Below the pieces are notes generated by a model. It was not told the DNA's origin. It worked only from the letters and a program-made list of their open reading frames with translations, and ran no database searches. The position numbers and the translations under genes were made by a program. A DNA stretch of 64,000 bases from Gallionella sp. (GTDB lineage Bacteria; Pseudomonadota; Gammaproteobacteria; Burkholderiales; Gallionellaceae), in NCBI GenBank assembly GCA_003153155.1, contig PLWV01000017.1:223932-287931 (forward strand), read 5' to 3'. Below, piece by piece: positions 1 to 64,000 of the stretch. Position 1 is the stretch's first letter; the number at the start of each line of letters is the position of its first letter.

Positions 1-1353
1 TTCTTCGCCGATGTGATGCTGCGCGACGAGGGCGTGGCGGAGCTGCTGCCGACCTGCAACACGGTGATCTTCGACGAGGCGCATCAACTGCCTGAAACCG
101 CCAGCCTGTTCTTCGGCGAGAGCCTGTCCACCACGCTGTTGCTCGATCTGGCACGCGACACGCGCCTTGAAGCGGCAGCCTCTGCCAAGGATTTCGCGCC
201 GCTACCTAAAGCCACCGATGAGTTGGACAAAGCCGCGCGCGACTTGCGGCTGGTGTTCAAGAAAGAAGGACGGCTGCCTGCCACCGCGACGGATAGTTTC
301 AAGGAATGGCCCGGCGCACTGAAGACGCTTGGCGAAAAACTTGCGCAACTGAACGGCCTGCTCGAAAAACAAGCTGAGCGTAGTGAAGGGCTGGAGAACT
401 GCTGGCAACGAACGCAGGCGTTGGCGCAACAACTGAGCAAATGGCAAAAAGGCGACGAGCCGGATCAAGTCAGATGGCTGGAGGTATTCCATCACTCGCT
501 GCAACTCAACACCACGCCGCTGTCCATCGCAGAAATATTCGAGAAGCAGATCGGCGGCAGTGCACGCGCGTGGATATTCACTTCCGCCACGCTCGCGGTG
601 AAACAGGATTTCTCGCATTACCAAACCGAGATGGGCCTGCTCAAGGCAAAGACCGCATGTTGGGACAGCCCGTTCAACTACGCCGAACAGGCGTTGCTGT
701 ATGTGCCGGCCAACCTTCCTGAGCCGAACAGCGAGGGCTATACCGAGGCGGTGGTGCAGGCCGCGCTGCCGCTGATCGAAGCCAGCCAAGGCCGCGCCTT
801 CCTGCTGTTCACCAGCCTGCGCGCGATGCAGCGCGCACACGAAATTCTGCAGGCAGAATTCGACCGTCGCGGCTGGGACTACCCGCTGCTGCTGCAAGGC
901 GAAGGCTCGCGTAGCGAACTGCTGACGCGCTTCCGCTCGCTCGGCAATGCGGTGCTGCTCGGCAGCCAATCATTCTGGGAAGGTGTGGACGTGCGCGGCG
1001 AAGCCCTGTCGCTGGTGATCATCGACAAGCTGCCGTTCGCCCCGCCGGATGATCCGGTGCTGGCGGCTCGTATCGCGCAACTCAACAAACAGGGACGCAA
1101 TGCGTTCATGGAATATCAGTTGCCGCGCGCCATCATCACGCTCAAGCAAGGCGCGGGAAGATTGATCCGCGACGAAACCGATCGCGGCGTGTTGATGATC
1201 TGCGACCCGCGTTTGATCAGCAAACCTTATGGAAAGCGCATCTGGCAAAGTCTGCCGCCGATGAAGCGCACCCGGGATGAAGCGGAAGCGGTGGCGTTTT
1301 TCAATATTTCTCTTCCCGCACAAGAAAACCCTGAACGAACCGTTATTGGCTAG
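1..1353 (+). CDS. yoaA: DinG/YoaA-family ATP-dependent DNA helicase (5' end outside window)
   Basis: The reading frame is open from base 1, so the N-terminus (Walker A and most of the Fe-S domain) lies upstream of the window. Visible superfamily 2 motifs are the DEAH box (VIFDEAHQ), motif III-like FTSATL, the GSQSFWEGVDV segment and motif VI (QGAGRLIRDETDRG). This order is that of XPD/DinG-type 5'-3' helicases; length and the FWEGVD block fit YoaA more than DinG. The family unwinds damaged or D-loop/R-loop DNA. The gene is followed after 7 bp by a convergent envZ remnant. The annotated start at 13 is only the first in-frame start codon inside the window. Confidence 0.88.
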   Translation, partial: FFADVMLRDEGVAELLPTCNTVIFDEAHQLPETASLFFGESLSTTLLLDLARDTRLEAAASAKDFAPLPKATDELDKAARDLRLVFKKEGRLPATATDSFKEWPGALKTLGEKLAQLNGLLEKQAERSEGLENCWQRTQALAQQLSKWQKGDEPDQVRWLEVFHHSLQLNTTPLSIAEIFEKQIGGSARAWIFTSATLAVKQDFSHYQTEMGLLKAKTACWDSPFNYAEQALLYVPANLPEPNSEGYTEAVVQAALPLIEASQGRAFLLFTSLRAMQRAHEILQAEFDRRGWDYPLLLQGEGSRSELLTRFRSLGNAVLLGSQSFWEGVDVRGEALSLVIIDKLPFAPPDDPVLAARIAQLNKQGRNAFMEYQLPRAIITLKQGAGRLIRDETDRGVLMICDPRLISKPYGKRIWQSLPPMKRTRDEAEAVAFFNISLPAQENPERTVIG

Positions 1354-1360
1354 TCGAAAA

Positions 1361-1648
1361 TCAGGTAGCTATTGGCAACACCAGCTTGGCCACCAGTCCA
1401 CCTGCCTCGTTATCTTCCAGAATAAATTCGCCGTCATGCAGCCGGGCGGCGCGTTCGGCGATGGCCAAGCCCAAGCCAGATCCGGTCGAGTTGCTGGGTG
1501 CGGCTTCCAGCCGGATGAACGGACGCTTCACCGCTTCGCTTTGTGCGTCAGGAATGCCTGTGCCGCGATCTGCCACACTCAACACGATTGCGTTCGCTTC
1601 TTGGCGAAGCTGCATGGTGATCTCGCCGCCGCCGTATTCTTGAAACAA
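1361..1648 (-). pseudogene. 3' remnant of an envZ-type histidine kinase
   Basis: About 95 codons encode only the ATPase end of a sensor kinase: YGGGEIT, the G1 box (ADRGTGIP) and G2 box (GSGLGLAIAERAARLHDG), ending LVAKLVLP. It is closely similar to the C-terminus of the intact kinase at 3550-4848. Upstream the kinase match stops abruptly and the sequence continues as the promoter region found in front of the ompR gene at 5.6 kb. The receiver, HAMP and dimerization parts are missing, so it cannot act as a kinase. It looks like a duplicated ompR-envZ locus whose middle was deleted. Confidence 0.85.
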
Positions 1649-1656
1649 ATCTTTAC
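1642..1656 (-). promoter_or_regulatory. Putative CpxR/OmpR-type operator, copy 1
   Basis: On the minus strand this reads GTAAA-N5-GTTTC, close to the GTAAA-N5-GTAAA box of CpxR-class regulators. The same motif lies in front of the paralogous locus at 5626-5640. It is 83 bp upstream of the LTXXQ gene at 1739. That it is bound by the nearby OmpR-like regulator is inference. Confidence 0.45.
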
Positions 1657-1738
1657 ATATTCGCCACCGGCACAAACACTTTTCTTACAACTTGATCCTA
1701 AGATTCGCTCTCCCACTTAAACACTCAGGAGAAGAAAT

Positions 1739-2200
1739 ATGAATAACAGAATCATCCAGACATTGTTTGTTGCCATCGGCTTGACGCTTGCATCGGCATC
1801 AGTCTTCGCCTCGAAAGGCGAATGTGATCACGCTTGGAGCGCAGAGCACGAAAATGGCGGGGCTGCACGTTTTGATAAGCATATGGCCAAACTGCATGGC
1901 GCGCTCAAACTAACATCTGCCCAAGAGGCAGCATGGACTGAATTTTCGAACAAAATGAAACCGGTCAAAATGGATAAGCCCGGACATCAAGACTGGAAGG
2001 ATCTGAATACGCCGGACCGTCTCGATAAAATACTGGACAACATGAAATCGCATGAGAAGCAAATGGCCGAACATGCGGCAGCTGTTCGTGCGTTTTATGG
2101 CGCCTTGACTCCAGACCAGCAAAAAATATTCGACCACCAGTTTCAAGCGTATCATCATCGCCATGACCACCACTCGCATGATAAAAATAATGCGATGTAA
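1739..2200 (+). CDS. LTXXQ-motif (Spy/CpxP-like) periplasmic protein
   Basis: A 153-residue protein with a cleavable signal peptide (hydrophobic core to about residue 24, ending SVFAS) and two LTXXQ motifs, LTSAQ near residue 58 and GALTPDQ near residue 122, the signature of the Spy/CpxP family of periplasmic chaperones and stress sensors. The C-terminus is rich in histidine (HHRHDHHSHD), suggesting metal binding. The start has a good ribosome site (caggagaag). Upstream lies the GTAAA-N5-GTTTC box also found before the other Spy-like gene at 5734, so envelope-stress control by the adjacent OmpR-type system is plausible. The kinase that would have been divergent to it survives only as a remnant. 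Confidence 0.8.
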   Translation: MNNRIIQTLFVAIGLTLASASVFASKGECDHAWSAEHENGGAARFDKHMAKLHGALKLTSAQEAAWTEFSNKMKPVKMDKPGHQDWKDLNTPDRLDKILDNMKSHEKQMAEHAAAVRAFYGALTPDQQKIFDHQFQAYHHRHDHHSHDKNNAM

Positions 2201-2276
2201 GGTTGCTTAACTTCCCCATCAACTAAATCAGTCCATGCTTAGCTGGGGTAGTTCTGTCGCTTTGAAAGGAACGATC

Positions 2277-2774
2277 ATGAACACTAAACGAACTTTTATT
2301 ATCAAGGCACTGACCGTTGCAACTTTGGTTGCGATATCGTTGCCGGCCAGCGCCGAACGCAATGAGCGGCACGGTGGGGATGGCAGGCATGGCGGGGATG
2401 GCAGGCATGGCGGCTTCAGAGGTGGCGGCGATATCCGCCACTTTGACCGGCATGATTATGCTGTATGGCGTTCCGGAGGTTGGCGCCATGCGCGGCATGG
2501 GGGCAGATTGGGATGGTGGTGGATAGTGGCAGGGGCATGGTATTTCTATCCTGAACCGGTTTATCCATACCCCGATCCTTATACACCGCCGGTCGTAGTG
2601 ACGCAGTCACCTCTTCAGCCCGCTGAACCTCCACCGGCTCAATTCTGGTATTTTTGTGCTGCCGCCAACGGTTATTATCCCTACGTGTCTTCCTGTCCCA
2701 GTGGCTGGGAAACCGTACCGGCTACTCCGCCAACCACTTTACCGAGTGCGCCATCTGATGCCCCAACACAGTGA
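2277..2774 (+). CDS. Gly/His-rich secreted protein with C-terminal WYFC...YYPYV...CP.GW motif
   Basis: Start chosen at the ATG giving MNTKRTF, preceded by gaaaggaac; the longer ORF start lacks a signal sequence. The 165-residue product has a signal peptide ending near PASA, then repeats of RHGGDG, a tryptophan-rich stretch (GWWWIVAGAWYF), a proline/tyrosine linker and a C-terminal cysteine motif (WYFCAAANGYYPYV then CPSGW). This tail is frequent in short envelope proteins of betaproteobacteria, where it tends to precede a glycine-zipper lipoprotein, as here. Function is unknown; a role at the outer membrane or cell surface is inferred. Confidence 0.7.
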   Translation: MNTKRTFIIKALTVATLVAISLPASAERNERHGGDGRHGGDGRHGGFRGGGDIRHFDRHDYAVWRSGGWRHARHGGRLGWWWIVAGAWYFYPEPVYPYPDPYTPPVVVTQSPLQPAEPPPAQFWYFCAAANGYYPYVSSCPSGWETVPATPPTTLPSAPSDAPTQ

Positions 2775-2791
2775 TAAATGAGGAGACAGAT

Positions 2792-3304
2792 ATGATTTCC
2801 ACATGGTATCGCAGAGTTGTTTACTGTTCGGCACTGCTTGTGTTCTCGGGCTGTATGACAAGCGTCCCCATGGGCCCCAGAGTGGCGGTCATGCCGGCAC
2901 CCGGCAAGCCGTTTGACCTGTTTATGGCCGAGGAGCACTTGTGCCGCCAATATGCCGAACAGTCGATAGGTTCATCCCCCAATGAAGTAGCCTCAAAAAA
3001 TGCCGTAGGGACAGCGGCAGCAGGCGTAGCGATTGGTACGGTAGTAGGCGCTCTGGCTGGGGGACGCCAAGGCGCACCCGTTGGTGCTGCGGTTGGACTC
3101 GTTGCGGGCTCGGCGGCAGGTTCAGATCAAGCGGCATATGCATCGCGGGATGCTCAGCGGCGATATGACATCGCCTATGAGCAGTGCATGTATGCCAAAG
3201 GCAATCAGGTTCCGGGTTATCAATTCCAGCAACAGATCCCGCCGCCCCCACCCGATACCGGGTACAGGCAGTCTGCGCCTTACCCACCTCCACCACCACA
3301 ATGA
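2792..3304 (+). CDS. Glycine-zipper lipoprotein
   Basis: The ATG at 2792 follows a good ribosome site (gaggagacag) and yields a lipoprotein signal with lipobox FSGC near residue 21. The middle contains alternating small residues typical of a glycine zipper (AAGVAIGTVVGALAGG and GAAVGLVAGSAAGS) with two short membrane-inserting helices, and the C-terminus is proline-rich. It follows the preceding gene by 17 bp and is probably cotranscribed. Glycine-zipper lipoproteins of this kind sit in the outer membrane; no precise role is known. The track ORF starting at 2771 overlaps the previous stop and lacks the signal at its N-terminus. Confidence 0.72.
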   Translation: MISTWYRRVVYCSALLVFSGCMTSVPMGPRVAVMPAPGKPFDLFMAEEHLCRQYAEQSIGSSPNEVASKNAVGTAAAGVAIGTVVGALAGGRQGAPVGAAVGLVAGSAAGSDQAAYASRDAQRRYDIAYEQCMYAKGNQVPGYQFQQQIPPPPPDTGYRQSAPYPPPPPQ

Positions 3305-3425
3305 GGTATCGGAGTCTCGTGTATTCCGCCACCCTCTTCGATAATGGCAGGAACATTTACTCCGCATATGGCGAGCACTTTCAATCCTTGTCCATGTTAA
3401 TCACCTGTTGAATCATTCCTTGACG

Positions 3426-3542
3426 ATGAAGAGTAGTGAGCGATCATTACCAAATGGACTGGCGATAGCGGTCATTTATCTGACGGCCTTAGCGGTGGCG
3501 TTTTTTAGCGCATCGAATTCAGAACGGGAAACGTCCAGTTAA
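3426..3542 (+). CDS. Possible 38-residue single-pass membrane peptide
   Basis: Too short for the ORF track. It reads MKSSERSLPNGLAIAV and continues through one hydrophobic helix (about residues 11-28, LAIAVIYLTALAVAFF) to a polar tail. The stop lies just before the convergent envZ. The ribosome site is weak, so this is a tentative call based on the positive-inside N-terminus and a clear membrane segment. No function is suggested. Confidence 0.3.
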   Translation: MKSSERSLPNGLAIAVIYLTALAVAFFSASNSERETSS

Positions 3543-3549
3543 TCCGTTA

Positions 3550-4848
3550 TCAGGTGCACGGCAGCACCAGCTTAGCCACCAATCCACCCGCCGCGTTATC
3601 TGCCAGAATAAATTCGCCGTCATGCAATCGCGCGGCACGTTCAACGATGGCCAAGCCCAAGCCTGATCCGGTCGAGTTGCTGCGTGCGGATTCCAACCGA
3701 ACGAATGGACGCTTCACTGTTGCGCGTTGCGCGATGGGGATGCCTGTGCCGCGATCCGCTACCGCCAGCACAACCTTGTCTTCCTCGCGCTTGAGTTGCA
3801 CGGTGATTTCGCCTCCGCCATATTTGATGGCATTATCCAGCAGGTTGCTGAGTGCGCGCTTCAACAGCAACGGCCTGACGTGAAGAGCGGGCACATCTTG
3901 CACATCGAGCGACAGCGATTGGGCTTGCGCCGAGAATTGCTGCGCGACTTCCTGTACCAGTGATTTCAGATCAGTCGGCAGCATCGCTTCGTTTTCGTCG
4001 AGACGCGCATAGTCGAGGAATTGCTGGATCACGGCATCCATCTGTTCCACATCGGCAGCCAGCCCCTCGCGCAGCGATTCATCCGCACTCAGTTCGGCAG
4101 CGATTCGCACCCGCGCCAGCGGGGTACGCAAGTCATGCGAGATGCCCGCCAACACCAGCGCACGCTCGCGCTCGTTGGCCGCAAGGTCAGCGGACATCTG
4201 GTTAAAAGCTCGCGATACCGTGATGATTTCCTGTGCCCCGCGTTCCGGCAAAGGTTGCGGCGATGTTCCTTGCCCCACCTGCAGGGCAGCTTGTGCAAGC
4301 TGCTTCAGCGGTCGCGCAACCTGGCGCGCAATGAAATATGCGCCGGGCAAGGCAAGCGCTAAAACCAATACACTCCAGGGCAACAATACCTGGGACAGCG
4401 AATGCTCGACACGCTCCTTGGGCAGAGCGATCCAGAACTCTTCATCGCCAATGAAAAAGCTCACCCACAAAGCTTCCACACCATTCCGTTCTGTCGCGAA
4501 GCGCGTGTTGCTACCCAAACTACCGCGCACTTTCTCCACCATCATCCGCAACTCTGCCGGATGCTCGGGTAATGGCTTGAGCACATCGCCGGCATCTGCC
4601 ATCTGCACGCGCAGCCCTTCTGCTTCAGCCAATTCAGCCAGTAGCGCGGAACGCCATTCGGGCGCGGCAGACAGCACAGCAGCTCGGGTGAGATTGACCA
4701 CCGACACGACCAACTGCGCCATCTGTTTTGCGTGCGGCTCCTGTTGGACATGGCGGAAAATCGCCACGGAAGCCGAGAGCGACAGCACGATCAATACGAC
4801 GATGAGCAAAAAGGAACGCGCCAGCAAAGATCTTGGCAAGTTAATCAA
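3550..4848 (-). CDS. envZ: EnvZ-type sensor histidine kinase
   Basis: A TTG start at 4848 (MINLPRSLLARSF) is preferred: it lies 7 bp after the ompR stop and gives 432 residues, near the size of EnvZ; the track start runs deep into ompR. Two membrane segments (about 12-31 and 156-174) bracket a periplasmic sensor. Then come HAMP (ARPLKQLAQAALQVG), the HisKA H-box with phospho-His near 238 (GISHDLRTPLAR), N-box (LSNLLDNAIKYGG), G1 (ADRGTGIP) and G2 (GSGLGLAIVERAARL). It phosphorylates and dephosphorylates the OmpR partner encoded just upstream. Its C-terminal third is duplicated at 1361-1648. Confidence 0.85.
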   Translation of the reverse strand: MINLPRSLLARSFLLIVVLIVLSLSASVAIFRHVQQEPHAKQMAQLVVSVVNLTRAAVLSAAPEWRSALLAELAEAEGLRVQMADAGDVLKPLPEHPAELRMMVEKVRGSLGSNTRFATERNGVEALWVSFFIGDEEFWIALPKERVEHSLSQVLLPWSVLVLALALPGAYFIARQVARPLKQLAQAALQVGQGTSPQPLPERGAQEIITVSRAFNQMSADLAANERERALVLAGISHDLRTPLARVRIAAELSADESLREGLAADVEQMDAVIQQFLDYARLDENEAMLPTDLKSLVQEVAQQFSAQAQSLSLDVQDVPALHVRPLLLKRALSNLLDNAIKYGGGEITVQLKREEDKVVLAVADRGTGIPIAQRATVKRPFVRLESARSNSTGSGLGLAIVERAARLHDGEFILADNAAGGLVAKLVLPCT

Positions 4849-4855
4849 GGTAGCC

Positions 4856-5575
4856 TCAAGGCTTGGCCCCGTCGGGGACAAATACATAGCCATGCCCCCA
4901 CACCGTCTGGATGAAACGCGGCTTGGCATGATCGGGTTCGACCAGCTTGCGCAGGCGTGAGACCTGCACATCAATGGCACGATCAAACGGATCATGATCG
5001 CGTCCGCGCGCCAACTCCATCAGCTTGTCGCGCGAAAGCGGATGGCGCGGATGGGTCACCAGAGCCTTAAGCAGCGCGAATTCTCCGGTAGTCAGCGAAA
5101 TCTGCGCACCGGACTTTGTCAGCACTCGCGTGGCGAGATTCAATTCACAATCGCCAAAGGCAATACTTTTCTCCTCGGTATCGGGTGCGCCAACGGGCTG
5201 TGATCCCTTGCGACGCAACACCGCATGGATGCGCGCTACCAACTCGCGCGGATTGAACGGCTTGGGCAGATAATCATCCGCGCCCATTTCCAATCCGACG
5301 ATACGATCGATTTCGTCCCCCTTGGCAGTGAGCAGAATCACCGGGACGTTCTCACCTGCACCGCGCAACCGGCGCAAAATCGCCAACCCGTCTTCATCGG
5401 GCAGCATCAAATCCAGCACCAACAAGTGATAGCGCTTCAGTGTCAAGGCCTTGTCCAACGTTTTGCCATCACCAACCGCCTTGACCTCAAAGCCCTGCTC
5501 GGACAAATAGCGCAACAACAACTCGCGCAAGCGAGCGTCATCGTCAACAATTAAAATGCGTTGCGGATCGGCCAT
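4856..5575 (-). CDS. ompR: OmpR response regulator
   Basis: The start at 5575 (MADPQRILIVDDDARLR) gives 239 residues, exactly the size of enterobacterial OmpR. The receiver domain has the acidic pair (VDDD), the phospho-accepting aspartate in LVLDLMLPDEDG, and conserved LLTAKG and GADDYLPKPFNPREL. The C-terminal winged helix shows LSRDKLMELARGR, the recognition region DVQVSRLRKLVE and the characteristic end YVFVPDGAKP. It forms an operon with envZ (7 bp gap) and is divergent from the repeat-rich Spy-like gene at 5734, with a putative operator between them. The regulon is not known; control of envelope stress proteins is inferred from the neighbours. Confidence 0.9.
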   Translation of the reverse strand: MADPQRILIVDDDARLRELLLRYLSEQGFEVKAVGDGKTLDKALTLKRYHLLVLDLMLPDEDGLAILRRLRGAGENVPVILLTAKGDEIDRIVGLEMGADDYLPKPFNPRELVARIHAVLRRKGSQPVGAPDTEEKSIAFGDCELNLATRVLTKSGAQISLTTGEFALLKALVTHPRHPLSRDKLMELARGRDHDPFDRAIDVQVSRLRKLVEPDHAKPRFIQTVWGHGYVFVPDGAKP

Positions 5576-5625
5576 GGTGTCATGATACACAGAAGACAGC
5601 GTGGGTTGAGAGAGGTTGATGGATT

Positions 5626-5640
5626 GAAACAAATATTTAC
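5626..5640 (-). promoter_or_regulatory. Putative CpxR/OmpR-type operator, copy 2
   Basis: Minus strand GTAAA-N5-GTTTC, in the 158-bp divergent space between ompR and the gene at 5734. The flanking ~55 bp also resemble the region before 1739 (shared TTGAAACAAAT, an AAA-ACTTT block and TTACA), showing that the two promoter regions are paralogous. Confidence 0.45.
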
Positions 5641-5733
5641 ATCTTAGGCTCTGGCAAAAATACTTTAATTACAGTTCAATCTTACTATGCGCTCAATGCC
5701 AAGCAAGGCGTTAAACATTTCAGGGGAGAATTC

Positions 5734-6423
5734 ATGAACAACATTTTGAAAGCGCTTATTGCTGCCGGCATCGTCGCATTGTTTAGCCTGAACGCCATGG
5801 CTGCCGATATCTCACCCGTAAGGGACACTCCATCCGCGGCCGGTCCGGGCGCTAACGGGGAACACAAACTCACCATTCAGGAACGCATCGAGCGCATGAA
5901 ATCCATGACGCCAGAACAGCGCACCCAGGAACGCAAATTGATATACCAGGAGATGCGAAGCCTGTCCCCTGAGCAACGCGCCGAACAACGCAAGGAGATG
6001 CATGCGCAATTTGAAAAAATGTCTCCGGAAGACCGTCGTATGATGCGCGAACAATTTCGCGAGGACATAAAAAACATGTCCCCTGAAGAACGCCGCAAGC
6101 TTCACGAAGAAATGCGCAAGGAAAGGGACAATATGACTCCCGAACAACGCATGGAACGCCGCAAGGAAATGCGCGAACACTGGGAGAAAATGTCCCCCGA
6201 AGAGCGCGAGCAAATGCGTAAAAGAATGAAAGAGCATTGGAAGAGCATGCCGCCGGAAGAACGCGAGGAACGCCGCAAGGAAATGCGGGAACACTTCAAA
6301 AACATGTCACCGGAAGAACGTCAGCAATTCAAACACGACATGGGGCGTGATGGCATGTTTCCGCCTGTTGACGATCACCCCGGCGGCAAGGCAGATGACG
6401 CAGGGCGTCCAGCCAAGCAGTAG
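5734..6423 (+). CDS. Periplasmic protein made of eight 19-residue MSPEER repeats
   Basis: The 229-residue product has a signal peptide (cleavage near AMAA, residue 24) followed from residue 58 to 209 by eight consecutive 19-residue units of the form M-S/T-P-E-E/Q-R plus basic and acidic helix, for example MSPEERRKLHEEMRKERDN. Each unit begins with a motif resembling the LTPEQ of Spy/CpxP proteins, so it may be an expanded relative of that family; this is inference. It should form a long charged alpha-helical rod. It is divergent from ompR, shares its promoter architecture with the LTXXQ gene at 1739 and has a clear ribosome site (caggggag). Confidence 0.75.
   Translation: MNNILKALIAAGIVALFSLNAMAADISPVRDTPSAAGPGANGEHKLTIQERIERMKSMTPEQRTQERKLIYQEMRSLSPEQRAEQRKEMHAQFEKMSPEDRRMMREQFREDIKNMSPEERRKLHEEMRKERDNMTPEQRMERRKEMREHWEKMSPEEREQMRKRMKEHWKSMPPEEREERRKEMREHFKNMSPEERQQFKHDMGRDGMFPPVDDHPGGKADDAGRPAKQ
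5905..6360 (+). repeat. Eight tandem 57-bp coding repeats
   Basis: In-frame tandem units of 57 bp (19 codons) within the gene at 5734. Units begin at codons 58, 77, 96, 115, 134, 153, 172 and 191. They have diverged at the nucleotide level but keep the period exactly, without any insertion or deletion. Confidence 0.85.
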
Positions 6424-6865
6424 TTAACCTCTCACTTCCCAACCCCACAACAGCGCCCTTCTACTTGGCTTGCTAATTGCCGCCTTACGAAGCGCACCTT
6501 ACGCAGGCTGAAAACAATTCACTTTGACTCTTTGTGTGCTTTGGTACTGGTGCCATCAATCAAAAGGTCAGTAATTTTAAGCGGAGCGCACATGAGTTGT
6601 TTGGTTTATAAAAACTATTGTGGTGCAATTTATTCTGAGGGGGTGGCTTTTTATTTAATGAAGAAGAAGAGAATGAGGGATTATTGTTAGGCCTGCTGAA
6701 AACGGTCTGTCCCCGATTGTTCCTAACGACCCCATTCCGGACACGGCTTACACAGAAGTGTAAGCTCCACCTTTGACAAGAGGTGGGCCAAGACTTGCTT
6801 TGGGCTGCCCGCTCGGAGTAAGGGTTAGGACGAGGGTAGATATTGATACAAGATATCTGCCTTTG
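6424..6865. other. 442-bp intergenic region
   Basis: No convincing gene was found between the convergent neighbours. The left half is AT-rich (runs such as ttttatttaatgaagaagaaga). The only structure seen is a perfect 8-bp inverted repeat, GCTTACAC-agaa-GTGTAAGC, at 6746-6765; it has no T-tract on either strand, so it is not a typical terminator. Confidence 0.5.
6746..6765. repeat. 8-bp hairpin with AGAA loop
   Basis: GCTTACAC, loop AGAA, GTGTAAGC: a perfect inverted repeat lying 100 bp beyond the 3' end of the large lipoprotein gene. It may stabilize a transcript end or be an operator; nothing decides between these. Confidence 0.5.
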
Positions 6866-9058
6866 CTAGGGGCCCCAGTGAATTGCCCCATGCAAAGCAG
6901 TAGTGCCGCCCTCGCAGTTTTGTTCGAAGCGCAGGTCGATCGCTGTGAGCGTGCCGTTTACGTAAGTGACGCTGTCGACGGCGAACCAGCCTTGCAGGGT
7001 ATTGCAGCCGCGCCCATCACCATACCAAGAGAGGCCACCCAACACTGGATTATTAAACGGGTAGCGCTTAAGACCCGGGTAATAACCGGGTTGAAGTTGG
7101 CTGATCGTATTCATGGTTTGGAAGTTGCCAGTCCACAGTTCGTTTCCATTGACACCAACAGAAAGGAGGCCTCCACTCGCGCTGACGGAAAGTATGGCGG
7201 TCACCGGAGTATAAGTGTAGGTTCGACCCAAGCCGATGTAATCGCCAGCATCGCTCTGCAGATACACGAAATTGCCGATAGCCGGAGTTGAACCCGAGGC
7301 CGGCTGCCAAAGTCCGGCAGGCGGCGGGTTGACCGGTCCTGTTGACGAGCCATCCGCAAAGGTCTGAAATGTCCACGAATAGTTCGCACTCATCGCAGTA
7401 CCCGTCAAGTCTTTAACGTCCGTTGTGATCGTAGCCCTATAAACTGTGTTGGTTGTTAAAGATGCCGAGGGAGTAAATGTAGCAGTATTGCCGCTGTATG
7501 TAACCAATCCAGAAACTGGTGTCGTACCACCCATCAGTGTAAATGAATTATTTGTCACAGTGACGGGATTCATTGGCGTGCTAAAGGTGGCAGTAATGGC
7601 GCTATCAAGTGCGACAGCATAGGCGTAAGGAACCGGGCTGGTCGATAAAACTGTTGGCGTTGCAGGCGCAAAGGTCTGAAATGTCCACGAATAGTCCGCA
7701 TTCATCGCATTACCCGCCAAGTCTTTAACGCCCGTTGTGATCGTGGCCGTATAAACTGTGTTGGTTGTTAAAGATACCGAGGGTGTAAATGTTGCAGTTG
7801 TGCCGCTGTACGTTACCGTTCCGGAAACAGGGGTTGTGCCGTCCATCAGGGTGAATTCAGCAGTTGTGATCGTTGCAGGATCAACTTGCTCGCTGAATGT
7901 CGCGGTAACGGCGCTATTGATAGCAACAGCAGAAGCTGAATTAACCGGGCTTGTGGATATCACTGTCGGCGGAGTGGTGTCAGGCGCAGAGGTCTTAAAT
8001 TGCCACAAATAGTTCGAACTCAGCGCATTACCCGCGAGGTCTTTAACTCCAGTGGTGATCTTGGCCGTATACACTGTGCTGGGAGACAGGAACACCGCGG
8101 GTGTAAATGTGGCCGTCCCGCTGCTGTATGTTACCGTCCCAGAAACCGGCGTCGTACCGTCCATTAGGGTAAATGAAGCGGCAGTCACCGTGGCAGGATC
8201 TATTGCCTCGCTGAATGTGGCGGTAATGGTTGAGTATACCGGGACAGTTGTTGAAGTATTGGGCGGGTTTGTCGATAACACCGTCGGGGGTGTGGTATCA
8301 GGCAGCGCGGTCAAAACAAGATGTGTCGTGGAACCATTCGCAGCTTGAAGATCTACTGAAACAGGGATCAGGGTGCCATCGGCCTTAATTCTGGACCTGT
8401 CTTGCTCGGTAGATGTCAAACTGCCGCTGAAGTCATAGGATTTATCAATCATGTTGACGATCGCGGTATTGGCGGTATCGGGCTCTATCACATAACTGAT
8501 ATCGTCATGACCAGTAGAAAAGTTCTGCGTAGAATCGGTAGAATAATTTATTGTGCCTATCGTACCGATATCTCCAACCTTGACCGAGACAGGTATGCTT
8601 GGAGGTGTCGCGTATACACCATAATTACCGCTGGAATCGATGGTACCTAGCGGGTCGTAATTGCTGTCGTAATAATCGGTTGAAGTGCTGTATAGGGAAG
8701 GCGGGATGCAATTTGGCAAATTCAGGTTTGCTGCATTTACGACAGATAACGCGGCAACGTTTCCGAAAGTTGCAGGAAGTGGGGTTGATATATTAATGTT
8801 GGCGGTACCGCTACAGGTACCTGAAACGGAGAAATTTATTGAAGAGCCTTGTTGAACTGACGCCTTCATTCCACTTTGAAGCGGGAATGCCAGAGTTGAG
8901 GTCACGGGCCCTGTTCCGCCACTGCCACCACCTCCACCGCAAGAGGTAAGCGCAATCGCAGCCAAGCAGCCAACAAATGCGAGTTTGATTTGCCGTGCAA
9001 GAAACCTGCACGCGAATGCGCGCAAGTTTGGAATCATCGAAACATTAAACCCCTTCAT
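6866..9058 (-). CDS. Large lipoprotein with three bacterial Ig-like (Big_5/SbsA-type) domains
   Basis: 730 residues. A lipobox (ALTSC, Cys about residue 40) is followed by a Gly/Ser linker, so the protein is probably lipid-anchored. Residues about 255-365, 365-468 and 468-568 are three tandem Ig-like domains of the SbsA/Big_5 type (PPTVLSTNP, ITATFSEAIDP, FTLMDGTTPVSGTVTY, KDLAGNAL). The C-terminus (about 570-730) has the motif RGCNTLQGWFAVDSVTY and FEQNCEGG, a cysteine-paired beta domain known from many uncharacterized secreted proteins. It stands alone, convergent with 5734 and downstream of rimO. A role in surface adhesion or matrix binding is inference only. Confidence 0.75.
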   Translation of the reverse strand: MKGFNVSMIPNLRAFACRFLARQIKLAFVGCLAAIALTSCGGGGGSGGTGPVTSTLAFPLQSGMKASVQQGSSINFSVSGTCSGTANINISTPLPATFGNVAALSVVNAANLNLPNCIPPSLYSTSTDYYDSNYDPLGTIDSSGNYGVYATPPSIPVSVKVGDIGTIGTINYSTDSTQNFSTGHDDISYVIEPDTANTAIVNMIDKSYDFSGSLTSTEQDRSRIKADGTLIPVSVDLQAANGSTTHLVLTALPDTTPPTVLSTNPPNTSTTVPVYSTITATFSEAIDPATVTAASFTLMDGTTPVSGTVTYSSGTATFTPAVFLSPSTVYTAKITTGVKDLAGNALSSNYLWQFKTSAPDTTPPTVISTSPVNSASAVAINSAVTATFSEQVDPATITTAEFTLMDGTTPVSGTVTYSGTTATFTPSVSLTTNTVYTATITTGVKDLAGNAMNADYSWTFQTFAPATPTVLSTSPVPYAYAVALDSAITATFSTPMNPVTVTNNSFTLMGGTTPVSGLVTYSGNTATFTPSASLTTNTVYRATITTDVKDLTGTAMSANYSWTFQTFADGSSTGPVNPPPAGLWQPASGSTPAIGNFVYLQSDAGDYIGLGRTYTYTPVTAILSVSASGGLLSVGVNGNELWTGNFQTMNTISQLQPGYYPGLKRYPFNNPVLGGLSWYGDGRGCNTLQGWFAVDSVTYVNGTLTAIDLRFEQNCEGGTTALHGAIHWGP
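7355..8296 (-). repeat. Three ~310-bp coding repeats (Ig-like domains)
   Basis: The Ig-like domains are highly similar at DNA level, for example the segments around aaggtctgaaatgtccacga at about 7361 and 7670 are nearly identical. This implies recent internal duplication and makes the copy number prone to change by recombination. Confidence 0.75.
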
Positions 9059-9231
9059 ATCGTCTTCCTGAGCAGATATTCGGTAATGCGATCGCGATTC
9101 TCTGTTGATCCAGCCGTAGCAGTATTTTTATGTAAGGCTGTTTTGACGCGCGTGCAGAGATAACTATAGCACAGTGATAAATGGGCTGAGAATTTTGCGT
9201 GGGTATCTGGGCAGCACTCCCTACCCCACAG

Positions 9232-10557
9232 TTAGACTATCTCCGCCCACAGATCATGCTCATCTGAATCGGTGATCTTCACTTCGACGAAATCACCTGC
9301 CTTTAGTTGCTGACCGTTTTCGATGTACACCACGCCGTCGATTTCCGGTGCGTCCGAGAAGCTGCGCGCAATCGCGCCATCTTCATCCACCTCATCCACC
9401 AACACCTTCATCGTCTTGCCGATTTTGCGCTTGAGGCGCTGTTCGCTGATTTCTTCCTGCAGCAGCATCAGCCGCGCAAGGCGTTCTTGTTGCACTTCGG
9501 GCGGCACATGATCGGGCAAGGCGTTGGCCGCCGCGCCGTCCACCGGCGAGTAAGCGAACGCGCCGACGCGATCCAGTTGCGCTTGCTCCAGAAAATCCAG
9601 CAGCTCTTCGAATTCCTCTTCGGTCTCGCCGGGGAAGCCGACGATGAAGGTGCTGCGCAGCGTAAGGTCGGGGCAAATCTCGCGCCATTGTTTGATGCGC
9701 GCCAGCACATTCTCGCTGCTGGCCGGACGCTTCATTAATTTCAGGATGCGCTGGTTGGCGTGCTGAAACGGTATATCCAGATACGGTAGAATTTTCCCTT
9801 GCGCCATCAGCGGAATCACCTCGTCCACATGCGGATAGGGGTACACGTAGTGCAGGCGCACCCACGCGCCAAGTTCTCCCATCGCCGCTGCCAGCTCGGT
9901 CATGCGGCTCTTGAGCGGCTTGCCGCCCCAGAAGCCGGTGCGGTATTTCACGTCCACGCCGTAGGCACTGGTGTCCTGCGAAATCACCAGCAATTCCTTG
10001 ACACCCGCGTTGACCAGATTCTGCGCTTCCTGCATCACATCGCCGACCGGACGGCTGACCAGATCGCCGCGCAGACTGGGGATGATGCAGAAGGTGCAGC
10101 GATGGTTGCAGCCTTCGGAAATTTTCACGTAAGCGTAATGTTTCGGCGTGAGGCGGATTCCCTGTGCAGGCACCAAGTCCATATAGGGATCATGCGGCTT
10201 GGGCAAATGTTGATGTACCGCCGCCATCACTTCATCGGTGGCGTGCGGGCCGGTAACGGCGAGCACTTTTGGATGCGCCTGTTTCACCACATCGCCCTTC
10301 GCACCGAGACAGCCGGTGACGATCACCTTGCCGTTTTTCGCCAGCGCCTCACCGATCGCATCCAGCGACTCTTCCACCGCGCTATTGATGAAGCCGCAAG
10401 TGTTCACCACCACCAGATCGGCATCCTGAAAACTGCCGGAAATCAGATACCCCTCGGCGCGCAAGCGGGTGAGGATGTGTTCCGAATCCACAGTCGCTTT
10501 CGGACAACCGAGCGAGACGAAGCCGACTTTGGGAAGGTGATTGGTTTTACTCATCAC
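9232..10557 (-). CDS. rimO: Ribosomal protein uS12 methylthiotransferase RimO
   Basis: 441 residues in the MTTase order. An N-terminal domain carries the auxiliary cluster cysteines (SLGCPK, VNTCGFI, VTGCLG), the radical SAM core has the CX3CX2C triad CNHRCTFC, and a C-terminal TRAM domain follows. RimO adds a methylthio group to the conserved aspartate of ribosomal protein S12 using two 4Fe-4S clusters and S-adenosylmethionine. It lies 13 bp downstream of the ZIP transporter gene and is probably cotranscribed with it. Two ATGs in a row are possible starts; the difference is one residue. Confidence 0.95.
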
Positions 10558-10570
10558 AAACTTTCATTGC

Positions 10571-11338
10571 TTATTCGGACACAAGGAGTTGGACCAATAC
10601 TATCGAAGAAATGCCCAACGCAATCAGCACGACTTGCTCCAGCGTGTCGCGCAATGTGGTACGTTTGTGCAATCCGGGAATCAGGTCGGCAACCGCCACG
10701 TAAATCATGCTCGCCGCCGCCAAAGCCAATAAAACCGGGACGACACTTTGCATGGACCTCAAAGCGTAATAAGCCAGCACGCCGCCCAACAATGTGGCCA
10801 GACTGGATGCCAGATTAAACAGCAAAGCCTGCGCCTTGGTATAACCGGAATGCAGCAAAATCATGAAGTCGCCGACCTCCTGGGGGATTTCATGCGCGAT
10901 GATCGCCAGTGCGGTGACGATACCCAGATGCACATCGGCCAAAAATGCGGCGGCGATGATGATGCCATCGACGAAGTTGTGAAAAGTGTTGCCAACCATG
11001 ATCATGGTGCCGCTGCGCCCATGCGCATTAGGCTCAACGGGATCATGCGCTTCGCAATGATCACTGTGGCAATGGCGCCACAACAGTAATTTTTCCAGCG
11101 TGAAAAATAACAATATGCCCGCCAACACCGCGCCGCTGACTACTGAAACGCTAGCACTCAATTTGAGTGCTTCAGGCAATATCTCGAGAAATGCCGCACC
11201 CAACAACGCTCCGATGGCGTAACTGACCAGCGAGTTCACCCAATGCGCGCGCGCGTTCAAGGCGAACAGCGCGGCACACGACACGCTCAACACGCCGCCA
11301 AAAATGCTGACGAAGATGATCCACAGCAAAACGCTCAT
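10571..11338 (-). CDS. ZIP-family metal transporter
   Basis: 255 residues with about eight hydrophobic helices. The ZIP signatures are HNFVDG in helix IV and HEIPQE in helix V, which hold the binuclear metal site, and a histidine-rich loop between helices III and IV (HCHSDHCEAHD). ZIP proteins carry zinc, iron or manganese into the cytoplasm. Substrate cannot be told from sequence. It precedes rimO by 13 bp; the RimO protein needs Fe-S clusters, but a functional link is speculative. Confidence 0.88.
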   Translation of the reverse strand: MSVLLWIIFVSIFGGVLSVSCAALFALNARAHWVNSLVSYAIGALLGAAFLEILPEALKLSASVSVVSGAVLAGILLFFTLEKLLLWRHCHSDHCEAHDPVEPNAHGRSGTMIMVGNTFHNFVDGIIIAAAFLADVHLGIVTALAIIAHEIPQEVGDFMILLHSGYTKAQALLFNLASSLATLLGGVLAYYALRSMQSVVPVLLALAAASMIYVAVADLIPGLHKRTTLRDTLEQVVLIALGISSIVLVQLLVSE

Positions 11339-11463
11339 GAGAATTTTTCAGAAATAAATAAGGCGCGGATTATACCAAAGGCAGGCGCGCCAACTTGGCA
11401 TTCAGCAAACCAAATAGCAATTTGCCTGCTTTTAATGAAGCCGCTGCACGACATACCGCAGGC

Positions 11464-11535
11464 AGGCAATCCGCTATTCAGCAAGCTGAATACGGAATTG
11501 ACATTGGAATTGACATTGGAATTGACACTACCGAT
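11464..11535 (+). repeat. Dispersed palindromic repeat D, copy 1, with tandem 12-bp tail
   Basis: Contains ggcaatccgctattcagcaa followed by gctgaat: the palindrome ATTCAGC-AA-GCTGAAT flanked by CCG and CGG. It is followed by three direct copies of ggaattgacatt (11495-11530). The same element in inverted orientation lies at 13381-13432. It sits between the ZIP gene and pgeF. Confidence 0.75.
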
Positions 11536-12269
11536 CAATCCAGCCAGATGAACGTTCCCATGCGTCCGGTCGCACCATCGCGGCGGTAGGAAAAAAAACG
11601 TTCGCGCTCGCGGTAAGTACAGTAGTCGCCACCGTAAATTTGCGTGATGCCCAATGCGTTCAGGCGCAAGCGAGCCAGTGCGTAGATGTCGGCCAGCCAT
11701 TTGCCATGCTGGCCGGGAATGAATGCCGCTACGGCTTGCAGCTGCGCGGCAATAAACGCGGCACGCACCTCATCACCGATTTCGAAGGCATCCTGACTGA
11801 TGGCGGGACCAAGCCACGCCATCAGGTTTTGCGGCGCAATGTTCATCGCCTGCACGGTGGCTTCGATGACACCCGCCGCCAAACCCTTCCAGCCTGCGTG
11901 TGCCGCACCGACCACGCTGCCCTGTTTATCGCACAACAATACCGGCAGGCAATCGGCAGTCATCACCACGCACACCGCCGCGCGGTGCCGCGCGATGCAG
12001 GCATCGGCCTGCGGCAGACAACTTGCATGGTCGGCATCCGCGACCAGCGTGCCGTGTGCCTGTTCCAGCCACACCGGTTCACTGGGCAGCAGCGTGTTGA
12101 GCAACACGCGGTTGCGCGCCACCGCCAGCGGCGCATCGCCGACATGGTCGCCGAGATTGAGACTGTCATAAGGTGTGCTGCTTACTCCACCAAGGCGGGT
12201 GGTCTGCAAGGTGCGCACCTGCTTGGGTGCAGGCCAGTCAGGAATGATGCAATGTTCAATGAGACTCAT
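11535..12269 (-). CDS. pgeF: Peptidoglycan editing factor PgeF / laccase-domain protein
   Basis: 244 residues of the YfiH/DUF152 family. The metal-site motifs are visible: EQAHGTLV, MTADCLPVLLCD and AAHAGWKGLAAGV, with C-terminal DIYALARLRL and FFSYRRDG. Members act as a purine nucleoside phosphorylase/adenosine deaminase of the LACC1 type and, in E. coli, prevent misincorporation of amino acids into peptidoglycan precursors. It follows rluD in the same direction, the common order rluD-pgeF downstream of divergent bamD. The stop codon lies just beyond repeat D. Confidence 0.9.
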   Translation of the reverse strand: MSLIEHCIIPDWPAPKQVRTLQTTRLGGVSSTPYDSLNLGDHVGDAPLAVARNRVLLNTLLPSEPVWLEQAHGTLVADADHASCLPQADACIARHRAAVCVVMTADCLPVLLCDKQGSVVGAAHAGWKGLAAGVIEATVQAMNIAPQNLMAWLGPAISQDAFEIGDEVRAAFIAAQLQAVAAFIPGQHGKWLADIYALARLRLNALGITQIYGGDYCTYRERERFFSYRRDGATGRMGTFIWLD

Positions 12270-12281
12270 ATGGCACGTTCC

Positions 12282-13541
12282 CTAAACCCCTCCCGGCCTC
12301 CCCTTATCAGGGGAGGAGGTTATCTTCCCCCCTGCACCCGCAAGGGGTACGCCGGTGGGTTCCCCGCTGCTGCGCAGCGACCCTTCCGCAAGCAAGGGGG
12401 GATCGAGGAGGATTATTGGGCGAGGAGAAATTGCCTTACGAATTTGTTGTAACAGTTGCTGCATGTCTTGCGGCAGCGGCACATGCCATTCCATCCTCTC
12501 GCCACTGACCGGATGTTCCAGCGCGAGACGCGTGGCGTGCAAGGCCTGACGCGGGAAGCCGGTTAATAAAGCGCGCAGTTGCGACACGCATTTTTGCGGG
12601 CCTTTGAGATACACGTTGTCGCCCACCAGGGGATGGCCGATACTCGCCAGATGCACGCGTATCTGGTGGGTGCGGCCGGTTTCCAAACGGCAGCGCAGCA
12701 GCGTGCAGCTCGGGAATTTTTCCTCGATTTGGTAGTGGGTGACCGCAGGCTTGCCGCTTTCCACCACGGCCATCTTGACGCGCTGGGTGGGATGCCGGCC
12801 TATCGGCGCATCCACCTTGCCGGCACGCGTCAGCTCGCCATGCACCAGGGCCAGGTATTCACGCTGCACGCTGCGCGCCTCCAACTGGCGCACCAATGCG
12901 GTTTGCGCAGTCAGGGTTTTGGCCACCACCAACAAACCGCTGGTGTTTTTGTCCAGCCTATGCACGATGCCGGCGCGTGGCACATCTTCCAATTGCGGTG
13001 CGTAATGCAGCAGGGCGTTGAGCAATGTGCCTTCCCAGTTGCCGCTACCCGGATGCACCACCAGTCCGACCGGTTTGTTGATCACCATCAAGGCATCGTC
13101 TTCGTAAACGATGGCTAGCGCGATGTCTTCGGCCTGATACGGCTGTTCAGCAGGATGGGTTTGCGGAAGCACTTCCAATTTTTCGCCGCCCCAGACTTTT
13201 TGCTTGGTCGTGGCAAATTCACCATCCACTTTGACTTGTTGCTGAGTAATCCATTCTTGTAAACGACTGCGCGAATACTCGGGAAAAAATTTAACCAATG
13301 CCTGATCCAAGCGCAGTCCGGCGTAATCATCGGGAACGATTAAATGCTGCGCGTCGGAAACGCGCGGGTTTGCGTTAGTGTCAACTCCAGTATCAATTCC
13401 GCATTCAGCTTGCTGAATAGCGGATTGCCTACCTTTGGCACACGCGATTTGTCGCGTAGTGGATTGCCTACCTTTGCCTCGCAGAGGTTCTCGCACCCTG
13501 CGGGTGTTATAATTGCGCAAATTATTTTCTGGATTTGTCAT
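12282..13541 (-). CDS. rluD: 23S rRNA pseudouridine synthase RluD (with repeat-derived ends)
   Basis: An S4 domain (LDQALVKFFPEYSRSRLQEW) precedes the RsuA/RluA catalytic domain with the active aspartate in GIVHRLDKNTSGLLVV and the LETGRTHQIRVHLA motif; RluD makes pseudouridines in helix 69 of 23S rRNA. No ATG/GTG/TTG occurs in the usual place before the S4 domain. The first ATG in frame is 13541 (MTNPENNLRNYN), overlapping the divergent bamD start, with a GTG at VREPLRG as alternative. The first ~65 residues include repeat D (GRQSAIQQAECGID). The C-terminal ~45 residues are also repeat-derived. The native start was probably displaced by insertion. Confidence 0.85.
   Translation of the reverse strand: MTNPENNLRNYNTRRVREPLRGKGRQSTTRQIACAKGRQSAIQQAECGIDTGVDTNANPRVSDAQHLIVPDDYAGLRLDQALVKFFPEYSRSRLQEWITQQQVKVDGEFATTKQKVWGGEKLEVLPQTHPAEQPYQAEDIALAIVYEDDALMVINKPVGLVVHPGSGNWEGTLLNALLHYAPQLEDVPRAGIVHRLDKNTSGLLVVAKTLTAQTALVRQLEARSVQREYLALVHGELTRAGKVDAPIGRHPTQRVKMAVVESGKPAVTHYQIEEKFPSCTLLRCRLETGRTHQIRVHLASIGHPLVGDNVYLKGPQKCVSQLRALLTGFPRQALHATRLALEHPVSGERMEWHVPLPQDMQQLLQQIRKAISPRPIILLDPPLLAEGSLRSSGEPTGVPLAGAGGKITSSPDKGRPGGV
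12285..12330. repeat. GC-rich palindromic intergenic-type repeat
   Basis: aacccctcccggcctcccct followed by tatcaggggaggagg forms an inverted repeat (CCTCCCCT / AGGGGAGG). A similar element, ccctagccccctgcaagggg, lies at 40400-40431. Here it falls inside the 3' end of the rluD reading frame. Confidence 0.5.
12335..12384. repeat. Dispersed 50-bp repeat E, copy 1
   Basis: Fifty bases from cacccgcaaggggtacgccg to gcagcgaccct match 47703-47752 with three mismatches. The core cgctgctgcgcagcg is a hairpin. In this copy the repeat is read in frame as part of the RluD C-terminus. Confidence 0.85.
13381..13432 (-). repeat. Dispersed palindromic repeat D, copy 2
   Basis: Reverse complement of copy 1 at 11464: ggcaatccgctattcagcaa, gctgaatgcggaattga. 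Here the flanks CCGC and GCGG also pair, extending the stem. A half unit (ggtaggcaatccactac) lies beside it at about 13443-13470. It lies within the 5' part of the rluD frame. Confidence 0.75.
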
Positions 13542-14319
13542 GCGCCATAGTTTAGCCGTATTCCTGTTACTTACGTTAACCGCCTGCGGTTTGTTTGGAT
13601 CGAAGCCTGATGCCGATAGCTCGGCAAAAACTGCTTCTGCCGAAGTAATGTATAACGATGCCAAGAAAAACCTCAATGAGAACAGCTATGAGGAAGCCAT
13701 CAAACAGTTTGAATCCCTGCAATCGCATTATCCATACGGGCGTTACGCGCAGCAGGCACAGATCGAGATCGCTTACGCCTATTACCGGCAGAATGAGCCG
13801 GAATCCGCCATTTCCGCCGCCGATCGCTTCATCAAGCAGTACCCGAACAACCCGCATGTGGACTATGTCTACTATGTGAAGGGTTTGGCCAACTTCAATG
13901 CCGATATCGGTTTGTTCGGTATAGTGAGCGGGCAAGATCCCACCGAGCGCGACCCGAAAGCGGCGCAAGATTCGTTTTCCGCCTTTAAGGATTTGGTAAC
14001 GCGCTTCCCCTCCAGCAGGTACGCGCCCGATTCCAGATTGCGCATGCAGTATCTGCTCGATGCACTGGCAAAATATGAAATCCATGTCGCCAGATACTAC
14101 CTGCGCCGCGGCGCGGACATCGCTGCGGTGAACCGCGCCAAGGAAGTGTTGACGCAATATCCGAATACGCCCGCGATACACGATGCGCTGCTGATACTGG
14201 TGCAAGGCTATGACGACTTGGGCATGAAAGAACTGCGCGACGATGCACAGCGCGTGCTGAACAAGAACTTCCCCCGAGCCGCCTCACCGGCAAACAAGGG
14301 CAGCGAAAAATCGCAGTAG
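13540..14319 (+). CDS. bamD: Outer membrane assembly lipoprotein BamD
   Basis: 259 residues from the ATG at 13540. The lipobox LTAC (Cys about residue 16) is followed by TPR-like helices: AEVMYNDAKKNLNENSYEEAIKQFE, ESLQSHYPYGRYAQQAQIEIAYAYY and FIKQYPNNPHVDYVYYVKGL. This is the standard BamD/ComL pattern. BamD is an essential partner of BamA in inserting beta-barrel proteins in the outer membrane. The gene is divergent from rluD, with start codons that overlap in a shared CATG, so the promoters must lie within each other's coding sequence. Confidence 0.95.
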   Translation: MRHSLAVFLLLTLTACGLFGSKPDADSSAKTASAEVMYNDAKKNLNENSYEEAIKQFESLQSHYPYGRYAQQAQIEIAYAYYRQNEPESAISAADRFIKQYPNNPHVDYVYYVKGLANFNADIGLFGIVSGQDPTERDPKAAQDSFSAFKDLVTRFPSSRYAPDSRLRMQYLLDALAKYEIHVARYYLRRGADIAAVNRAKEVLTQYPNTPAIHDALLILVQGYDDLGMKELRDDAQRVLNKNFPRAASPANKGSEKSQ

Positions 14320-14370
14320 CGTATCTGAAAATTATTTTGTTTAGCACCAACCTTCCGAGATGAAATTTCC

Positions 14371-14916
14371 ATGAAATATTGCAGCCTGTGCGGTGCCCCG
14401 GTCGAACTGCGGATCCCGCCGGATGACAACCGCGCGCGCCACGTGTGTACCGGCTGCGGCGAGGTGCATTACCAGAATCCCAAACTGATTGTCGGTGCCA
14501 TTCCGGAATGGCAGGACAAAATCCTGCTGTGTCGTCGCGCCATCGAACCTCGCCACGGACTATGGACACTTCCCGCCGGTTTCATGGAAAACGGCGAAAC
14601 CACCGCCGAGGCGGCCACACGCGAAACGCTGGAAGAAGCCAATGCGCGCATTGCGATCGGTGACTTGTATTCGATGTACAGCCTGCCCTATATCAATCAG
14701 GTGCATCTGCTGTTCCGCGCCAAACTGCTAGCTCTGGATTTTGGCCCGGGGCCGGAAAGCCTGGAAGTCAAACTATTCAGCGAAGCTGAAATACCGTGGG
14801 ATGAAATCGCGTTTCGCCCGGTGCGCTTCAGCCTTGAATATTACTTTGCCGAACGCAACAGCGGAAAATTCAGTTTCCATATTGGCGAACTGGCTCCGCC
14901 CACCCAACGCTTATAA
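14371..14916 (+). CDS. Nudix hydrolase with N-terminal zinc ribbon
   Basis: 181 residues. An N-terminal zinc ribbon (CSLCGAP and CTGCGEVHYQNP) precedes a Nudix fold with the box GFMENGETTAEAATRETLEE, matching GX5EX7REUXEEXGU. The arrangement resembles the zinc-ribbon NUDIX group near NudC, though shorter, so substrates such as NAD(H) or nucleoside diphosphates are possible. It lies 51 bp after bamD and 66 bp before mlaA in the same direction. Confidence 0.88.
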   Translation: MKYCSLCGAPVELRIPPDDNRARHVCTGCGEVHYQNPKLIVGAIPEWQDKILLCRRAIEPRHGLWTLPAGFMENGETTAEAATRETLEEANARIAIGDLYSMYSLPYINQVHLLFRAKLLALDFGPGPESLEVKLFSEAEIPWDEIAFRPVRFSLEYYFAERNSGKFSFHIGELAPPTQRL

Positions 14917-14982
14917 CTTGTTTTGCGCAAACCAGCCCCTCACTCATATAATCGCAGCGAATTCACTGCAGCAAAAAAAACA

Positions 14983-15777
14983 ATGAACGCCATACGCACT
15001 CTTATTGTACTCACTGCCGTCGCTTTGACAGGTTGCGCCTCGACCCATGCGCACAATCCGGCCGACCCGCTGGAACCAATTAACCGCGGCATATATAAAT
15101 TCAACGATAGCGTCGATAAAGCTGTTATTAAGCCCGTCGCACGGGGATACAAAGCGGTAATGCCGACGGCTGGCAGAATTATGGTAACGAATTTCTTTTC
15201 CAATCTGGATGATGTCGTCGTCACCGCCAACGATTTGCTTCAACTTAAGCTGGTGCAAGGTTTTTCTGACGGGATGCGTTTCTTCGTGAATTCCACAGTC
15301 GGCGTTTTCGGGTTAATTGACGTTGCATCAATTGGCGACTTAAAAAAACATAATGAAGATTTTGGCTTGACCCTGGGTAAGTGGGGAGTTGGCAACGGCC
15401 CCTACCTCGTCTTGCCAATATTAGGACCCAGCACGCTGCGTGACAGCGTTGGATTGTATGTTGACGGCTACCCAAGCCCGATGTACCAGCTGAAAGACAT
15501 GCGCGCACGTAACCAGGCTTACCTGACCAGGGGGATCAGCTGGCGTGCCGAACTCCTGGATCAAGAAAAAGTTTTGAATGAGGCGATGATAGATCCCTAC
15601 GAATTCATTCGTGATGCTTACTTGCTTCGTCGTCTGAGCCAAGTGTATGAAGGCAACCCGCCGCGTCAACGATACGATGACGAAGAGAGCAGCGATACTG
15701 CACAACCGCAGCCCTCCCCGGCAACAAATACACCCTCGGCGACTACGGATAATCCATCTCCGACCGCACCCCAGTAG
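14983..15777 (+). CDS. mlaA: Phospholipid-binding lipoprotein MlaA (VacJ)
   Basis: The ATG at 14983 (MNAIRTLIVL) gives a lipobox LTGC at about residue 18; the longer ORF has no reasonable signal. Family motifs are DPLEPINRGIYKFND, FFSNLDDVVVTANDLLQ, FGLTLGKWGVGNGPYLVLP, and GPSTLRD. MlaA sits in the outer membrane and removes surface-exposed phospholipids as part of the Mla transport system. The C-terminal ~35 residues are a low-complexity Pro/Thr/Ser tail. No other mla genes are in the window. Confidence 0.93.
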   Translation: MNAIRTLIVLTAVALTGCASTHAHNPADPLEPINRGIYKFNDSVDKAVIKPVARGYKAVMPTAGRIMVTNFFSNLDDVVVTANDLLQLKLVQGFSDGMRFFVNSTVGVFGLIDVASIGDLKKHNEDFGLTLGKWGVGNGPYLVLPILGPSTLRDSVGLYVDGYPSPMYQLKDMRARNQAYLTRGISWRAELLDQEKVLNEAMIDPYEFIRDAYLLRRLSQVYEGNPPRQRYDDEESSDTAQPQPSPATNTPSATTDNPSPTAPQ

Positions 15778-15800
15778 CCGTCACGACAAACGTCATCCAC

Positions 15801-15826
15801 GCCGGTTGAACATTCCATCAACCGGC
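15801..15826. repeat. 9-bp hairpin after mlaA
   Basis: GCCGGTTGA, an 8-base loop, TCAACCGGC. It lies 24 bp after the mlaA stop and before the convergent LPP20 remnant. It lacks a clear T-tract and may act as a transcript-end stabilizer or weak terminator. Confidence 0.5.
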
Positions 15827-15922
15827 CAAGGTGATTGTCACGAACCGGTCACAACGCGATTGTCGCCAAACACTTACCAGCAGAACCTGTCTCACTGGCG
15901 CAAAAGCGCGCGGCATCGTAGC

Positions 15923-16250
15923 TTAACCTGACGCAAACTCAATGATCGCTGACCGCAGATCCTGCTTGAGCAGCTTCTCGGCTTCAATCAGCACTCGCGA
16001 ACGCACGGTCTTGACATCCCGTGCCGAAGCCTTGATCGGCCACGTTCTGCTGCCACGCACGCGGCCCGACTCCTTCTCCACCAAGGACACTTCGACCGTA
16101 TCGCGCATCCAATACCAGTTGTTTTGGCGATTCGCGTCATCCAAGGTCAGCTTGCCGACCAACACGAAGTCTGCCTTGTCAGAACCCTGCGCCAGGAATC
16201 CCGCTGCCGCCAAACCGCCCTTGAGGATAGTGACAAACTCCGCATTGCAT
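15923..16250 (-). pseudogene. 3' remnant of an LPP20-type lipoprotein gene
   Basis: About 108 codons on the minus strand match the end of the intact protein at 18939-19952: GLAAAGF...ADFVLVGKL against GALAKAGF...DFVLQARM, NWYWMRDTVEVSL against GWYWQRGVLEVTL, SGRVRGSRTWPIKA against TSRVRGTRRWTVKS, and KQDLRSAIIEFA against KQELRTAIIDMA. No start codon, signal peptide or N-terminal domain is present upstream. It is convergent with mlaA and divergent from the operon at 16349. Confidence 0.8.
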
Positions 16251-16348
16251 CAACTTTTCATTTCACTTATGATGGTTCCGTCGGCCGTCCTGCATCTTTC
16301 CGTCGCAATAGCTTTCAAATTGTTTTCCCTAACCATCAGGAGAAAATC

Positions 16349-16918
16349 ATGAAAAAATCCCATCTCATTACAAAACTTTTATCCATGGCACTGTTTGTGT
16401 TTGCCATCTCAGCCTGTTCCAGCACTACCAAAGTAGAAAGCGACCTGGGTCTCAAGGGCGCACCAGATTGGGTCAACAAAGGTACCAATATACTCAACGA
16501 CAAGGATGGCCGCCTGTTTCACGGCGTAGGTTCGGCCTCTCCAATGGGGGATATGGCGCTGCAAAAATCCGTTGCCGATGACCGGGCGCGTGCTGAAGTG
16601 GCGCGGGTCTTGTCGTCCTACATGGACGTGGTTTCCAGCGACTACATGTCCTCCGCCAAGGCTGGCGGTGCCAACACCAACGAGGAAGCTGTCACGCGCC
16701 AAATCAAGGCCCTTACCAAGGTCAATCTGGCCGGTGCCAAAGTAATCGGCAGCTGGCGCGATCCCAAAACCAACATCATTTATTCCATCGTCGAACTGGA
16801 TATGAAACATGTGAAAAGCACGCTGGCCGGAACACAGGACATGAACGATGACTTGAAACGTTACATTGAAACCAGCGGCGATAACATTTTTGACCGCGTC
16901 GCAAGGGAGAAAAAATAA
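16349..16918 (+). CDS. LPP20-family lipoprotein
   Basis: The ATG at 16349 follows caggagaaaatc and encodes a lipoprotein signal with lipobox FAISAC (Cys about 23). The body (189 residues in all) carries the LPP20 fold: GAPDWVNKG, FHGVGSASPMGD, LQKSVADDRARAEVARVL, and KVIGSWRDPKTNIIYSIVELD. LPP20-like lipoproteins are outer-membrane or periplasmic and often accompany LpoB-like genes. Its stop overlaps the next start (ATAATG), so it is the first gene of a four-gene operon. Confidence 0.85.
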   Translation: MKKSHLITKLLSMALFVFAISACSSTTKVESDLGLKGAPDWVNKGTNILNDKDGRLFHGVGSASPMGDMALQKSVADDRARAEVARVLSSYMDVVSSDYMSSAKAGGANTNEEAVTRQIKALTKVNLAGAKVIGSWRDPKTNIIYSIVELDMKHVKSTLAGTQDMNDDLKRYIETSGDNIFDRVAREKK

Positions 16919-17532
16919 TGCGCTCGACACTACCCAAAAATAGACTGGCCGTATTGATGGCCCTGGCCCTGGCGTTGGCCGCCGCCGGCTGCTCCACCTC
17001 GGTAACGCGCATGGAAACGAGTGAAGTGAAAGATTTGAGCGGCGCCTGGAACGATACCGACTCGCAGCAGGTGTCGGAAGAGATGATCAAAGACGTGCTG
17101 GACCGCACTTGGCTTCGCGAATTCACCCACACCCAGAACCGCCAGCCGGCAGTGATCGTGGGTGAGGTGAGCAACCTGAGCCACGAGCACATCAACGTCA
17201 ACACCTTTGTCGCCGACATGGAGCGGTCCTTGATCAATTCCGACAAGGTGCAATTCGTTGCCTCCTCCACGGAACGCCAGGAAATCCGCGGGGAGCGCAA
17301 GGATCAGGACCTCAACGCCAGCGAGGCCACGCGCAAAGCGATGGGACAGGAGAAAGGCGCCGACTTCATGTTGAAGGGAACCATCAATACCATCATTGAT
17401 GCCGAAGGTAAAACACAATTGCGCTACTACCAGGTGGATCTGACATTGATCAGCCTGGCGGACAACCGCAAGGTCTGGGTCGGCCAGAAAAAGATCAAGA
17501 AACTGGTGGAGCGCAGCAACCTGAGTTTCTAG
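16918..17532 (+). CDS. LpoB-like penicillin-binding-protein activator lipoprotein
   Basis: 204 residues, lipobox LAAAGC (Cys about 25). Family features are WNDTDSQQVSEEMIKDVL, VIVGEVSNLSHEHINVNTFVADMERSLI, EKGADFMLKGTI and VDLTLISLADNRKVWVGQKKIKK, which fit the LpoB/DUF3897 family. E. coli LpoB activates PBP1b from the outer membrane. In this genomic setting (between LPP20 and COG3014 genes) the partner is unknown. It is coupled to its neighbours by overlapping or adjoining start and stop codons. Confidence 0.82.
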   Translation: MRSTLPKNRLAVLMALALALAAAGCSTSVTRMETSEVKDLSGAWNDTDSQQVSEEMIKDVLDRTWLREFTHTQNRQPAVIVGEVSNLSHEHINVNTFVADMERSLINSDKVQFVASSTERQEIRGERKDQDLNASEATRKAMGQEKGADFMLKGTINTIIDAEGKTQLRYYQVDLTLISLADNRKVWVGQKKIKKLVERSNLSF

Positions 17533-18942
17533 TTGAAGGCGGGGCAATTGATAGCGACGTGCCGCATTGCGCTGTTGCTCGGGACTTTCGTATTAGTGAC
17601 GGGATGCGCCACCTACAGCGAGTCTTTCGGGGTCATTGAGCGCAATCTTTCAGCCCGGCAATACGATGCCGCCTTGCGGGATATTGAGAAACAATCCCGC
17701 TCCAAAACCGACCGGGTGTTGTATCTTCTCAACAAAGGCATGGTGCTGCGCATGAAGCGCGATTTTTCCGGCTCCAACCAGGCGCTGGAAGCGGCCAAGG
17801 CGGAAATGGAGCGGCTCTACGCCGCCAGTGTTAGCGAAAATACGCTGTCATTTGTCGTCAATGATGCAACCGTCAGTTATGCCGGGGATGACTATGAACA
17901 GGTTTTGGTACACCTCTACATGGCGCTCAATTACCTGGAACTCGGGCAACCCAATGAGGCGCGGGTTGAAGCGCTGCAGGTGGACATCAAGCTGCGTGAG
18001 ATCGGGGAAAAAATTCCGGGGGACAAGTTCACCGAAGATGCCCTGTCCCGTTACCTCACCGGCCTGATCTACGAGGAAATGGGTGAATGGAGTGATGCCA
18101 TGATCGCCTATCGCAAGGCCTATGAGGCCTACAAGAAGTATCAGGTCAATTATGGGATGGCCATGCCAGACATGCTCAAGCATGACCTGCTGCGGCTGGC
18201 GCAGCGGGAGGGGCTGGCGGACGAGGCCACCCAATACAGTAAGGAATTCGGCATGGACCTTCCGCAGGAAGAGAACAGCGCACCGGAGCAGGGAGGCGAA
18301 CTGGTCTTCGTCCTGAACAACGGCTTGGCCCCCATCAAGCGCGAAAAAGTCGTCGGTGCAATAGCTCCGCCGCCCTCGGTCGCGATGAATGCCACCAAGC
18401 CACATAAGCAAGTCACGTTCGCCCCGCCCGTGGTCGTGAACATCGCGCTGCCTTACTACGAATCCCGCCCCAACAAAGTGCTGAGCGCTCGCGTCAGCGT
18501 CTCCGGCAAACATGCCTCTACCCAGATGATGGAAAACATCGATGCCATTGCCAAGGCGAGCCTGGACTCCCGCATGCCGGCCATAACGGCGCGTTCCATC
18601 GCCCGCGCGGTGGCCAAGGGGGCGATACAGGAGTCCGTGGATCGCGCCGGAAACAACAGGAACAACGACCCTGCGGTAGAATTGCTCGGTTCCTTTCTCG
18701 TGCGAGTGGCGGCAGTGGCCACCGAGCGCGCCGACACCCGCAGCTGGCTGACACTGCCCGAAAATGTCCAGCTTGCGCGGCTTTCCCTCTCCCCCGGCAG
18801 TTACACCGTCACGGTTGATTTACTGGGAGCGGGCGAACAAGTCATCGCAACACTGGAATATCCGGGCGTAGTCATCAGCAACAAACACAAGACGTATCTG
18901 ACCCAGCATTGGGTATCCGATAATCCCACCACAAGGAGATGA
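17533..18942 (+). CDS. COG3014-family lipoprotein with TPR-like helices
   Basis: TTG start immediately after the lpoB-like stop; 469 residues. Lipobox LVTGC (Cys about 25) then a helical region (DAALRDIEKQ, LLNKGMVLRMKRDFSGSNQALEAAK, VHLYMALNYLELGQPNEARVEALQV, GLIYEEMGEWSDAMIAYRKAYEAYKK) resembling tetratricopeptide repeats, followed by a beta-rich C-terminal half. The family regularly sits beside LpoB-like and LPP20 genes, so these lipoproteins probably form one envelope complex; the function is not established. Confidence 0.8.
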   Translation: MKAGQLIATCRIALLLGTFVLVTGCATYSESFGVIERNLSARQYDAALRDIEKQSRSKTDRVLYLLNKGMVLRMKRDFSGSNQALEAAKAEMERLYAASVSENTLSFVVNDATVSYAGDDYEQVLVHLYMALNYLELGQPNEARVEALQVDIKLREIGEKIPGDKFTEDALSRYLTGLIYEEMGEWSDAMIAYRKAYEAYKKYQVNYGMAMPDMLKHDLLRLAQREGLADEATQYSKEFGMDLPQEENSAPEQGGELVFVLNNGLAPIKREKVVGAIAPPPSVAMNATKPHKQVTFAPPVVVNIALPYYESRPNKVLSARVSVSGKHASTQMMENIDAIAKASLDSRMPAITARSIARAVAKGAIQESVDRAGNNRNNDPAVELLGSFLVRVAAVATERADTRSWLTLPENVQLARLSLSPGSYTVTVDLLGAGEQVIATLEYPGVVISNKHKTYLTQHWVSDNPTTRR

Positions 18943-19952
18943 AAATGAAACTCTCTGCCTTTGCCATTTTTACACTCATGCTCTCACTCCTGCCCGGCTG
19001 CGCCAGCCGGCAGCCCGCCCAGCCCGATTGGATCACCGGTGATAGCGCCAATTACAAGAGCTCGCAATATTTGATAGGCAGGGGCCAGGCTGCTACGCAG
19101 GAAGAAGCCAAGGATCGCGCCCGCGCCGACCTGTCCAAAATATTCCAGGTTGCAGTGACGGCGGACAGCGAGGATGTGCAGAAATTCAAGACCAGCCCCG
19201 CCGGGCCGGGAGAGTATGAGAGCCAGGCTTCCCGCCACATCACCACGCACACCGAACAGATTATCCACGGGATACAGATCGCGGAGCTGTGGCAAGACCC
19301 CGCCACAAAAAACTATCACGCGCTGGCAGTCCTGCCGCGCTTGCAGACCGCTTCCGGCCTGCGCCAGCAGATCAGCCAGCTGGATGAGGCCACCGGCAAC
19401 CATATCGAGCAGTCCCGCAAAAACAGCGACCTGTTCCTGAAAATTGCTGCAGCCAACAATGCACTGGAAACGCAACAGGAGCGCGACACATTGCAGAAGA
19501 GTCTGCAAGTGGTGGACATTACCGGTCGCGGACTGGAATCGCAATGGAACAGCGCGAAACTCCAAAGCGATCTGGACGAATTGCTGAAGCGGGTGCGGAT
19601 AGCATCGCAAGTAACGGCCGATTCCACTCCCGGCTTGGCGGAGGTGGTGGCCGGCGCGCTGGCCAAAGCCGGTTTCATGATTGAGACCGGGCAGAATCCG
19701 GATTTTGTGTTGCAGGCACGGATGGAACTGGCTGACTTGGGTTTCAAGGAAGGCTGGTACTGGCAGCGCGGCGTCCTGGAAGTCACCTTGTCGGAGACGG
19801 CCACCAGCCGTGTGCGCGGCACCAGGCGCTGGACCGTCAAGAGCAACGCCCCGGACAAGGAAAGCGCGGCCAAGCGCGCCTTAAATCAGGCAGACGCAGT
19901 CCTGAAGCAGGAGTTGCGCACAGCAATCATTGATATGGCCACCAGCCATTGA
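18939..19952 (+). CDS. LPP20-family lipoprotein (long form)
   Basis: Overlaps the preceding stop by 4 bp (ATGA). Lipobox LLPGC near residue 22. The N-terminal half has the LPP20 pattern (QPDWITGDS, SQYLIGRGQAATQEEAKDRARADL); the C-terminal half (about 205-337) repeats a related fold ending KQELRTAIIDMATSH. A 3' fragment of a paralogue is at 15923-16250. As the fourth gene of the operon it probably acts in the same envelope complex. An in-frame ATG two codons in (18945) is an alternative start. Confidence 0.8.
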   Translation: MKMKLSAFAIFTLMLSLLPGCASRQPAQPDWITGDSANYKSSQYLIGRGQAATQEEAKDRARADLSKIFQVAVTADSEDVQKFKTSPAGPGEYESQASRHITTHTEQIIHGIQIAELWQDPATKNYHALAVLPRLQTASGLRQQISQLDEATGNHIEQSRKNSDLFLKIAAANNALETQQERDTLQKSLQVVDITGRGLESQWNSAKLQSDLDELLKRVRIASQVTADSTPGLAEVVAGALAKAGFMIETGQNPDFVLQARMELADLGFKEGWYWQRGVLEVTLSETATSRVRGTRRWTVKSNAPDKESAAKRALNQADAVLKQELRTAIIDMATSH

Positions 19953-19958
19953 CGACAA

Positions 19959-20843
19959 CTAACTTTGCCCATTGCGCAACGCAGCGATACGCTCATCCAA
20001 CGGCGGATGGGTCATGAATATTTTTGCGAAAGCGTGACTGCCGGAGATGCCGAAAGCAGCCATTTTTTCCGGCAGGGTGGCCTGCTCATGATTGATTTTC
20101 AAGCGTTCAAGTGCCGCGATCATTTTTTCTCGTCCAGCCAGATGCGCTCCACCCGCATCGGCGCGGAATTCACGCTGGCGCGAGAACCACATCACGATGA
20201 CGCTGGCCAGCACACCCAACACCAGTTGCGCCGCTATTTCCGCAACGAAGGCACCAATGCCGGGACCATTCCGGCCATCATTCTTGAGCAACACGCGATC
20301 CACGAAGAATCCGAACAGCTTGGCGAAAAATATCACGAAGGTGTTCACCACGCCCTGGATCAGGGCCAGGGTCACCATGTCGCCATTGGCAACGTGGCTG
20401 ATCTCATGTCCCAACACGGCTTCCGCTTCATCCTTGCTCATGTTGTGCAACAAGCCGGTGCTCACCGCAACCAGTGCATCGTTGCGATTCCAGCCGGTGG
20501 CAAAAGCATTCACATCCGGCGCGTCGTAAACCGCTACTTCCGGCATCCCAATACCAGCAGCTTGCGCATGCCGTTGCACTGTTTCAACCAGCCAGCGTTC
20601 AGTCGGATCAATCGGGTTTTCGATGACCTTCGCGCCGACCATGCGCTTTGCCGACCACTTGGACATGGCCAGCGAAACCAGCGAACCGGCAAAGCCGATC
20701 ACGGCGGATATCACCAGCAGCGCGCTGAAGTTGATGCCGCCGGATTCGTTCAGCCAGCGATCCACGCCGAGCAGACGCAGAGTGATATTGATCACGAACA
20801 CCACTGCCAAATTGGTCAAAATAAACAGGAAAATCCGCTTCAT
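19959..20843 (-). CDS. htpX: Membrane protease HtpX
   Basis: 294 residues with two N-terminal membrane helices (residues about 4-22 and 38-57), the zinc-metalloprotease motif HEISH near 140, two more hydrophobic segments (about 155-175, 195-215) and the downstream zinc ligand region [10 protein letters not shown]. This is the M48B family, which degrades misfolded inner-membrane proteins together with FtsH. The gene is convergent with the lipoprotein operon. Upstream lies the hairpin-repeat cluster at 20951-21130. Confidence 0.95.
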
Positions 20844-20950
20844 AAACTTATCGCCTCCAATGTTAAAATCATGCCGCGCAGTCTACCATTCCGGCCACTT
20901 CGCGCTGCGAACGTTGGGTGTTCATCGTCAGATTTCAAGAGTTGCTTCGC

Positions 20951-21130
20951 TATAACCAATGACTTGGCTGTCGTTAACCAGCGGCTTATGTCACCGTACT
21001 TTGGTGACTTAGCCGAATGGCTATGCAAAGCTTTGGACAGCCTATAACCAGCCACTTGGTTGATGTCTTTTGTCAACCCAGTGGAATGGCTAGTTGTTTC
21101 ATCAGTCAGATGGCTAGTAGCTTCACTAGT
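20951..21130 (-). repeat. Double-stem hairpin repeat cluster A
   Basis: At least two full units and one partial in minus orientation. Unit at 21041-21104: outer stem CCACT/AGTGG, inner stem GGTTGA/TCAACC, terminal AACTAG/CTGGTT. Unit at 20973-21026: CGGCT/AGCCG and GTCACC/GGTGAC. The loop reads AAAnnAC-like in all. The cluster lies between htpX and the membrane-protein gene and overlaps the track ORF start at 21060, which is therefore not a real start. Confidence 0.85.
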
Positions 21131-21170
21131 GGTAAACTCGCCCCGGTTTGACGATCAAATGGAGGTTAAG

Positions 21171-21989
21171 TTGCAAGAACTGCTCAATCATCCCGCCGTA
21201 CAAGCCGGCTTGGCCCCTTTCCTGGTCGCGCTGATTACCGCTGAACTATTCCAGCGTATCAAATTGAGCGGCTTAGCCGTCATCGCCGGATTTGCCGTCA
21301 CCGTTTACCTGGCCAGCGACTTCACCATCGAGCCGCTCACCGCCGCGCGAAAAATCGTTCTATTGGGATTGCTCAGCGCATTGCTCGCCCTGTTGCTCAC
21401 TTTATTGCAATCACGCTGGTTTAGTTGGCTGCTTCCCGTGCTCGGGGGCGCGGTCGCCATTTGGACGGTACAGCGTGTTCTCCAGCAACAGGCGCCCCAA
21501 GTAGTACTGCTGTGGGGCACGGGTTGCGCGGCTTATGTCGCGATTCTGGTATGGGGCATGGACAAGCTATCGGACCAGGAACCGCTACGCGCTGCCAGCG
21601 CAGCCACCGCGCTGGGCATCGGCACCGGTGGCGCGGCCTTGGTCGGCGCGTCCGCCTTGCTCGGTCAATTCGGTTTAGCGCTTGGGTCTGCTGCAGCCGC
21701 GCACTTGTTGATTCAGATGATCAGCAACCGGCCGCTCCCGACCGGACGCACCTTCACTTTACCGCTCGCGATGATTGCCGGGCTGACCGGCTGCGTGGCC
21801 GTGCTAAGTGCACAACTTCCGTGGTACGCGCTGCCCATTCTTGCTGCTATTCCCCTTGTAGCCTGGCTCGTTCCACTGCCCAACCTGTCAGTCCGGATAC
21901 AGAGCCTGCTGCTCGCGATATTGACATTCGCCTTCGCGGGTGGCGCGATTTATGTGACATGGCGCGTGGCTGGCGACGTGCCATTTTAG
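21171..21989 (+). CDS. Multi-pass inner membrane protein of unknown function
   Basis: A TTG start at 21171 is chosen because GGAGG lies 5 bp upstream; an ATG at 21159 is possible, while the track start at 21060 is inside the repeat cluster. The ~272-residue product has about nine hydrophobic helices (for example APFLVALITAELF, KIVLLGLLSALLALLLTLL, SWLLPVLGGAVAIW, LVGASALLGQFGLALG, ILTFAFAGGAIYVTW) and few charged residues. No family is recognised. It is followed after 287 bp of repeats by mdh. Confidence 0.65.
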   Translation: MQELLNHPAVQAGLAPFLVALITAELFQRIKLSGLAVIAGFAVTVYLASDFTIEPLTAARKIVLLGLLSALLALLLTLLQSRWFSWLLPVLGGAVAIWTVQRVLQQQAPQVVLLWGTGCAAYVAILVWGMDKLSDQEPLRAASAATALGIGTGGAALVGASALLGQFGLALGSAAAAHLLIQMISNRPLPTGRTFTLPLAMIAGLTGCVAVLSAQLPWYALPILAAIPLVAWLVPLPNLSVRIQSLLLAILTFAFAGGAIYVTWRVAGDVPF

Positions 21990-22026
21990 CTCCAGCCCAT
22001 GAACTTTAGTAGGGCTGAAGCCCTTA

Positions 22027-22051
22027 CGAAAAACTTTCGTCCGGGCACCCG
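22027..22051 (+). repeat. Dispersed repeat F, intergenic copy
   Basis: CGAAAAACTTTCGTCCGGGC followed by ACCCG. Close relatives lie on the minus strand inside hisZ (46587-46638, 47472-47496) and hflX (51242-51269). Just before it is a small palindrome agggctgaagccct. Confidence 0.75.
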
Positions 22052-22108
22052 GCAGAGGCGTTCCGCCGCAATTCAAAGTGCTGTTGCATTCGGCGGAACA
22101 AATCATCC

Positions 22109-22131
22109 GGCGGAACGCTTGCGGTTCCGCC
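22109..22131. repeat. GGCGGAAC palindrome
   Basis: GGCGGAAC-gcttgcg-GTTCCGCC, followed by ctatgcgggctacg. This is the type of palindromic unit seen widely between genes of proteobacteria. It lies between the membrane-protein gene and mdh, with another half unit (cggcggaac) at 22091. Confidence 0.6.
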
Positions 22132-22276
22132 CTATGCGGGCTACGACCGCTGCGCACAGGAATGCTCGAGCACGCGACGCAACGACGCCGCACCAACGAA
22201 TTTATAGAGGTGTCGTTGTGCACAGGCCTTTCAAAAGAATTATTATGCGCATATCGTTGGTTCACAGGAGGCCCCC

Positions 22277-23260
22277 ATGAAAGCACCCGTTCGCATCACC
22301 GTCACCGGTGCCGCCGGGCAAATCGGCTACGCTGTTCTGTTCCGTATCGCCAATGGCGACATGCTTGGGCGCGAGCAGCCGATCATCCTGCAACTGCTGG
22401 ATGTGCCGCAGGCACAACAAATGTTGCGCGGCGTGATGATGGAGCTGGAGGATTGCGCCTTCCCGCTGCTGCAACAAATCATCATCACCGATGATCCGAA
22501 GGTCGCGTTCAAGGATACCGAAGTCGCCATGTTGATCGGCGCACGTCCACGCAGCAAGGGCATGGAGCGCAAGGATTTGATCGAAGCCAATGGCGCGATC
22601 TTCTCCGAACAGGGCAAGCTGCTTAACCAATATGCGGCGCGCCACGTCAAAGTACTGGTGGTGGGCAATCCCGCCAACACCAACGCGCTGATCGCGATGA
22701 AGAACGCCCCCGATCTCGACCCGCGCAATTTCAGCGCGATGATGCGCCTCGACCACAACCGCGCCATCGCCCAAATCGCACTCAAGCTGTTCCAGCCGAT
22801 CCGCGACATCAAGAAGATGATCATCTGGGGCAACCACTCCGGCACGCAATATCCCGATCTCGACCACGCCGAGATTCGCGGCCGTCCGGTGCGCGACATC
22901 CTGCCGGATCAGGATTGGGTGGAACGCGAATTCATCCCCATCGTGCAAAAGCGCGGCGCGGCAGTCATCGAAGCGCGCGGCCTGTCCAGTGCCGCCAGCG
23001 CCGCCAACGCCGCCGTCTCGCACATCCACGACTGGATGCTCAGCTCGCACCACAACGATTGGGTGACCATGAGCATACCGTCCGACGGTAGTTACGGCAT
23101 TCCAGAGGGCGTGATCTACGGCTTCCCGGTCACTTGCAAACACGGCCATTTTGACATCGTGCAAGGATTACCGATCAGCGAGCTTGGTCGCAGACACATG
23201 CGGGAGAGCCATCAGGAACTGCTGGAGGAACGCGAACACGTCAAACATTTGCTGGGATAA
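22277..23260 (+). CDS. mdh: Malate dehydrogenase
   Basis: 327 residues, strong ribosome site (caggaggcccc). The NAD-binding glycine motif is [12 protein letters not shown], followed by the substrate-loop region [29 protein letters not shown], the catalytic His region [11 protein letters not shown] and the arginine in MMRLDHNRA. This is the LDH-like betaproteobacterial/cytosolic-type MDH, interconverting malate and oxaloacetate with NAD in the TCA cycle. It stands alone between repeat-rich intergenic regions. Confidence 0.95.
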
Positions 23261-23278
23261 ACGCGCACACCATTTTCG

Positions 23279-24175
23279 ATGAATGAAAAACTGTTACACC
23301 TGCTGGGCGGCAAAGAAGATCTCTACCCAAAAAATCTGGAGAAGCAGTATCCGCGTGTGGTGAACCGTATCGCTGACCTGTGGCATTCAAAGGAAATTGA
23401 TGCTTACTTCACGGATCTGATGACGGATACCCGCGATGGCTCACGACATGGGTTCCCTAGCGAGTTGGCATCCGAAATTTTCTCGTTGAGCTTGGTGCAC
23501 GCAAAATTGCGAGATCAGGAACAGCAAGGCGCGGCTGTGGTTAATCCCTGGGACGATGTGGAAGCATCGAAAAAAGCCGCCATCGAACAGCAAGGCTATG
23601 CTTTTTCCCCCAAGGGTTTCATCCAGTCAGCCGAAAAGGGCGACCGCAATGCCGTTGCGTTGTTCTTGAGCAGCGGCGTGGATATTGATACGCGTGATGA
23701 GCACGGCTGGACACCGCTGATGATATCAACCTTCAATGGCAAGGAAGAAGTTGCAATCTTTCTCATCCTCAACGGCGCCGACGTCCACCCCAAGGATACG
23801 GCAGGTTATGGGCCGCTGCACTGGGCCGCATTCAACGGTTACAGCAACATAGTGAAACTGCTCGTGGAAAAACGCGCCAATGTGAACGAACGCAGCAACC
23901 ATGGCTGGACACCACTGCTGCAAGCTGCCACTCGCGGCCACCTGCTGACTGCCGGGCAACTGATTGCCGGTGGCGCCGACGTCAATCTCGCCAGCAACGA
24001 CGGCTGGACGCCACTGCACAAGGCCGCCGCCAACGGTCATACCGAAGTAGTCAAACTGCTGCTCGCCAAGGGTGCGGACCGCGGTATAGAATATCATAAT
24101 GGCACAACGCCCTTGACCCTTGCCACCAAAAACAAGCATGAAGAGATCGTGGCCCTGCTCACCGCAAACAGCTGA
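23279..24175 (+). CDS. Ankyrin-repeat protein
   Basis: 298 residues. The N-terminal ~110 residues are helical and without recognised family (MNEKLLHLLGGKEDLYPKNL, VNRIADLWHSKEIDAYF). From about residue 112 there are five ankyrin repeats with the TPLHxAAxxGH pattern, such as DEHGWTPLMISTFNGKEEVA, GYGPLHWAAFNGYSNIVKLL, and NDGWTPLHKAAANGHTEVV. No signal peptide, so probably cytoplasmic. It begins 18 bp after mdh and may be cotranscribed. Ankyrin repeats bind proteins; partner unknown. Confidence 0.85.
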   Translation: MNEKLLHLLGGKEDLYPKNLEKQYPRVVNRIADLWHSKEIDAYFTDLMTDTRDGSRHGFPSELASEIFSLSLVHAKLRDQEQQGAAVVNPWDDVEASKKAAIEQQGYAFSPKGFIQSAEKGDRNAVALFLSSGVDIDTRDEHGWTPLMISTFNGKEEVAIFLILNGADVHPKDTAGYGPLHWAAFNGYSNIVKLLVEKRANVNERSNHGWTPLLQAATRGHLLTAGQLIAGGADVNLASNDGWTPLHKAAANGHTEVVKLLLAKGADRGIEYHNGTTPLTLATKNKHEEIVALLTANS

Positions 24176-24189
24176 TGAAACTCCTGATG

Positions 24190-24567
24190 AGACTACTGGT
24201 GAAACAACTAGCCATCCCACTAAGCAACCAGAAAACGGTTGCCAAGTGGTTGGTTATAGCCATCTGACTGATGAAACAACTAGCCAATCCACTAAGCCAC
24301 CAAAGAACGGTGGCAAAGTGGCTGGTTATAATCCAGCAAAATACGCTGGGTAAGTCATTGATGAAACTACTAGCCATCTGACTAGGCTAGCAAACGACGC
24401 CAGCCAAGTCATTGGTTATAGGTTGTCAAAAGCTTTGCATAGCCATCTGACTATGTTGGCAAACGCGTTGCATAGCCATTCGGCTAAGTCACCAAAAGAC
24501 GGTGACATAAGCCGCTGGTTAACGCCAACTAAGTCATTGGTTAACGACAACCAAGTGGCTGGTTATA
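24190..24567 (+). repeat. Double-stem hairpin repeat cluster B
   Basis: The largest cluster of the ~50-bp family, filling most of the 472 bp between the ankyrin gene and the MEMO gene. Unit 24206-24255: AACTAG, CCACT, GCAACC-loop-GGTTGC, AGTGG, TTGGTT. Unit 24278-24330: GCCACC/GGTGGC inner stem with the same outer stem. Unit about 24368-24420: TGACT/AGTCA outer stem. Unit about 24469-24522: CGGCT/AGCCG and GTCACC/GGTGAC. Partial units fill the rest. No open reading frame of note is present. Confidence 0.88.
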
Positions 24568-24647
24568 GGCCTCGCACTTGCCCTCTCTTGATTTTTGCCT
24601 TGCCGCCTCCATATAAATAAGCTTCAATAATTAACTTGAGGCTTGTT

Positions 24648-25454
24648 ATGCAAAATATCCGACCTGCGGCTGTTGCCGGCCTGTTCTACCCCGCTGAACC
24701 CCGGCAGCTTGCGCATGACGTGCAACAGCTGCTGGTCGAGGCGCGCCCGATCGACCTGATTCCCAAGGCACTGATAGTCCCGCACGCCGGTTACATTTAC
24801 TCCGGCGCAATCGCAGCCGCGGCTTATGCCACGATTCGCCCCATCGCCGCGCGCATCCGTCGCGTGGTGCTGCTCGGCCCTACTCATCGCGTCGCGGTGC
24901 GGGGCTTGGCGCTGCCCGGTGCGGATGCCTTTGACACGCCGTTGGGACGGGTCATGCTGGACACGGCGGCAGCGCGTGCCATCACCCATTTGCCGCAAGT
25001 CAGCGTCAGCGCACAAGCGCACGCTCTGGAGCATTCGCTGGAAGTACAACTGCCTTTTTTGCAAAGCGTATTAACGGATTTCACTTTGCTGCCATTGGCG
25101 GTCGGCATGGCTACCGCCGAGGAAGTTGCGGAGGTGCTGGAGACTGTGTGGGGCGGTGATGAAACGCTGGTCGTCATCAGCTCCGATCTCTCGCACTATC
25201 TGCCTTACACCACCGCGCAACGCGTGGATGGCGAAACCGTGCAGTCCATCCTGAATCTGCGCCAACCCATCGCACATGACCATGCCTGTGGCGGCACGCC
25301 CATCAGCGGCCTGATCGTCGCGGCGCAGAAGCACCACCTCACACCTCATTTACTCGATTTGCGAAACTCTGGCGACACCGCCGGGTCTCATGCACAGGTG
25401 GTGGGTTATGCCGCGTTTGCTTTTACCCCGGCGACCGATACCCGAACGGCGTAA
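24648..25454 (+). CDS. amrB: MEMO1-family protein (AmmeMemoRadiSam system protein B)
   Basis: Start at the ATG of MQNIRPAAVAGLFYP. The 268-residue protein shows the MEMO family landmarks VAGLFYPAEP, VPHAGYIYSGAIAA, LLGPTHRV, ALEHSLEVQLPFLQ, SSDLSHYLPY, and GGTPISGLIVA, with conserved His residues that can bind a metal. It is related to class III extradiol dioxygenases but its own reaction is not known. It begins a three-gene set with AMMECR1 and a radical SAM enzyme; the next gene starts 20 bp on. Confidence 0.9.
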   Translation: MQNIRPAAVAGLFYPAEPRQLAHDVQQLLVEARPIDLIPKALIVPHAGYIYSGAIAAAAYATIRPIAARIRRVVLLGPTHRVAVRGLALPGADAFDTPLGRVMLDTAAARAITHLPQVSVSAQAHALEHSLEVQLPFLQSVLTDFTLLPLAVGMATAEEVAEVLETVWGGDETLVVISSDLSHYLPYTTAQRVDGETVQSILNLRQPIAHDHACGGTPISGLIVAAQKHHLTPHLLDLRNSGDTAGSHAQVVGYAAFAFTPATDTRTA

Positions 25455-25474
25455 ATTTTCAGGAGAGACTGAAT

Positions 25475-26122
25475 ATGTTAGATGAACAAGGCAAAGTGTT
25501 ACTACCGATCGCGCGCGCCGCTATTTCGCGCGTGTTGAACGTGTCACACACAGCAGATGAATCCGCGCCGTGGCTGGCTGAGCATGGAGCATGCTTCGTC
25601 ACACTCACACAATACGGCGAGTTGCGCGGCTGCATCGGCTCGCTGCAAGCGCACCGTTCATTGCTCGACGATGTCAAAAGCAATGCCGTGTCCGCTGCCT
25701 TGCGCGATCCGCGTTTCACGCCGTTGAGCGTGGAAGAACTCGACATCACCACAGTCGAGATTTCGCTGCTCTCTACTACACTGGCGATGGAGGTTCGGGA
25801 CGAGGCCGATGCGCTGGCGCAACTCCGCCCCGGCGTGGACGGCATCATTTTTGAATACGGCAGATATCGCAGCACCTTTCTGCCGCAAGTATGGGAGAAC
25901 CTCGCACAGCCAAGGGAATTTCTTGCCATGCTCAGACGCAAGGCCGGGCTACCCGATGACTTCTGGGCGGAAGATGTGAAACTATCGCGCTATAGCGTGA
26001 CCAAATGGAGCGAGTCCGAAAAACTTTTGAAGGAACCACTAGCCAATCGATTAGACGAGCAAACAACACTCGCCAAGTCGCTGGTTATGACCGGGCACCC
26101 GAAGGAGCACCAACATGGATGA
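25475..26122 (+). CDS. amrA: AMMECR1-domain protein (AmmeMemoRadiSam system protein A) with repeat-derived C-terminus
   Basis: 215 residues. The AMMECR1 fold is clear: GACFVTLTQYGELRGCIGS, SALRDPRFTPLSVEEL, and VWENLAQPREFLAMLRRKAGLPDDFW. The family domain ends near residue 185 (KLSRYSVTKWSE). The remaining ~25 residues (EPLANRLDEQTTLAKSLVM) are encoded by one unit of the hairpin-repeat family found at 21.0 and 24.2-24.6 kb, so this tail is a recent addition. It overlaps the next gene by 8 bp. The role of AMMECR1 proteins is unknown. Confidence 0.9.
   Translation: MLDEQGKVLLPIARAAISRVLNVSHTADESAPWLAEHGACFVTLTQYGELRGCIGSLQAHRSLLDDVKSNAVSAALRDPRFTPLSVEELDITTVEISLLSTTLAMEVRDEADALAQLRPGVDGIIFEYGRYRSTFLPQVWENLAQPREFLAMLRRKAGLPDDFWAEDVKLSRYSVTKWSESEKLLKEPLANRLDEQTTLAKSLVMTGHPKEHQHG
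26034..26088 (+). repeat. Double-stem hairpin repeat unit C, inside coding sequence
   Basis: Single unit: ACTAG, outer stem CGATT/AGTCG (one G-T pair), inner CGAG/CTCG with an A-rich loop, ending CTGGTT. Same architecture as clusters A and B. It is wholly inside the AMMECR1 gene, in frame, and is followed at 26091 by ccgggcacccg, a fragment shared with repeat F. Confidence 0.8.
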
Positions 26123-27221
26123 AGCAATCAGCATCGCCGAACAATATCCTGCCAAGTACTGGCACCGGCTGGATGACGGTCGCATCCAGTGCGATCTGTG
26201 CCCGCGCGACTGCAAGTTGCATGAAGGCCAGCGCGGCGCGTGTTTCGTGCGCGGGCGTGTCGGCGATGCGATGGTGCTCACCACCTATGGTCGCTCCTCG
26301 GGTTTCTGCGTCGACCCGGTCGAGAAAAAGCCGCTCAACCATTTCTATCCGGGCAGCAGCATCCTGTCGTTCGGCACGGCGGGCTGCAACCTTGCCTGCA
26401 AATTCTGCCAGAACTGGGACATTTCCAAATCGCGCAGCTTCGACAAACTCGCCGACCAGGCCACTCCGGAAGCCATCGCGCGCAGCGCCGAACGGCTGGG
26501 CTGCAAGAGCGTCGCCTTCACTTACAACGATCCGGTGATCTTCGCCGAATATGCGATGGATGTGGCCGATGCCTGCCACGAGCGCGGCATCAAAGCAGTG
26601 GCGGTCACAGCGGGCTATATGCACGACCAGCCGCGCCGCGAGTTCTATGCCAAGATGGATGCCGCCAACGTTGACCTGAAAGCCTTCACCGACGAGTTCT
26701 ATGTCAAACAAACCGGCTCACATTTGCAACCGGTGCTGGACACGCTGAAATATCTGCGTCAGGAAACCAAGGTGTGGTTGGAAATCACCACACTGCTGAT
26801 CCCCGGTTACAACGATTCCGCGCACGAGATCGGCAAGATGAGCGAATGGATCGCGAGGGAACTCGGCGTGGATGTGCCGCTGCACTTCACCGCCTTCCAC
26901 CCCGACTACAAGATGACCAGCATTTCCGCCACCCCGGCGGAAACGCTGACACAGGCTCGGCAAATCGCCCACTCCGCCGGACTGCTGCATGTCTATACCG
27001 GCAACGTGCATGACCTTTCCGGCGGCACCACGCATTGCCCGGCTTGCCAGCATTCGCTGATTGTGCGCGACTGGCATTTGATCCGCGACTACACACTCAG
27101 CGCACAGGGCAACTGTCCGCAATGCGGCACAACACTGGCTGGACATTTCGAAAAATTCGCCGGACAATTCGGCCGGCAGCGCATCCCTATCGTCATGACG
27201 GGCGTCATGGCGGGAAAATAA
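26115..27221 (+). CDS. amrS: AmmeMemoRadiSam system radical SAM enzyme
   Basis: 368 residues. N-terminal cysteine region CDLCPRDCKLHEGQRGACFVR, then the radical SAM triad CNLACKFCQNW (CX3CX2C), further SAM-fold segments (AFTYNDPVIFAEYA, VDLKAFTDEFY, LIPGYNDS), and a C-terminal zinc-ribbon-like part with CPACQHSL and CPQCGTTL. It is related to pyruvate-formate-lyase-activating enzymes. Together with MEMO and AMMECR1 proteins it forms the conserved AmmeMemoRadiSam set; the substrate is not known. Confidence 0.92.
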   Translation: MDEAISIAEQYPAKYWHRLDDGRIQCDLCPRDCKLHEGQRGACFVRGRVGDAMVLTTYGRSSGFCVDPVEKKPLNHFYPGSSILSFGTAGCNLACKFCQNWDISKSRSFDKLADQATPEAIARSAERLGCKSVAFTYNDPVIFAEYAMDVADACHERGIKAVAVTAGYMHDQPRREFYAKMDAANVDLKAFTDEFYVKQTGSHLQPVLDTLKYLRQETKVWLEITTLLIPGYNDSAHEIGKMSEWIARELGVDVPLHFTAFHPDYKMTSISATPAETLTQARQIAHSAGLLHVYTGNVHDLSGGTTHCPACQHSLIVRDWHLIRDYTLSAQGNCPQCGTTLAGHFEKFAGQFGRQRIPIVMTGVMAGK

Positions 27222-27261
27222 TTAAGCAGGGCGCACAGCCCATTCTAAAAAGGAGAAGTTC

Positions 27262-27345
27262 ATGAGCAGCGTCTGGCGTAGCATCCTGTTTTTCATCGTG
27301 ATCACTTTGTTTCTTGGTTTGCTGGGCTTTATTTTTGTGCATTGA
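27262..27345 (+). CDS. 27-residue single-pass membrane peptide
   Basis: Too short for the ORF track. MSSVWRSILFFIVITLFLGL and seven more residues form one hydrophobic helix with a basic residue at its N-terminal side. The ribosome site is excellent (aaaaggagaagttc, 7-bp spacing). It starts 40 bp after the radical SAM gene in the same direction, so it may be the last gene of that operon. Function is unknown. Confidence 0.6.
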   Translation: MSSVWRSILFFIVITLFLGLLGFIFVH

Positions 27346-27434
27346 TTGCATGGGGAACTCATGGCACACCGCCATGCGCTCCCTGCCCAAGCCGGACGAG
27401 CCGGAGCCAGACAGGTAGCCTGGGTTGAGCAAAG

Positions 27435-27472
27435 CGGAATCCGGAGAAGTACCGCTGAGTCCCCGGATTCCG
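27435..27472. repeat. 10-bp hairpin
   Basis: CGGAATCCGG, 18-base loop, CCGGATTCCG. It lies between the 27-codon gene and the hydrolase gene, without a T-tract. It may be a repeat unit or an RNA structure in the leader of the hydrolase mRNA. Confidence 0.5.
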
Positions 27473-27569
27473 GCCTTCGCCTGCATCTTGGCTACGGGAC
27501 TGTTCTGGGTTCCCAATAAACCCCATGACAGACTTATCGGAGGGCCTGGTTTACATGAGGAGTGAAAAC

Positions 27570-28202
27570 ATGTCGCGACTACCCATCACCATCCCCGCCG
27601 GGCACGTCTCCCTCGAAGGCGAGTTGATCCTACCGCCATCCGCAAAAGGAGTGGTGCTGTTCGCCCACGGCAGCGGCAGCAGCCGCTTCAGTCCGCGCAA
27701 CACCTATGTCGCAGAAGTGCTGCAGCAACGCGGTATCGGCACCCTGCTATTCGATTTGCTGACGCGCGAAGAGGATCAGAATTACGAAACGCGCTTCGAC
27801 ATCGCGCTGCTCACGCAACGCCTGCTCGCGGCGACCGCGTGGCTACAGACTTACCCCATGACGCAAGCCTTGCACATGGGCTATTTCGGTGCCAGCACCG
27901 GTGCGGCGGCGGCGTTACAAGCGGCGGCAAAAATGGAAAATAAAATCGCCGCCGTAGTATCGCGCGGCGGACGGCCCGACCTCGCCGGAGAAGTTGCACT
28001 GCGTCGCGTGACTGCGCCGACCCTGCTCATCGTCGGCGGCGCGGACTACGGTGTGATCGAATTGAACCAGCAGGCGGATGCGCTGCTAAACTGCGAGAAG
28101 AAACTCACCCTGATTCCCGGCGCGACACATTTGTTCGGAGAACCGGGCACATTGCAACAAGCGGCGCACAGCGCAGCCGACTGGTTTGCGCAGCATCTAT
28201 AG
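27570..28202 (+). CDS. Alpha/beta hydrolase (dienelactone hydrolase-like)
   Basis: The ATG at 27570 (MSRLPITIPAG) follows gaggagtgaaaac; earlier ATGs at 27525 and 27555 are less likely. 210 residues with oxyanion region VLFAHGSGSSR, nucleophile elbow GASTGAAAAL (Ser), the acid in IVGGADYGV and a histidine in PGATHLFGEPG. Related to proteins in which a phosphoribosyltransferase and this hydrolase are fused or adjacent; a phosphoribosyltransferase gene is present at 39684 but not adjacent. Substrate unknown. Confidence 0.8.
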   Translation: MSRLPITIPAGHVSLEGELILPPSAKGVVLFAHGSGSSRFSPRNTYVAEVLQQRGIGTLLFDLLTREEDQNYETRFDIALLTQRLLAATAWLQTYPMTQALHMGYFGASTGAAAALQAAAKMENKIAAVVSRGGRPDLAGEVALRRVTAPTLLIVGGADYGVIELNQQADALLNCEKKLTLIPGATHLFGEPGTLQQAAHSAADWFAQHL

Positions 28203-28628
28203 CACCCTGTATCCCGCGACCTGAACGCACTATCGCGAGCAGCGTCAACTGGGATTCGTTCCCATCTCAATCAGGGGATAAAAAATGTTAATGCTGACCC
28301 ATGTGATGATGAACGTCTGGTAACACATAAGAGACGTTCATCTCTGCGAAAAGCGGACGGTCAACGCAGGTTCGAGTAAATACTTTAGATTTTGTAGTAC
28401 TCGGCCGATTTATTGGCGCGGCATATACCTCGCCTCACAATCGGCTGCTCTCCCGGCAAGAGCCGCACCCGCTCCGTCATTGACCGAATGCTGCAATTGT
28501 CTTATGGTTGGATCGCTTTGATTATCGTACTTGAATGTGCGCATTCCTAGTTCCATGATCCGCAGCGTGACGCAGCACTTGTTCCCTGGTTGCGGCGACA
28601 ATGTGAGCGGGCGCCAACACAAAGTGCT
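28203..28628. other. Intergenic region with unexplained decayed sequence
   Basis: No gene can be supported here. The 28410-28628 part is open on the minus strand as a continuation of the transketolase remnant frame, but the translation (GNKCCVTLRIMELGMRTF) has no family likeness. An alternative minus frame (HFVLAPAHIVAATREQVL) looks more protein-like and may be a fragment of another lost gene. Confidence 0.4.
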
Positions 28629-28862
28629 GGACGCCGCTTCGACGGCGACGCGCGCAGTTATCTCCGGCGGCAGCACGCTGTCGCGGTATTCCTGATTCTG
28701 GCTCTCTAACAGTTCCCACGATGGCGTGCTGATCACGCGCGCCTGGATTCCCTCTGCCTTCAGTTGCTCATAAGCTGCAATGCACAGCGTGACTTCATTG
28801 CCGGTCGCCAGCAGCAGCACATCAGGGCTATGGTGCGGGGCATCGGCGAGCACGTAGCGGGG
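28629..28862 (-). pseudogene. Transketolase 3'-region remnant
   Basis: The minus strand encodes RYVLADAPHHSPDVLLLATG, NEVTLCIAAYEQLKAEGI, STPSWELLESQNQEYRDSVL and PPEITARVAVEAAS, clearly the C-terminal domain of transketolase (compare [21 protein letters not shown] and [23 protein letters not shown] in the intact gene at 29092). The fragment is about 78 codons, with no catalytic domains. It is more diverged from the intact copy than a fresh duplicate would be, so it may come from a different transketolase. Confidence 0.85.
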
Positions 28863-28879
28863 CCGGATCCAGCCTAGGC

Positions 28880-29114
28880 AGACCGATGACCACGGCAGGT
28901 CGCCTTCCTGACCTCGACGATAGACTATTTCTTCCGCGCCTATGACGCCAGCAATGGCGAGCCGTTGCGGCAGGGTCGCCTCCCTGTTGGCGGACAGTCG
29001 ATGCCGATGAGCTACGCGATGGACGGCAAACAATATTTGTTTACCGCCGCAGGTGGCCATGGCTCGTTTAGCACAAAGGTCGGCGACTACGTCATCGCCT
29101 ACACGCTGGAGTGA
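28880..29114 (+). pseudogene. 3' remnant of a PQQ-dependent membrane glucose dehydrogenase (gcd)
   Basis: The plus strand from 28890 is open and encodes FLTSTIDYFFRAYDASNGEP, LPVGGQSMPMSYAMDGKQYL, and [20 protein letters not shown], ending YTLE-stop at 29114. This is the characteristic C-terminus of membrane quinoprotein glucose dehydrogenases. Just upstream the frame breaks: ATGACCACGGCAGG (MTTAG-like) continues in another frame, so there is a small deletion. Everything earlier is gone, replaced by the transketolase remnant. The stop overlaps the 3' end of the intact tkt by 23 bp. Confidence 0.85.
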
Positions 29115-31191
29115 TCGTTCGAGACATCAGACCGCTGGCGTCAGCCAGCAGTGTCTTTGCGCGCGAGCAAACGTTGTCGACGGTGAAGCCGTATTCGCGC
29201 AGCACCACCGCGGCCGGCGCGGAAGCGCCGAAGCGTTCCACACTGAGCATGTCGCCCCGCGCACCGATGTAACGATCCCAGCCTTGCGACACACCCAATT
29301 CGACCGCGAGCCGCGTACCCACCGAGGGCGGCAGCACCGCATCGCGTTCGGCTTGTGGTAAAGCCTCGAATAACTCCCAACTCGGCATCGAGACGCAACG
29401 CACGGCGATGCCTTGCTGTTGCAGGCGTTCTGCCGCCGCCACGATCAGGCCGACTTCGGAACCGGTAGCGAGCAGGATCAGTTCGGGCTTGCCGTTCGGC
29501 GCATCGCTCAACACATAGGCGCCACGGCGCAATCCATCCGCCGCGGCGTAGCGGCTGCGATCGAGCGTGGGCAGATCCTGCCGGGTCAATACCAGCATCA
29601 CCGGCCGGTCGCGCGTTTCCAGAGCGACGCGCCAGGCGACCGCGGTTTCGTTGGCATCGCCGGGGCGGATCACGATGAGGTTCGGAATCGCCCGCAGGTT
29701 CGCCAGTTGCTCCACAGGTTGATGGGTGGGGCCGTCCTCGCCGACGGCGATGCTGTCGTGCGTGAACACGTGCACGATGTGCAGCCCCATCAGTGCCGCC
29801 AGCCGGATTGACGGGCGCATGTAGTCGGAGAAGATCAGAAAGGTCGAGCCATACGGAATAAAACCGCCATGCGCGGCGAGGCCGTTGACGATGGCGCCCA
29901 TCGCATGTTCACGCACGCCAAAGTGCAGGTTGCGTCCGGCATAGCTCCAGCCGCCGCCATCGGAGCCTTGTTCATCCGCGTTTTTCGCCGGTGGCGCATT
30001 GAAATCGTCCAAGCCTTTCAAGGCCGTTTTCGTCGATGGGTCGAGGTCGGCCGAACCGCCGGTCAGCGCCAGCAGTTTGGGCGCAATGGCGTTCATCACC
30101 TTGCCGGATGCGTCGCGCGTCGCAAGGCCCTTGGCATCGGCGTCAAATACCGGGATATCCGCGTCCCAGCCGGGCGGCAGTTCGTCACGCAAGCGACCCT
30201 GAAGCTCCTCGGACAGAACCGGAAATGTGCTGGCGTAGATACTCAGCGACAAGTTCCACGCCGCCTCGTCCTGCGCGCCGCGTTCCACCGCCTCTCGGAA
30301 ATGCGCCAGCGCCTCGCCCGGTATCAGGAAGTCCGGCTCGGTCGGCCAGCCCAGTGTCTGCTTGGTCTTGCGTACGTCGTCCACGCCGAGCGGGGAACCG
30401 TGCGCCTTGAAGCTGTCCTGCTCGGGAGAGCCGTAGCCAATATGGGTACGCACCAGGATCAGCGACGGCCGCGCGGTTTCCGCGTGCGCAGCGGCCAGCG
30501 CGGCATCGATCGCAGCGAGGTCGTTGCCGTCCGCCACCGACACGGTGTGCCAACCATAAGCCTCAAAGCGTTGCGCGCGATTCTCGGAAAAGGTGATGTC
30601 GGTGCCGGCGGCTAGGGTGACGTAGTTGTTGTCGTAGAGGCAAATGAGCTTGCCGAGCTTGAGATGACCGGCCAGCGAGGCCGCTTCGGAGGCTACGCCC
30701 TCCATCAGGTCACCGTCGCTGACGATGGCATAGGTATGGTGATCGATGAGCGCGTGATCTGGACGGTTGTAGCGGGCCGCGAGTTGCACCTCTGCGATCG
30801 CCATGCCGACCGCGTTGCCGAAGCCTTGCCCCAGCGGTCCGGTGGTGGTTTCCACGCCAGGCGTGTGTCCGCGCTCGGGATGCCCCGGCGCCTTGCTGCC
30901 CCATTGGCGGAACTGTCGGATGTCGTCCAGCGCAAGGTCGTAGCCGGTCAGGTGCAGCAGACTGTAGAGCAGCGCCGAACCGTGTCCGGCCGAGAGCACG
31001 AAGCGGTCGCGATTGAGCCAATGCGGGTTGTGCGGGTTGTACTTGAGCCAGCGCGTCCATAGCACGTAGGCCATCGGCGCGGCGTCGAGCGGCAGGCCCG
31101 GATGCCCGCTGTTGGCCTTTTGCACCATGTCCACCGACAGGAAGCGCAGGGTATTGATGCATAGCTGGTCGAGTTGCGCCGCGACTGTCAT
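29092..31191 (-). CDS. tkt: Transketolase
   Basis: Start at [11 protein letters not shown], 2 bp after the tal stop; 699 residues. Thiamine-diphosphate motifs are present: [52 protein letters not shown] and [18 protein letters not shown]. The pyrimidine domain has [14 protein letters not shown] and [18 protein letters not shown]. It transfers two-carbon units between sugar phosphates in the non-oxidative pentose-phosphate pathway. The last ~12 residues ([14 protein letters not shown]) are unusual and overlap the gcd remnant, so the original 3' end was probably replaced by rearrangement. Confidence 0.95.
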
Positions 31192-31193
31192 GG

Positions 31194-32291
31194 CTAGTCT
31201 CCGCCTGGATAGGTCTGCGTAAGCACGGCGCTTTTTGAAGCAATGCAGGCCATCAGATCGCCCCATGACTTGGCGAAAGCTGCGGTGCCTTCGCGCTGGA
31301 GATCGGCGGCAAGCGCTTCATCGTTGACGCCCTCGCGGGTAAATTCCGCGAGCACCGCTTCGGCATTGCCACCGTCGAATCGCATGGCGTCCTTCACTTT
31401 CCCATGATCGGCGAAGGCGAGCAGTGTCTTTTCGGGCATGGTGTTGATGGTATCCGGAGCCGCCAGCGCTTCAACATAAAGAACGTCTGGGGCTGCTGGA
31501 TCCTTGGTGCCGGTGCTGGCCCACAGCAAGCGTTGCGGCCGCGCGCCGGAAGAGGCAAGTTTCTGCCAACGCTTTGATGCCAGCAGGTCGCGGTAGGCTT
31601 TGTACGTGCGCATGGCGATGGCGATGCCGAGGCGGTTGCGGAACTCGTCTGGAACCTTGTCCTTGATCGCTACGTCCCACCGGCTGACGAAAATCGATGC
31701 AACGGAAGCGACCCTTGGATCGCGACCGGCGGCGATGCGCCGCTCGATGCCGCGCATATACGCTTCGGCCGCCGCGATGTAGTGCTCGCGTGAGAACAGC
31801 AGCGTGACATTTATCGGCACGCCCGCGAAGATTGCCTCCTCGATCGCCGGAATGCCTGCGCGGGTACCCGGGATCTTGATGAAAAGATTGGGTCGCCGTG
31901 CACGCGCATGCAGTTGCGCAGCCGCCTTTATCGTGCCGGCGGTGTCGTCCGCAAGCAAGGGCGATACCTCCAGTGATACCCAGCCGTCAACTCCGCCGGT
32001 GGCGTCGTGAACCGGACGAAAGAGATCGGCGGCCTGAGTCAGGTCTTCCAGCGCCAGTTCGAAAAAGAGTGCTTCGCCTGGCTTGCCGGCAAGGGCTTTT
32101 TCTCGGATGGCAGCGTCGTAAAAACCGGTATTCCCGATGGCGTGATCGAAGATCGTGGGATTGGAGGTCAGTCCCGTCACGGATAGCTCGCTGATATAGC
32201 GACCCAGTGTGCCGCTCGTCAGCAGCGCGCGCGCGATGTTGTCGAGCCACAGGCTTTGACCGAGATCGTGCAGTTGTTGTGTGGTTTTCAT
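31194..32291 (-). CDS. tal: Transaldolase
   Basis: Start at [12 protein letters not shown], preceded by aggagct. 365 residues, the long type-2 transaldolase. Motifs: [11 protein letters not shown], the Schiff-base lysine in [23 protein letters not shown] and [10 protein letters not shown]. It moves a dihydroxyacetone unit between sedoheptulose-7-phosphate and glyceraldehyde-3-phosphate. It lies between zwf and tkt in a leftward operon, with a truncated HAD reading frame just upstream. Confidence 0.93.
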
Positions 32292-32347
32292 GATAGCTCC
32301 TATTATGTGCATTCGGCTTTGGGAATGCCGAGCAAGGCGGGAAAATC

Positions 32348-32407
32348 TTAATTGAGCAGGGTATTATCCGCATCCAGCAGGAATCCCACCTCGCTCGCCA
32401 TGGTCAT
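32348..32407 (-). pseudogene. 5' remnant of a HAD-family phosphatase
   Basis: The ATG at 32407 overlaps the zwf stop (ATGA). Nineteen codons read [19 protein letters not shown] and then stop. LLDADNTL is the nucleophile motif I (DxDNT) of haloacid-dehalogenase-type phosphatases, found at exactly this distance from the N-terminus. The rest of the gene is missing and the tal gene follows after 56 bp. The coupling to zwf shows it was a normal operon member before truncation. Confidence 0.7.
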
Positions 32408-33816
32408 TTTGTCGCCTTCACCAATATCGGGTTGTGCCAGCTTCCATCTGCCGCAATGAGCGCATCAGCTTGTTTCGGCCCCCAGCTGCCGGGCTTGTAG
32501 ACGTGGACCCGGCGATGCATGTCAAGAACGGGATCGACCACAGCCCAGGCGGCCTCAACCGCGTCCTCACGGGTGAAGAGAGCGCCATCCCCGGCCATGG
32601 CGTCTACCAAAAGTCGCTCGTAGGGTGCCTCCTCTCCCGGTTGTTCATACAGAAAATAGAGCTCGCGCTGGTCGCCGACGAACTCCTTGCCTGCGCGCTT
32701 GACGCGCGCGGCGAGGACGACCGCAGAGTTGGGAGAGAGCCGGAAGCGCAGATAATTAGCCCGCCCGTCCACAGGTGCTGAATCGTCGAACAGTCTTTGC
32801 GGTGGTGGCTTTAGCTCCACCAGGACCTCGGCCGCTGTGGCAGCCAGACATTTGCCGGAACGCAGGTACCATGGCACTCCCTCCCAGCGCCACGAGTCGA
32901 TGAACAGCCGCAGGGCGCAGAACGTCTCTACGTTCGATCCCTTCGTCACGCCTGGCTCTTTCCGGTAGCCGGCGTACTGGCCGCATACCACGTCGTCCGG
33001 CTTCAGGGGGCGCATGGCCTGGAACACCTTGGCCTTCTCGTTGTGGACGGCACCAAAGCCCTGACAGGCCGGCGGCTCCATGGCTAGCAGCGCGACAATC
33101 TGGAACAAATGGTTCTGGATAACGTCGCGCAGGCAACCGGCGCTTTCGTAAAACGCGCCTCGGCCTTTCACGCCGAAATCCTCAGCCAGCGTGATCTGGA
33201 CGCTGGCCACGTAGTTGCGGTTCCAGATCGGTTCGAGGAAGGAATTGGCGAAGCGGAAATAAAGGATATTCATGATCGCCTTCTTCCCGAGGTAGTGGTC
33301 GATGCGGAAGATCGAGTCTTCCGCGAACACCGACAGCGCGATGCGGTTGAGCTCCCGCGCGGAAGCCAGGTCGCGACCGAACGGTTTTTCGACGATGACG
33401 CGCGCCTGATCGGCCAGACCCGCAGCACCGAGCCCTTTGATTACCGTCGCGAACAGCGCAGGCGGAACGGCGAGATAGTGCGTCGGGTGCCGGGCATCGC
33501 CCAGCGCCTGCTTGAGTGCTTTGAATGTACCCAGATCGTTGTAATCTCCGTCCACATACTGGAGCAGGGAAAGAAGGTGGTCGAGGGCATCCCGGTCATC
33601 GATCTTGCCGGTTTGTTTGATGCTGTCCGTCGCCCGTTTGCGCAGTTGCGCCAAGCTCCACTTCGAGGCAGCGACGCCAACCACCGGCACGTTGAGGACC
33701 CCGCGTTTGGCCATCGCGTAGAGCGCCGGAAAGATCATCTTGTGGGCGAGGTCGCCGGTCACGCCGAAGATCACCAGCGCATCGGCCAACGTCGCGCGGC
33801 TATGGGTATTGCCCAT
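32404..33816 (-). CDS. zwf: Glucose-6-phosphate 1-dehydrogenase
   Basis: The ATG at 33816 ([18 protein letters not shown]) is chosen since it follows the gnd stop by one base; the track start lies deep inside gnd. 470 residues. NADP fold [18 protein letters not shown], signature [11 protein letters not shown] with the substrate-binding lysine, and [11 protein letters not shown]. It oxidises glucose-6-phosphate to 6-phosphogluconolactone as the first oxidative pentose-phosphate step and supplies NADPH. Slightly shorter than the usual ~490 residues. Confidence 0.94.
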
Positions 33817-33817
33817 C

Positions 33818-34837
33818 TCAGCTTTGTTCTTTTTTCTCATCGTGACCGCCAAACTGTTTTCGCATCGCGGACAGAAGCCGGTCGGCATAGTCGGCATCGC
33901 CGCGCGACGCAAAGCGTTCGAATAGTGCCGCACTGATTACCGGGGCCGGCACGCCCTCGTCGATGGCGGCCAGTGCCGTCCAGCGCCCCTCACCCGAATC
34001 CGACACACGCCCAGAGAACCCGGTGAGTTCTGCATCCTCAACCAGGGCCGCTGCCATCAAATCGAGGAGCCATGACGCCACCACACTGCCGCGTCGCCAG
34101 ACTTCCGCGATCTGTGGCAGATCCATCTCATACTGGTAATACTCCGGGTTGCGCATCGGCGTGGTCTCGGCATCGCTATCATGCGAGCGCTTACCGGCGT
34201 TGGCGTTGCGCAGGATGTTCATCCCTTCGGCATAAGCCGCCATGAGGCCATACTCGATGCCGTTGTGGACCATCTTGACGAAGTGGCCCGCGCCAGTCGG
34301 GCCGCAATGCAGATATCCGTGTTCTGCAGGACCAGGATTACCCTTCTTGCCCGGGGTGCGTGTCGCTGCCTCGACACCTGGCGCGATACTCCTGAAAATC
34401 GGGTCCAGGTGCTTGACGATCTGTTCCTCTCCGCCGATCATCAGACAGAAGCCGCGTTCCTGCCCGAACACCCCGCCGCTGGTGCCGCAATCGACGTAAT
34501 GTATGCCCCTGGTCTTGAGCGCCTGCGCTCTCAGGAGATCGTCGCGGTAATAGCTGTTGCCGCCGTCGATGATGATGTCACCGGCATCCATGCACGCAGC
34601 CAGTTCCTCAACTGTCTTGCCGGTCACGCCGGCGGGAACCATCACCCAGACCGTGCGCGGTTTGGCCAGCTTCGCGACCAGCTCGTCGATCGAGGCGGCA
34701 GCCTGAACGTCGCGGGACGCAATCCTCTTCACAGCGGCGGGGTTCACGTCGTAGACGACACACTGATGCCCATCCTTCGTCAAGCGCCGTACCAAACTGG
34801 CACCCATACGTCCTAATCCGATCATGCCTAGATGCAT
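33818..34837 (-). CDS. gnd: 6-phosphogluconate dehydrogenase, decarboxylating (short GndA type)
   Basis: 339 residues, shorter than the ~470-residue E. coli Gnd, as in the NAD-preferring GndA/YqeC-like group. Rossmann motif [31 protein letters not shown], the substrate site [17 protein letters not shown] and catalytic [21 protein letters not shown]. It converts 6-phosphogluconate to ribulose-5-phosphate and CO2. It overlaps pgl by 10 bp and is followed by zwf after 1 bp. Confidence 0.93.
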
Positions 34838-35571
34838 TTTGAATCTCCTTGCTTAACTGGTTCAACCAACGGCACGAGCAGCGCAGACTCCACCAGCACA
34901 TCGACACCCGCCGCCGGCATGATCGCCCGCGCTGGAATGTCCTTACCGGCACGCCACTCGGCCACCGCCCTATGCTTGAACTCTCCACTGACCAGAAATA
35001 TCACTTGCCGCGCACGACTCAGCCGCGCCGCACTCAACGACACACGCTGCGGCGGTGGTTTGGGTGCGTCTAATACCGCCAGCGTGTCCGGCGAACCGGG
35101 CGCTGTGCCCCACTCATGACCGGGAAACAGACTTGCCGTGTGGCCGTCTTCGCCAAGTCCGAGCAGCACCAGATCGAAGTCGCCGACTGTCTGCAGTGTT
35201 TCGGCATACATTCGCGCCGCTTGAAACGCACCCAGCTCCCCCGGTATAGCATGCGACTGAAACGGGGGAATGGGCACGCGATCGAGCCAAACCTCGGCGG
35301 CCATGCGAGAGTTGCACGCTGAATCGGCTGGCGGCAGGCAGCGCTCGTCGCCGAAATAGATGTGCCACGCGGACCAATCGGTCTGTGCCGCACATAACCT
35401 GTGATAAATTCCTCGCGGCGTGTTTCCGCCGGCGAGCACGAGATGGAATTGGCCGCGTTCATGAATAGCCTTTGCCGCGCTCGCAAGGATATTCTCAATC
35501 GCCGCTTGTTGTAACGCCAGCTCATCGGCAACTGCATGCCAGCGGCACAGTTCTAATTCGGCGCGATTCAT
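34828..35571 (-). CDS. pgl: 6-phosphogluconolactonase
   Basis: 247 residues of the DevB/NagB-like family: [34 protein letters not shown]-like [13 protein letters not shown], and [20 protein letters not shown]. It hydrolyses 6-phosphogluconolactone between the Zwf and Gnd steps, whose genes follow. It begins 3 bp after cbpM, so the chaperone pair and the sugar genes form one transcription unit. Confidence 0.93.
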
Positions 35572-35574
35572 CGG

Positions 35575-35898
35575 TCAGTACTCGCCACCCATCGCCCGCA
35601 AGCGCGCCCGCAACGATTCGATCTCGTCCAGCAATTCCAGCGCCAGTGCCGCCCCGGCGAGATCAATGTCAAGATCCCGCTGCAGGCGCAAGGCCATTCG
35701 GGCGCGGTGCAGGCTGGCGCCGCCGAAACGCCAGCGAGACGGTTCACGGCCTAGTGGCTCCAGCACGCCGGCATCCACCAACTCGACGATCCGTTCAGCA
35801 TGGACGGCGCAGGCGCCGCATAGATCGGCCAGCGTCAGCTGGGTTTGCTCTTCCAGTATGCATATTGCAAATTGTGGCACGCCATTTTCAGTATTCAT
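35575..35898 (-). CDS. cbpM: CbpM-like chaperone modulator
   Basis: 107 residues; MerR-like helix-turn-helix at the N-terminus (TLADLCGACAVHAERIVELVDAGVLEP) and a C-terminal helix with Leu heptads (LALELLDEIESLRARL). CbpM binds the J-domain of CbpA and inhibits it. It follows cbpA by 3 bp, as in E. coli. Confidence 0.85.
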   Translation of the reverse strand: MNTENGVPQFAICILEEQTQLTLADLCGACAVHAERIVELVDAGVLEPLGREPSRWRFGGASLHRARMALRLQRDLDIDLAGAALALELLDEIESLRARLRAMGGEY

Positions 35899-35901
35899 CT
35901 C

Positions 35902-36846
35902 TCACACTCCCATTTTGGCGCGTGGATTAAAATTCAATTCCTGCGCCATTTTCCGGTAGACATCCCTGGCTGCTTCGGTATCGGCTGGTGGCAGCGCGAT
36001 CGCCAAAATCACATAGCAATCTCCGGGCGGGTCGCCCGGTATGCCCCGTCCCTTCAGCCGCAGCTTGCGTCCGGACCCCGAACCCTCGGGTATTTTGAGT
36101 TCCACGATGCCGCCGAGCGTCGGCACCTTCACTGTTGCGCCCAGTGCCGCCTCCCAAGGTGCCACCGGCAAATCGAGATAGAGATCGCGGCCATCAACAC
36201 GGTAAAGCGGGTGTGCTCGAAATTCAACTTGGAGATACAGATCTCCCGCTTGGCCTTCTCCCATACCGGCACTGCCCTGTCCGCTGAGGCGAATGTGCTG
36301 ACCTTCGCGGATGCCCTTCGGGATGGTTACGTTGAGAACGCGTTCCCTGGTGATGACATGGCCTTGCGCGTCCACTCCGGGAACCCGCAGAGTGATGGTA
36401 TGGGTTGCGCTCTGGTAAGTGTCTTCCAAGTCAATGAGCACCTTGGCGTGGTGGTCCTCACCTTTTGCATGAGGCTGCGCGCGTCCGGCTCCGCCCGCGC
36501 GGAAATCCCTCCCGAAAAGAGATGCGAAGAAATCGCTGTAGTCCGCCGCATCGCCGCCGCTGAATCCGCCGCCACTGAATTCGAAACCCGTGTTCCAGTC
36601 CGGCGGTGGGCGAAACTCCTGCCCGCCTTTCCAATTGGTTCCGAGTTGATCGTAAGCCGCGCGTTTCTCCGCATCCTTAAGTACCTCATAGGCCTCGCCC
36701 AGCTCTTTGAAACGGGCTTCGGCGTCGGCTTCCTTGCTGATGTCCGGATGATACTTGCGAGCCAGCTTGCGGTAGGAACGCTTGATTTCATCCTGAGTCG
36801 CGTCACGCGCGACCCCCATGATCTTGTAATAGTCCTTGAATTCCAT
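35902..36846 (-). CDS. cbpA: Curved-DNA-binding J-domain protein CbpA
   Basis: 314 residues. J-domain at residues 1-70 with the HPD triad in KLARKYHPDIS, a Gly/Phe-rich linker (FSGGGFSGGDAADYSDFF), no zinc-finger cysteines, then the two substrate-binding beta domains (RVPGVDAQGHVI, IPKGIREGQHIRLSGQG, and KVPTLGGIVELKIPEGS). This is the class B DnaJ type of CbpA, a DnaK co-chaperone and nucleoid protein. First gene of the operon leading into the pentose-phosphate genes. Confidence 0.92.
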   Translation of the reverse strand: MEFKDYYKIMGVARDATQDEIKRSYRKLARKYHPDISKEADAEARFKELGEAYEVLKDAEKRAAYDQLGTNWKGGQEFRPPPDWNTGFEFSGGGFSGGDAADYSDFFASLFGRDFRAGGAGRAQPHAKGEDHHAKVLIDLEDTYQSATHTITLRVPGVDAQGHVITRERVLNVTIPKGIREGQHIRLSGQGSAGMGEGQAGDLYLQVEFRAHPLYRVDGRDLYLDLPVAPWEAALGATVKVPTLGGIVELKIPEGSGSGRKLRLKGRGIPGDPPGDCYVILAIALPPADTEAARDVYRKMAQELNFNPRAKMGV

Positions 36847-36929
36847 CTAGCCAAGTCCCCTGCAAAGATTCTAAGATTTTCTCGCTTGTAATCCAGACCG
36901 AGAATCGAAAATGGATCGATAATGTTCAA

Positions 36930-37703
36930 TCAACGCGCTACAGCCTGCCGGTAAAAGAGTGCCAGCTGCATATAGACACTGGGACAGCAGTTTTTCAAAA
37001 TATCCGGCGCAGTAAAAAAATACTCGCTCAATACCGCGAAAAACTCCGCCGGGCTGGTGGCAGCATAAGGATTGATAAAGGCTGATTCTCCTGCTGCAAC
37101 TTGCAGGCACAGTATATCGTAGGCCTCATTCAAGACCTCGGCCCATCTTTTTCGGCTCATACCACGACGCAATGGCGGCATGCCATTGGTTACCCCGTTG
37201 AGGCCGTCCAACTTGTGTGCGAACTCGTGCAACACAACATTGTGGCCGGCCTGGGAATGATAGGTGTCACGCTCCACGTCATCCCAGGACAAAATCACCG
37301 GCCCGCGCAACCATGACTCGCCGGTTAAAACACTTGCTTCGTTATGTACCAGGCCAATCGCATCCATCTGCTCATGATTAACCCGGAACGCGCCGGGATA
37401 GAGGATGACTTCGACCCAATTATCAAAGTAATCAATATCCAGATTCAAAATCAATAAACAGGCTTGAGCAGCCACCGCCACGCGCATCGACAAGGTCACA
37501 TCCAGGCCCTGCACCCCGTTAATCGACTTGCTATGCAAGAACCAGGTCGTCAGTTCGCGCAGATGCGCCATTTGCACTGCGTCCAGCCCCCGCAACACCA
37601 CTATCTGTCGCGTCACACTGTGCCAAATAAGATGGGGTATCGGATTGCGTCGCAGTATTCGACGCATATGCCAGCGTCGTAGCGTATTGCCCAATGAATT
37701 CAA
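36930..37703 (-). CDS. mtfA: MtfA-family zinc-dependent peptidase
   Basis: 257 residues with zinc site VVLHEFAHKLDGLNG (HEXXH) and the downstream glutamate region SPAEFFAVLSEYFF. This is the M90/DUF980 family. E. coli MtfA is a cytosolic aminopeptidase that interacts with the glucose repressor Mlc. It lies 83 bp upstream of cbpA in the same direction. Confidence 0.9.
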   Translation of the reverse strand: MNSLGNTLRRWHMRRILRRNPIPHLIWHSVTRQIVVLRGLDAVQMAHLRELTTWFLHSKSINGVQGLDVTLSMRVAVAAQACLLILNLDIDYFDNWVEVILYPGAFRVNHEQMDAIGLVHNEASVLTGESWLRGPVILSWDDVERDTYHSQAGHNVVLHEFAHKLDGLNGVTNGMPPLRRGMSRKRWAEVLNEAYDILCLQVAAGESAFINPYAATSPAEFFAVLSEYFFTAPDILKNCCPSVYMQLALFYRQAVAR

Positions 37704-37744
37704 TTTTATTTATCTATAACCACTACATAACCACGAACCGGCAT

Positions 37745-37939
37745 TTAACCTGCCAATTGCGCTGCAATATCGTCCAAGGCTGTATGCATCTCCGCCAGAA
37801 TGAGCTTATCTGCAGCATGCTGGTCAATCTCCGGAATATCCCAATCGAAGATTGTGCGATATTTTTCAACCAGGCTACGCATATCCGTAACGATTTCACT
37901 GCGGTGCGCATCCAATTCCAGTTGTTCCATATTTTTCAT
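37745..37939 (-). CDS. Small acidic protein of unknown function
   Basis: 64 residues (MKNMEQLELDAHRSEIVTDM, later FDWDIPEIDQHAADKLILAE), predicted mainly helical and without a signal. The ribosome site AAGAAGAAA survives upstream. The IS element at 37953 is inserted 13 bp before the start codon, separating the gene from the DUF1840 gene with which it may once have been cotranscribed. No family is recognised. Confidence 0.6.
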   Translation of the reverse strand: MKNMEQLELDAHRSEIVTDMRSLVEKYRTIFDWDIPEIDQHAADKLILAEMHTALDDIAAQLAG

Positions 37940-37952
37940 GATGTTTCTTCTT

Positions 37953-38787
37953 GGTAATTAGGGCGTTTCGTAACCAGTGTATCCTTGGAGATACTTATGG
38001 TTACTGGGGTTCAAACAGTATTTAGTTGTGCGACCAACTTTTTGAACGGTCGCAAGTGTGTTTTTTGCGGTTCTTTCAAGACCGTGAAGACCGCACGAAG
38101 CTATGTTAAATGCATGCTGTGTGGCAAGCAAAAAAGCCTGACCAAGCTGCGTCGCGAGATTGCCATCTTGCAGGGGTTTTACCAACAGCAACCCGCCTAT
38201 CGACTGGCCAGCGATCTGGGCGTGGATGCCAAGACGGTAACCCGGGTTTATCAGCGGTTGCGCATCGCGCTGTTTCATACCGCCGAACTCGAAGGTGCCA
38301 AGCTGTCTGGCGAGATCGAGTTGGATGAGTCCTACTTCGGCGGAGTCCGCAAGGGTCAACGTGGGCGTGGCGCAAGAGGTAAAAGCATCGTATTCGGCCT
38401 GCTGGAGCGGGATGGGAGGGTATACACCAAGGTGGTGGAGTCGGTTTCGGCACAGACGCTCATGGCTCATATCCAGGCGCATACCCGCAAGGGATCGGTC
38501 TACTACACCGATGCGTTTCGTGGATATCAGTCGCTGCAACGATATGGAAAACATATGGTGGTTAATCATTCCAAAGGCTTTGTGAGTAAAAAGACCAAAA
38601 ACCATATCAACGGCATCGAAGGGTTTTGGAGTTATGCTAAACATATTCTGTACAACTATCGCGGCGTATCGAGGTATCACTTTCCCATGTATCTGAAAGA
38701 AATCGAATACCGTTACAATCATCGGCAGGAAAATATTTTCAAGCTCTTCCTGAAGATCTATTTTGGTTACGTTTCGCCCTAATTACC
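37953..38787 (+). mobile_element. IS1595-family (ISXO2-like) insertion sequence, complete
   Basis: 835 bp. Terminal inverted repeats GGTAATTAGGGCG-TTT-CGTAACCA (left) and GGTAATTAGGGCG-AAA-CGTAACCA (right, reverse complement) match at all but three bases over 24. Both ends are flanked by the 8-bp direct repeat TTCTTCTT (37945-37952 and 38788-38795), the target-site length expected of IS1595 elements. The intact TSD and ORF indicate recent insertion. Confidence 0.92.
37997..38782 (+). CDS. IS1595-family transposase (ISXO2-like DDE)
   Basis: Start at MVTGVQTVFSC, with GGAG 6 bp upstream. 261 residues. An N-terminal zinc ribbon (KCVFCGSF and KCMLCGKQ) and HTH (QPAYRLASDLGVDAKTVTRVY) precede the DDE_Tnp_IS1595 domain: the first Asp in ELDESYFGGV, the second in YYTDAFRGY, and NHINGIEGFWSYAKHIL with the final acidic residue. 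All catalytic residues are present, so it is probably active. Confidence 0.92.
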   Translation: MVTGVQTVFSCATNFLNGRKCVFCGSFKTVKTARSYVKCMLCGKQKSLTKLRREIAILQGFYQQQPAYRLASDLGVDAKTVTRVYQRLRIALFHTAELEGAKLSGEIELDESYFGGVRKGQRGRGARGKSIVFGLLERDGRVYTKVVESVSAQTLMAHIQAHTRKGSVYYTDAFRGYQSLQRYGKHMVVNHSKGFVSKKTKNHINGIEGFWSYAKHILYNYRGVSRYHFPMYLKEIEYRYNHRQENIFKLFLKIYFGYVSP

Positions 38788-38813
38788 TTCTTCTTTAACA
38801 ATAAAATGACAAT

Positions 38814-39110
38814 TTATTTCCACATTACGTTATGTTCTGCCTTTGCTGCGGCAGCAAGAAGATTAATGAGAGGCAGCGCCCGATGAGCCATGCTCACCAC
38901 CGGCTCATCCGCATCCTTATCCGCAACTGGCGGCGAGGCTTTTTCTGCATCGATAGCGGCTGTCAACCGGCGCAGCGCCGCAGGAACATCTGCCGCCAGA
39001 ATAGCGCCGGGCACGGTTGCGCTGTGCCCCATCATTTTCAGCATGGTAAGCGCGACATCCCCAAACATGGTGATGTCGGCATAGGCATCGGTTGTAAATG
39101 TCACCAGCAT
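38814..39110 (-). CDS. DUF1840-family protein
   Basis: 98 residues: MLVTFTTDAYADITMFGDVA, then GHSATVPGAILAADVPAALRR and a C-terminal SMAHRALPLINLLAAAAK. The pattern is that of DUF1840, a small cytoplasmic family common in betaproteobacteria and of unknown function. The start has gaggacc upstream. Its stop lies 26 bp from the IS insertion. Confidence 0.8.
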   Translation of the reverse strand: MLVTFTTDAYADITMFGDVALTMLKMMGHSATVPGAILAADVPAALRRLTAAIDAEKASPPVADKDADEPVVSMAHRALPLINLLAAAAKAEHNVMWK

Positions 39111-39217
39111 ACGGTCCTCCTCGAATGAATAATTAGTATCTGTTTGCGCAATTGCGCAGCGGCGGCCTGACGAGAAAATGGCCGCGCACAGCGGCCATTT
39201 ATTATTACATTAACGCT

Positions 39218-39403
39218 TCAAGAATGCTTGTTTGCATCCTTGACGACTTTCTTTGCATCACCATAGGCTTTTTCGGCTTTTCCGGATATTTGTTTGCCAA
39301 GACCTTTGACTTGTTGCTTTTTGTTGCCGACCAGTTTTCCAGCCTTTTCCTGCACTTTACCAGCGATGTCTTTTAAAGCTCCTTTGACTTGATTTTTGTT
39401 CAT
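39218..39403 (-). CDS. CsbD-like stress protein
   Basis: The ATG at 39403 (MNKNQVKGALKDIAGKVQEK) has AGGAA 7 bp upstream; the ATG at 39409 is too close to it. 61 residues, lysine-rich amphipathic helices with VKGLGKQISGKAEKAYGDAKK, typical of CsbD, a general-stress family of unknown mechanism. The 275 bp beyond it to the next gene hold no evident feature. Confidence 0.85.
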   Translation of the reverse strand: MNKNQVKGALKDIAGKVQEKAGKLVGNKKQQVKGLGKQISGKAEKAYGDAKKVVKDANKHS

Positions 39404-39683
39404 GATCATATTCCTTCATTTAAGTTGACAGGCTCTCCCTGTGGAAGTTTTAGATTGAACGTAATGTTGCCGCCGGTCTGTGCGGTAACGAACCTAGCCG
39501 GCCAGAATAACCAGCGCTACGTTGAGGGTGTCCGGAATTTTGTGTATTTCGTGTATGGCCGGTTGTGGCACTTAGCCGACATTAAAGAAATCCTAAAGGC
39601 TCAGCATTGTTTTATTCTACTTGTTTATATAAACGCCGCCGCAAAAACACCAAAGCGCGCATTAATCATCCGGGAAACGACAA

Positions 39684-40319
39684 TTATGGAACCGCCCCCA
39701 GCAGCGCGATCACTTCCTCATCGCTCACCTGCTGAAAAGACTGGTAGAACTGCCCCACCGCATAAAACATTTCCGGCGCGCTCAGACATACCACTTCATC
39801 GGCGTAGGATTTCACCTTTTCCAGCGTATCCGGTGGTGCCACCGGCACGGCGCAGATCAGTTTTTTCGGGGACTTGGCGCGCAGCGCGTGCAGCGCGGCG
39901 ATCATGGTGGAGCCGGTGGCCAGGCCATCGTCCACCACGATGACGATGCGCCCCGCCGGGTCGAGCGGCGGGCGTATCGGGGTATAGCTGGCACGCCGCT
40001 CGCGCATCACCTTGAGTTGCGCTTCCTTCTCGGCTTCGATGTATTGCGAACTGCCCCCCACCCGCCCGGCATAGTCGCCGAGATAGGTCCAGCCGGTTTC
40101 GTCCACCGAACCGATGGCGAATTCCGGGTTGCCCGGCGCGCGCAGTTTGCGCACCAGCACCACATCCACTTCGCCGCCCAGCGCATCAGCGATGATTTTG
40201 GCCATCGGCACCGCACCGCGCGGAATCGCCAGCACCAGCGGGTGCTGCCCGCGATATTGCGCAAGCGCATCCGCCAGCCGGCGCGCTGCATCTTCACGAT
40301 CACTAAACATCATGTTCAT
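39684..40319 (-). CDS. Phosphoribosyltransferase-family protein
   Basis: 211 residues. PRPP-binding motif VIVVDDGLATGSTM, PPi loop VRKLRAPGNPEFAIG and VLAIPRGAVPMAKIIA. This is the group often linked or fused to dienelactone-hydrolase-like proteins (one is at 27570 here). Natural substrate unknown; not a recognised purine or pyrimidine salvage enzyme. Upstream lies the rlmB remnant. Confidence 0.85.
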   Translation of the reverse strand: MNMMFSDREDAARRLADALAQYRGQHPLVLAIPRGAVPMAKIIADALGGEVDVVLVRKLRAPGNPEFAIGSVDETGWTYLGDYAGRVGGSSQYIEAEKEAQLKVMRERRASYTPIRPPLDPAGRIVIVVDDGLATGSTMIAALHALRAKSPKKLICAVPVAPPDTLEKVKSYADEVVCLSAPEMFYAVGQFYQSFQQVSDEEVIALLGAVP

Positions 40320-40433
40320 CCCTCCTCAAGCCAGATATTCTTTTATACCCAATTTATCTTTCCACTTGCAGGAGCACAGCGGGAAATTATCGTTTCTACC
40401 CTCTCCCTAGCCCCCTGCAAGGGGGAGGGGACA

Positions 40434-40541
40434 TCATGTAGGTTGCTTCCGCTGCCGCCGCGCTTCAAACAGGCAGATGCCCGCACTCACAGAAACGTTC
40501 AAACTTTCCACGCTGCTCAGCATCGGGATGCGCACCAGTTC
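40434..40541 (-). pseudogene. 3' remnant of rlmB
   Basis: The minus strand encodes [20 protein letters not shown] and [14 protein letters not shown]-stop. The intact RlmB at 41763-42503 has [20 protein letters not shown] and [13 protein letters not shown]. The DNA is also closely similar across ~100 bp, then similarity ends sharply at 40541. It lies on the other side of ompA from the intact gene, about 1.2 kb away. Confidence 0.88.
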
Positions 40542-40593
40542 AAAGTTCTGATGGCATTCAAAACATCGCGATCTAATATATTTTTAGCAATAA

Positions 40594-40621
40594 AAAAGCG
40601 GGCTGATAATAGCCCGCTTTT
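40594..40621 (-). terminator. Rho-independent terminator after ompA-like gene
   Basis: AAAAGCGGGCT-gataat-AGCCCGCTTTT: an 11-bp perfect stem with a T-tract on the minus strand (TTTTTTA). It lies 19 bp after the porin gene stop. Confidence 0.85.
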
Positions 40622-40639
40622 AAATAAAGAAAAACTAAA

Positions 40640-41638
40640 TTAGTTCGCTACACGTTCTACAGTGTTAATTTCTACACGGCGGTTTTGTGCACGACCTGCT
40701 ACAGTCTTATTATCGCCAATTGGCTTAGCAGAACCCTTACCTGCGGTAATAATATGTTTCGCGTCAACACCCTTTTTAACCAAATATGCCTTCACTGCTT
40801 CAGCACGTTTAGTTGACAACAGTTGGTTTGCTTTTTCTTTACCACGGTTGTCGGTATAGCCTTCAATCGTCAAATTTGCATCTTTATTCTTGGCTGCAAA
40901 ATCAACAATCATATCCAATTGCTTAGATGCAGACGGCCTCAACTTCGCAGAAGCATTAGCAAAGCTCGCACCTTCAATAGTGATAGGCTTGTCAGTAAAG
41001 ATTGTCTTCGGGGCAGGGACAAAAGCTGGTGTGGCAACAACCACTGGTGCAGGGACAGGAACCGGCTTAGCAACTTCCGGGGCGGGAGCAACGACTGGCT
41101 CTGGTTTTCTCATCACAACTGGTGCAACAACCGCTGGCGCAACGTAAGGTGCATCGAAGTAGTAGTTCACACCGACTGAAATGTTGTTATTCTTGTATTT
41201 TTGAGAATTAACAGTCTTGTTGTCAGAAGTCCACTCACCCGCAACACTCCATTGGGGGGCAAACTTATATTCAATTCCCAAGCCATCGTGCACACGGTTT
41301 CCAGGCCATGAACCAGTCACACCCAGTTTAGCGTAAGGCATGAATTTATTCATAGGGAAGCCCAGCTTCACATCGCCGCCATAATCTCTATAAGTTGCGG
41401 ATTTAGTATGCCAATCCACAAAACCGTCTACGCCTAACACCACCTTACCCATATCCCATCCCCAACCTGCTTCAACACCTGGATAGATTTTATTCGAAGT
41501 GGATTGAGTAGCCGGGCCACTTGTCTTGTTGTAGCCGATTTTGCCATCCAGATAGGCACCGCCGAATTCGATGGCTTGTGCGGCGGTCATGCTCAGCAGC
41601 GCGGCTGCCAAGGCAATTGCCATTGTGCTTTTTTTCAT
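40640..41638 (-). CDS. ompA: OmpA-family outer membrane protein
   Basis: 332 residues: signal peptide (ending TAAQA), an eight-stranded beta-barrel-like N-terminal part (GGAYLDGKIGYNK, GVEAGWGWDMGK, ISVGVNYYF), a Pro/Ala/Val-rich hinge (about 165-210), and a C-terminal peptidoglycan-binding OmpA domain with NLTIEGYTDNRGKEKANQLLS and KGSAKPIGDNKTVAGRAQNRRVEI. Strong ribosome site (aaagggag) and its own terminator suggest a highly expressed single gene. Confidence 0.9.
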   Translation of the reverse strand: MKKSTMAIALAAALLSMTAAQAIEFGGAYLDGKIGYNKTSGPATQSTSNKIYPGVEAGWGWDMGKVVLGVDGFVDWHTKSATYRDYGGDVKLGFPMNKFMPYAKLGVTGSWPGNRVHDGLGIEYKFAPQWSVAGEWTSDNKTVNSQKYKNNNISVGVNYYFDAPYVAPAVVAPVVMRKPEPVVAPAPEVAKPVPVPAPVVVATPAFVPAPKTIFTDKPITIEGASFANASAKLRPSASKQLDMIVDFAAKNKDANLTIEGYTDNRGKEKANQLLSTKRAEAVKAYLVKKGVDAKHIITAGKGSAKPIGDNKTVAGRAQNRRVEINTVERVAN

Positions 41639-41762
41639 TGTTACTCCCTTTCCTTTATAGAAACTAATTTAAGTGCCATCGCACCAACCTGATCCGACAT
41701 ATTGTAAGCGGATTATACACAGCAAACGTGATTGTAGTTCAGTTGTTGCAAAAATACAACGC

Positions 41763-42503
41763 TCAAAACCAAGCGCGCTGACGTCTCGCCTCAAACAAAC
41801 AGATACCGGCACTCACCGAAACATTCAAACTTTCCACGCTGCCCAGCATCGGAATGCGCACCAGTTCGTCGCAGGTCTCGCGCGTCAGGCGGCGCAGCCC
41901 TTCGCCTTCCGCGCCCAGCACCCAGGCCAAAGCGCTTTTGTGTTTGAAGCCGTTCAAATCCTGCTCGGCCTCGCCCGCCGCGCCGACCACCCAGATGTCG
42001 CGTTCTTTCAATTCGCGCAGGGTGCGCGCGAGGTTTGTTACCGTAATGTAGGGGACAGTTTCCGCCGCACCGCAGGCAACCTTTTCCACCGTTGCGGTGA
42101 TGCCCACCGCGCGGTCTTTCGGGGCGATCACCGCGTGCACGCCAAACGCATCGGCACTGCGCAAACATGCACCCAAATTATGCGGGTCTTGCACGCCGTC
42201 CAGCACCAGCAGTAACGGCGGTTCGCCGAGGGTATCCAGCACATCTTCCAGATGTTGCACTCGCTGCGCTGCGTCGACGCGCGCAGCCACTCCCTGATGA
42301 CGCGCATTGCCCGCCATGCCATCCAGGCGCGCCGCCTCTATCGGGATGATGCGCACGCCATTGGTTTCGGCGAGCTTGATCAGGTCGCGCATACGCGGAT
42401 CCTGGCGTTGCGCTTGCAGATAGATTTCCAGCACACCATCGGGATTCTGACGGATACGCGAGGTCACGGCATGAAAGCCGTAGATCAGGCGCAGATCAGC
42501 CAT
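41763..42503 (-). CDS. rlmB: 23S rRNA (guanosine-2'-O-)-methyltransferase RlmB
   Basis: 246 residues of the SPOUT/TrmH family: N-terminal substrate domain ([13 protein letters not shown]), then motif 1 [20 protein letters not shown], motif 2 [13 protein letters not shown] and motif 3 [20 protein letters not shown] forming the knot. Methylates G2251 of 23S rRNA in E. coli. It overlaps rnr by 8 bp, the conserved rnr-rlmB pairing. A truncated second copy is at 40434-40541. Confidence 0.95.
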
Positions 42504-44787
42504 GGCGTTTCTTTTCGCGTTTCTTTTCGTGTTTCATTTCTGGGGCGGGTTTTTTGGCAGCCTTGGTTGCGCGACCCTTGGTTGCGTGGCCGTGCTCGGC
42601 AGCCCCGTGTCCAGAAGCATCGATCAACTCATTCAACACGAAGTCGACCTTGGTGCTTTCCATATCCACTTTAACCACGCGCACTTGCACGCGGTCACCG
42701 AGACGATAGCGTTGCCCGGTTCGCTCGCCGAGCAATTGATGTTTGGCGGCATCAAATTGGAAATAATCCTTGCCAAGTTCGGATATATGCACCAACCCTT
42801 CGACATACAAATCGTCCAGCGACACGAACATGCCAAAACTGGTGACCGACGAGACTGTGCCGGTGAACACGCTGCCCAAATGGTCGCGCATGTAGAAACA
42901 TTTCAACCAGGCCTCGACATCGCGCGTGGCATCGTCGGCGCGGCGTTCGGTCATCGAGCAATGCGCGCCCAGTTCGCTCCATTTCTGCGCAGGCGTATAT
43001 TTTTTGCCTTGCAGCACCGCCTTGATGGCGCGATGCACCAGCAGATCCGGGTAGCGGCGTATCGGCGATGTGAAGTGGGTGTAAGCGTCGTAACCCAAAC
43101 CGAAGTGCCCGATGTTCTCCGGCTCATACTTGGCCTGGCGCAACGAACGCAACATCACCATTTGCAGCAACCCGGCATCGGGACGGCCTTTGATGCGCTT
43201 GAGCAGCTTGGAATAATCGGCTGCCTGCGGATCATCTTCACCCGTCAGTTGCAAACCGAATTCCTTCATGAATTCACGCAGCGCTTCCAGCTTCTCCGGT
43301 GTCGGCCCCTGGTGGATGCGATACAGCACGGTGTGCTGATGCTCTTGCAAGTAACCTGCCGCGCACACGTTCGCCGCCAGCATGCACTCTTCGATCAGTT
43401 TATGCGCGTCATTGCGCACTACCGGCACGATGCGTTCGATCTTGCCCTGGTCGGTGAAGATCATCTGTGTCTCGACCGTCTCGAAGTCGATCGCGCCGCG
43501 CTTCTCACGCGCTTTTAACAACTTCTGAAACAACGCATAGAGATGTTGCAGATGCGGCACGATGGCAACGTTGCTGCTGGCCAACTCGCCATCCGGCTCG
43601 GCCAGCATTTCCGCGACCTGCGTGTAAGTCAGCCGCGCTTGCGAATGCATCACCGATGGATAGAAGCGATATTTTTCGATATCTCCGCTGCTGCTGATAT
43701 GCATGTCGCACACCATGCACAGCCGGTCCACACGCGGATTCAAGGAACACAGCCCGTTGGACAATTCTTCCGGCAACATCGGAATCACGCGGCGCGGAAA
43801 GTACACCGAGTTGCCGCGCAATATCGCCTCGCGATCCAGCGCGTCACCGGTTTGCACATAGTGGCTGACATCGGCGATCGCCACCACCAGCCGGTAGCCG
43901 CCTTTTTCCGGCGCGCAATACACCGCATCATCGAAGTCACGTGCGGTCTCGCCGTCGATGGTGACCAGCGGCAGGTTGCGGATGTCTTCACGCCCCGCCC
44001 AGTCTGCGGCAGCAACCACCGGAGAAATCTGCTTGGCCTGTCTTTCCACATCCTTGGGAAACTCATGCGGCAGATCATGCTTGCGCAACGCGATCTCGAT
44101 CTCCATACCGGGATCGGCATAGTTTCCCAACACCTCGGTGATGCGACCGATCGGCTGCGCGTGTTTGTCGGGTTGTTGCAAAATCTCCAGCATCACCACT
44201 TGTCCTGCTTTAGCTGCGCCGGATTGGCCGGGAGCGACCAGGATGTCCTGGGTGATACGGCGGTTTTCAGCCACCACAAACTGGATGCCATGCTCTTCGA
44301 ACAGGCGGCCGACCACGCGATTGTTGGCGCGCTCCAACACCTCGATAATCTTGGCTTCCGGTCGACCGCGCCTGTCCACACCAGATTGCCGCACCATCAC
44401 CACGTCGCCATGCAATACCTGGTGCATTTCCTTCTCGCTGAGGAACATATCCGGACTGCCGTCTTCAGGAATCAGGAAACCGAAACCATCAGGATGGCCC
44501 TGCACCTTGCCTTTGACCAGATCGAGCTTGTCCACCACGCAGATGTCACGTTTGCGATTGCGCATGATCTGCCCGTCGCGTTCCATCGCGCGCAGGCGGC
44601 GAGAAAATAAATCTTCCTCGTGGGTTTCAATCTGCAATAGTTGCAGCAACTCCTCATCACTTACCGGAGCACCTTGCTCGGTGAGTATCTGCAAAATGAA
44701 TTCGCGGCTCGGCAGCGGTTTTTCGTATTGCTCGCGTTCGCGTTCCAGGAATGGGTCTTGCAGACGCAAGTTCTTTTTATTTTTCAT
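42496..44787 (-). CDS. rnr: Ribonuclease R
   Basis: Start at [13 protein letters not shown]. 763 residues: an N-terminal winged-helix ([21 protein letters not shown]), cold-shock domains, the RNB catalytic domain with [17 protein letters not shown] (metal-binding aspartates), VADVSHYV, and [16 protein letters not shown], and C-terminal S1 domain ([20 protein letters not shown]) with a lysine-rich tail. A processive 3'-5' exoribonuclease that degrades structured RNA. A TTG at 44808 is an alternative start. Confidence 0.96.
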
Positions 44788-44836
44788 TGACAATGTATCC
44801 TTTAACAATTAAATTGCGCGCCTTCGGCAAATCTAA

Positions 44837-44921
44837 GCCCAGATGGCGGAATTGGTAGACGCGCACGGTTCAGGTCCGTGTGCCGCAAGGTGTGGAGGTT
44901 CGAGTCCTCTTCTGGGCACCA
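44837..44921 (+). tRNA. tRNA-Leu(CAG)
   Basis: 85 bases including the encoded CCA. Acceptor GCCCAGA pairs with TCTGGGC; anticodon stem-loop CACGG-TTCAGGT-CCGTG gives anticodon CAG; a long variable arm (TGCCGCAAGGTGT region) marks a class II tRNA; T arm GGAGG-TTCGAGT-CCTCT. All arms fold by eye. Confidence 0.96.
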
Positions 44922-44930
44922 GTACAAAAC

Positions 44931-44958
44931 ATGGCTCGCGCTAGCGGGCCATTTTCAT
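44931..44958 (+). terminator. Probable terminator of tRNA-Leu
   Basis: ATGGC-t-CGC-gcta-GCG-g-GCCAT followed by TTTTCATTTTC: a stem with one internal mismatch and a T-rich tail, 10 bp after the tRNA. Confidence 0.65.
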
Positions 44959-45092
44959 TTTCAAACATATTCCAATTCTATTTCGAAGGTCAAACAAGGC
45001 GGCGACGAGCAAACGACGCAGACAGTGCTAATAGCACGGCAAGGAGTTTGCGAGGAAGCCAACGCAGTTTCACCGATGAAATGGGATTGGAA

Positions 45093-46427
<1,335 letters not shown>

Positions 46428-47666
46428 TCAAAGCGCAACAACCTGCCAAACCCCATCGCGCAAAACCAATTCACGATCGCACTGCAACTCCCGGCGCAAT
46501 GTCACATCGCCAAGCAAATCCACCACCACCGCTTCACCCGCCGCGCGAAGTTGTGCGATCTTGTCGCGCAAAGCGGCATCATCGAGCGGGTGCCCCGTGA
46601 GACTTTTGGTCGGGCACCCGCCGGACAAAAGTTTTTCGTAGTGCGGCGCGCATACGCCTAACCTGGCTGCTTGCGGCGGCAACAGGCGATACAACTGGCG
46701 CAGGTCCATGCTGAATCCGGTCGCGGCGCGCGCCCGCCCGAAGCTCTTGCCGAGATCGTCGTAGCGTCCACCCAGCGCAATCGCGTCGTGGCTGCCGGCA
46801 TGGTAGGCGGCAAACACCATGCCGTTGTGATAGTGATAGCCGCGCAGATCGGCGAGGTCTATGCCCACGCTGGACACCAGCGGTTGCAACTTGCCGGAAA
46901 TGCTTTGCAAATCATCCAGTGCCGAACCGATTCCCGGATAATCCGGCAACAGCTTGCGCGCCTTCGCCAGCACATCAGCACAATTGCCATACAGTGTCGG
47001 CAGTGCCAGCAAAGCGTTGCGCAAGGTCGCATCCAGCGGTTTCGCCAAGGACTGCAAAGCCGCACTGTCCTTGCTTTGCAACGCGACGAATAATTCACTT
47101 TCGATATTCTTGTCGAGCTTGGCATGGCTCACCAGCGCGCGAAACACGTCAACATGACCGAGATCGAGATGCACGTCTTTGATGCCCAGCAAAGCCAGTG
47201 ATTGCAGCATCAACTGCTGAATTTCCAGATCGCTTTCCAAGCCGCCATGCCCATACAACTCGGCACCGATCTGCAGCAACTCACGGGTACGCGTCAGTCC
47301 CACCGGTTGGGTGTGCAACACGCTGCCGGCATAGCACAAGCGCGTCACACCTTGACGATTGAGCAGATGAGCATCGATGCGAGCCACTTGCGGGGTGATG
47401 TCGGCGCGCAATGCCAGGGTACGTCCGCTCAACTGATCGACCAGTTTGAAAGTGCGCAGATCCATGTCATCCGGGTGCCCGGCCAAAAGTTTTTCGGCGC
47501 TGCCATCGATCAACAACGATTCGGCATATTCCAGCAGCGGCGGTGCGACCAATTGATACCCCGACTTGCGCAACAGATCGAGGAATTGCGCCCGCATCCG
47601 CTCGATGCACCACGCCTCATCGGGCAGCATGTCTTCTACAAATTCGGGGAGCAACCAGTTTTGCAT
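46428..47666 (-). CDS. hisZ: ATP phosphoribosyltransferase regulatory subunit HisZ, with repeat F insertions
   Basis: 412 residues of the HisRS-like class II fold: MRAQFLDLLRKSGYQLVAPP, LRADITPQVARIDAHLLN, and YHNGMVFAAYH. HisZ pairs with a short HisG to catalyse and regulate the first step of histidine synthesis. Two segments look foreign: AEKLLAGHPDDMD before LRTFKLVDQ, and YEKLLSGGCPTKSLTGHPLD before DAALRDK. Both are encoded by copies of repeat F. Neither falls in a conserved motif, so the protein may tolerate them. Confidence 0.92.
   Translation of the reverse strand: MQNWLLPEFVEDMLPDEAWCIERMRAQFLDLLRKSGYQLVAPPLLEYAESLLIDGSAEKLLAGHPDDMDLRTFKLVDQLSGRTLALRADITPQVARIDAHLLNRQGVTRLCYAGSVLHTQPVGLTRTRELLQIGAELYGHGGLESDLEIQQLMLQSLALLGIKDVHLDLGHVDVFRALVSHAKLDKNIESELFVALQSKDSAALQSLAKPLDATLRNALLALPTLYGNCADVLAKARKLLPDYPGIGSALDDLQSISGKLQPLVSSVGIDLADLRGYHYHNGMVFAAYHAGSHDAIALGGRYDDLGKSFGRARAATGFSMDLRQLYRLLPPQAARLGVCAPHYEKLLSGGCPTKSLTGHPLDDAALRDKIAQLRAAGEAVVVDLLGDVTLRRELQCDRELVLRDGVWQVVAL
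46587..46638 (-). repeat. Repeat F, compound copy inside hisZ
   Basis: Minus strand CGAAAAACTTTTGTCCG followed by GCGGGTGCCC and, 16 bases later, GGGCACCCGC, which pair as a 10-bp inverted repeat. Between them is a second, shorter gaccaaaagt segment. The insertion is in frame. Confidence 0.75.
47472..47496 (-). repeat. Repeat F, second copy inside hisZ
   Basis: Minus strand CGAAAAACTTTTGGCCGGGC then ACCCG: 23 of 25 bases match the intergenic copy at 22027 allowing the central TTC/TTT difference. Read in frame as EKLLAGHP. Confidence 0.75.
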
Positions 47667-47702
47667 CAGGGAATCTCTATAAATTCATTTTCCGGGCGAA
47701 TC

Positions 47703-47752
47703 CACCCGCAAGGAGTAGGCCGGTGGGTGCCCCGCTGCTGCGCAGCGACCCT
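47703..47752. repeat. Dispersed 50-bp repeat E, copy 2
   Basis: Matches 12335-12384 with three mismatches. It lies in the 202-bp space between DUF2065 and hisZ genes, which in this operon is otherwise tight. Downstream the sequence becomes a degenerate GC-rich stretch (ctcgcggcgtcgcgtgctcg). Confidence 0.85.
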
Positions 47753-47868
47753 AACGCTCGCGGCGTCGCGTGCTCGCTCATGCCTCGTCTATCAATCTGA
47801 TATGCCTCGTCATTCGCTGCGCGGCTCCTTGCGCTTCATCCCGCAAAAGTGAATTTTAGAGGTTCCCA

Positions 47869-48054
47869 TCATTTGATCCAATACAGCAACAGCAGGCCGG
47901 CCAGCATCGCGCTGAAGCCGACGAAGCGCAATTGACCATCCGACAGCGTCACCAGCTTGCGGAAAGCTTCGCGCCACAATTCAGGCAACACGAAGGGCAT
48001 CATTCCCTCAATCACCAGCATCATCGCCAAACCAAGCAGCCAATAATCGAGCAC
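47869..48054 (-). CDS. DUF2065 small membrane protein
   Basis: 61 residues with two hydrophobic helices (LLGLAMMLVIEGMMPFVLP and LRFVGFSAMLAGLLLLYW). DUF2065 proteins regularly occur between hflC and hisZ or purA. It starts 1 bp after the hflC stop. Function unknown; possibly associated with the HflKC complex. Confidence 0.88.
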   Translation of the reverse strand: MLDYWLLGLAMMLVIEGMMPFVLPELWREAFRKLVTLSDGQLRFVGFSAMLAGLLLLYWIK

Positions 48055-48055
48055 A

Positions 48056-48934
48056 CTATTTACCAGCCTTGCTTGGGGTTTTCAGATATTTAAAGAAAGC
48101 TGAACTGGGATCAAGCACCATCACGTCGCTCTTGTTCTTGAAGCTCTGTTTGTAGGCTTCCAGACTGCGGTAAAACGCATAGAACTCTGCATTACGACCA
48201 AATGAAGCCGCATACAAAGCGGTAGCCCTGGCGTCGCCCTCGCCTTTGGTTTTCTGCGCTTCGCGATAAGCCTCAGCCAAAATCACTTGGCGTTGTTTGT
48301 CAGCATTGGCCTTGATTTTTTCGCCCTCGGCCGCACCGGAAGCACGCAATTCATTGGCCACACGCTTACGCTCGGCATCCATACGGCGATATACCGAGTC
48401 GCTGATCTCCAACGGGAAATCCACTCGTTTGAGGCGTACGTCCAGCACTTGCACACCTATTTTGCGTGCATCGCTGTCGGTCTTTTCGCGCAACACGGTC
48501 ATGATTTGTTCGCGTTCGCCGGATACCACCTCGTGGATGGTGCGCTTGCCGAATTCCTCGCGCATACTGGAATTGACCGTTTGCATCAAACGCGTTACAG
48601 CGCGCATTTCATCGCCGCCGACGCTGATGTAATACTGCTTTACATCCACGATGCGCCATTTGACAAAGGAATCCACCATCACGTTTTTCTTTTCCGCCGT
48701 GATGAAACGCTCAGGCTCCCCGGTATCCAGCGTGAGGATGCGCGAATCAAAGAAGCGCACGTTTTGCATCAGCGGCACCTTGAAATACAGACCCGGTTCG
48801 GTTTTGACACTGACCACTTCGCCCAACTGGAACACAATCGCATTCTGGCGCTGATCCACCACGAACACACTCATGCTCAGCAGGATTAACGCAACGGCCG
48901 CGCCGATCAGTACGTTGCCAATATTCTTTTTCAT
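48056..48934 (-). CDS. hflC: HflC, modulator of FtsH protease
   Basis: 292 residues. One N-terminal membrane helix (VLIGAAVALILLSMSVFVV), then the SPFH/prohibitin domain (VVDQRQNAIVFQLGEVV, GLYFKVPLMQNVRFFD) and coiled coil rich in Ala/Glu/Lys (RVANELRASGAAEGEKIKA). With HflK it forms a large cage around FtsH in the inner membrane. The start overlaps the hflK stop by one base. Confidence 0.94.
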   Translation of the reverse strand: MKKNIGNVLIGAAVALILLSMSVFVVDQRQNAIVFQLGEVVSVKTEPGLYFKVPLMQNVRFFDSRILTLDTGEPERFITAEKKNVMVDSFVKWRIVDVKQYYISVGGDEMRAVTRLMQTVNSSMREEFGKRTIHEVVSGEREQIMTVLREKTDSDARKIGVQVLDVRLKRVDFPLEISDSVYRRMDAERKRVANELRASGAAEGEKIKANADKQRQVILAEAYREAQKTKGEGDARATALYAASFGRNAEFYAFYRSLEAYKQSFKNKSDVMVLDPSSAFFKYLKTPSKAGK

Positions 48935-50124
48935 TAGCGTGCCTCCCGATCGCGGCTTAGCAGCGAATCACGTGCGCGCTGTGCTGCAGTGTTGTCATTT
49001 CCCTGTGTTGTAACAGGTGCGGTATCGACTTTCGCAGCAGGCTGCACATCTGTTTCCATGCTGCCGGCACGACTGGTTTCGATCAATTTATCCAGCGGCA
49101 AATACAACAAGCTGTTGCCGTTCTTTTGATCGACCATCACCTTGCTGATATTGCCCATCACCTGTTGCATCATGTCCAAATACATGCGCTCACGTGTGAC
49201 GGAAGGAGCTTTTTCATATTCCACCAATATTTGCTTGAAGCGACTGGCATCACCTTCGGCATTGGCGATCACACTTTGCTTGTAGCCTTGCGATTCTTGT
49301 ATCAAACGTGCCGCCGCACCGCTTGCACGCGGTATCACGTCATTGGCATAAGCCTGGCCTTCGTTCTTTTGCCGTTCGCGATCCTGCCCGGCTTTCACCG
49401 CATCATCGAAAGCAGCCTGCACTTGTTCGGGCGGTTGCGCGTTCTGCATGGTCAACTTGCTGATCAGGATGCCGGACTTGTAGCGATTCAGAATATCCTG
49501 CATCAACTTGGTCGCAGCGGCAGCCACTTGCTCGCGGCCTTCATAGAGCACATAGTCCATCTTGCTCTTGCCGACCACCTCGCGAATCGCGGTTTCCGCC
49601 GCTTGACGCACGTTCTCGTCGGGCATGCGGTTGTTGAACAGATATTCGCTCGGATCGCTCAGGAAGTACTGCACCGCAAACTGGATGTCGATGATGTTTT
49701 CGTCGTCGGTCAGCATCAACGACTCCTTGATGATCTTGTTCTTGACGTTATCGCGATAACCCACTTCTACGGTACGAACCTGGCTCAAATTGACGATTTC
49801 CACGGCCTCGATCGGGAACGGCAAATGCCAACGCGGACCGGGCTGGGTCGTTTCGACCAACTTGCCAAAACGCAACACCACGCCGCGCTGACTGGCATCC
49901 ACAATATAAAAGCCACTGCCCACCCAGATCAACACAACAATCGCAGCAATTAAGCCCATACCGCCGGCAAAACCTTTCATCGGTGCGCCGTTGCCAGGTT
50001 TGCCAGCCCCGCCCTTGCCGCCCATCAAGGAAGACACTTTTGCATTGAGCTTGCGCAACAACGCTTCCAGATCAGGCGGGCCGCCGTTGTTCTTATTACC
50101 CCATTGCGGATCATTCAATCCCAT
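48934..50124 (-). CDS. hflK: HflK, modulator of FtsH protease
   Basis: The ATG at 50124 (MGLNDPQWGNKNNGGPPDLE) is the usual HflK start; it lies inside the 3' end of hflX (14-bp overlap). 396 residues: Gly/Pro-rich cytoplasmic N-terminus, membrane helix (GLIAAIVVLIWVGSGFYIV), SPFH domain (DASQRGVVLRFGKLVETTQP), and helical C-terminus. Partner of HflC. Confidence 0.94.
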   Translation of the reverse strand: MGLNDPQWGNKNNGGPPDLEALLRKLNAKVSSLMGGKGGAGKPGNGAPMKGFAGGMGLIAAIVVLIWVGSGFYIVDASQRGVVLRFGKLVETTQPGPRWHLPFPIEAVEIVNLSQVRTVEVGYRDNVKNKIIKESLMLTDDENIIDIQFAVQYFLSDPSEYLFNNRMPDENVRQAAETAIREVVGKSKMDYVLYEGREQVAAAATKLMQDILNRYKSGILISKLTMQNAQPPEQVQAAFDDAVKAGQDRERQKNEGQAYANDVIPRASGAAARLIQESQGYKQSVIANAEGDASRFKQILVEYEKAPSVTRERMYLDMMQQVMGNISKVMVDQKNGNSLLYLPLDKLIETSRAGSMETDVQPAAKVDTAPVTTQGNDNTAAQRARDSLLSRDREAR

Positions 50125-51289
50125 ATTCGTCACTCGCTTGATTAATTTGATTCTCAACTACTGCGGAGGCTTGGCGCGTGGTCTTGGCTTCCATCAAGGC
50201 CAGCCGCAATCCATCCAAACCCGCGCCACTTTTGGCACTCAGAAAAACGCGAACGATTCTACCATAATCGTCGCGCTGCACGCTGGGCGGCACATCCTGC
50301 AAGTCGATCTTATTGAACACCAAAACCTGCGGAATGTCCGCCGCACCGATTTCAGTCAACACTTTATTCACCTCGGCAATCTGATCGTCGCGATTGGCAT
50401 TATTGGCATCCACCACATGCAGCAGCAAATCAGCCTGAATCGTCTCTTCCAGCGTGCTGCGAAACGCAGCGATCAACGAGTGCGGCAGATGACGGATGAA
50501 ACCGACGGTGTCCGACACCACGATCTCGCCCGACTCTTCAGTGAACATGCGGCGCGAGGTGGTATCCAGCGTGGCGAACAATTGGTCGGCCACATAGACG
50601 TTAGCACGGGTCAGCTTGTTAAACAGCGTGGACTTGCCCGCATTGGTATAACCCACGATGGATACCGACAGCACATCGTGGCGATTGCGCGCGCGGCGCT
50701 GTACCACACGTTGATGCTTGAGCTTTTCCAGGCGTTCTTTCAACAGATGAACGCGTTTATCCATCTTGCGCCTATCCAGTTCCAGCTTGGTTTCACCGGG
50801 GCCACGCGCACCCACCGCGAATTTTTGCTGTCCCATGTCGGCGCCCTGCCCGACCAGACGCGCAGCGAGATACTTGAGTTGCGCCAACTCCACCTGAACC
50901 TTGCCTTCATGGCTTTGCGCACGCTGCGCAAAAATATCCAGGATCAACATGGTCCGGTCGATCACGCGTGTATTCAGCTTGGTGGTCAGGTTACGCATCT
51001 GCGCGGGGGAAAGGTCATGATTGAAGATGACCAGCGGGACTTCCAATCGTTCTACGAGCTCAGCGATTTCCTGCACCTTGCCGCTACCCGCGAACAACGC
51101 CGCGTCTGGACGTTGCCGCTTGGCTTCAACGACAGCCAAGGTGCGCACACCAGCGGTTTCGGCCAGCAAACGCAACTCGTCTAAACTCTCACTGTGGTCG
51201 CTGTCGCCGAAATCAATACTAACCAGGACTGCGGCCTCAGACGGGTGCCCGGACAATAGCTTTTTGTCGTCGGCAGACTTTTGCTGCAT
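50111..51289 (-). CDS. hflX: GTPase HflX, with repeat F near the N-terminus
   Basis: 392 residues. HflX N-terminal domain (SHSESLDELRLLAETAGV-like), Gly-rich linker GARGPGETKLELDRR, then G domain: G1 GYTNAGKSTLF, G3 DTVGFIRHLPHSL, G4 NKIDL. HflX is a ribosome-splitting GTPase. The first ~20 residues (QQKSADDKKLLSGHPSEAAV) contain a repeat F copy, replacing the usual short N-terminus. Its start overlaps the hfq stop (TAATG). Confidence 0.94.
   Translation of the reverse strand: MQQKSADDKKLLSGHPSEAAVLVSIDFGDSDHSESLDELRLLAETAGVRTLAVVEAKRQRPDAALFAGSGKVQEIAELVERLEVPLVIFNHDLSPAQMRNLTTKLNTRVIDRTMLILDIFAQRAQSHEGKVQVELAQLKYLAARLVGQGADMGQQKFAVGARGPGETKLELDRRKMDKRVHLLKERLEKLKHQRVVQRRARNRHDVLSVSIVGYTNAGKSTLFNKLTRANVYVADQLFATLDTTSRRMFTEESGEIVVSDTVGFIRHLPHSLIAAFRSTLEETIQADLLLHVVDANNANRDDQIAEVNKVLTEIGAADIPQVLVFNKIDLQDVPPSVQRDDYGRIVRVFLSAKSGAGLDGLRLALMEAKTTRQASAVVENQINQASDEYGIE
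51242..51269 (-). repeat. Repeat F, copy inside hflX
   Basis: Minus strand CGACAAAAAGCTATTGTCCG then GGCACCCG. Read in frame as KKLLSGHP. The match to the other copies is strongest in the GTCCGGGCACCCG half. Confidence 0.65.
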
Positions 51290-51522
51290 TACTCTGCGTC
51301 GTCGTGGGGAATGCTGATCGCACGTGCAGGAACGATAGTCGAAATAGCGTGTTTATAGACCATCTGGGTGATCGTATTTTTCAGCAGCACCACATACTGA
51401 TCGAACGATTCGACCTGGCCTTGCAGCTTGATGCCATTCACCAGATAAATCGCAACCTGCACATGCTCTTTGCGCAGCATATTGAGAAACGGGTCTTGCA
51501 GTTGTTGTCCTTTTTCACTCAT
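51289..51522 (-). CDS. hfq: RNA chaperone Hfq
   Basis: 77 residues, Sm1 ([42 protein letters not shown]) and Sm2 motif ([10 protein letters not shown]). It forms hexamers that pair small RNAs with mRNAs. First gene of the leftward operon hfq-hflX-hflK-hflC-DUF2065-hisZ-purA, which is tightly overlapping except at the repeat-bearing space before hisZ. Confidence 0.97.
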
Positions 51523-51718
51523 GTTATTGCTCTTATAGTTAGGAACGGGGTAGCACTTTACTGGATTCCGAGGCGGCTGTGAACATATTTACCCGGAAGC
51601 TATATAAATTACCTTGAAGCTATAGAAATGTCCGGAAATGTTACAGCCCTGCGGGTGCGACTTTGCCTTCAAAACAGTCGGAACAAACGATAGCCGCAAA
51701 ATCCATGCGTAGAAGAAA

Positions 51719-51747
51719 AATGGGTTAGGTATTTAACCTAACCCATT
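51719..51747 (-). terminator. Terminator of the original tRNA-Arg gene
   Basis: AATGGGTTAGGT-loop-ACCTAACCCATT, 12-bp perfect stem, followed on the minus strand by TTTTTC. It lies 8 bp beyond the tRNA 3' fragment, exactly where the terminator of an intact tRNA gene would be. Confidence 0.88.
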
Positions 51748-51754
51748 GAATTGA

Positions 51755-51801
51755 TGGTGCGCCCGGAGCGATTCGAACGCCCGACCCCTTGGTTCGTAGC
51801 C
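51755..51801 (-). other. tRNA-Arg(ACG) 3' fragment: probable att site
   Basis: The minus strand reads CTACGAA-CCAAG (anticodon loop with ACG and 3' stem), GGGTC variable region, T arm GGGCG-TTCGAAT-CGCTC, acceptor CGGGCGC and ACCA. The 5' half (acceptor strand, D arm) is absent upstream. A 3' tRNA fragment plus terminator on the chromosome side is the scar left when a tyrosine recombinase integrates an element at a tRNA 3' end; the reconstituted tRNA should be at the other end of the element. Confidence 0.85.
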
Positions 51802-52099
51802 TGCCATAATTTTCCCACGTCTATATATATCAATAGGTTGCCAACTTCCATAACCAGTTCAGTGCCAATTAGTGCCTATAAATGCGGTAAGAGTCGCGCA
51901 AAAGTCGCGCAGATAAATTTCTCACTTGGCCTTCTGCCTTAAGAAACACCCACCCCAGAATGATACATGTATGGCGCACAATAGTAAGCGCCAGTTTCAC
52001 ATGCCACCTTAAACACTCCCTGCGTTCATGATTAATTAATAAATCTTGCAAAGTGTCAGAAATATGATCATAATTCTACCAGATAAAAGAGGTGTCACC

Positions 52100-52696
52100 A
52101 TGCAAACTCTCACCAAACAAGTCTTGGAGCACGCTACCGGATTGCCGGAGGGCACTCCTTTGGTTGCAAAAGAGTTGTTGCACCTAGGCAGCAGAGCGGC
52201 AGTTGATCAAGTGCTATCCCGCCTTGTGCGGCGCGGCGTTCTGCTGAGAGTTGGTCGCGGCATCTATGCGCTGCCTGTCGAGAGCCGCTTTGGAACCCGT
52301 GCGCCTTCGACCGTCAAAATGGTCGAAGGTCTAGCGAACCAACGGGGGGAAACTATCGTGTCTCACGGCGCTGCTGCCGCCAACACGCTAGGCCTGACCA
52401 CGCAGGTGCCGATGCGGGCGGTCTATCTCACTTCCGGTCGCAGTCGCCACTTGAAACTGGGCGCACAAACGGTCGAATTCCGGCATGCGCCGATCTGGCA
52501 GTTGATCTTCCCTGGCTTGGCTGCCGGCGACGTAGTGCGGGCACTGGCTTGGCTGGGTCCGGAAAAAGCCGGGGAAGCGATCCTGAAGCTGCGCTCTAAA
52601 CTGCCGCCGTCTGAACTGGAAAAGGTTGCATCAGCGCGTTCGCGCCTGCCGACTTGGATGGCCCAAGAGATCAGTGCATTGGTAACTCATGACTGA
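52100..52696 (+). CDS. abiEi: AbiEi-type antitoxin (transcriptional regulator)
   Basis: Start at MQTLTKQVLEHATGLPEG with agaggtgtcacc upstream. 198 residues: N-terminal winged helix (LVAKELLHLGSRAAVDQVLSRLVRRGVLLRVGRGIYAL) and the C-terminal domain of DUF6088/AbiEi proteins (ETIVSHGAAAANTLGL, AVYLTSGRSRHLKLG). It represses its own operon and counters the toxin encoded next, with which it overlaps by 8 bp. AbiE is a type IV toxin-antitoxin acting in phage abortive infection. Confidence 0.88.
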   Translation: MQTLTKQVLEHATGLPEGTPLVAKELLHLGSRAAVDQVLSRLVRRGVLLRVGRGIYALPVESRFGTRAPSTVKMVEGLANQRGETIVSHGAAAANTLGLTTQVPMRAVYLTSGRSRHLKLGAQTVEFRHAPIWQLIFPGLAAGDVVRALAWLGPEKAGEAILKLRSKLPPSELEKVASARSRLPTWMAQEISALVTHD

Positions 52697-53699
52697 GTTC
52701 TTTCATCTCTCCGCTGCAGAACGTCTGGACGCGCTAAACGCGGTAGCCAACACATCCGGCCTCATGCCCCATCTACTGGAAAAAGATATCTGGGTGGTCT
52801 GGTCTCTGCAGCACCTTTTTACAGGCCCCTACGCTGAGCATCTTGTTTTCAAGGGCGGTACATCATTGTCGAAGGCCTATGGCGTCATCCGTCGCTTCTC
52901 TGAAGACGTGGATCTGACTTACGACATCCGCGCCATCGCAGGCGATCTGGTTGGCGATGCAGATGCACCACTGCCGGCCAACAAGAGCCAGGAAAAGAAG
53001 TGGAGCAAGGAGATACGTATGCGCCTGTCTGACTGGGTGACTGCCAAGATCGTGCCCCGACTAACGCAACACCTTGAGCAGCAAGGATTACCAGCAGCAG
53101 TGCGGGCCGAGGGCGACAAAGTGTTCATCGACTACGTACCGTTGGTCAGCGGCACGGGCTATGTTCCGCCCACCGTCATGTTGGAGTTCGGTGCCCGCTC
53201 CACCGGTGAGCCCAGTGAGTTACGCACCATCCGCTGTGATGCGGCCATACACCTGCAGGCGGTGGAATTTCCCACCGCAACACCGCTGGTCATGCGCGCC
53301 GAGCGAACCTTTTGGGAGAAGGCCACGGCGATTCACGTCTTTTGCGCCCAAGGCGCATTCCGTGGCGGTGACCATTTTGCTCGTCATTGGCATGACGTAA
53401 CTAGACTTGATGCTGCAGGCTTCGCAGAAGCAGCCATCGCGGACAAAGCACTCGCCAAAGCGGTTGCCGATCACAAGAGTATGTTTTTTGCGGAGAAGAA
53501 CACGCGCGGCGATGTCATCGATTATCACGCCGCCGTCTCCGGCGGGCTCCAACTCGTACCTGATGACGACGCGCTGGTCAAATTAGCTGCCGACTATCAA
53601 CGTATGATCGATGACGGCTTGTTCCTCGATAACGCCGAGTCCTTCGAGGATTTACTGATGAGATGCCGAGTAATCCAGCAGAAAGCTAACGCAATTTGA
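52689..53699 (+). CDS. abiEii: AbiEii-type nucleotidyltransferase toxin
   Basis: 336 residues. Nucleotidyltransferase motifs: HLLEKDIWVVWSLQHLF, FKGGTSLSKAYGVIRRFSEDVDL (G-S and D-x-D of the pol-beta fold) and RTFWEKATAIHVF. AbiEii transfers nucleotides, GTP in the studied case, and causes reversible growth arrest when the antitoxin is lost. Positioned at the element end, it can act both in phage defence and in stabilising the element. Confidence 0.9.
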   Translation: MTEFFHLSAAERLDALNAVANTSGLMPHLLEKDIWVVWSLQHLFTGPYAEHLVFKGGTSLSKAYGVIRRFSEDVDLTYDIRAIAGDLVGDADAPLPANKSQEKKWSKEIRMRLSDWVTAKIVPRLTQHLEQQGLPAAVRAEGDKVFIDYVPLVSGTGYVPPTVMLEFGARSTGEPSELRTIRCDAAIHLQAVEFPTATPLVMRAERTFWEKATAIHVFCAQGAFRGGDHFARHWHDVTRLDAAGFAEAAIADKALAKAVADHKSMFFAEKNTRGDVIDYHAAVSGGLQLVPDDDALVKLAADYQRMIDDGLFLDNAESFEDLLMRCRVIQQKANAI

Positions 53700-53801
53700 T
53701 ATTAGTCTGGTGGGTTAGTCGTATTTGGCTGGTACGTGCACATCACTAAAAGAATTTCGTTGGAATGTGTTGACGGCTGGTGTTAATTCCATCGCTAATA
53801 G

Positions 53802-54083
53802 TTAAGCGAATTGCTCAATCATGTCTTCCTCGCTCAGGCTACCGGCCAACAGTAGCGCAGCAAGGCATGACATATTCAGCATAGAGGATATGCAACGGAT
53901 CTTGTCGATAGGCAATTGGTGGACATCACGCTTACTTTGAATCAAGGCGTCAAGATAGATTGCGGATAAACCTAGTTTCTCAGCCATCTCATCGGTTGAA
54001 AGGCGTTGCTTCTCTCCGTATTCAAGCAATTTGGCAATCAGTGGGTTGGTTGTGTTTTTCTGCTGTATTTGAGTCTTCGACAT
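53802..54083 (-). CDS. Small HTH-like protein
   Basis: 93 residues. The segment QRLSTDEMAEKLGLSAIYLDALIQSKRDV resembles a XRE-type helix-turn-helix. The C-terminus is hydrophobic (MLNMSCLAALLLAGSLSEED). It is divergent from the HTH gene at 54166 with an 82-bp space that must hold both promoters. A regulatory role is inferred. Confidence 0.6.
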   Translation of the reverse strand: MSKTQIQQKNTTNPLIAKLLEYGEKQRLSTDEMAEKLGLSAIYLDALIQSKRDVHQLPIDKIRCISSMLNMSCLAALLLAGSLSEEDMIEQFA

Positions 54084-54165
54084 GATTTCCTCGTTTTAAG
54101 TGACTTCCAGATGCTACTTATAGTCTGTCGCATCAAAGTCGTCAAGATGGCAACCTTTTGCCACT

Positions 54166-54396
54166 ATGACAACGAAGAAAAACACACAGACATCAGCACG
54201 CCTGAGGTTTGCAGCCAATATGAGGAAAGCACGAAACGAAATCGGTATTTCGCAGGAAGCATTTGCAGATCAATGTGGGCTGCATCGGACGTACATTGGT
54301 TCAGTGGAACGGGGAGAGCGGAATATCTCAGTGGATAACATGGAGACCATTGCAATCGCATTGGGACAAAAGCTGATGGACTTATTGGCTGAGTAG
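54166..54396 (+). CDS. XRE-family transcriptional regulator
   Basis: 76 residues: LRFAANMRKARNEIGISQEAFADQCGLHRTYIGSVERGERNISVDNMETIAIALG is a complete HTH_3 domain. The size and the RTYIGSVERGERNIS core resemble controller proteins of restriction-modification systems, but no such genes are nearby in the window. A regulator of the element is equally likely. Confidence 0.8.
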   Translation: MTTKKNTQTSARLRFAANMRKARNEIGISQEAFADQCGLHRTYIGSVERGERNISVDNMETIAIALGQKLMDLLAE

Positions 54397-54579
54397 AAAT
54401 ATCAACTTCGGTGGTTAATATAACTCCGGTAGTCTGGACAGAAATCTACGAGTTTTAATGGTTGTGAATCGCAGTACCAAGTTCATCGGCGGTTACATTA
54501 TCCCCAGAGCTTCACACCGAGCTGTTACCGGCTCCGCATGTCCAGAGAACGGTTGATGGAACAACCGTTTTCATCTCTG

Positions 54580-54825
54580 TTAGTTCCACACCTCGTCTTC
54601 GATTTGCACCTTGCGACCGACCAAGGCAGCGGCACGCTGCAAGATTGATAGTGTCACGACGCGGGTTGGATCGAGCAGCCGATCTACCTGCGAACGGCTT
54701 GTTTTAAGCAATGTGGCTAGGCTCGCCTTGAACAGCGATTGTTTTTCCATCGCTTCGGTAAGATGCCACACCACAACTTCCTTGATGGCCAGCGCCTGGA
54801 GTTCCTCAAAGAAGCCATCATCCAT
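54580..54825 (-). CDS. Orphan XRE-type antitoxin-like protein
   Basis: Start at MDDGFFEELQALAIKEVVVW with agaggtgccc upstream; the longer track ORF begins in the IS remnant. 81 residues with HTH SLFKASLATLLKTSRSQVDRLLD followed by TLSILQRAAALVGRK. The pattern is that of antitoxins paired with HigB-like toxins encoded directly upstream. No toxin is there; an IS5-type remnant takes its place. Confidence 0.65.
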   Translation of the reverse strand: MDDGFFEELQALAIKEVVVWHLTEAMEKQSLFKASLATLLKTSRSQVDRLLDPTRVVTLSILQRAAALVGRKVQIEDEVWN

Positions 54826-54928
54826 TAGGGCACCTCTAATAATTGCCCGAAATAAATTACCGAATCGGTCAGCGTGATGGCACAGAGGAACGTTATAGAA
54901 CACTGCAATGACGAACGCGGAATGAGAG

Positions 54929-55087
54929 ATGAAGAAAGCAACCCAACCTGGATTTTTTGACATAGCCGAACGGACTGGCAAGCTGACCGAGATGGGCGAC
55001 CCACTGGTTGGGTTGAAGGTCAAAATTGACGGGAAAGCTTTCCGCGCTGGCTTGAATAGAATTCATAGTTTAGAAATTCAGTGTTAA
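54929..55087 (+). pseudogene. 5' remnant of an IS5-type transposase gene
   Basis: Fifty-two codons: MKKATQPGFFDIAERTGKLT, EMGDPLVGLKVKIDGKAFRA, GLNRIHSLEIQC-stop. The start matches the N-terminus of IS5/IS4-type transposases (FFDxAERTxKLTxMGDPL...IDWEAFR). The frame ends where the rest of the transposase would begin, so the gene is truncated at its 3' side. Confidence 0.7.
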
Positions 55088-55199
55088 GTGGAAATTCCCT
55101 GTCTTTACTGGATTAAACCGCTCAATTCCGAAATAGGTATCCGAAATGGGTAATGGCTAACTGGTAATGCGTAACGCCCTTCGTAAAAAAAGAATTCAA

Positions 55200-55221
55200 C
55201 AGAGCCCGCAAGCTGGCTCTG
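55200..55221. repeat. 7-bp hairpin, terminator-like on the minus strand
   Basis: CAGAGCC-cgcaagct-GGCTCTG. On the minus strand it is followed within 10 bases by TTCTTTTTTTACG, so it could terminate leftward transcription. The surrounding 55088-55357 contains no supported gene. Confidence 0.5.
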
Positions 55222-55357
55222 CTGCCTTTCCCCCGGCCTTCCCAACTGCAAAAATCGTTTGTCCATTTGAAAAAAAGTATGCAGAATGGACACATCGAGA
55301 TTGAATTACCTGCCGCAATGGCGGTGGGGACAAAAGAAAGCATGTAGAGGAGCAGCA

Positions 55358-55669
55358 ATGATAAACAAAATGAATACAAAATTAATCGCGGTGGCTGTTC
55401 TGGCTACCAGCATAGGGACTCTGGTTCTATTGAATCACAAGGATGGTTCCGCCCCATCTTTCGCCTTGGTTGGAAATCAAAAAGTTGCGTTTAAGGCACC
55501 AGCAAGTGAATGTGGTTCTGCCGCTGATGCGTGGATGTGCCTCGTTTCTAAACGAGCTGCAAATCATCAAAAGGAATGGAATGCTTCGCACCCTGCTGCA
55601 GCTCGCAAGCAAGAGGCTGATGAGTTTCTTGACCAGTTCTCATGGACTGACAAGGTGGCCGCAAAATGA
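55358..55669 (+). CDS. Hypothetical exported or membrane-anchored protein
   Basis: Start at MINKMNTKLIAVAVLATSIG with agaggagcagc upstream. 103 residues: an N-terminal hydrophobic helix (about 9-25), then a soluble part with two cysteines (SECGSAADAWMCLV) that may form a disulfide in the periplasm. It overlaps the next gene by 4 bp (ATGA). No family recognised; probably an ICE accessory gene. Confidence 0.65.
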   Translation: MINKMNTKLIAVAVLATSIGTLVLLNHKDGSAPSFALVGNQKVAFKAPASECGSAADAWMCLVSKRAANHQKEWNASHPAAARKQEADEFLDQFSWTDKVAAK

Positions 55670-55887
55670 GCCACCTTATCTCGAATCTAGCCTTGTTGAT
55701 GGCTGCGGTATCTGCTGCATATCTACTTTTTAAGGCTATCCAATCGATCGGCTCTAAAAAACCTCAACAGAAGAATCGCGGCCTACCAGCTTTCAATGTT
55801 GATGGTACACCGATGATGGGAGCGTTCGATATGAACGGTAATCCCTATGGCATTGCTTCCAGCATGTTCAACGACAATGAAAAATGA
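55666..55887 (+). CDS. Hypothetical small membrane protein
   Basis: 73 residues, MSHLISNLALLMAAVSAAYL and LFKAIQSIGSKK forming one membrane helix, then a hydrophilic tail with PAFNVDGTPMMGAFDMNGNP. Coupled to the preceding gene by ATGA. Its first 17 codons are repeated in the truncated frame that follows. Confidence 0.62.
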   Translation: MSHLISNLALLMAAVSAAYLLFKAIQSIGSKKPQQKNRGLPAFNVDGTPMMGAFDMNGNPYGIASSMFNDNEK

Positions 55888-55949
55888 ACCACCTTATCTC
55901 GAACCTAGCCGCGTTAATGGCTGCGGTGTCCGCCCAGGATGAACCTTGA
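55884..55949 (+). pseudogene. Truncated second copy of the preceding gene
   Basis: Starts by ATGA overlap with the preceding stop. MNHLISNLAALMAAVSAQDE and one more residue, then stop. The first ~50 bases match the start of the gene at 55666 with few changes; after codon 17 the match ends and traG's convergent 3' end follows 6 bp later. A tandem duplicate cut off by rearrangement. Confidence 0.7.
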
Positions 55950-55955
55950 TAATTA

Positions 55956-58900
55956 TTAGCTTCCTGCCCTTTTTCCTGGCCTCTTTCGTCCTCGATGCAA
56001 AGCGCGATCCTTGTTAATTTTCTGATCCACAATATTGAATTTTTTCTCGGTAGTTCCATGTGCGGATGCAGACTCAATTTTTTCCGGAGTCGGTTGACCG
56101 CTATAAGTTTCTGCATCAAGAGGAGATTCGCCGCGCAAGATTTTAGCTGGTGCACTGTAATCCAGAGCCACACCGTATGAATCGAATGAAGTAGAAACGA
56201 AAGGTTGTTTTTTCTCGCTCTTTCTTGGACCGATGTCCACTTCACTTGAAGGCGTATTCGGAGTAAGTGAGCTATGACCGCCAAGATTATTGCCGTCCAA
56301 TCCGGCGGCATTTTCGTCTCCACCAAGCGTGGCGGCGATTGCTCCGGTGGCAAAGCTCTGTCCTTCCCTGGCGCTCTGTTCACTATCAGAGAATGGGCGT
56401 GCTATAGCAGTTCCGGCTCCGGCCGCTCCGCGCGCGATAACGCTTTGTGTCCCGGCCTTTGCTTCGATAGCTTGAACACCTTGATGGAAGTCGTCGTTTT
56501 CTTTCGTGTAAATCGCAGCTGATACCGGAGCCACATCAACACTCGACACCTGCCTTGGCCTTCCATCCTTCAAATCTGAAGCGATATTATCTTTTGTACC
56601 TTTAATGGCGCTGTCATGTTTACTTTCTTTGAATTTCTGAACTGGGCCGATATGTTTTGCAGGCTCGACTTTTCCGCCCACTTGCTCGGTAACTTGATGA
56701 GCAGCATTCGCAGCTTGTTCTCCTGTTGCTGTTATGGCCGTCACTTCGCTAGTTTCATTAGCAGTCATTTCAGGTGCGGCAATTGGAGCTCCGCCGTAAG
56801 CGCCTCTTGTAATCCTGCCTACCTCAGCCAGGCCATTTTGACCACTTGTAGACAGAACATCCATCATGGAAGACATGCGAGCGCCCGGCAGGTTACGGAA
56901 GGAGGATGGTGTAGCTGCCAACTTACGCTCAACAGCGTCATTAAACGAACTAGTGCTCTTGAAGCCTGCGCCACCATCAGAATTTGGTTGTGTCGCAAAG
57001 TTTGTCAGATGCGCCATTGCTTGGAAACGCTCGTCTTCGGTCATTTTGGCAGCAGCCACATCAGTTGTGGTTGATGAAGATGCGTGATTGCCTACGGCAT
57101 ATTTTGTAGTAGCTTTAACTTCATTTGCAGCCGACACGCTGGCTGCAGTTGTCTCTTGCAGGGTCTCTTGGTCAGAATGCTGAACAGCAGACTTTAAACT
57201 CTTTTGGATCGAAGTCTCCTGCCCGGTAGAGTCCTTTTTTGTGAGTGCTCTCAAGTGTGAATTTTCAGTAGAATATTGTGACTGAAGGCTCTTGGCGATA
57301 GATCTCGCTTCGTCATCACTCACACCTGTAGCAGCTTTAATTCCAGCCGCTAATTTAACACCGGCAGCGGCTTCAAAAATACCTGGGGTACCTGCAGACG
57401 CAGCAACATAACCCTCTAACGATTTTCTTTGTGATTGGGTATATTTTTTGTCACTCATTGTCGTACTTGAAACAGACTCTAGCGATCTTGATGCATCCTG
57501 GTCTGAAGTTTCAATCGCATGCGCGATTTTTTCAGCTTTGCCATTAGTCCACTCGCGTTGAGTAGCGTCGCCATTAACAACGGCCTGAGCTTTACTTCTC
57601 GCCTGGTCTGCTTTATGCGACAAAGCGGTAGCTCGGCCAACATCTGCGGAAGCTGCTGCATCAGTTTTGATGGTCTCATGCACACCACTTTGAGCACCTG
57701 AGTTGCCTAATTGAACGAGATTTCTATCACCGATTGTTCCTGATGTATTCACCATCCTGGCCGCACTCTCTGCATCAAGCACGTTACCATTCTTCACCAC
57801 CGCCCCATTGCTTATGGCATCAGGTGCCATAGCCTTCTCGTCGAAATGATCTTTTTGGTTCATCGCGCCTGAAAGCTGTGTCAAGCCGTATGCTGAGCCG
57901 GAGAGCAGCGCCATGGTGATCATTGGAGTCATGGCGAACAACTCTGAAGCAAGGCCGATCTGAATGGCCATCGTCCCGTAGAACTGATGCACGTTCATCA
58001 TTGTCACACCGCCGCTGGCGATTTGCGCCAAGGCATCGGCAGCTTGCATATTAATGATGTAGTTGATCACCATTGCTGTAGGCAGCCAAGACTGAGTCCA
58101 GACAGCAAACATAATATAACCACCAATTATCTGCACAGATTTACTAGAAAACATCATTGCTGCGATCAGCAAAATAGGTGAAAACAAGTAGAACAACAGC
58201 ATGACGATATTCATCATCGGAATAACGGTCTTGGCAAAGATAGATGCGCCAGCAGCCTGATCAAGACGCGCCTGCTCCATCGCCGAAAATATCTGAGCTT
58301 CTTTTATGCAACCGATGTATTGAGCTGAGACAGCATTCGCGCATTGAGTGCCATCTTTCAGTGGTTGCATGGCAATCATGTTCACCATGAATTGTTGAGC
58401 ATCTTGCTGTCCAGTCAACAGCCCGTTTGTCACATCATTAAACGCATTGGTTAGCTTGGTAACCTCCATCCCCGCAGGCACAGGGACGGGACGCTCACCA
58501 TCAGAGCCCTTGATAATGTTTGCCAAACCGGAAGCGGAAACCAAGGGGTTTGTTCCGGAGCCCAAGCTCGTCACCATCCCACTCAAGTAGGCTTGGGATG
58601 TTTGACACGTCATCGTTGTGCCGTGCTGGTTTGCCGCATCAAAATAAACCGTTAACCCAGCAACGGGTAGAGCAGTAAAATCTAACAAATAAGTGCTAAG
58701 AGCAGGCGATGACATCGCCTTTTGTTTATCCCAAGACGTTGACCAAACTGCGCAGTCTTTTATAAAAGACTCAAGGGATGCAGAAAAATATGGATTTGCG
58801 GATGCAACGCCCTTGTTACCAGGACGCAAGGAATAAATCAGCTTGAGCGGATCGGAGAAGCCGCCCTCACGAAATGAGGTGTTGGTTTGAGGGCTGGACA

Positions 58901-59264
58901 TCGTGGTTTCAATAAGCTTACTTAGCTCATAAGAAATGGTGGATGCCACGCTCGCCGGCAGACCAACTATTAACGGGATATTAGCGACACTAGACACCTG
59001 TCCGGTATAGTAGTCTTCAATATTCAACGTCATTTTCGGCTGAATGCCGGCAAAATAAATTAAAAACACTGACAAAAAAGCAATGTAATTCGGCTTTCCA
59101 CCACTCACCGCTGGCATTACCGTAAACATCAAAGCAATTAAAAACGCAAGCAGAATTAGTGAGCCACCACTAAATGTGGAAGAATTGAAAATCATGGCAA
59201 CTGCGTTCAACGCCTGCGTCACCATGCCAATCTCGCCAAATGAATAGATTTGTCCGACTGACAT
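55956..59264 (-). CDS. traG: TraG-like mating-pair stabilization protein
   Basis: 1102 residues. The N-terminal ~470 residues have several membrane segments (LILLAFLIALMFTVMP, YIAFLSVFLIYFAGI, VIPMMNIVMLLFYLFSPILLIAAMM, and ELFAMTPMITMALLSG) as in TraG_N of F-type systems. The rest is a long hydrophilic, Ala/Ser/Thr/Lys-rich periplasmic or cytoplasmic region without recognised folds. In F, TraG acts in pilus assembly (N-terminus) and in mating-pair stabilization and entry exclusion (C-terminus). Last gene of the leftward transfer operon. Confidence 0.85.
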   Translation of the reverse strand: MSVGQIYSFGEIGMVTQALNAVAMIFNSSTFSGGSLILLAFLIALMFTVMPAVSGGKPNYIAFLSVFLIYFAGIQPKMTLNIEDYYTGQVSSVANIPLIVGLPASVASTISYELSKLIETTMSSPQTNTSFREGGFSDPLKLIYSLRPGNKGVASANPYFSASLESFIKDCAVWSTSWDKQKAMSSPALSTYLLDFTALPVAGLTVYFDAANQHGTTMTCQTSQAYLSGMVTSLGSGTNPLVSASGLANIIKGSDGERPVPVPAGMEVTKLTNAFNDVTNGLLTGQQDAQQFMVNMIAMQPLKDGTQCANAVSAQYIGCIKEAQIFSAMEQARLDQAAGASIFAKTVIPMMNIVMLLFYLFSPILLIAAMMFSSKSVQIIGGYIMFAVWTQSWLPTAMVINYIINMQAADALAQIASGGVTMMNVHQFYGTMAIQIGLASELFAMTPMITMALLSGSAYGLTQLSGAMNQKDHFDEKAMAPDAISNGAVVKNGNVLDAESAARMVNTSGTIGDRNLVQLGNSGAQSGVHETIKTDAAASADVGRATALSHKADQARSKAQAVVNGDATQREWTNGKAEKIAHAIETSDQDASRSLESVSSTTMSDKKYTQSQRKSLEGYVAASAGTPGIFEAAAGVKLAAGIKAATGVSDDEARSIAKSLQSQYSTENSHLRALTKKDSTGQETSIQKSLKSAVQHSDQETLQETTAASVSAANEVKATTKYAVGNHASSSTTTDVAAAKMTEDERFQAMAHLTNFATQPNSDGGAGFKSTSSFNDAVERKLAATPSSFRNLPGARMSSMMDVLSTSGQNGLAEVGRITRGAYGGAPIAAPEMTANETSEVTAITATGEQAANAAHQVTEQVGGKVEPAKHIGPVQKFKESKHDSAIKGTKDNIASDLKDGRPRQVSSVDVAPVSAAIYTKENDDFHQGVQAIEAKAGTQSVIARGAAGAGTAIARPFSDSEQSAREGQSFATGAIAATLGGDENAAGLDGNNLGGHSSLTPNTPSSEVDIGPRKSEKKQPFVSTSFDSYGVALDYSAPAKILRGESPLDAETYSGQPTPEKIESASAHGTTEKKFNIVDQKINKDRALHRGRKRPGKRAGS

Positions 59265-59289
59265 GATTTCCTCTTAATGAGTGCTTAAA

Positions 59290-60828
59290 CTAATTAAGCT
59301 GATGATCGATTGCTCGATTTCTATTGCTGATAATTCCATCTACAAACTCTCTTGCCTTTCTCATATCGTCAGAGGTTTGATTAAATTCTGTCAGCAAAAT
59401 ATTCTGCTCCACTCGCAATGCCGCCAATCGATCACGCACTTGTTGCGGCAATTCAGCAATAGTAGTGCTGCCGGCGATCGGATTCCCGGACGCATCCACC
59501 CGCTTTGCTATAGCGAAATCATTGATCGACATGAAAAACGCGTCAGCAAATTGTATTGCAGTGCTAAGCACCATCCGATTTTCGAGTTTGTCGGCCAAAT
59601 ATTGAATATTGCGGTACTCATCTCCATGTATGTCTCTGATCAAGCCAACAACACTATTCCCCATGACATCCAGGAATTTTGATTGATTGGAGTCAAGGGC
59701 TTGATTTGCAGTTGATGCTCCAGCAACAATTGCGACAAGAGATAGGGGGTTGGCAGATAACGGCTGCCCTAGAACAGTTGCCGTCATATTTGTCTGATCA
59801 TCAAGCATTTTATTTGCCGCTACTGAATCCCCTGTCGCAAGCCATGCTGGATCTCCAAATAGCATCACCCGAACGTATGTGCGCGCATCAACAAAAGTGA
59901 GATCCGCAGTTGTTACGTTAAGCTTGCATTCAACCAAATCAGTTGAGTCACAGACGAATTTCTTTTTCCCTTGTCCCCCTTTAAGAAGATCCAGGAAGCC
60001 AATCTGCGAATCATGCTCAATCGAAGTAACATCGTTGATTGCGGTCGCGTCGGTTTTGCTTGAATTACCAATTGTTGTAACAACAGTTCCAAGAAACGAC
60101 ATTAGTAATTCGCGTTTATATTGAACATCATTCGGTGAAGCTGGAATGGGGAACATTGAGGCGTCTATCTTTGCATCGGCTTGGGAATTTCCAATGGCTT
60201 TCCACACAATATTTCCTGAAGACGCATCAATTTTCTCTTTTGTGGCCGCCGTGGCCGCCGTAATATCTGATGGGCTGGTTTTTGTCGTTAGCCAATCTCC
60301 TACAGCGCCGGTGCTTGCCAACCATGTTGCAGAAGATTCTCCGTAGGATTGGGCTGCCTTGGAAATTGGTCCCATCATTGATGTCGCAATCTGGCAGCTA
60401 TTCATCTGCATTGAGTTCAGCTTCGTTGCGAGGTCATTGAACTTTGTCATCAGCCCCGAGATCATCGGGCTGATGAACTCAATGGCAGACTGGAACAGCA
60501 AGCCCTGAGCATTGTTCATGATTGCCTTTAGTGTGGAGACAATCTGGTTCTTGTTGATGTACGAGAATGAGCCCATGTAAATGTCCGCGCCAGAGCAACC
60601 AGCAGAAACATGCGGGGGAGAAAAATTGAACAATTGAATTGATGCGATAGGGGTGCGCATAATCGCACTTCCGCCAGTCCATCCGCTGCGATTCGTTGTA
60701 TCGAAACTACCACCAGCTGTAACGTTGCTATTCCACATGTCCTGTAGACCGGTGGATTCCGCCGTTTGAACATTAGCCATCAACGTTATCAATACCGCAC
60801 AAGAAATTTTCTTCGCATTCGTTTTCAT
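59290..60828 (-). CDS. traH: TraH-like conjugal pilus assembly protein
   Basis: Start at MKTNAKKISCAVLI; 512 residues with a signal peptide. TraH landmarks: GLQDMWNSNVTAGGSF, RSGWTGGSAIMRTPIAS, FSPPHVSAGCSGADIYMGSF, and MNSCQIATSMMG. TraH is a periplasmic part of the F-type T4SS involved in pilus extension. It lies 25 bp before traG. Confidence 0.88.
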   Translation of the reverse strand: MKTNAKKISCAVLITLMANVQTAESTGLQDMWNSNVTAGGSFDTTNRSGWTGGSAIMRTPIASIQLFNFSPPHVSAGCSGADIYMGSFSYINKNQIVSTLKAIMNNAQGLLFQSAIEFISPMISGLMTKFNDLATKLNSMQMNSCQIATSMMGPISKAAQSYGESSATWLASTGAVGDWLTTKTSPSDITAATAATKEKIDASSGNIVWKAIGNSQADAKIDASMFPIPASPNDVQYKRELLMSFLGTVVTTIGNSSKTDATAINDVTSIEHDSQIGFLDLLKGGQGKKKFVCDSTDLVECKLNVTTADLTFVDARTYVRVMLFGDPAWLATGDSVAANKMLDDQTNMTATVLGQPLSANPLSLVAIVAGASTANQALDSNQSKFLDVMGNSVVGLIRDIHGDEYRNIQYLADKLENRMVLSTAIQFADAFFMSINDFAIAKRVDASGNPIAGSTTIAELPQQVRDRLAALRVEQNILLTEFNQTSDDMRKAREFVDGIISNRNRAIDHQLN

Positions 60829-60842
60829 CACGCCCCCCCAAT

Positions 60843-61748
60843 TTAGTACCTGCCGTCCAGCTTGTTTTTGACGTAATCCACGAACTTGCCTGGATCGTCA
60901 TAGGCGCCATCCTTCATGTCATCCAAGGTCAACACACCACGAGTGAATGGGTCTATGTCTTTCACCATGTCAGCGGGGATTAAATTAGCCGCCTTCGCAG
61001 CCGACAAAAGCGTTGATTCCAGTTGATCCTCTGCCATCAATCCAAACGAAATGGGTACATAGTCTTTTGGCGGAATGGCCAGCACGGTAGTCGGATACCG
61101 TTTGATGCCCAGCATCTTGACGTGGCCGTTGTCCTTTACCCACCCCGTCGCGCCTGGCAGTCCTTTGCCGTCGACGGAGATAAACATCACCTCGAATTTG
61201 TAGCGTTTCGCGACGCTGTTCACGATTGAAATCTGTGTCTTGCAGAACGAGCACTTGGAATCGAAGAAAACAAACAACCCTGCTGACTTTTGAGCCACCA
61301 GCGCCAAAGCCTTTCGCTTTACCTCCCCGGCTCCGCTCATCACCTCATTGCGCTGCATCCCGTTGAACGGCATGGAGTTGTTCATATCAAGAAATGGGTC
61401 TGTCTTGATCAGCTCCATGTGCACGTCGGTATAGCGTTGCGCCTTGTCCCCCAGCGCCCTCACCAAATAGGCGTATGCCGCAACGTTCTCCCTGGTTGGG
61501 TCATCGAGCGCGCGCTCTTGCAGGATGGGCAACATTTTTTTCATCCAGGCAGCCGTCATTGGCTTTTTATCTGCCGGTACCGGTTCAGGCTTTACCTCTG
61601 GTTCAGGCTTTTTTTCTGGCGCAGGAGCGGGCTTCTTTGGCTCTGGATTGGTCTCGTAGAAAAACCACCCTTTGTCAGGGTGGTCTTCCTCGGCGTGACA
61701 CACACCGACAGCAAGAATCAGCGCGAATGCCGTCAGGACATACCGCAT
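60843..61748 (-). CDS. traF: TraF-like conjugal pilus assembly protein (thioredoxin fold)
   Basis: 301 residues: signal peptide (ending VCHA), a Pro/Lys/Glu-rich linker (PKKPAPAPEKKPEPEVKPEP), helical part (TAAWMKKMLPILQERALDDP), then a thioredoxin-like domain with CXXC in FDSKCSFCKTQ. F-plasmid TraF has the fold but lacks CXXC, so this version, like TrbB, may be an active disulfide isomerase. It precedes traH by 12 bp. Confidence 0.88.
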   Translation of the reverse strand: MRYVLTAFALILAVGVCHAEEDHPDKGWFFYETNPEPKKPAPAPEKKPEPEVKPEPVPADKKPMTAAWMKKMLPILQERALDDPTRENVAAYAYLVRALGDKAQRYTDVHMELIKTDPFLDMNNSMPFNGMQRNEVMSGAGEVKRKALALVAQKSAGLFVFFDSKCSFCKTQISIVNSVAKRYKFEVMFISVDGKGLPGATGWVKDNGHVKMLGIKRYPTTVLAIPPKDYVPISFGLMAEDQLESTLLSAAKAANLIPADMVKDIDPFTRGVLTLDDMKDGAYDDPGKFVDYVKNKLDGRY

Positions 61749-61750
61749 GG

Positions 61751-62167
61751 CTACTTGTCCAGAACCAGTTCCAACTTCGCCGCGACTTCACTTGTGATGT
61801 CATGCCCATCAGGGGCCGTAACCACGTAGCGCTTATCCAAGACCATCACGCCGGTACGCCGGTACTCATCCAGGAGCGCCGCCATGCGATTGGAGAACTC
61901 TTTACCACTGGTAGCAGGGTCGTTCTTACCCGCCTCCTTCTTGCTGCCGCTGATGAACTTCTTGGTCGCCGCCGAGATGATTCCACCAACGTCCAGGTAT
62001 ACAACGTTCGATATCGTTGATGCCTGAGCAACTGGTGAACCGAAGTGTCCTCCATACTGCTTCCAACCAAACAGAGCGAGTGCGCCCAGGACAATTGCAC
62101 CCACGAAGACGATAGCGACGTTGAAACTCGATTTGACTGACTGAACGACCCCTGTTTGCTTTGTCAT
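61751..62167 (-). CDS. trbI: TrbI-like F-type transfer protein
   Basis: 138 residues, one N-terminal membrane helix (VAIVFVGAIVLGALALFGW) and a periplasmic domain with VVYLDVGGIISAATKKF, FSNRMAALLDEYRRTGVMVL and APDGHDITSEVAAKL, matching the TrbI_Ftype pattern (a modulator of pilus length and retraction in F). It lies 2 bp before traF. The assignment rests on pattern and position. Confidence 0.7.
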   Translation of the reverse strand: MTKQTGVVQSVKSSFNVAIVFVGAIVLGALALFGWKQYGGHFGSPVAQASTISNVVYLDVGGIISAATKKFISGSKKEAGKNDPATSGKEFSNRMAALLDEYRRTGVMVLDKRYVVTAPDGHDITSEVAAKLELVLDK

Positions 62168-62176
62168 GTCCCGTCC

Positions 62177-62695
62177 TTAATAAATCGGGTACACCGTACC
62201 CAACACCGCATCCTGCGGCAAGAAACCCCAATAGCGCCCATCAAAGCTATGTGGCAACGTTCCAACCATCAATATGCTGCCTGATGGCACTGTTTCAGTG
62301 CGATCAAAACTGGCCATATCGCGCTTCAGATATTTGGATGCTGACTTAACGATATCCAGCGATCCAAATACCTTGTTGTTGATGCTGAACTGACCATTCC
62401 TTACTGAAACAATGTCACCGGGTACAGCTCCCACCATCTTCACAATAACCTTCCCATCAAAGAGGTAACCCATCTGTTGGTTTGGCGTAAATACAATAAT
62501 ATCGCCACGCTTGAATTCATCCACATGGTGATATCTGACAAGATATAAAGTAAATTGCAGGCAAGATACGTTCTGTTCGTCATATAACAATCTTAAATTT
62601 AATACAGTTGCGGTTATTAGTAAAAATAGGGCGAAAAAAAGAATGCCTATCCCGGTTTTTTTGAGGACAGACAAAAAATCCGAATTATTTAGCAC
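62177..62695 (-). CDS. S26-family conjugative signal peptidase (TrhF/TraF-type)
   Basis: A GTG start at 62695 (MLNNSDFLSVLKKTGIG), overlapping the preceding gene by 11 bp, is favoured over the track start that runs far into it. 172 residues: membrane helix (IGILFFALFLLITATVLNL), putative catalytic serine region EQNVSCLQFTLYLV, KRGDIIVF, lysine region VIVKMVGAVPGDIVSV, and PSGSILMVGTLPHSFDGRYWG. Such peptidases process pilin in F- and SXT-like systems. Moderate certainty about the serine. Confidence 0.8.
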   Translation of the reverse strand: MLNNSDFLSVLKKTGIGILFFALFLLITATVLNLRLLYDEQNVSCLQFTLYLVRYHHVDEFKRGDIIVFTPNQQMGYLFDGKVIVKMVGAVPGDIVSVRNGQFSINNKVFGSLDIVKSASKYLKRDMASFDRTETVPSGSILMVGTLPHSFDGRYWGFLPQDAVLGTVYPIY

Positions 62696-62906
62696 CCTGA
62701 TCCATCCCGGAAGCTTTCCATATCTTGCCAATTTCAATGATTTGCATGAAGGAAATACCAAAAGCGACCCCGGCCATGATCGCTGGTAAAACAAAGACAC
62801 TCGCCGCCGCCGCGTCGCTTCGCGGTACAAGTAACATGCCAAAAAATGCAGCAATAATCGCGATAGATATCTTTCTCCCTCTTGCGCTAAGTATTAAATT
62901 TTTCAT
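62685..62906 (-). CDS. Small membrane protein of the transfer operon
   Basis: 73 residues with two hydrophobic segments (KISIAIIAAFFGMLLVP and AASVFVLPAIMAGVAFGISFM) and a short polar tail (EIGKIWKASGMDQGAK). It lies between traC and the signal peptidase. Size and topology recall small accessory transfer proteins but no family can be named. The 106 bp between it and traC include the inverted repeat CCACG-aacc-CCGTGG. Confidence 0.6.
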   Translation of the reverse strand: MKNLILSARGRKISIAIIAAFFGMLLVPRSDAAAASVFVLPAIMAGVAFGISFMQIIEIGKIWKASGMDQGAK

Positions 62907-63012
62907 CTTGCTTCCTTTCGTTGAATATCTCCACGAACCCCGTGGCGGATCGCCCTACGGGCCTTGTGACGCTTACCGCAGCCGGTTATGAGCCTCTGCC
63001 CTACCTTGTTCT

Positions 63013-64000
63013 TTATCCGCGCTCTGCGATCAAATTATTAATTACATCGACAGGATCTTCGCCAGCATGAATTCTTTCCAGAACGTCATCTCGCTCCCAA
63101 CCTTTTGTTGAAAACAGGACTTGCGAAAACCTGTCAACAACCAAGCGGACAATTCCCCACGAATCACCACTACGAATCATCATCTCTGAATAACTGCCAG
63201 GGATTGTGTGAATCGACTTCATCATGTTTAAGGTGTACGGATCCAGTTTCAAGTTGCCTGATTTAAGGGCGTGTTCAATCGAGTCGGGTTTTTGTTGCAA
63301 AATAATTTGCCATGCCGAGCTACCGATGATCGCGCGCCCAACAGAAGAGTCATACAGATCGGCAATGCTTTGAGTAATAATCCATGCCGCACCATCATGT
63401 TTACGAACTTTCCGATAAGCAGCTTCAATAGCCTTGCCCATGATCGGGTCATCCAATAATGACCACGCCTCATCGACAAGAAGCAATTTTTTACGCCCGT
63501 GAGTCAAATACATCTCATGACTAATGCTGCCAAACAGCAATAGCAAAACGACCTGTTGCAGAACTTTCTTGCTATGCAACTCTTGCAATTCAAGCACGAC
63601 GTAATCGTTGGTCAAATCGACGTTATTTTTGCCGTTAAACCAGCGCCCGAATGATCCTTGGCGAGTAAACGGGTACAGTTGCGTGCCGATATCGCGTATA
63701 CGCATATCCTTGTCGTTCAGACATTGCTCTGCGACCAGCGTAATGTCTGAATCGTGTCCAGCGACGCTAAACGCCGCGAGAATCTTTGCTTCGATTGCCG
63801 CTTGTCTAAAATCATCAAGACCATCTACTGGAGCAGCCATTTTGGTAATGACCGCTTTAAGCATGTCCATGTCTTCTTTGATATCGACTACATGGGTAAA
63901 TGGATTTAAGCAAATGTCGCTATCTTCGGAAAATTCAATGAACTGCCCCCCGAGTACGCGACACAATTTTTCCTGGGAACGCCCTTGGTCGATAGACCAA
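63013..64000 (-). CDS. traC: TraC-like conjugation ATPase (5' end outside window)
   Basis: The frame is open to base 64000, so the N-terminus and Walker A are outside. The C-terminal ATPase half has Walker B KKLLLVDEAWSLLDD, GAAWIITQSIADLYDS, and DYVVLELQELHSKKVLQQVVLLLL, the VirB4/TraC signature. TraC energises pilus assembly at the inner membrane. The TTG at 63966 given by the track is internal, since WSIDQGRSQEKL continues upstream in frame. Confidence 0.9.
   Translation of the reverse strand, partial: WSIDQGRSQEKLCRVLGGQFIEFSEDSDICLNPFTHVVDIKEDMDMLKAVITKMAAPVDGLDDFRQAAIEAKILAAFSVAGHDSDITLVAEQCLNDKDMRIRDIGTQLYPFTRQGSFGRWFNGKNNVDLTNDYVVLELQELHSKKVLQQVVLLLLFGSISHEMYLTHGRKKLLLVDEAWSLLDDPIMGKAIEAAYRKVRKHDGAAWIITQSIADLYDSSVGRAIIGSSAWQIILQQKPDSIEHALKSGNLKLDPYTLNMMKSIHTIPGSYSEMMIRSGDSWGIVRLVVDRFSQVLFSTKGWERDDVLERIHAGEDPVDVINNLIAERG

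Follow-up and report, generated by a model that had tools for sequence, protein, structure and literature searches.

A nested 60-bp palindromic repeat in Gallionella with filled and empty insertion sites

Positions 24190–24567 of the window, as we call the whole 64,000-nt stretch analysed here, carry a series of short hairpins whose stems change sequence and stay paired, which raises the question of what these repeats are and how they came to occupy the locus. The original prediction described them as dispersed single hairpins; analysis of the region and of related genomes revealed instead that the clusters are nested and that the units are mobile, inserted into themselves and into other palindromes.

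Unit architecture and nested clusters

The repeat unit consists of a 12-nt leader (consensus TGATGAAACNAC) and a 48-nt three-stem hairpin, 60 nt in total. Stem 1 (TAGCCA/TGGTTA), the outermost, comprises 6 bp with one G.U and is separated by a 2-nt/1-nt asymmetry from stem 2 (NNACT/AGTNN, 5 bp); a 2x2 loop follows, and then stem 3 (6 bp), which is capped by a 7-nt A-rich loop. The 3' end of the leader reads CNAC, and the opposite strand has GTNG 3' of the stem. A second, loop-type subtype, whose leader is GCTTTGCA, is found chiefly within the loop of the unit itself; other palindromes, such as GGGCAGGTTT..AAACCTGCCC, harbour it too. The inner stems and the loop of the predicted plan were recovered, but the stems number three rather than two, with TAGCCA/TGGTTA outermost, and the 12-nt leader had been missed; the AACTAG and CTGGTT ends were correct as sequence but are actually part of the leader junction and of the outer stem.

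A covariance model built from the units (R1), run with filters off, gave E-values of 8e-12 to 3e-18 in the window. Seven complete units are present: four at 24205–24523 (+), two at 20973–21096 (−) and one at 26036–26089 (+), in line with the expectation of several loci and both orientations; the last of these had not been noted in the original prediction. Together with their surroundings they resolve into the following features.

20953–21128, minus strand: cluster A, an outer unit holding two nested units; 176 bp absent from the relative G079, which has a clean empty site; folding z-score −4.2
24173–24208, plus strand: three tandem 12-nt leaders (TGATGAAACTCC, TGATGAGACTAC, TGGTGAAACAAC), from sequence
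24209–24256, plus strand: unit U1, 48-nt three-stem hairpin TAGCCA..TGGTTA; model R1, 76.0 bits, E 7e-18
24257–24268, plus strand: left arm of an interrupted outer unit O1 (TAGCCATCTGAC), opened at C^T by a nested insertion; from the fold and the insertion rule
24269–24328, plus strand: nested 60-bp element, leader 24269–24280 and hairpin U2 24281–24328; model R1, 77.7 bits
24329–24358, plus strand: rest of O1 (stem 3, loop and right half of stem 2) to AAGTCAT; from sequence and the arm pairing TGACT/AGTCA
24359–24418, plus strand: 60-bp element, leader 24359–24370 and hairpin U3 24371–24418; model R1, 71.9 bits
24419–24565, plus strand: right part of a unit, GGTTGTC..GACAACC-AAGTGGC-TGGTTA, whose matching left arm is lost; from nesting in the fold
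24432–24439 and 24465–24472, plus strand: leaders (GCTTTGCA and GCGTTGCA) of two successively nested loop-type units in the loop of 24419–24565; from the fold and the loop-type list
24473–24521, plus strand: inner hairpin of 24419–24565; model R1, 71.3 bits
26028–26087, plus strand: 60-bp element, leader TGAAGGAACCAC and 48-nt hairpin; empty site in G079; model, 53.4 bits

Cluster A is the cleanest nesting case. Its outer unit (TAGCCATCTGAC .. AAGTCATTGGTTA) holds a leader-type unit at the GAC^TAGG junction (model match 21043–21096) and a loop-type unit with leader GCTTTGCA in the outer loop (20973–21027). Cluster B has the same build and is partly decayed, its last arm (AGTGG) being without a left partner; folding revealed that 24190–24567 is mostly a nested array, not a row of separate hairpins (z-score −7.6). 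The element at 26028–26087 is inserted in frame close to where an ORF (25475–26122) ends, and sits within a copy of another repeat (CCGAAAAACTTTTGGCCGGGCACCCGA). As anticipated in the original prediction, these arrays are not CRISPRs, since they are nested hairpins without unique spacers.

Covariation was analyzed at two scales. Among 6 units, 98% of cells were paired versus 86% in shuffles, changes on both sides numbered 15 versus 5, and pairing was destroyed when the partner arm was slid. In the larger test on 107 distinct copies, drawn from several genera, 97.2% of cells were paired, 12 of 17 pairs covaried, and 272 cells were changed on both sides, versus 78 ± 9.5 after shuffling (none of 500 shuffles reached 272) and at most 40 in slid controls; this bears out the predicted repeat family with kept folding, compensatory changes and an A-rich 7-nt loop. 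All three stems stay paired through two-sided changes, and the stem-1 G-U wobble is one-sided in 99 of the 107 rows and tells the strands apart. The base pairing of the units is maintained. However, because arm-to-arm copying in imperfect palindromes likewise restores pairing, kept pairing alone is no proof of RNA selection; it may reflect transposition needs or arm-to-arm correction in replication, and a cellular RNA function is not required. From the earlier suggestion of selection for a folded RNA or single-stranded DNA, the maintained pairing is retained, whereas the loci are recent repeated insertions and an RNA function is not implied.

Filled and empty sites and the insertion rule

Comparison with the close relative G079, whose DNA is 88–96% identical in the compared region, revealed that cluster A (176 bp) and the 26028–26087 unit (60 bp) are both missing exactly, with intact target DNA left. 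Four further sites showed exact 60-bp differences, two of them nested: GATTCCCGCC^TGCGCGGGAAT (right flank also given as TGCGCGGGAATGAC); CGGATTCTGGCC^TTCGGCC; TAGCCATCTGAC^TAACCC at the locus pair L105/L148, where a nested state like that of U2 in O1 is seen directly as an indel; and AAC^TAGCCA, before an older unit, at L103/L142, where a new leader and hairpin were placed between the old leader and its hairpin. A composite filled/empty case was found at TTC^TAG. The filled/empty junctions all read Y^(TGATGAAACNAC + hairpin)^T, leader first. Across 143 leader-bearing copies, the base preceding the leader was Y in 142 (C in 115, T in 27) and the base following TGGTTA was T in 135; once copies with AC before the leader, most of them nested or tandem, were left out, Y preceded 67 of 68 (P = 5e-19). 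There was no target duplication beyond at most a T shared at both ends, and a 12-bp duplication considered at cluster A (TAGTGAAGCTAC / TAGCGAAGCAAC) was rejected, since other sites have none and the leader belongs to the element.

Most of the compared sites differ between very close relatives; the units are mobile and have moved recently. In these pairwise comparisons, the single orientation of the rule and the sites within genes and repeats suggest insertion rather than precise loss as the direction. For a small palindromic repeat that moved recently, there are now filled sites with empty counterparts, precisely defined ends and a rule for the target, and the spread of bacterial palindromic repeats, as well as their compensatory changes, becomes directly testable.

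The units enter their own copies at three points, namely the leader/hairpin junction (AAC^TAG), the stem 2/stem 3 junction (GAC^TA) and CAT^TGGTTA; clusters therefore grow as nested hairpins, and in the folds many left arms pair with distant right arms and enclose whole units. The stepwise building of nested palindromes in bacterial DNA can thus be followed in these units. Tandem leaders were common among 173 leader-bearing sites, with 38 double cases, 9 with three or more and one with six. Loss of a hairpin between its flanking TAGCCA direct repeats would leave such 12-nt leaders behind as scars, and tandem leaders may log past insertion events at a site.

Insertion points fell into the loops of other palindromic repeats more often than expected. 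With flanks re-paired at random as the control, 7 of 93 external sites lay between perfect arms of ≥8 bp (control 0.33, maximum 2) and 20 of 93 between perfect arms of ≥5 bp (control 7.8, maximum 15), sites in long palindromes being only a minority of the external ones. Recurrent targets were ATTCCNGNC..GCNGGAAT and CCCTCTCC..GGAGAGGG palindromes, the CTTT^TGGCCGGGCACCCG repeat, which the 26028 copy of the window entered, and CATCCCAAC^TGCTGCGTTG. Only 31 of 139 units lay inside ORFs of ≥150 codons, compared with 81% of random positions, as expected if most insertions into genes are lost. In one complete single-contig relative, the replication strand bias was 22:12 (P = 0.12), a weak and non-significant leading-strand trend.

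A second dispersed repeat, about CCGAAAAGCTTTTGGCCGGGCACCCGA, was observed at 26010–26110 of the window, at L040 (6415–6496) and at L048 (3003–3102). It is a target of the 60-bp element as well as an insert in the element's own loops, and at L153 it replaces the loop where G079 has a loop-type unit.

Distribution of the units

The source genome (G000, 2.75 Mb, from the iron-oxidiser family Gallionellaceae) contained at least 163 model matches among those listed, obtained by scoring 150 of 739 candidates; an unselected stretch held 28 units in 284 kb, which extrapolates to ~270 copies per genome. The covariance search proposed in the original prediction has thus returned further copies in abundance. 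Within the genus, at least one match was present in 58 of 60 other genomes, and copy numbers ranged from 0 (G023, G036) and 1 (G080, G029, G031) to well over 100, with 28 in G072, 34 in G064, 109 in G022 and 146 in G070. Named contigs with the motif were Gallionellaceae, Gallionella and Nitrosomonadales bins. A restriction to one genus, suggested by the first search of relatives, was overturned by an order-wide sample, in which 29 of 399 genomes and 12 of 158 genera had matches, with weaker members in several other families of the order; the leader CTGATGRAAC and the overall plan are preserved in these distant members, whose outer stems differ (e.g., TAAGCG/TGCTTA).

No Rfam family matched at the gathering threshold (the best sub-threshold hit, P11, scored 15.9 bits against a threshold of 70), in agreement with the prediction that this is not a catalogued RNA family. 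Neither plasmid records, phage records nor viral contigs contained a match to the unit, and searches of the literature on Gallionella repeats found none, nor any paper describing the unit family.

Mode of movement and known relatives

We consider it likely that the unit is a non-autonomous, strand-specific 60-bp hairpin element moved in trans via single-stranded DNA. An enzyme supplied in trans would recognise the folded single strand by its leader, its hairpin and the strand-marking one-sided G.T wobble of stem 1, and would cut at YT where loops lie exposed as single strands, such as on replicating DNA; the element would then be joined into the cut loop, as in HUH/REP or attC-type single-stranded DNA transactions. 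An excised single-stranded circle is predicted to carry the joint TGGTTA-TGATGAAAC. The unit is a small mobile palindromic repeat, and there is an open chance of a distinct mechanism. More tentatively, the units might represent a distinct class of bacterial mobile DNA, in which minimal single-stranded hairpins transpose hairpin-into-hairpin-loop at Y^T and stack into nested, tree-like palindromes, through an enzyme outside the Y1, IS110, reverse transcriptase and integron-integrase families or through host replication and repair only.

Each of these four families was missing from at least one copy-rich genome, and therefore none is shown to be the mobiliser; incomplete assemblies or past gene loss offer a possible escape for each single family. 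Reverse transcriptase (RVT_1) was found in none of twelve copy-rich genomes (G000, G079, G064, G070, G022, G072, G073, G082, G084, G013, G007 and G027), by which a group II-type element mobilised by reverse transcription was rejected, and the IS110 (DEDD) recombinase in none of G000, G079, G064, G072, G073 and G007, by which an IS110/bridge-RNA element was rejected as well. Among the linked enzymes that had been proposed, reverse transcriptase is accordingly excluded as obligatory and Y1/RAYT is unlikely to be so. The genes next to copies showed no recurrent neighbour. A separate match to the Group II intron RNA (D1-D4-7) lies at 54426–54568 (−) of the window, in a genome in which no reverse transcriptase was found, and would represent an orphan remnant or an ORF-less intron.

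In behaviour, the units come closest among bacterial elements to REPs tagged with GTAG or CGTC. Like the units, REP/REPIN elements with their RAYTs (PMC3733652, PMC8266576, PMC2817692) are high-copy, small, strand-asymmetric hairpins, whose stems vary by compensatory changes between subfamilies; some families occur in palindromes (PMC3733652) or ORFs. TnpAREP cuts at CT (PMC8266576), to which the Y^T rule of the units may correspond. REPs are, however, 20–40 bp long with a single stem and a GTAG/CGTC tag at one end, whereas the unit is 60 bp long, carries a 12-nt leader, has internal loops between its three stems, routinely nests in itself and does not depend on a Y1 gene. Movement as a REP-type element by RAYT/TnpAREP, with the single-stranded hairpin as substrate and cleavage at CT, is an unlikely reading. 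In its favour, the hairpin size class and the single-strand asymmetry are similar, Y^T resembles a CT cut, some REPs are reported to enter palindromes and ORFs as well (PMC3733652, PMC8266576), and the source genome has three Y1_Tnp genes. No units flank these three Y1 loci, no Y1_Tnp was found in G064 (complete, one contig), G070, G022 or G072 despite their 28–146 copies, and the presence of Y1 was unrelated to copy number (P = 0.62). The GTAG expected 5' of the stem is missing, GTNG being placed 3' of it and on the other strand; two defining features of the REP/RAYT system, a 5' GTAG/CGTC tag and a RAYT gene in the genome flanked by REPs, are absent here. The usual transposase explanation fails for the unit.

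Copy number is not convincingly tracked by any enzyme class, targets are hairpins, where replication stalls, and close relatives exchange neighbouring arms and whole hairpins. These observations would fit an origin with no dedicated enzyme, in which copies spread when replication or repair slips or switches its template from one hairpin to another, with covariation as arm-to-arm correction of imperfect palindromes. We nevertheless regard this origin as doubtful. Without a specific nuclease it would be difficult to explain why the 60-bp ends are exact, why Y^T is constant, why the unpaired leader is conserved and why unrelated unique sites are entered.

Integron attC sites, which are recombined by the integrase, share with the unit a folded single-strand hairpin and strand-marking irregularities, but the unit was rejected as an attC because it has neither RYYYAAC..GTTRRRY ends nor cassettes and its ends are Y^T..TGGTTA^T, not G^TT. 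Handling of the units by an integron integrase as attC-like single-stranded hairpins at secondary sites is, in our judgement, quite improbable. Such recombination likewise uses one folded strand, and an integron integrase (TIGR02249 above cut-off) was found in 14 of 16 copy-rich versus 3 of 9 copy-poor genomes (P = 0.01 by Fisher's test, corrected neither for relatedness nor for testing four families); the gene is absent, however, from the complete G064 (34 copies) and from the 83%-complete G070 (146 copies). The cut at Y^T (A^R on the other strand) differs from the G^TT of attC, and the attC-like sites beside integrase genes are canonical (GCCTAAC..GTTAGGC), unlike the unit. Of ten integrase-bearing stretches, only that of the source genome has units, two of them kilobases off. 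As an observation in its own right, a true integron integrase occurs widely across the genus (L279–L288; G000:C8:2361–3302 and others), in some genomes together with canonical attC-like sites.

The least probable reading, and one very hard to sustain, is that cellular selection acts on a structured RNA, either a small RNA or a 3'-UTR element, and retains the copies for regulation. Covariation, strong folds and the location mostly outside ORFs would suit it, but most compared sites differ in very close relatives, copies range from 0 to >100 within the genus, units also lie within ORFs and other repeats, and no Rfam family matched; the units may have an RNA role as a by-product.

The units also recall several other systems. 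Rickettsia palindromic elements, compared here by their description (PMC3733652), are likewise small and palindromic and sometimes in frame in genes, as is the 26028–26087 element; their hosts are unrelated, and the units, 31 of 139 of which are inside ORFs, lie mostly outside them and have a defined leader and the Y^T rule. Short, mobile-looking hairpins whose enzyme is unknown are also described in Volvox organelles (PMC2670323), where they are inserted in one another, and in sponge mitochondria (RHE; PMC2800124); the units differ from both in being bacterial, with exact ends, a leader, a target rule and filled/empty pairs. IS elements in REP loops (PMC1525189; IS621/IS110, PMC11208160) similarly enter palindromic repeats with a CT core, whereas the unit carries no gene, and G000, G079 and G064, among others, have no IS110 recombinase. 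A MITE was rejected, since the unit is asymmetric, with a leader on one side only, and shares at most a T, as opposed to terminal inverted repeats and a target duplication of several bp.

Other repeats and mobile elements were observed alongside the units. At 1280–2110 of L052, a Y1 (RAYT-like) gene has a near-copy of another gene's start (ATGAACCTCCTTCGCCTGTCCCTCAATTTGCTGCGCCGCGACTGG) on either side, an arrangement that looks like insertion with a large duplication. Comparison of L045 (11260–11395) with L113 (925–931) revealed another repeat, an insertion of ~130 bp (ACGCCGCCAGACACTCGCCC..GGTCTTGGCGCAGG) that G079 lacks; this repeat resembles sequence upstream of the RAYT gene of L051 and is probably that transposase's own REP family. 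Within the window, a transposase-like ORF with ~21-bp inverted repeats (TAATTAGGGCGTTTCGTAACC / GGTTACGTTTCGCCCTAATTA) at 37950–38790 resembles an IS1595-type insertion sequence, and at 7355–8226 a 312-bp unit is repeated in tandem (2.8 copies) within a long minus-strand ORF.
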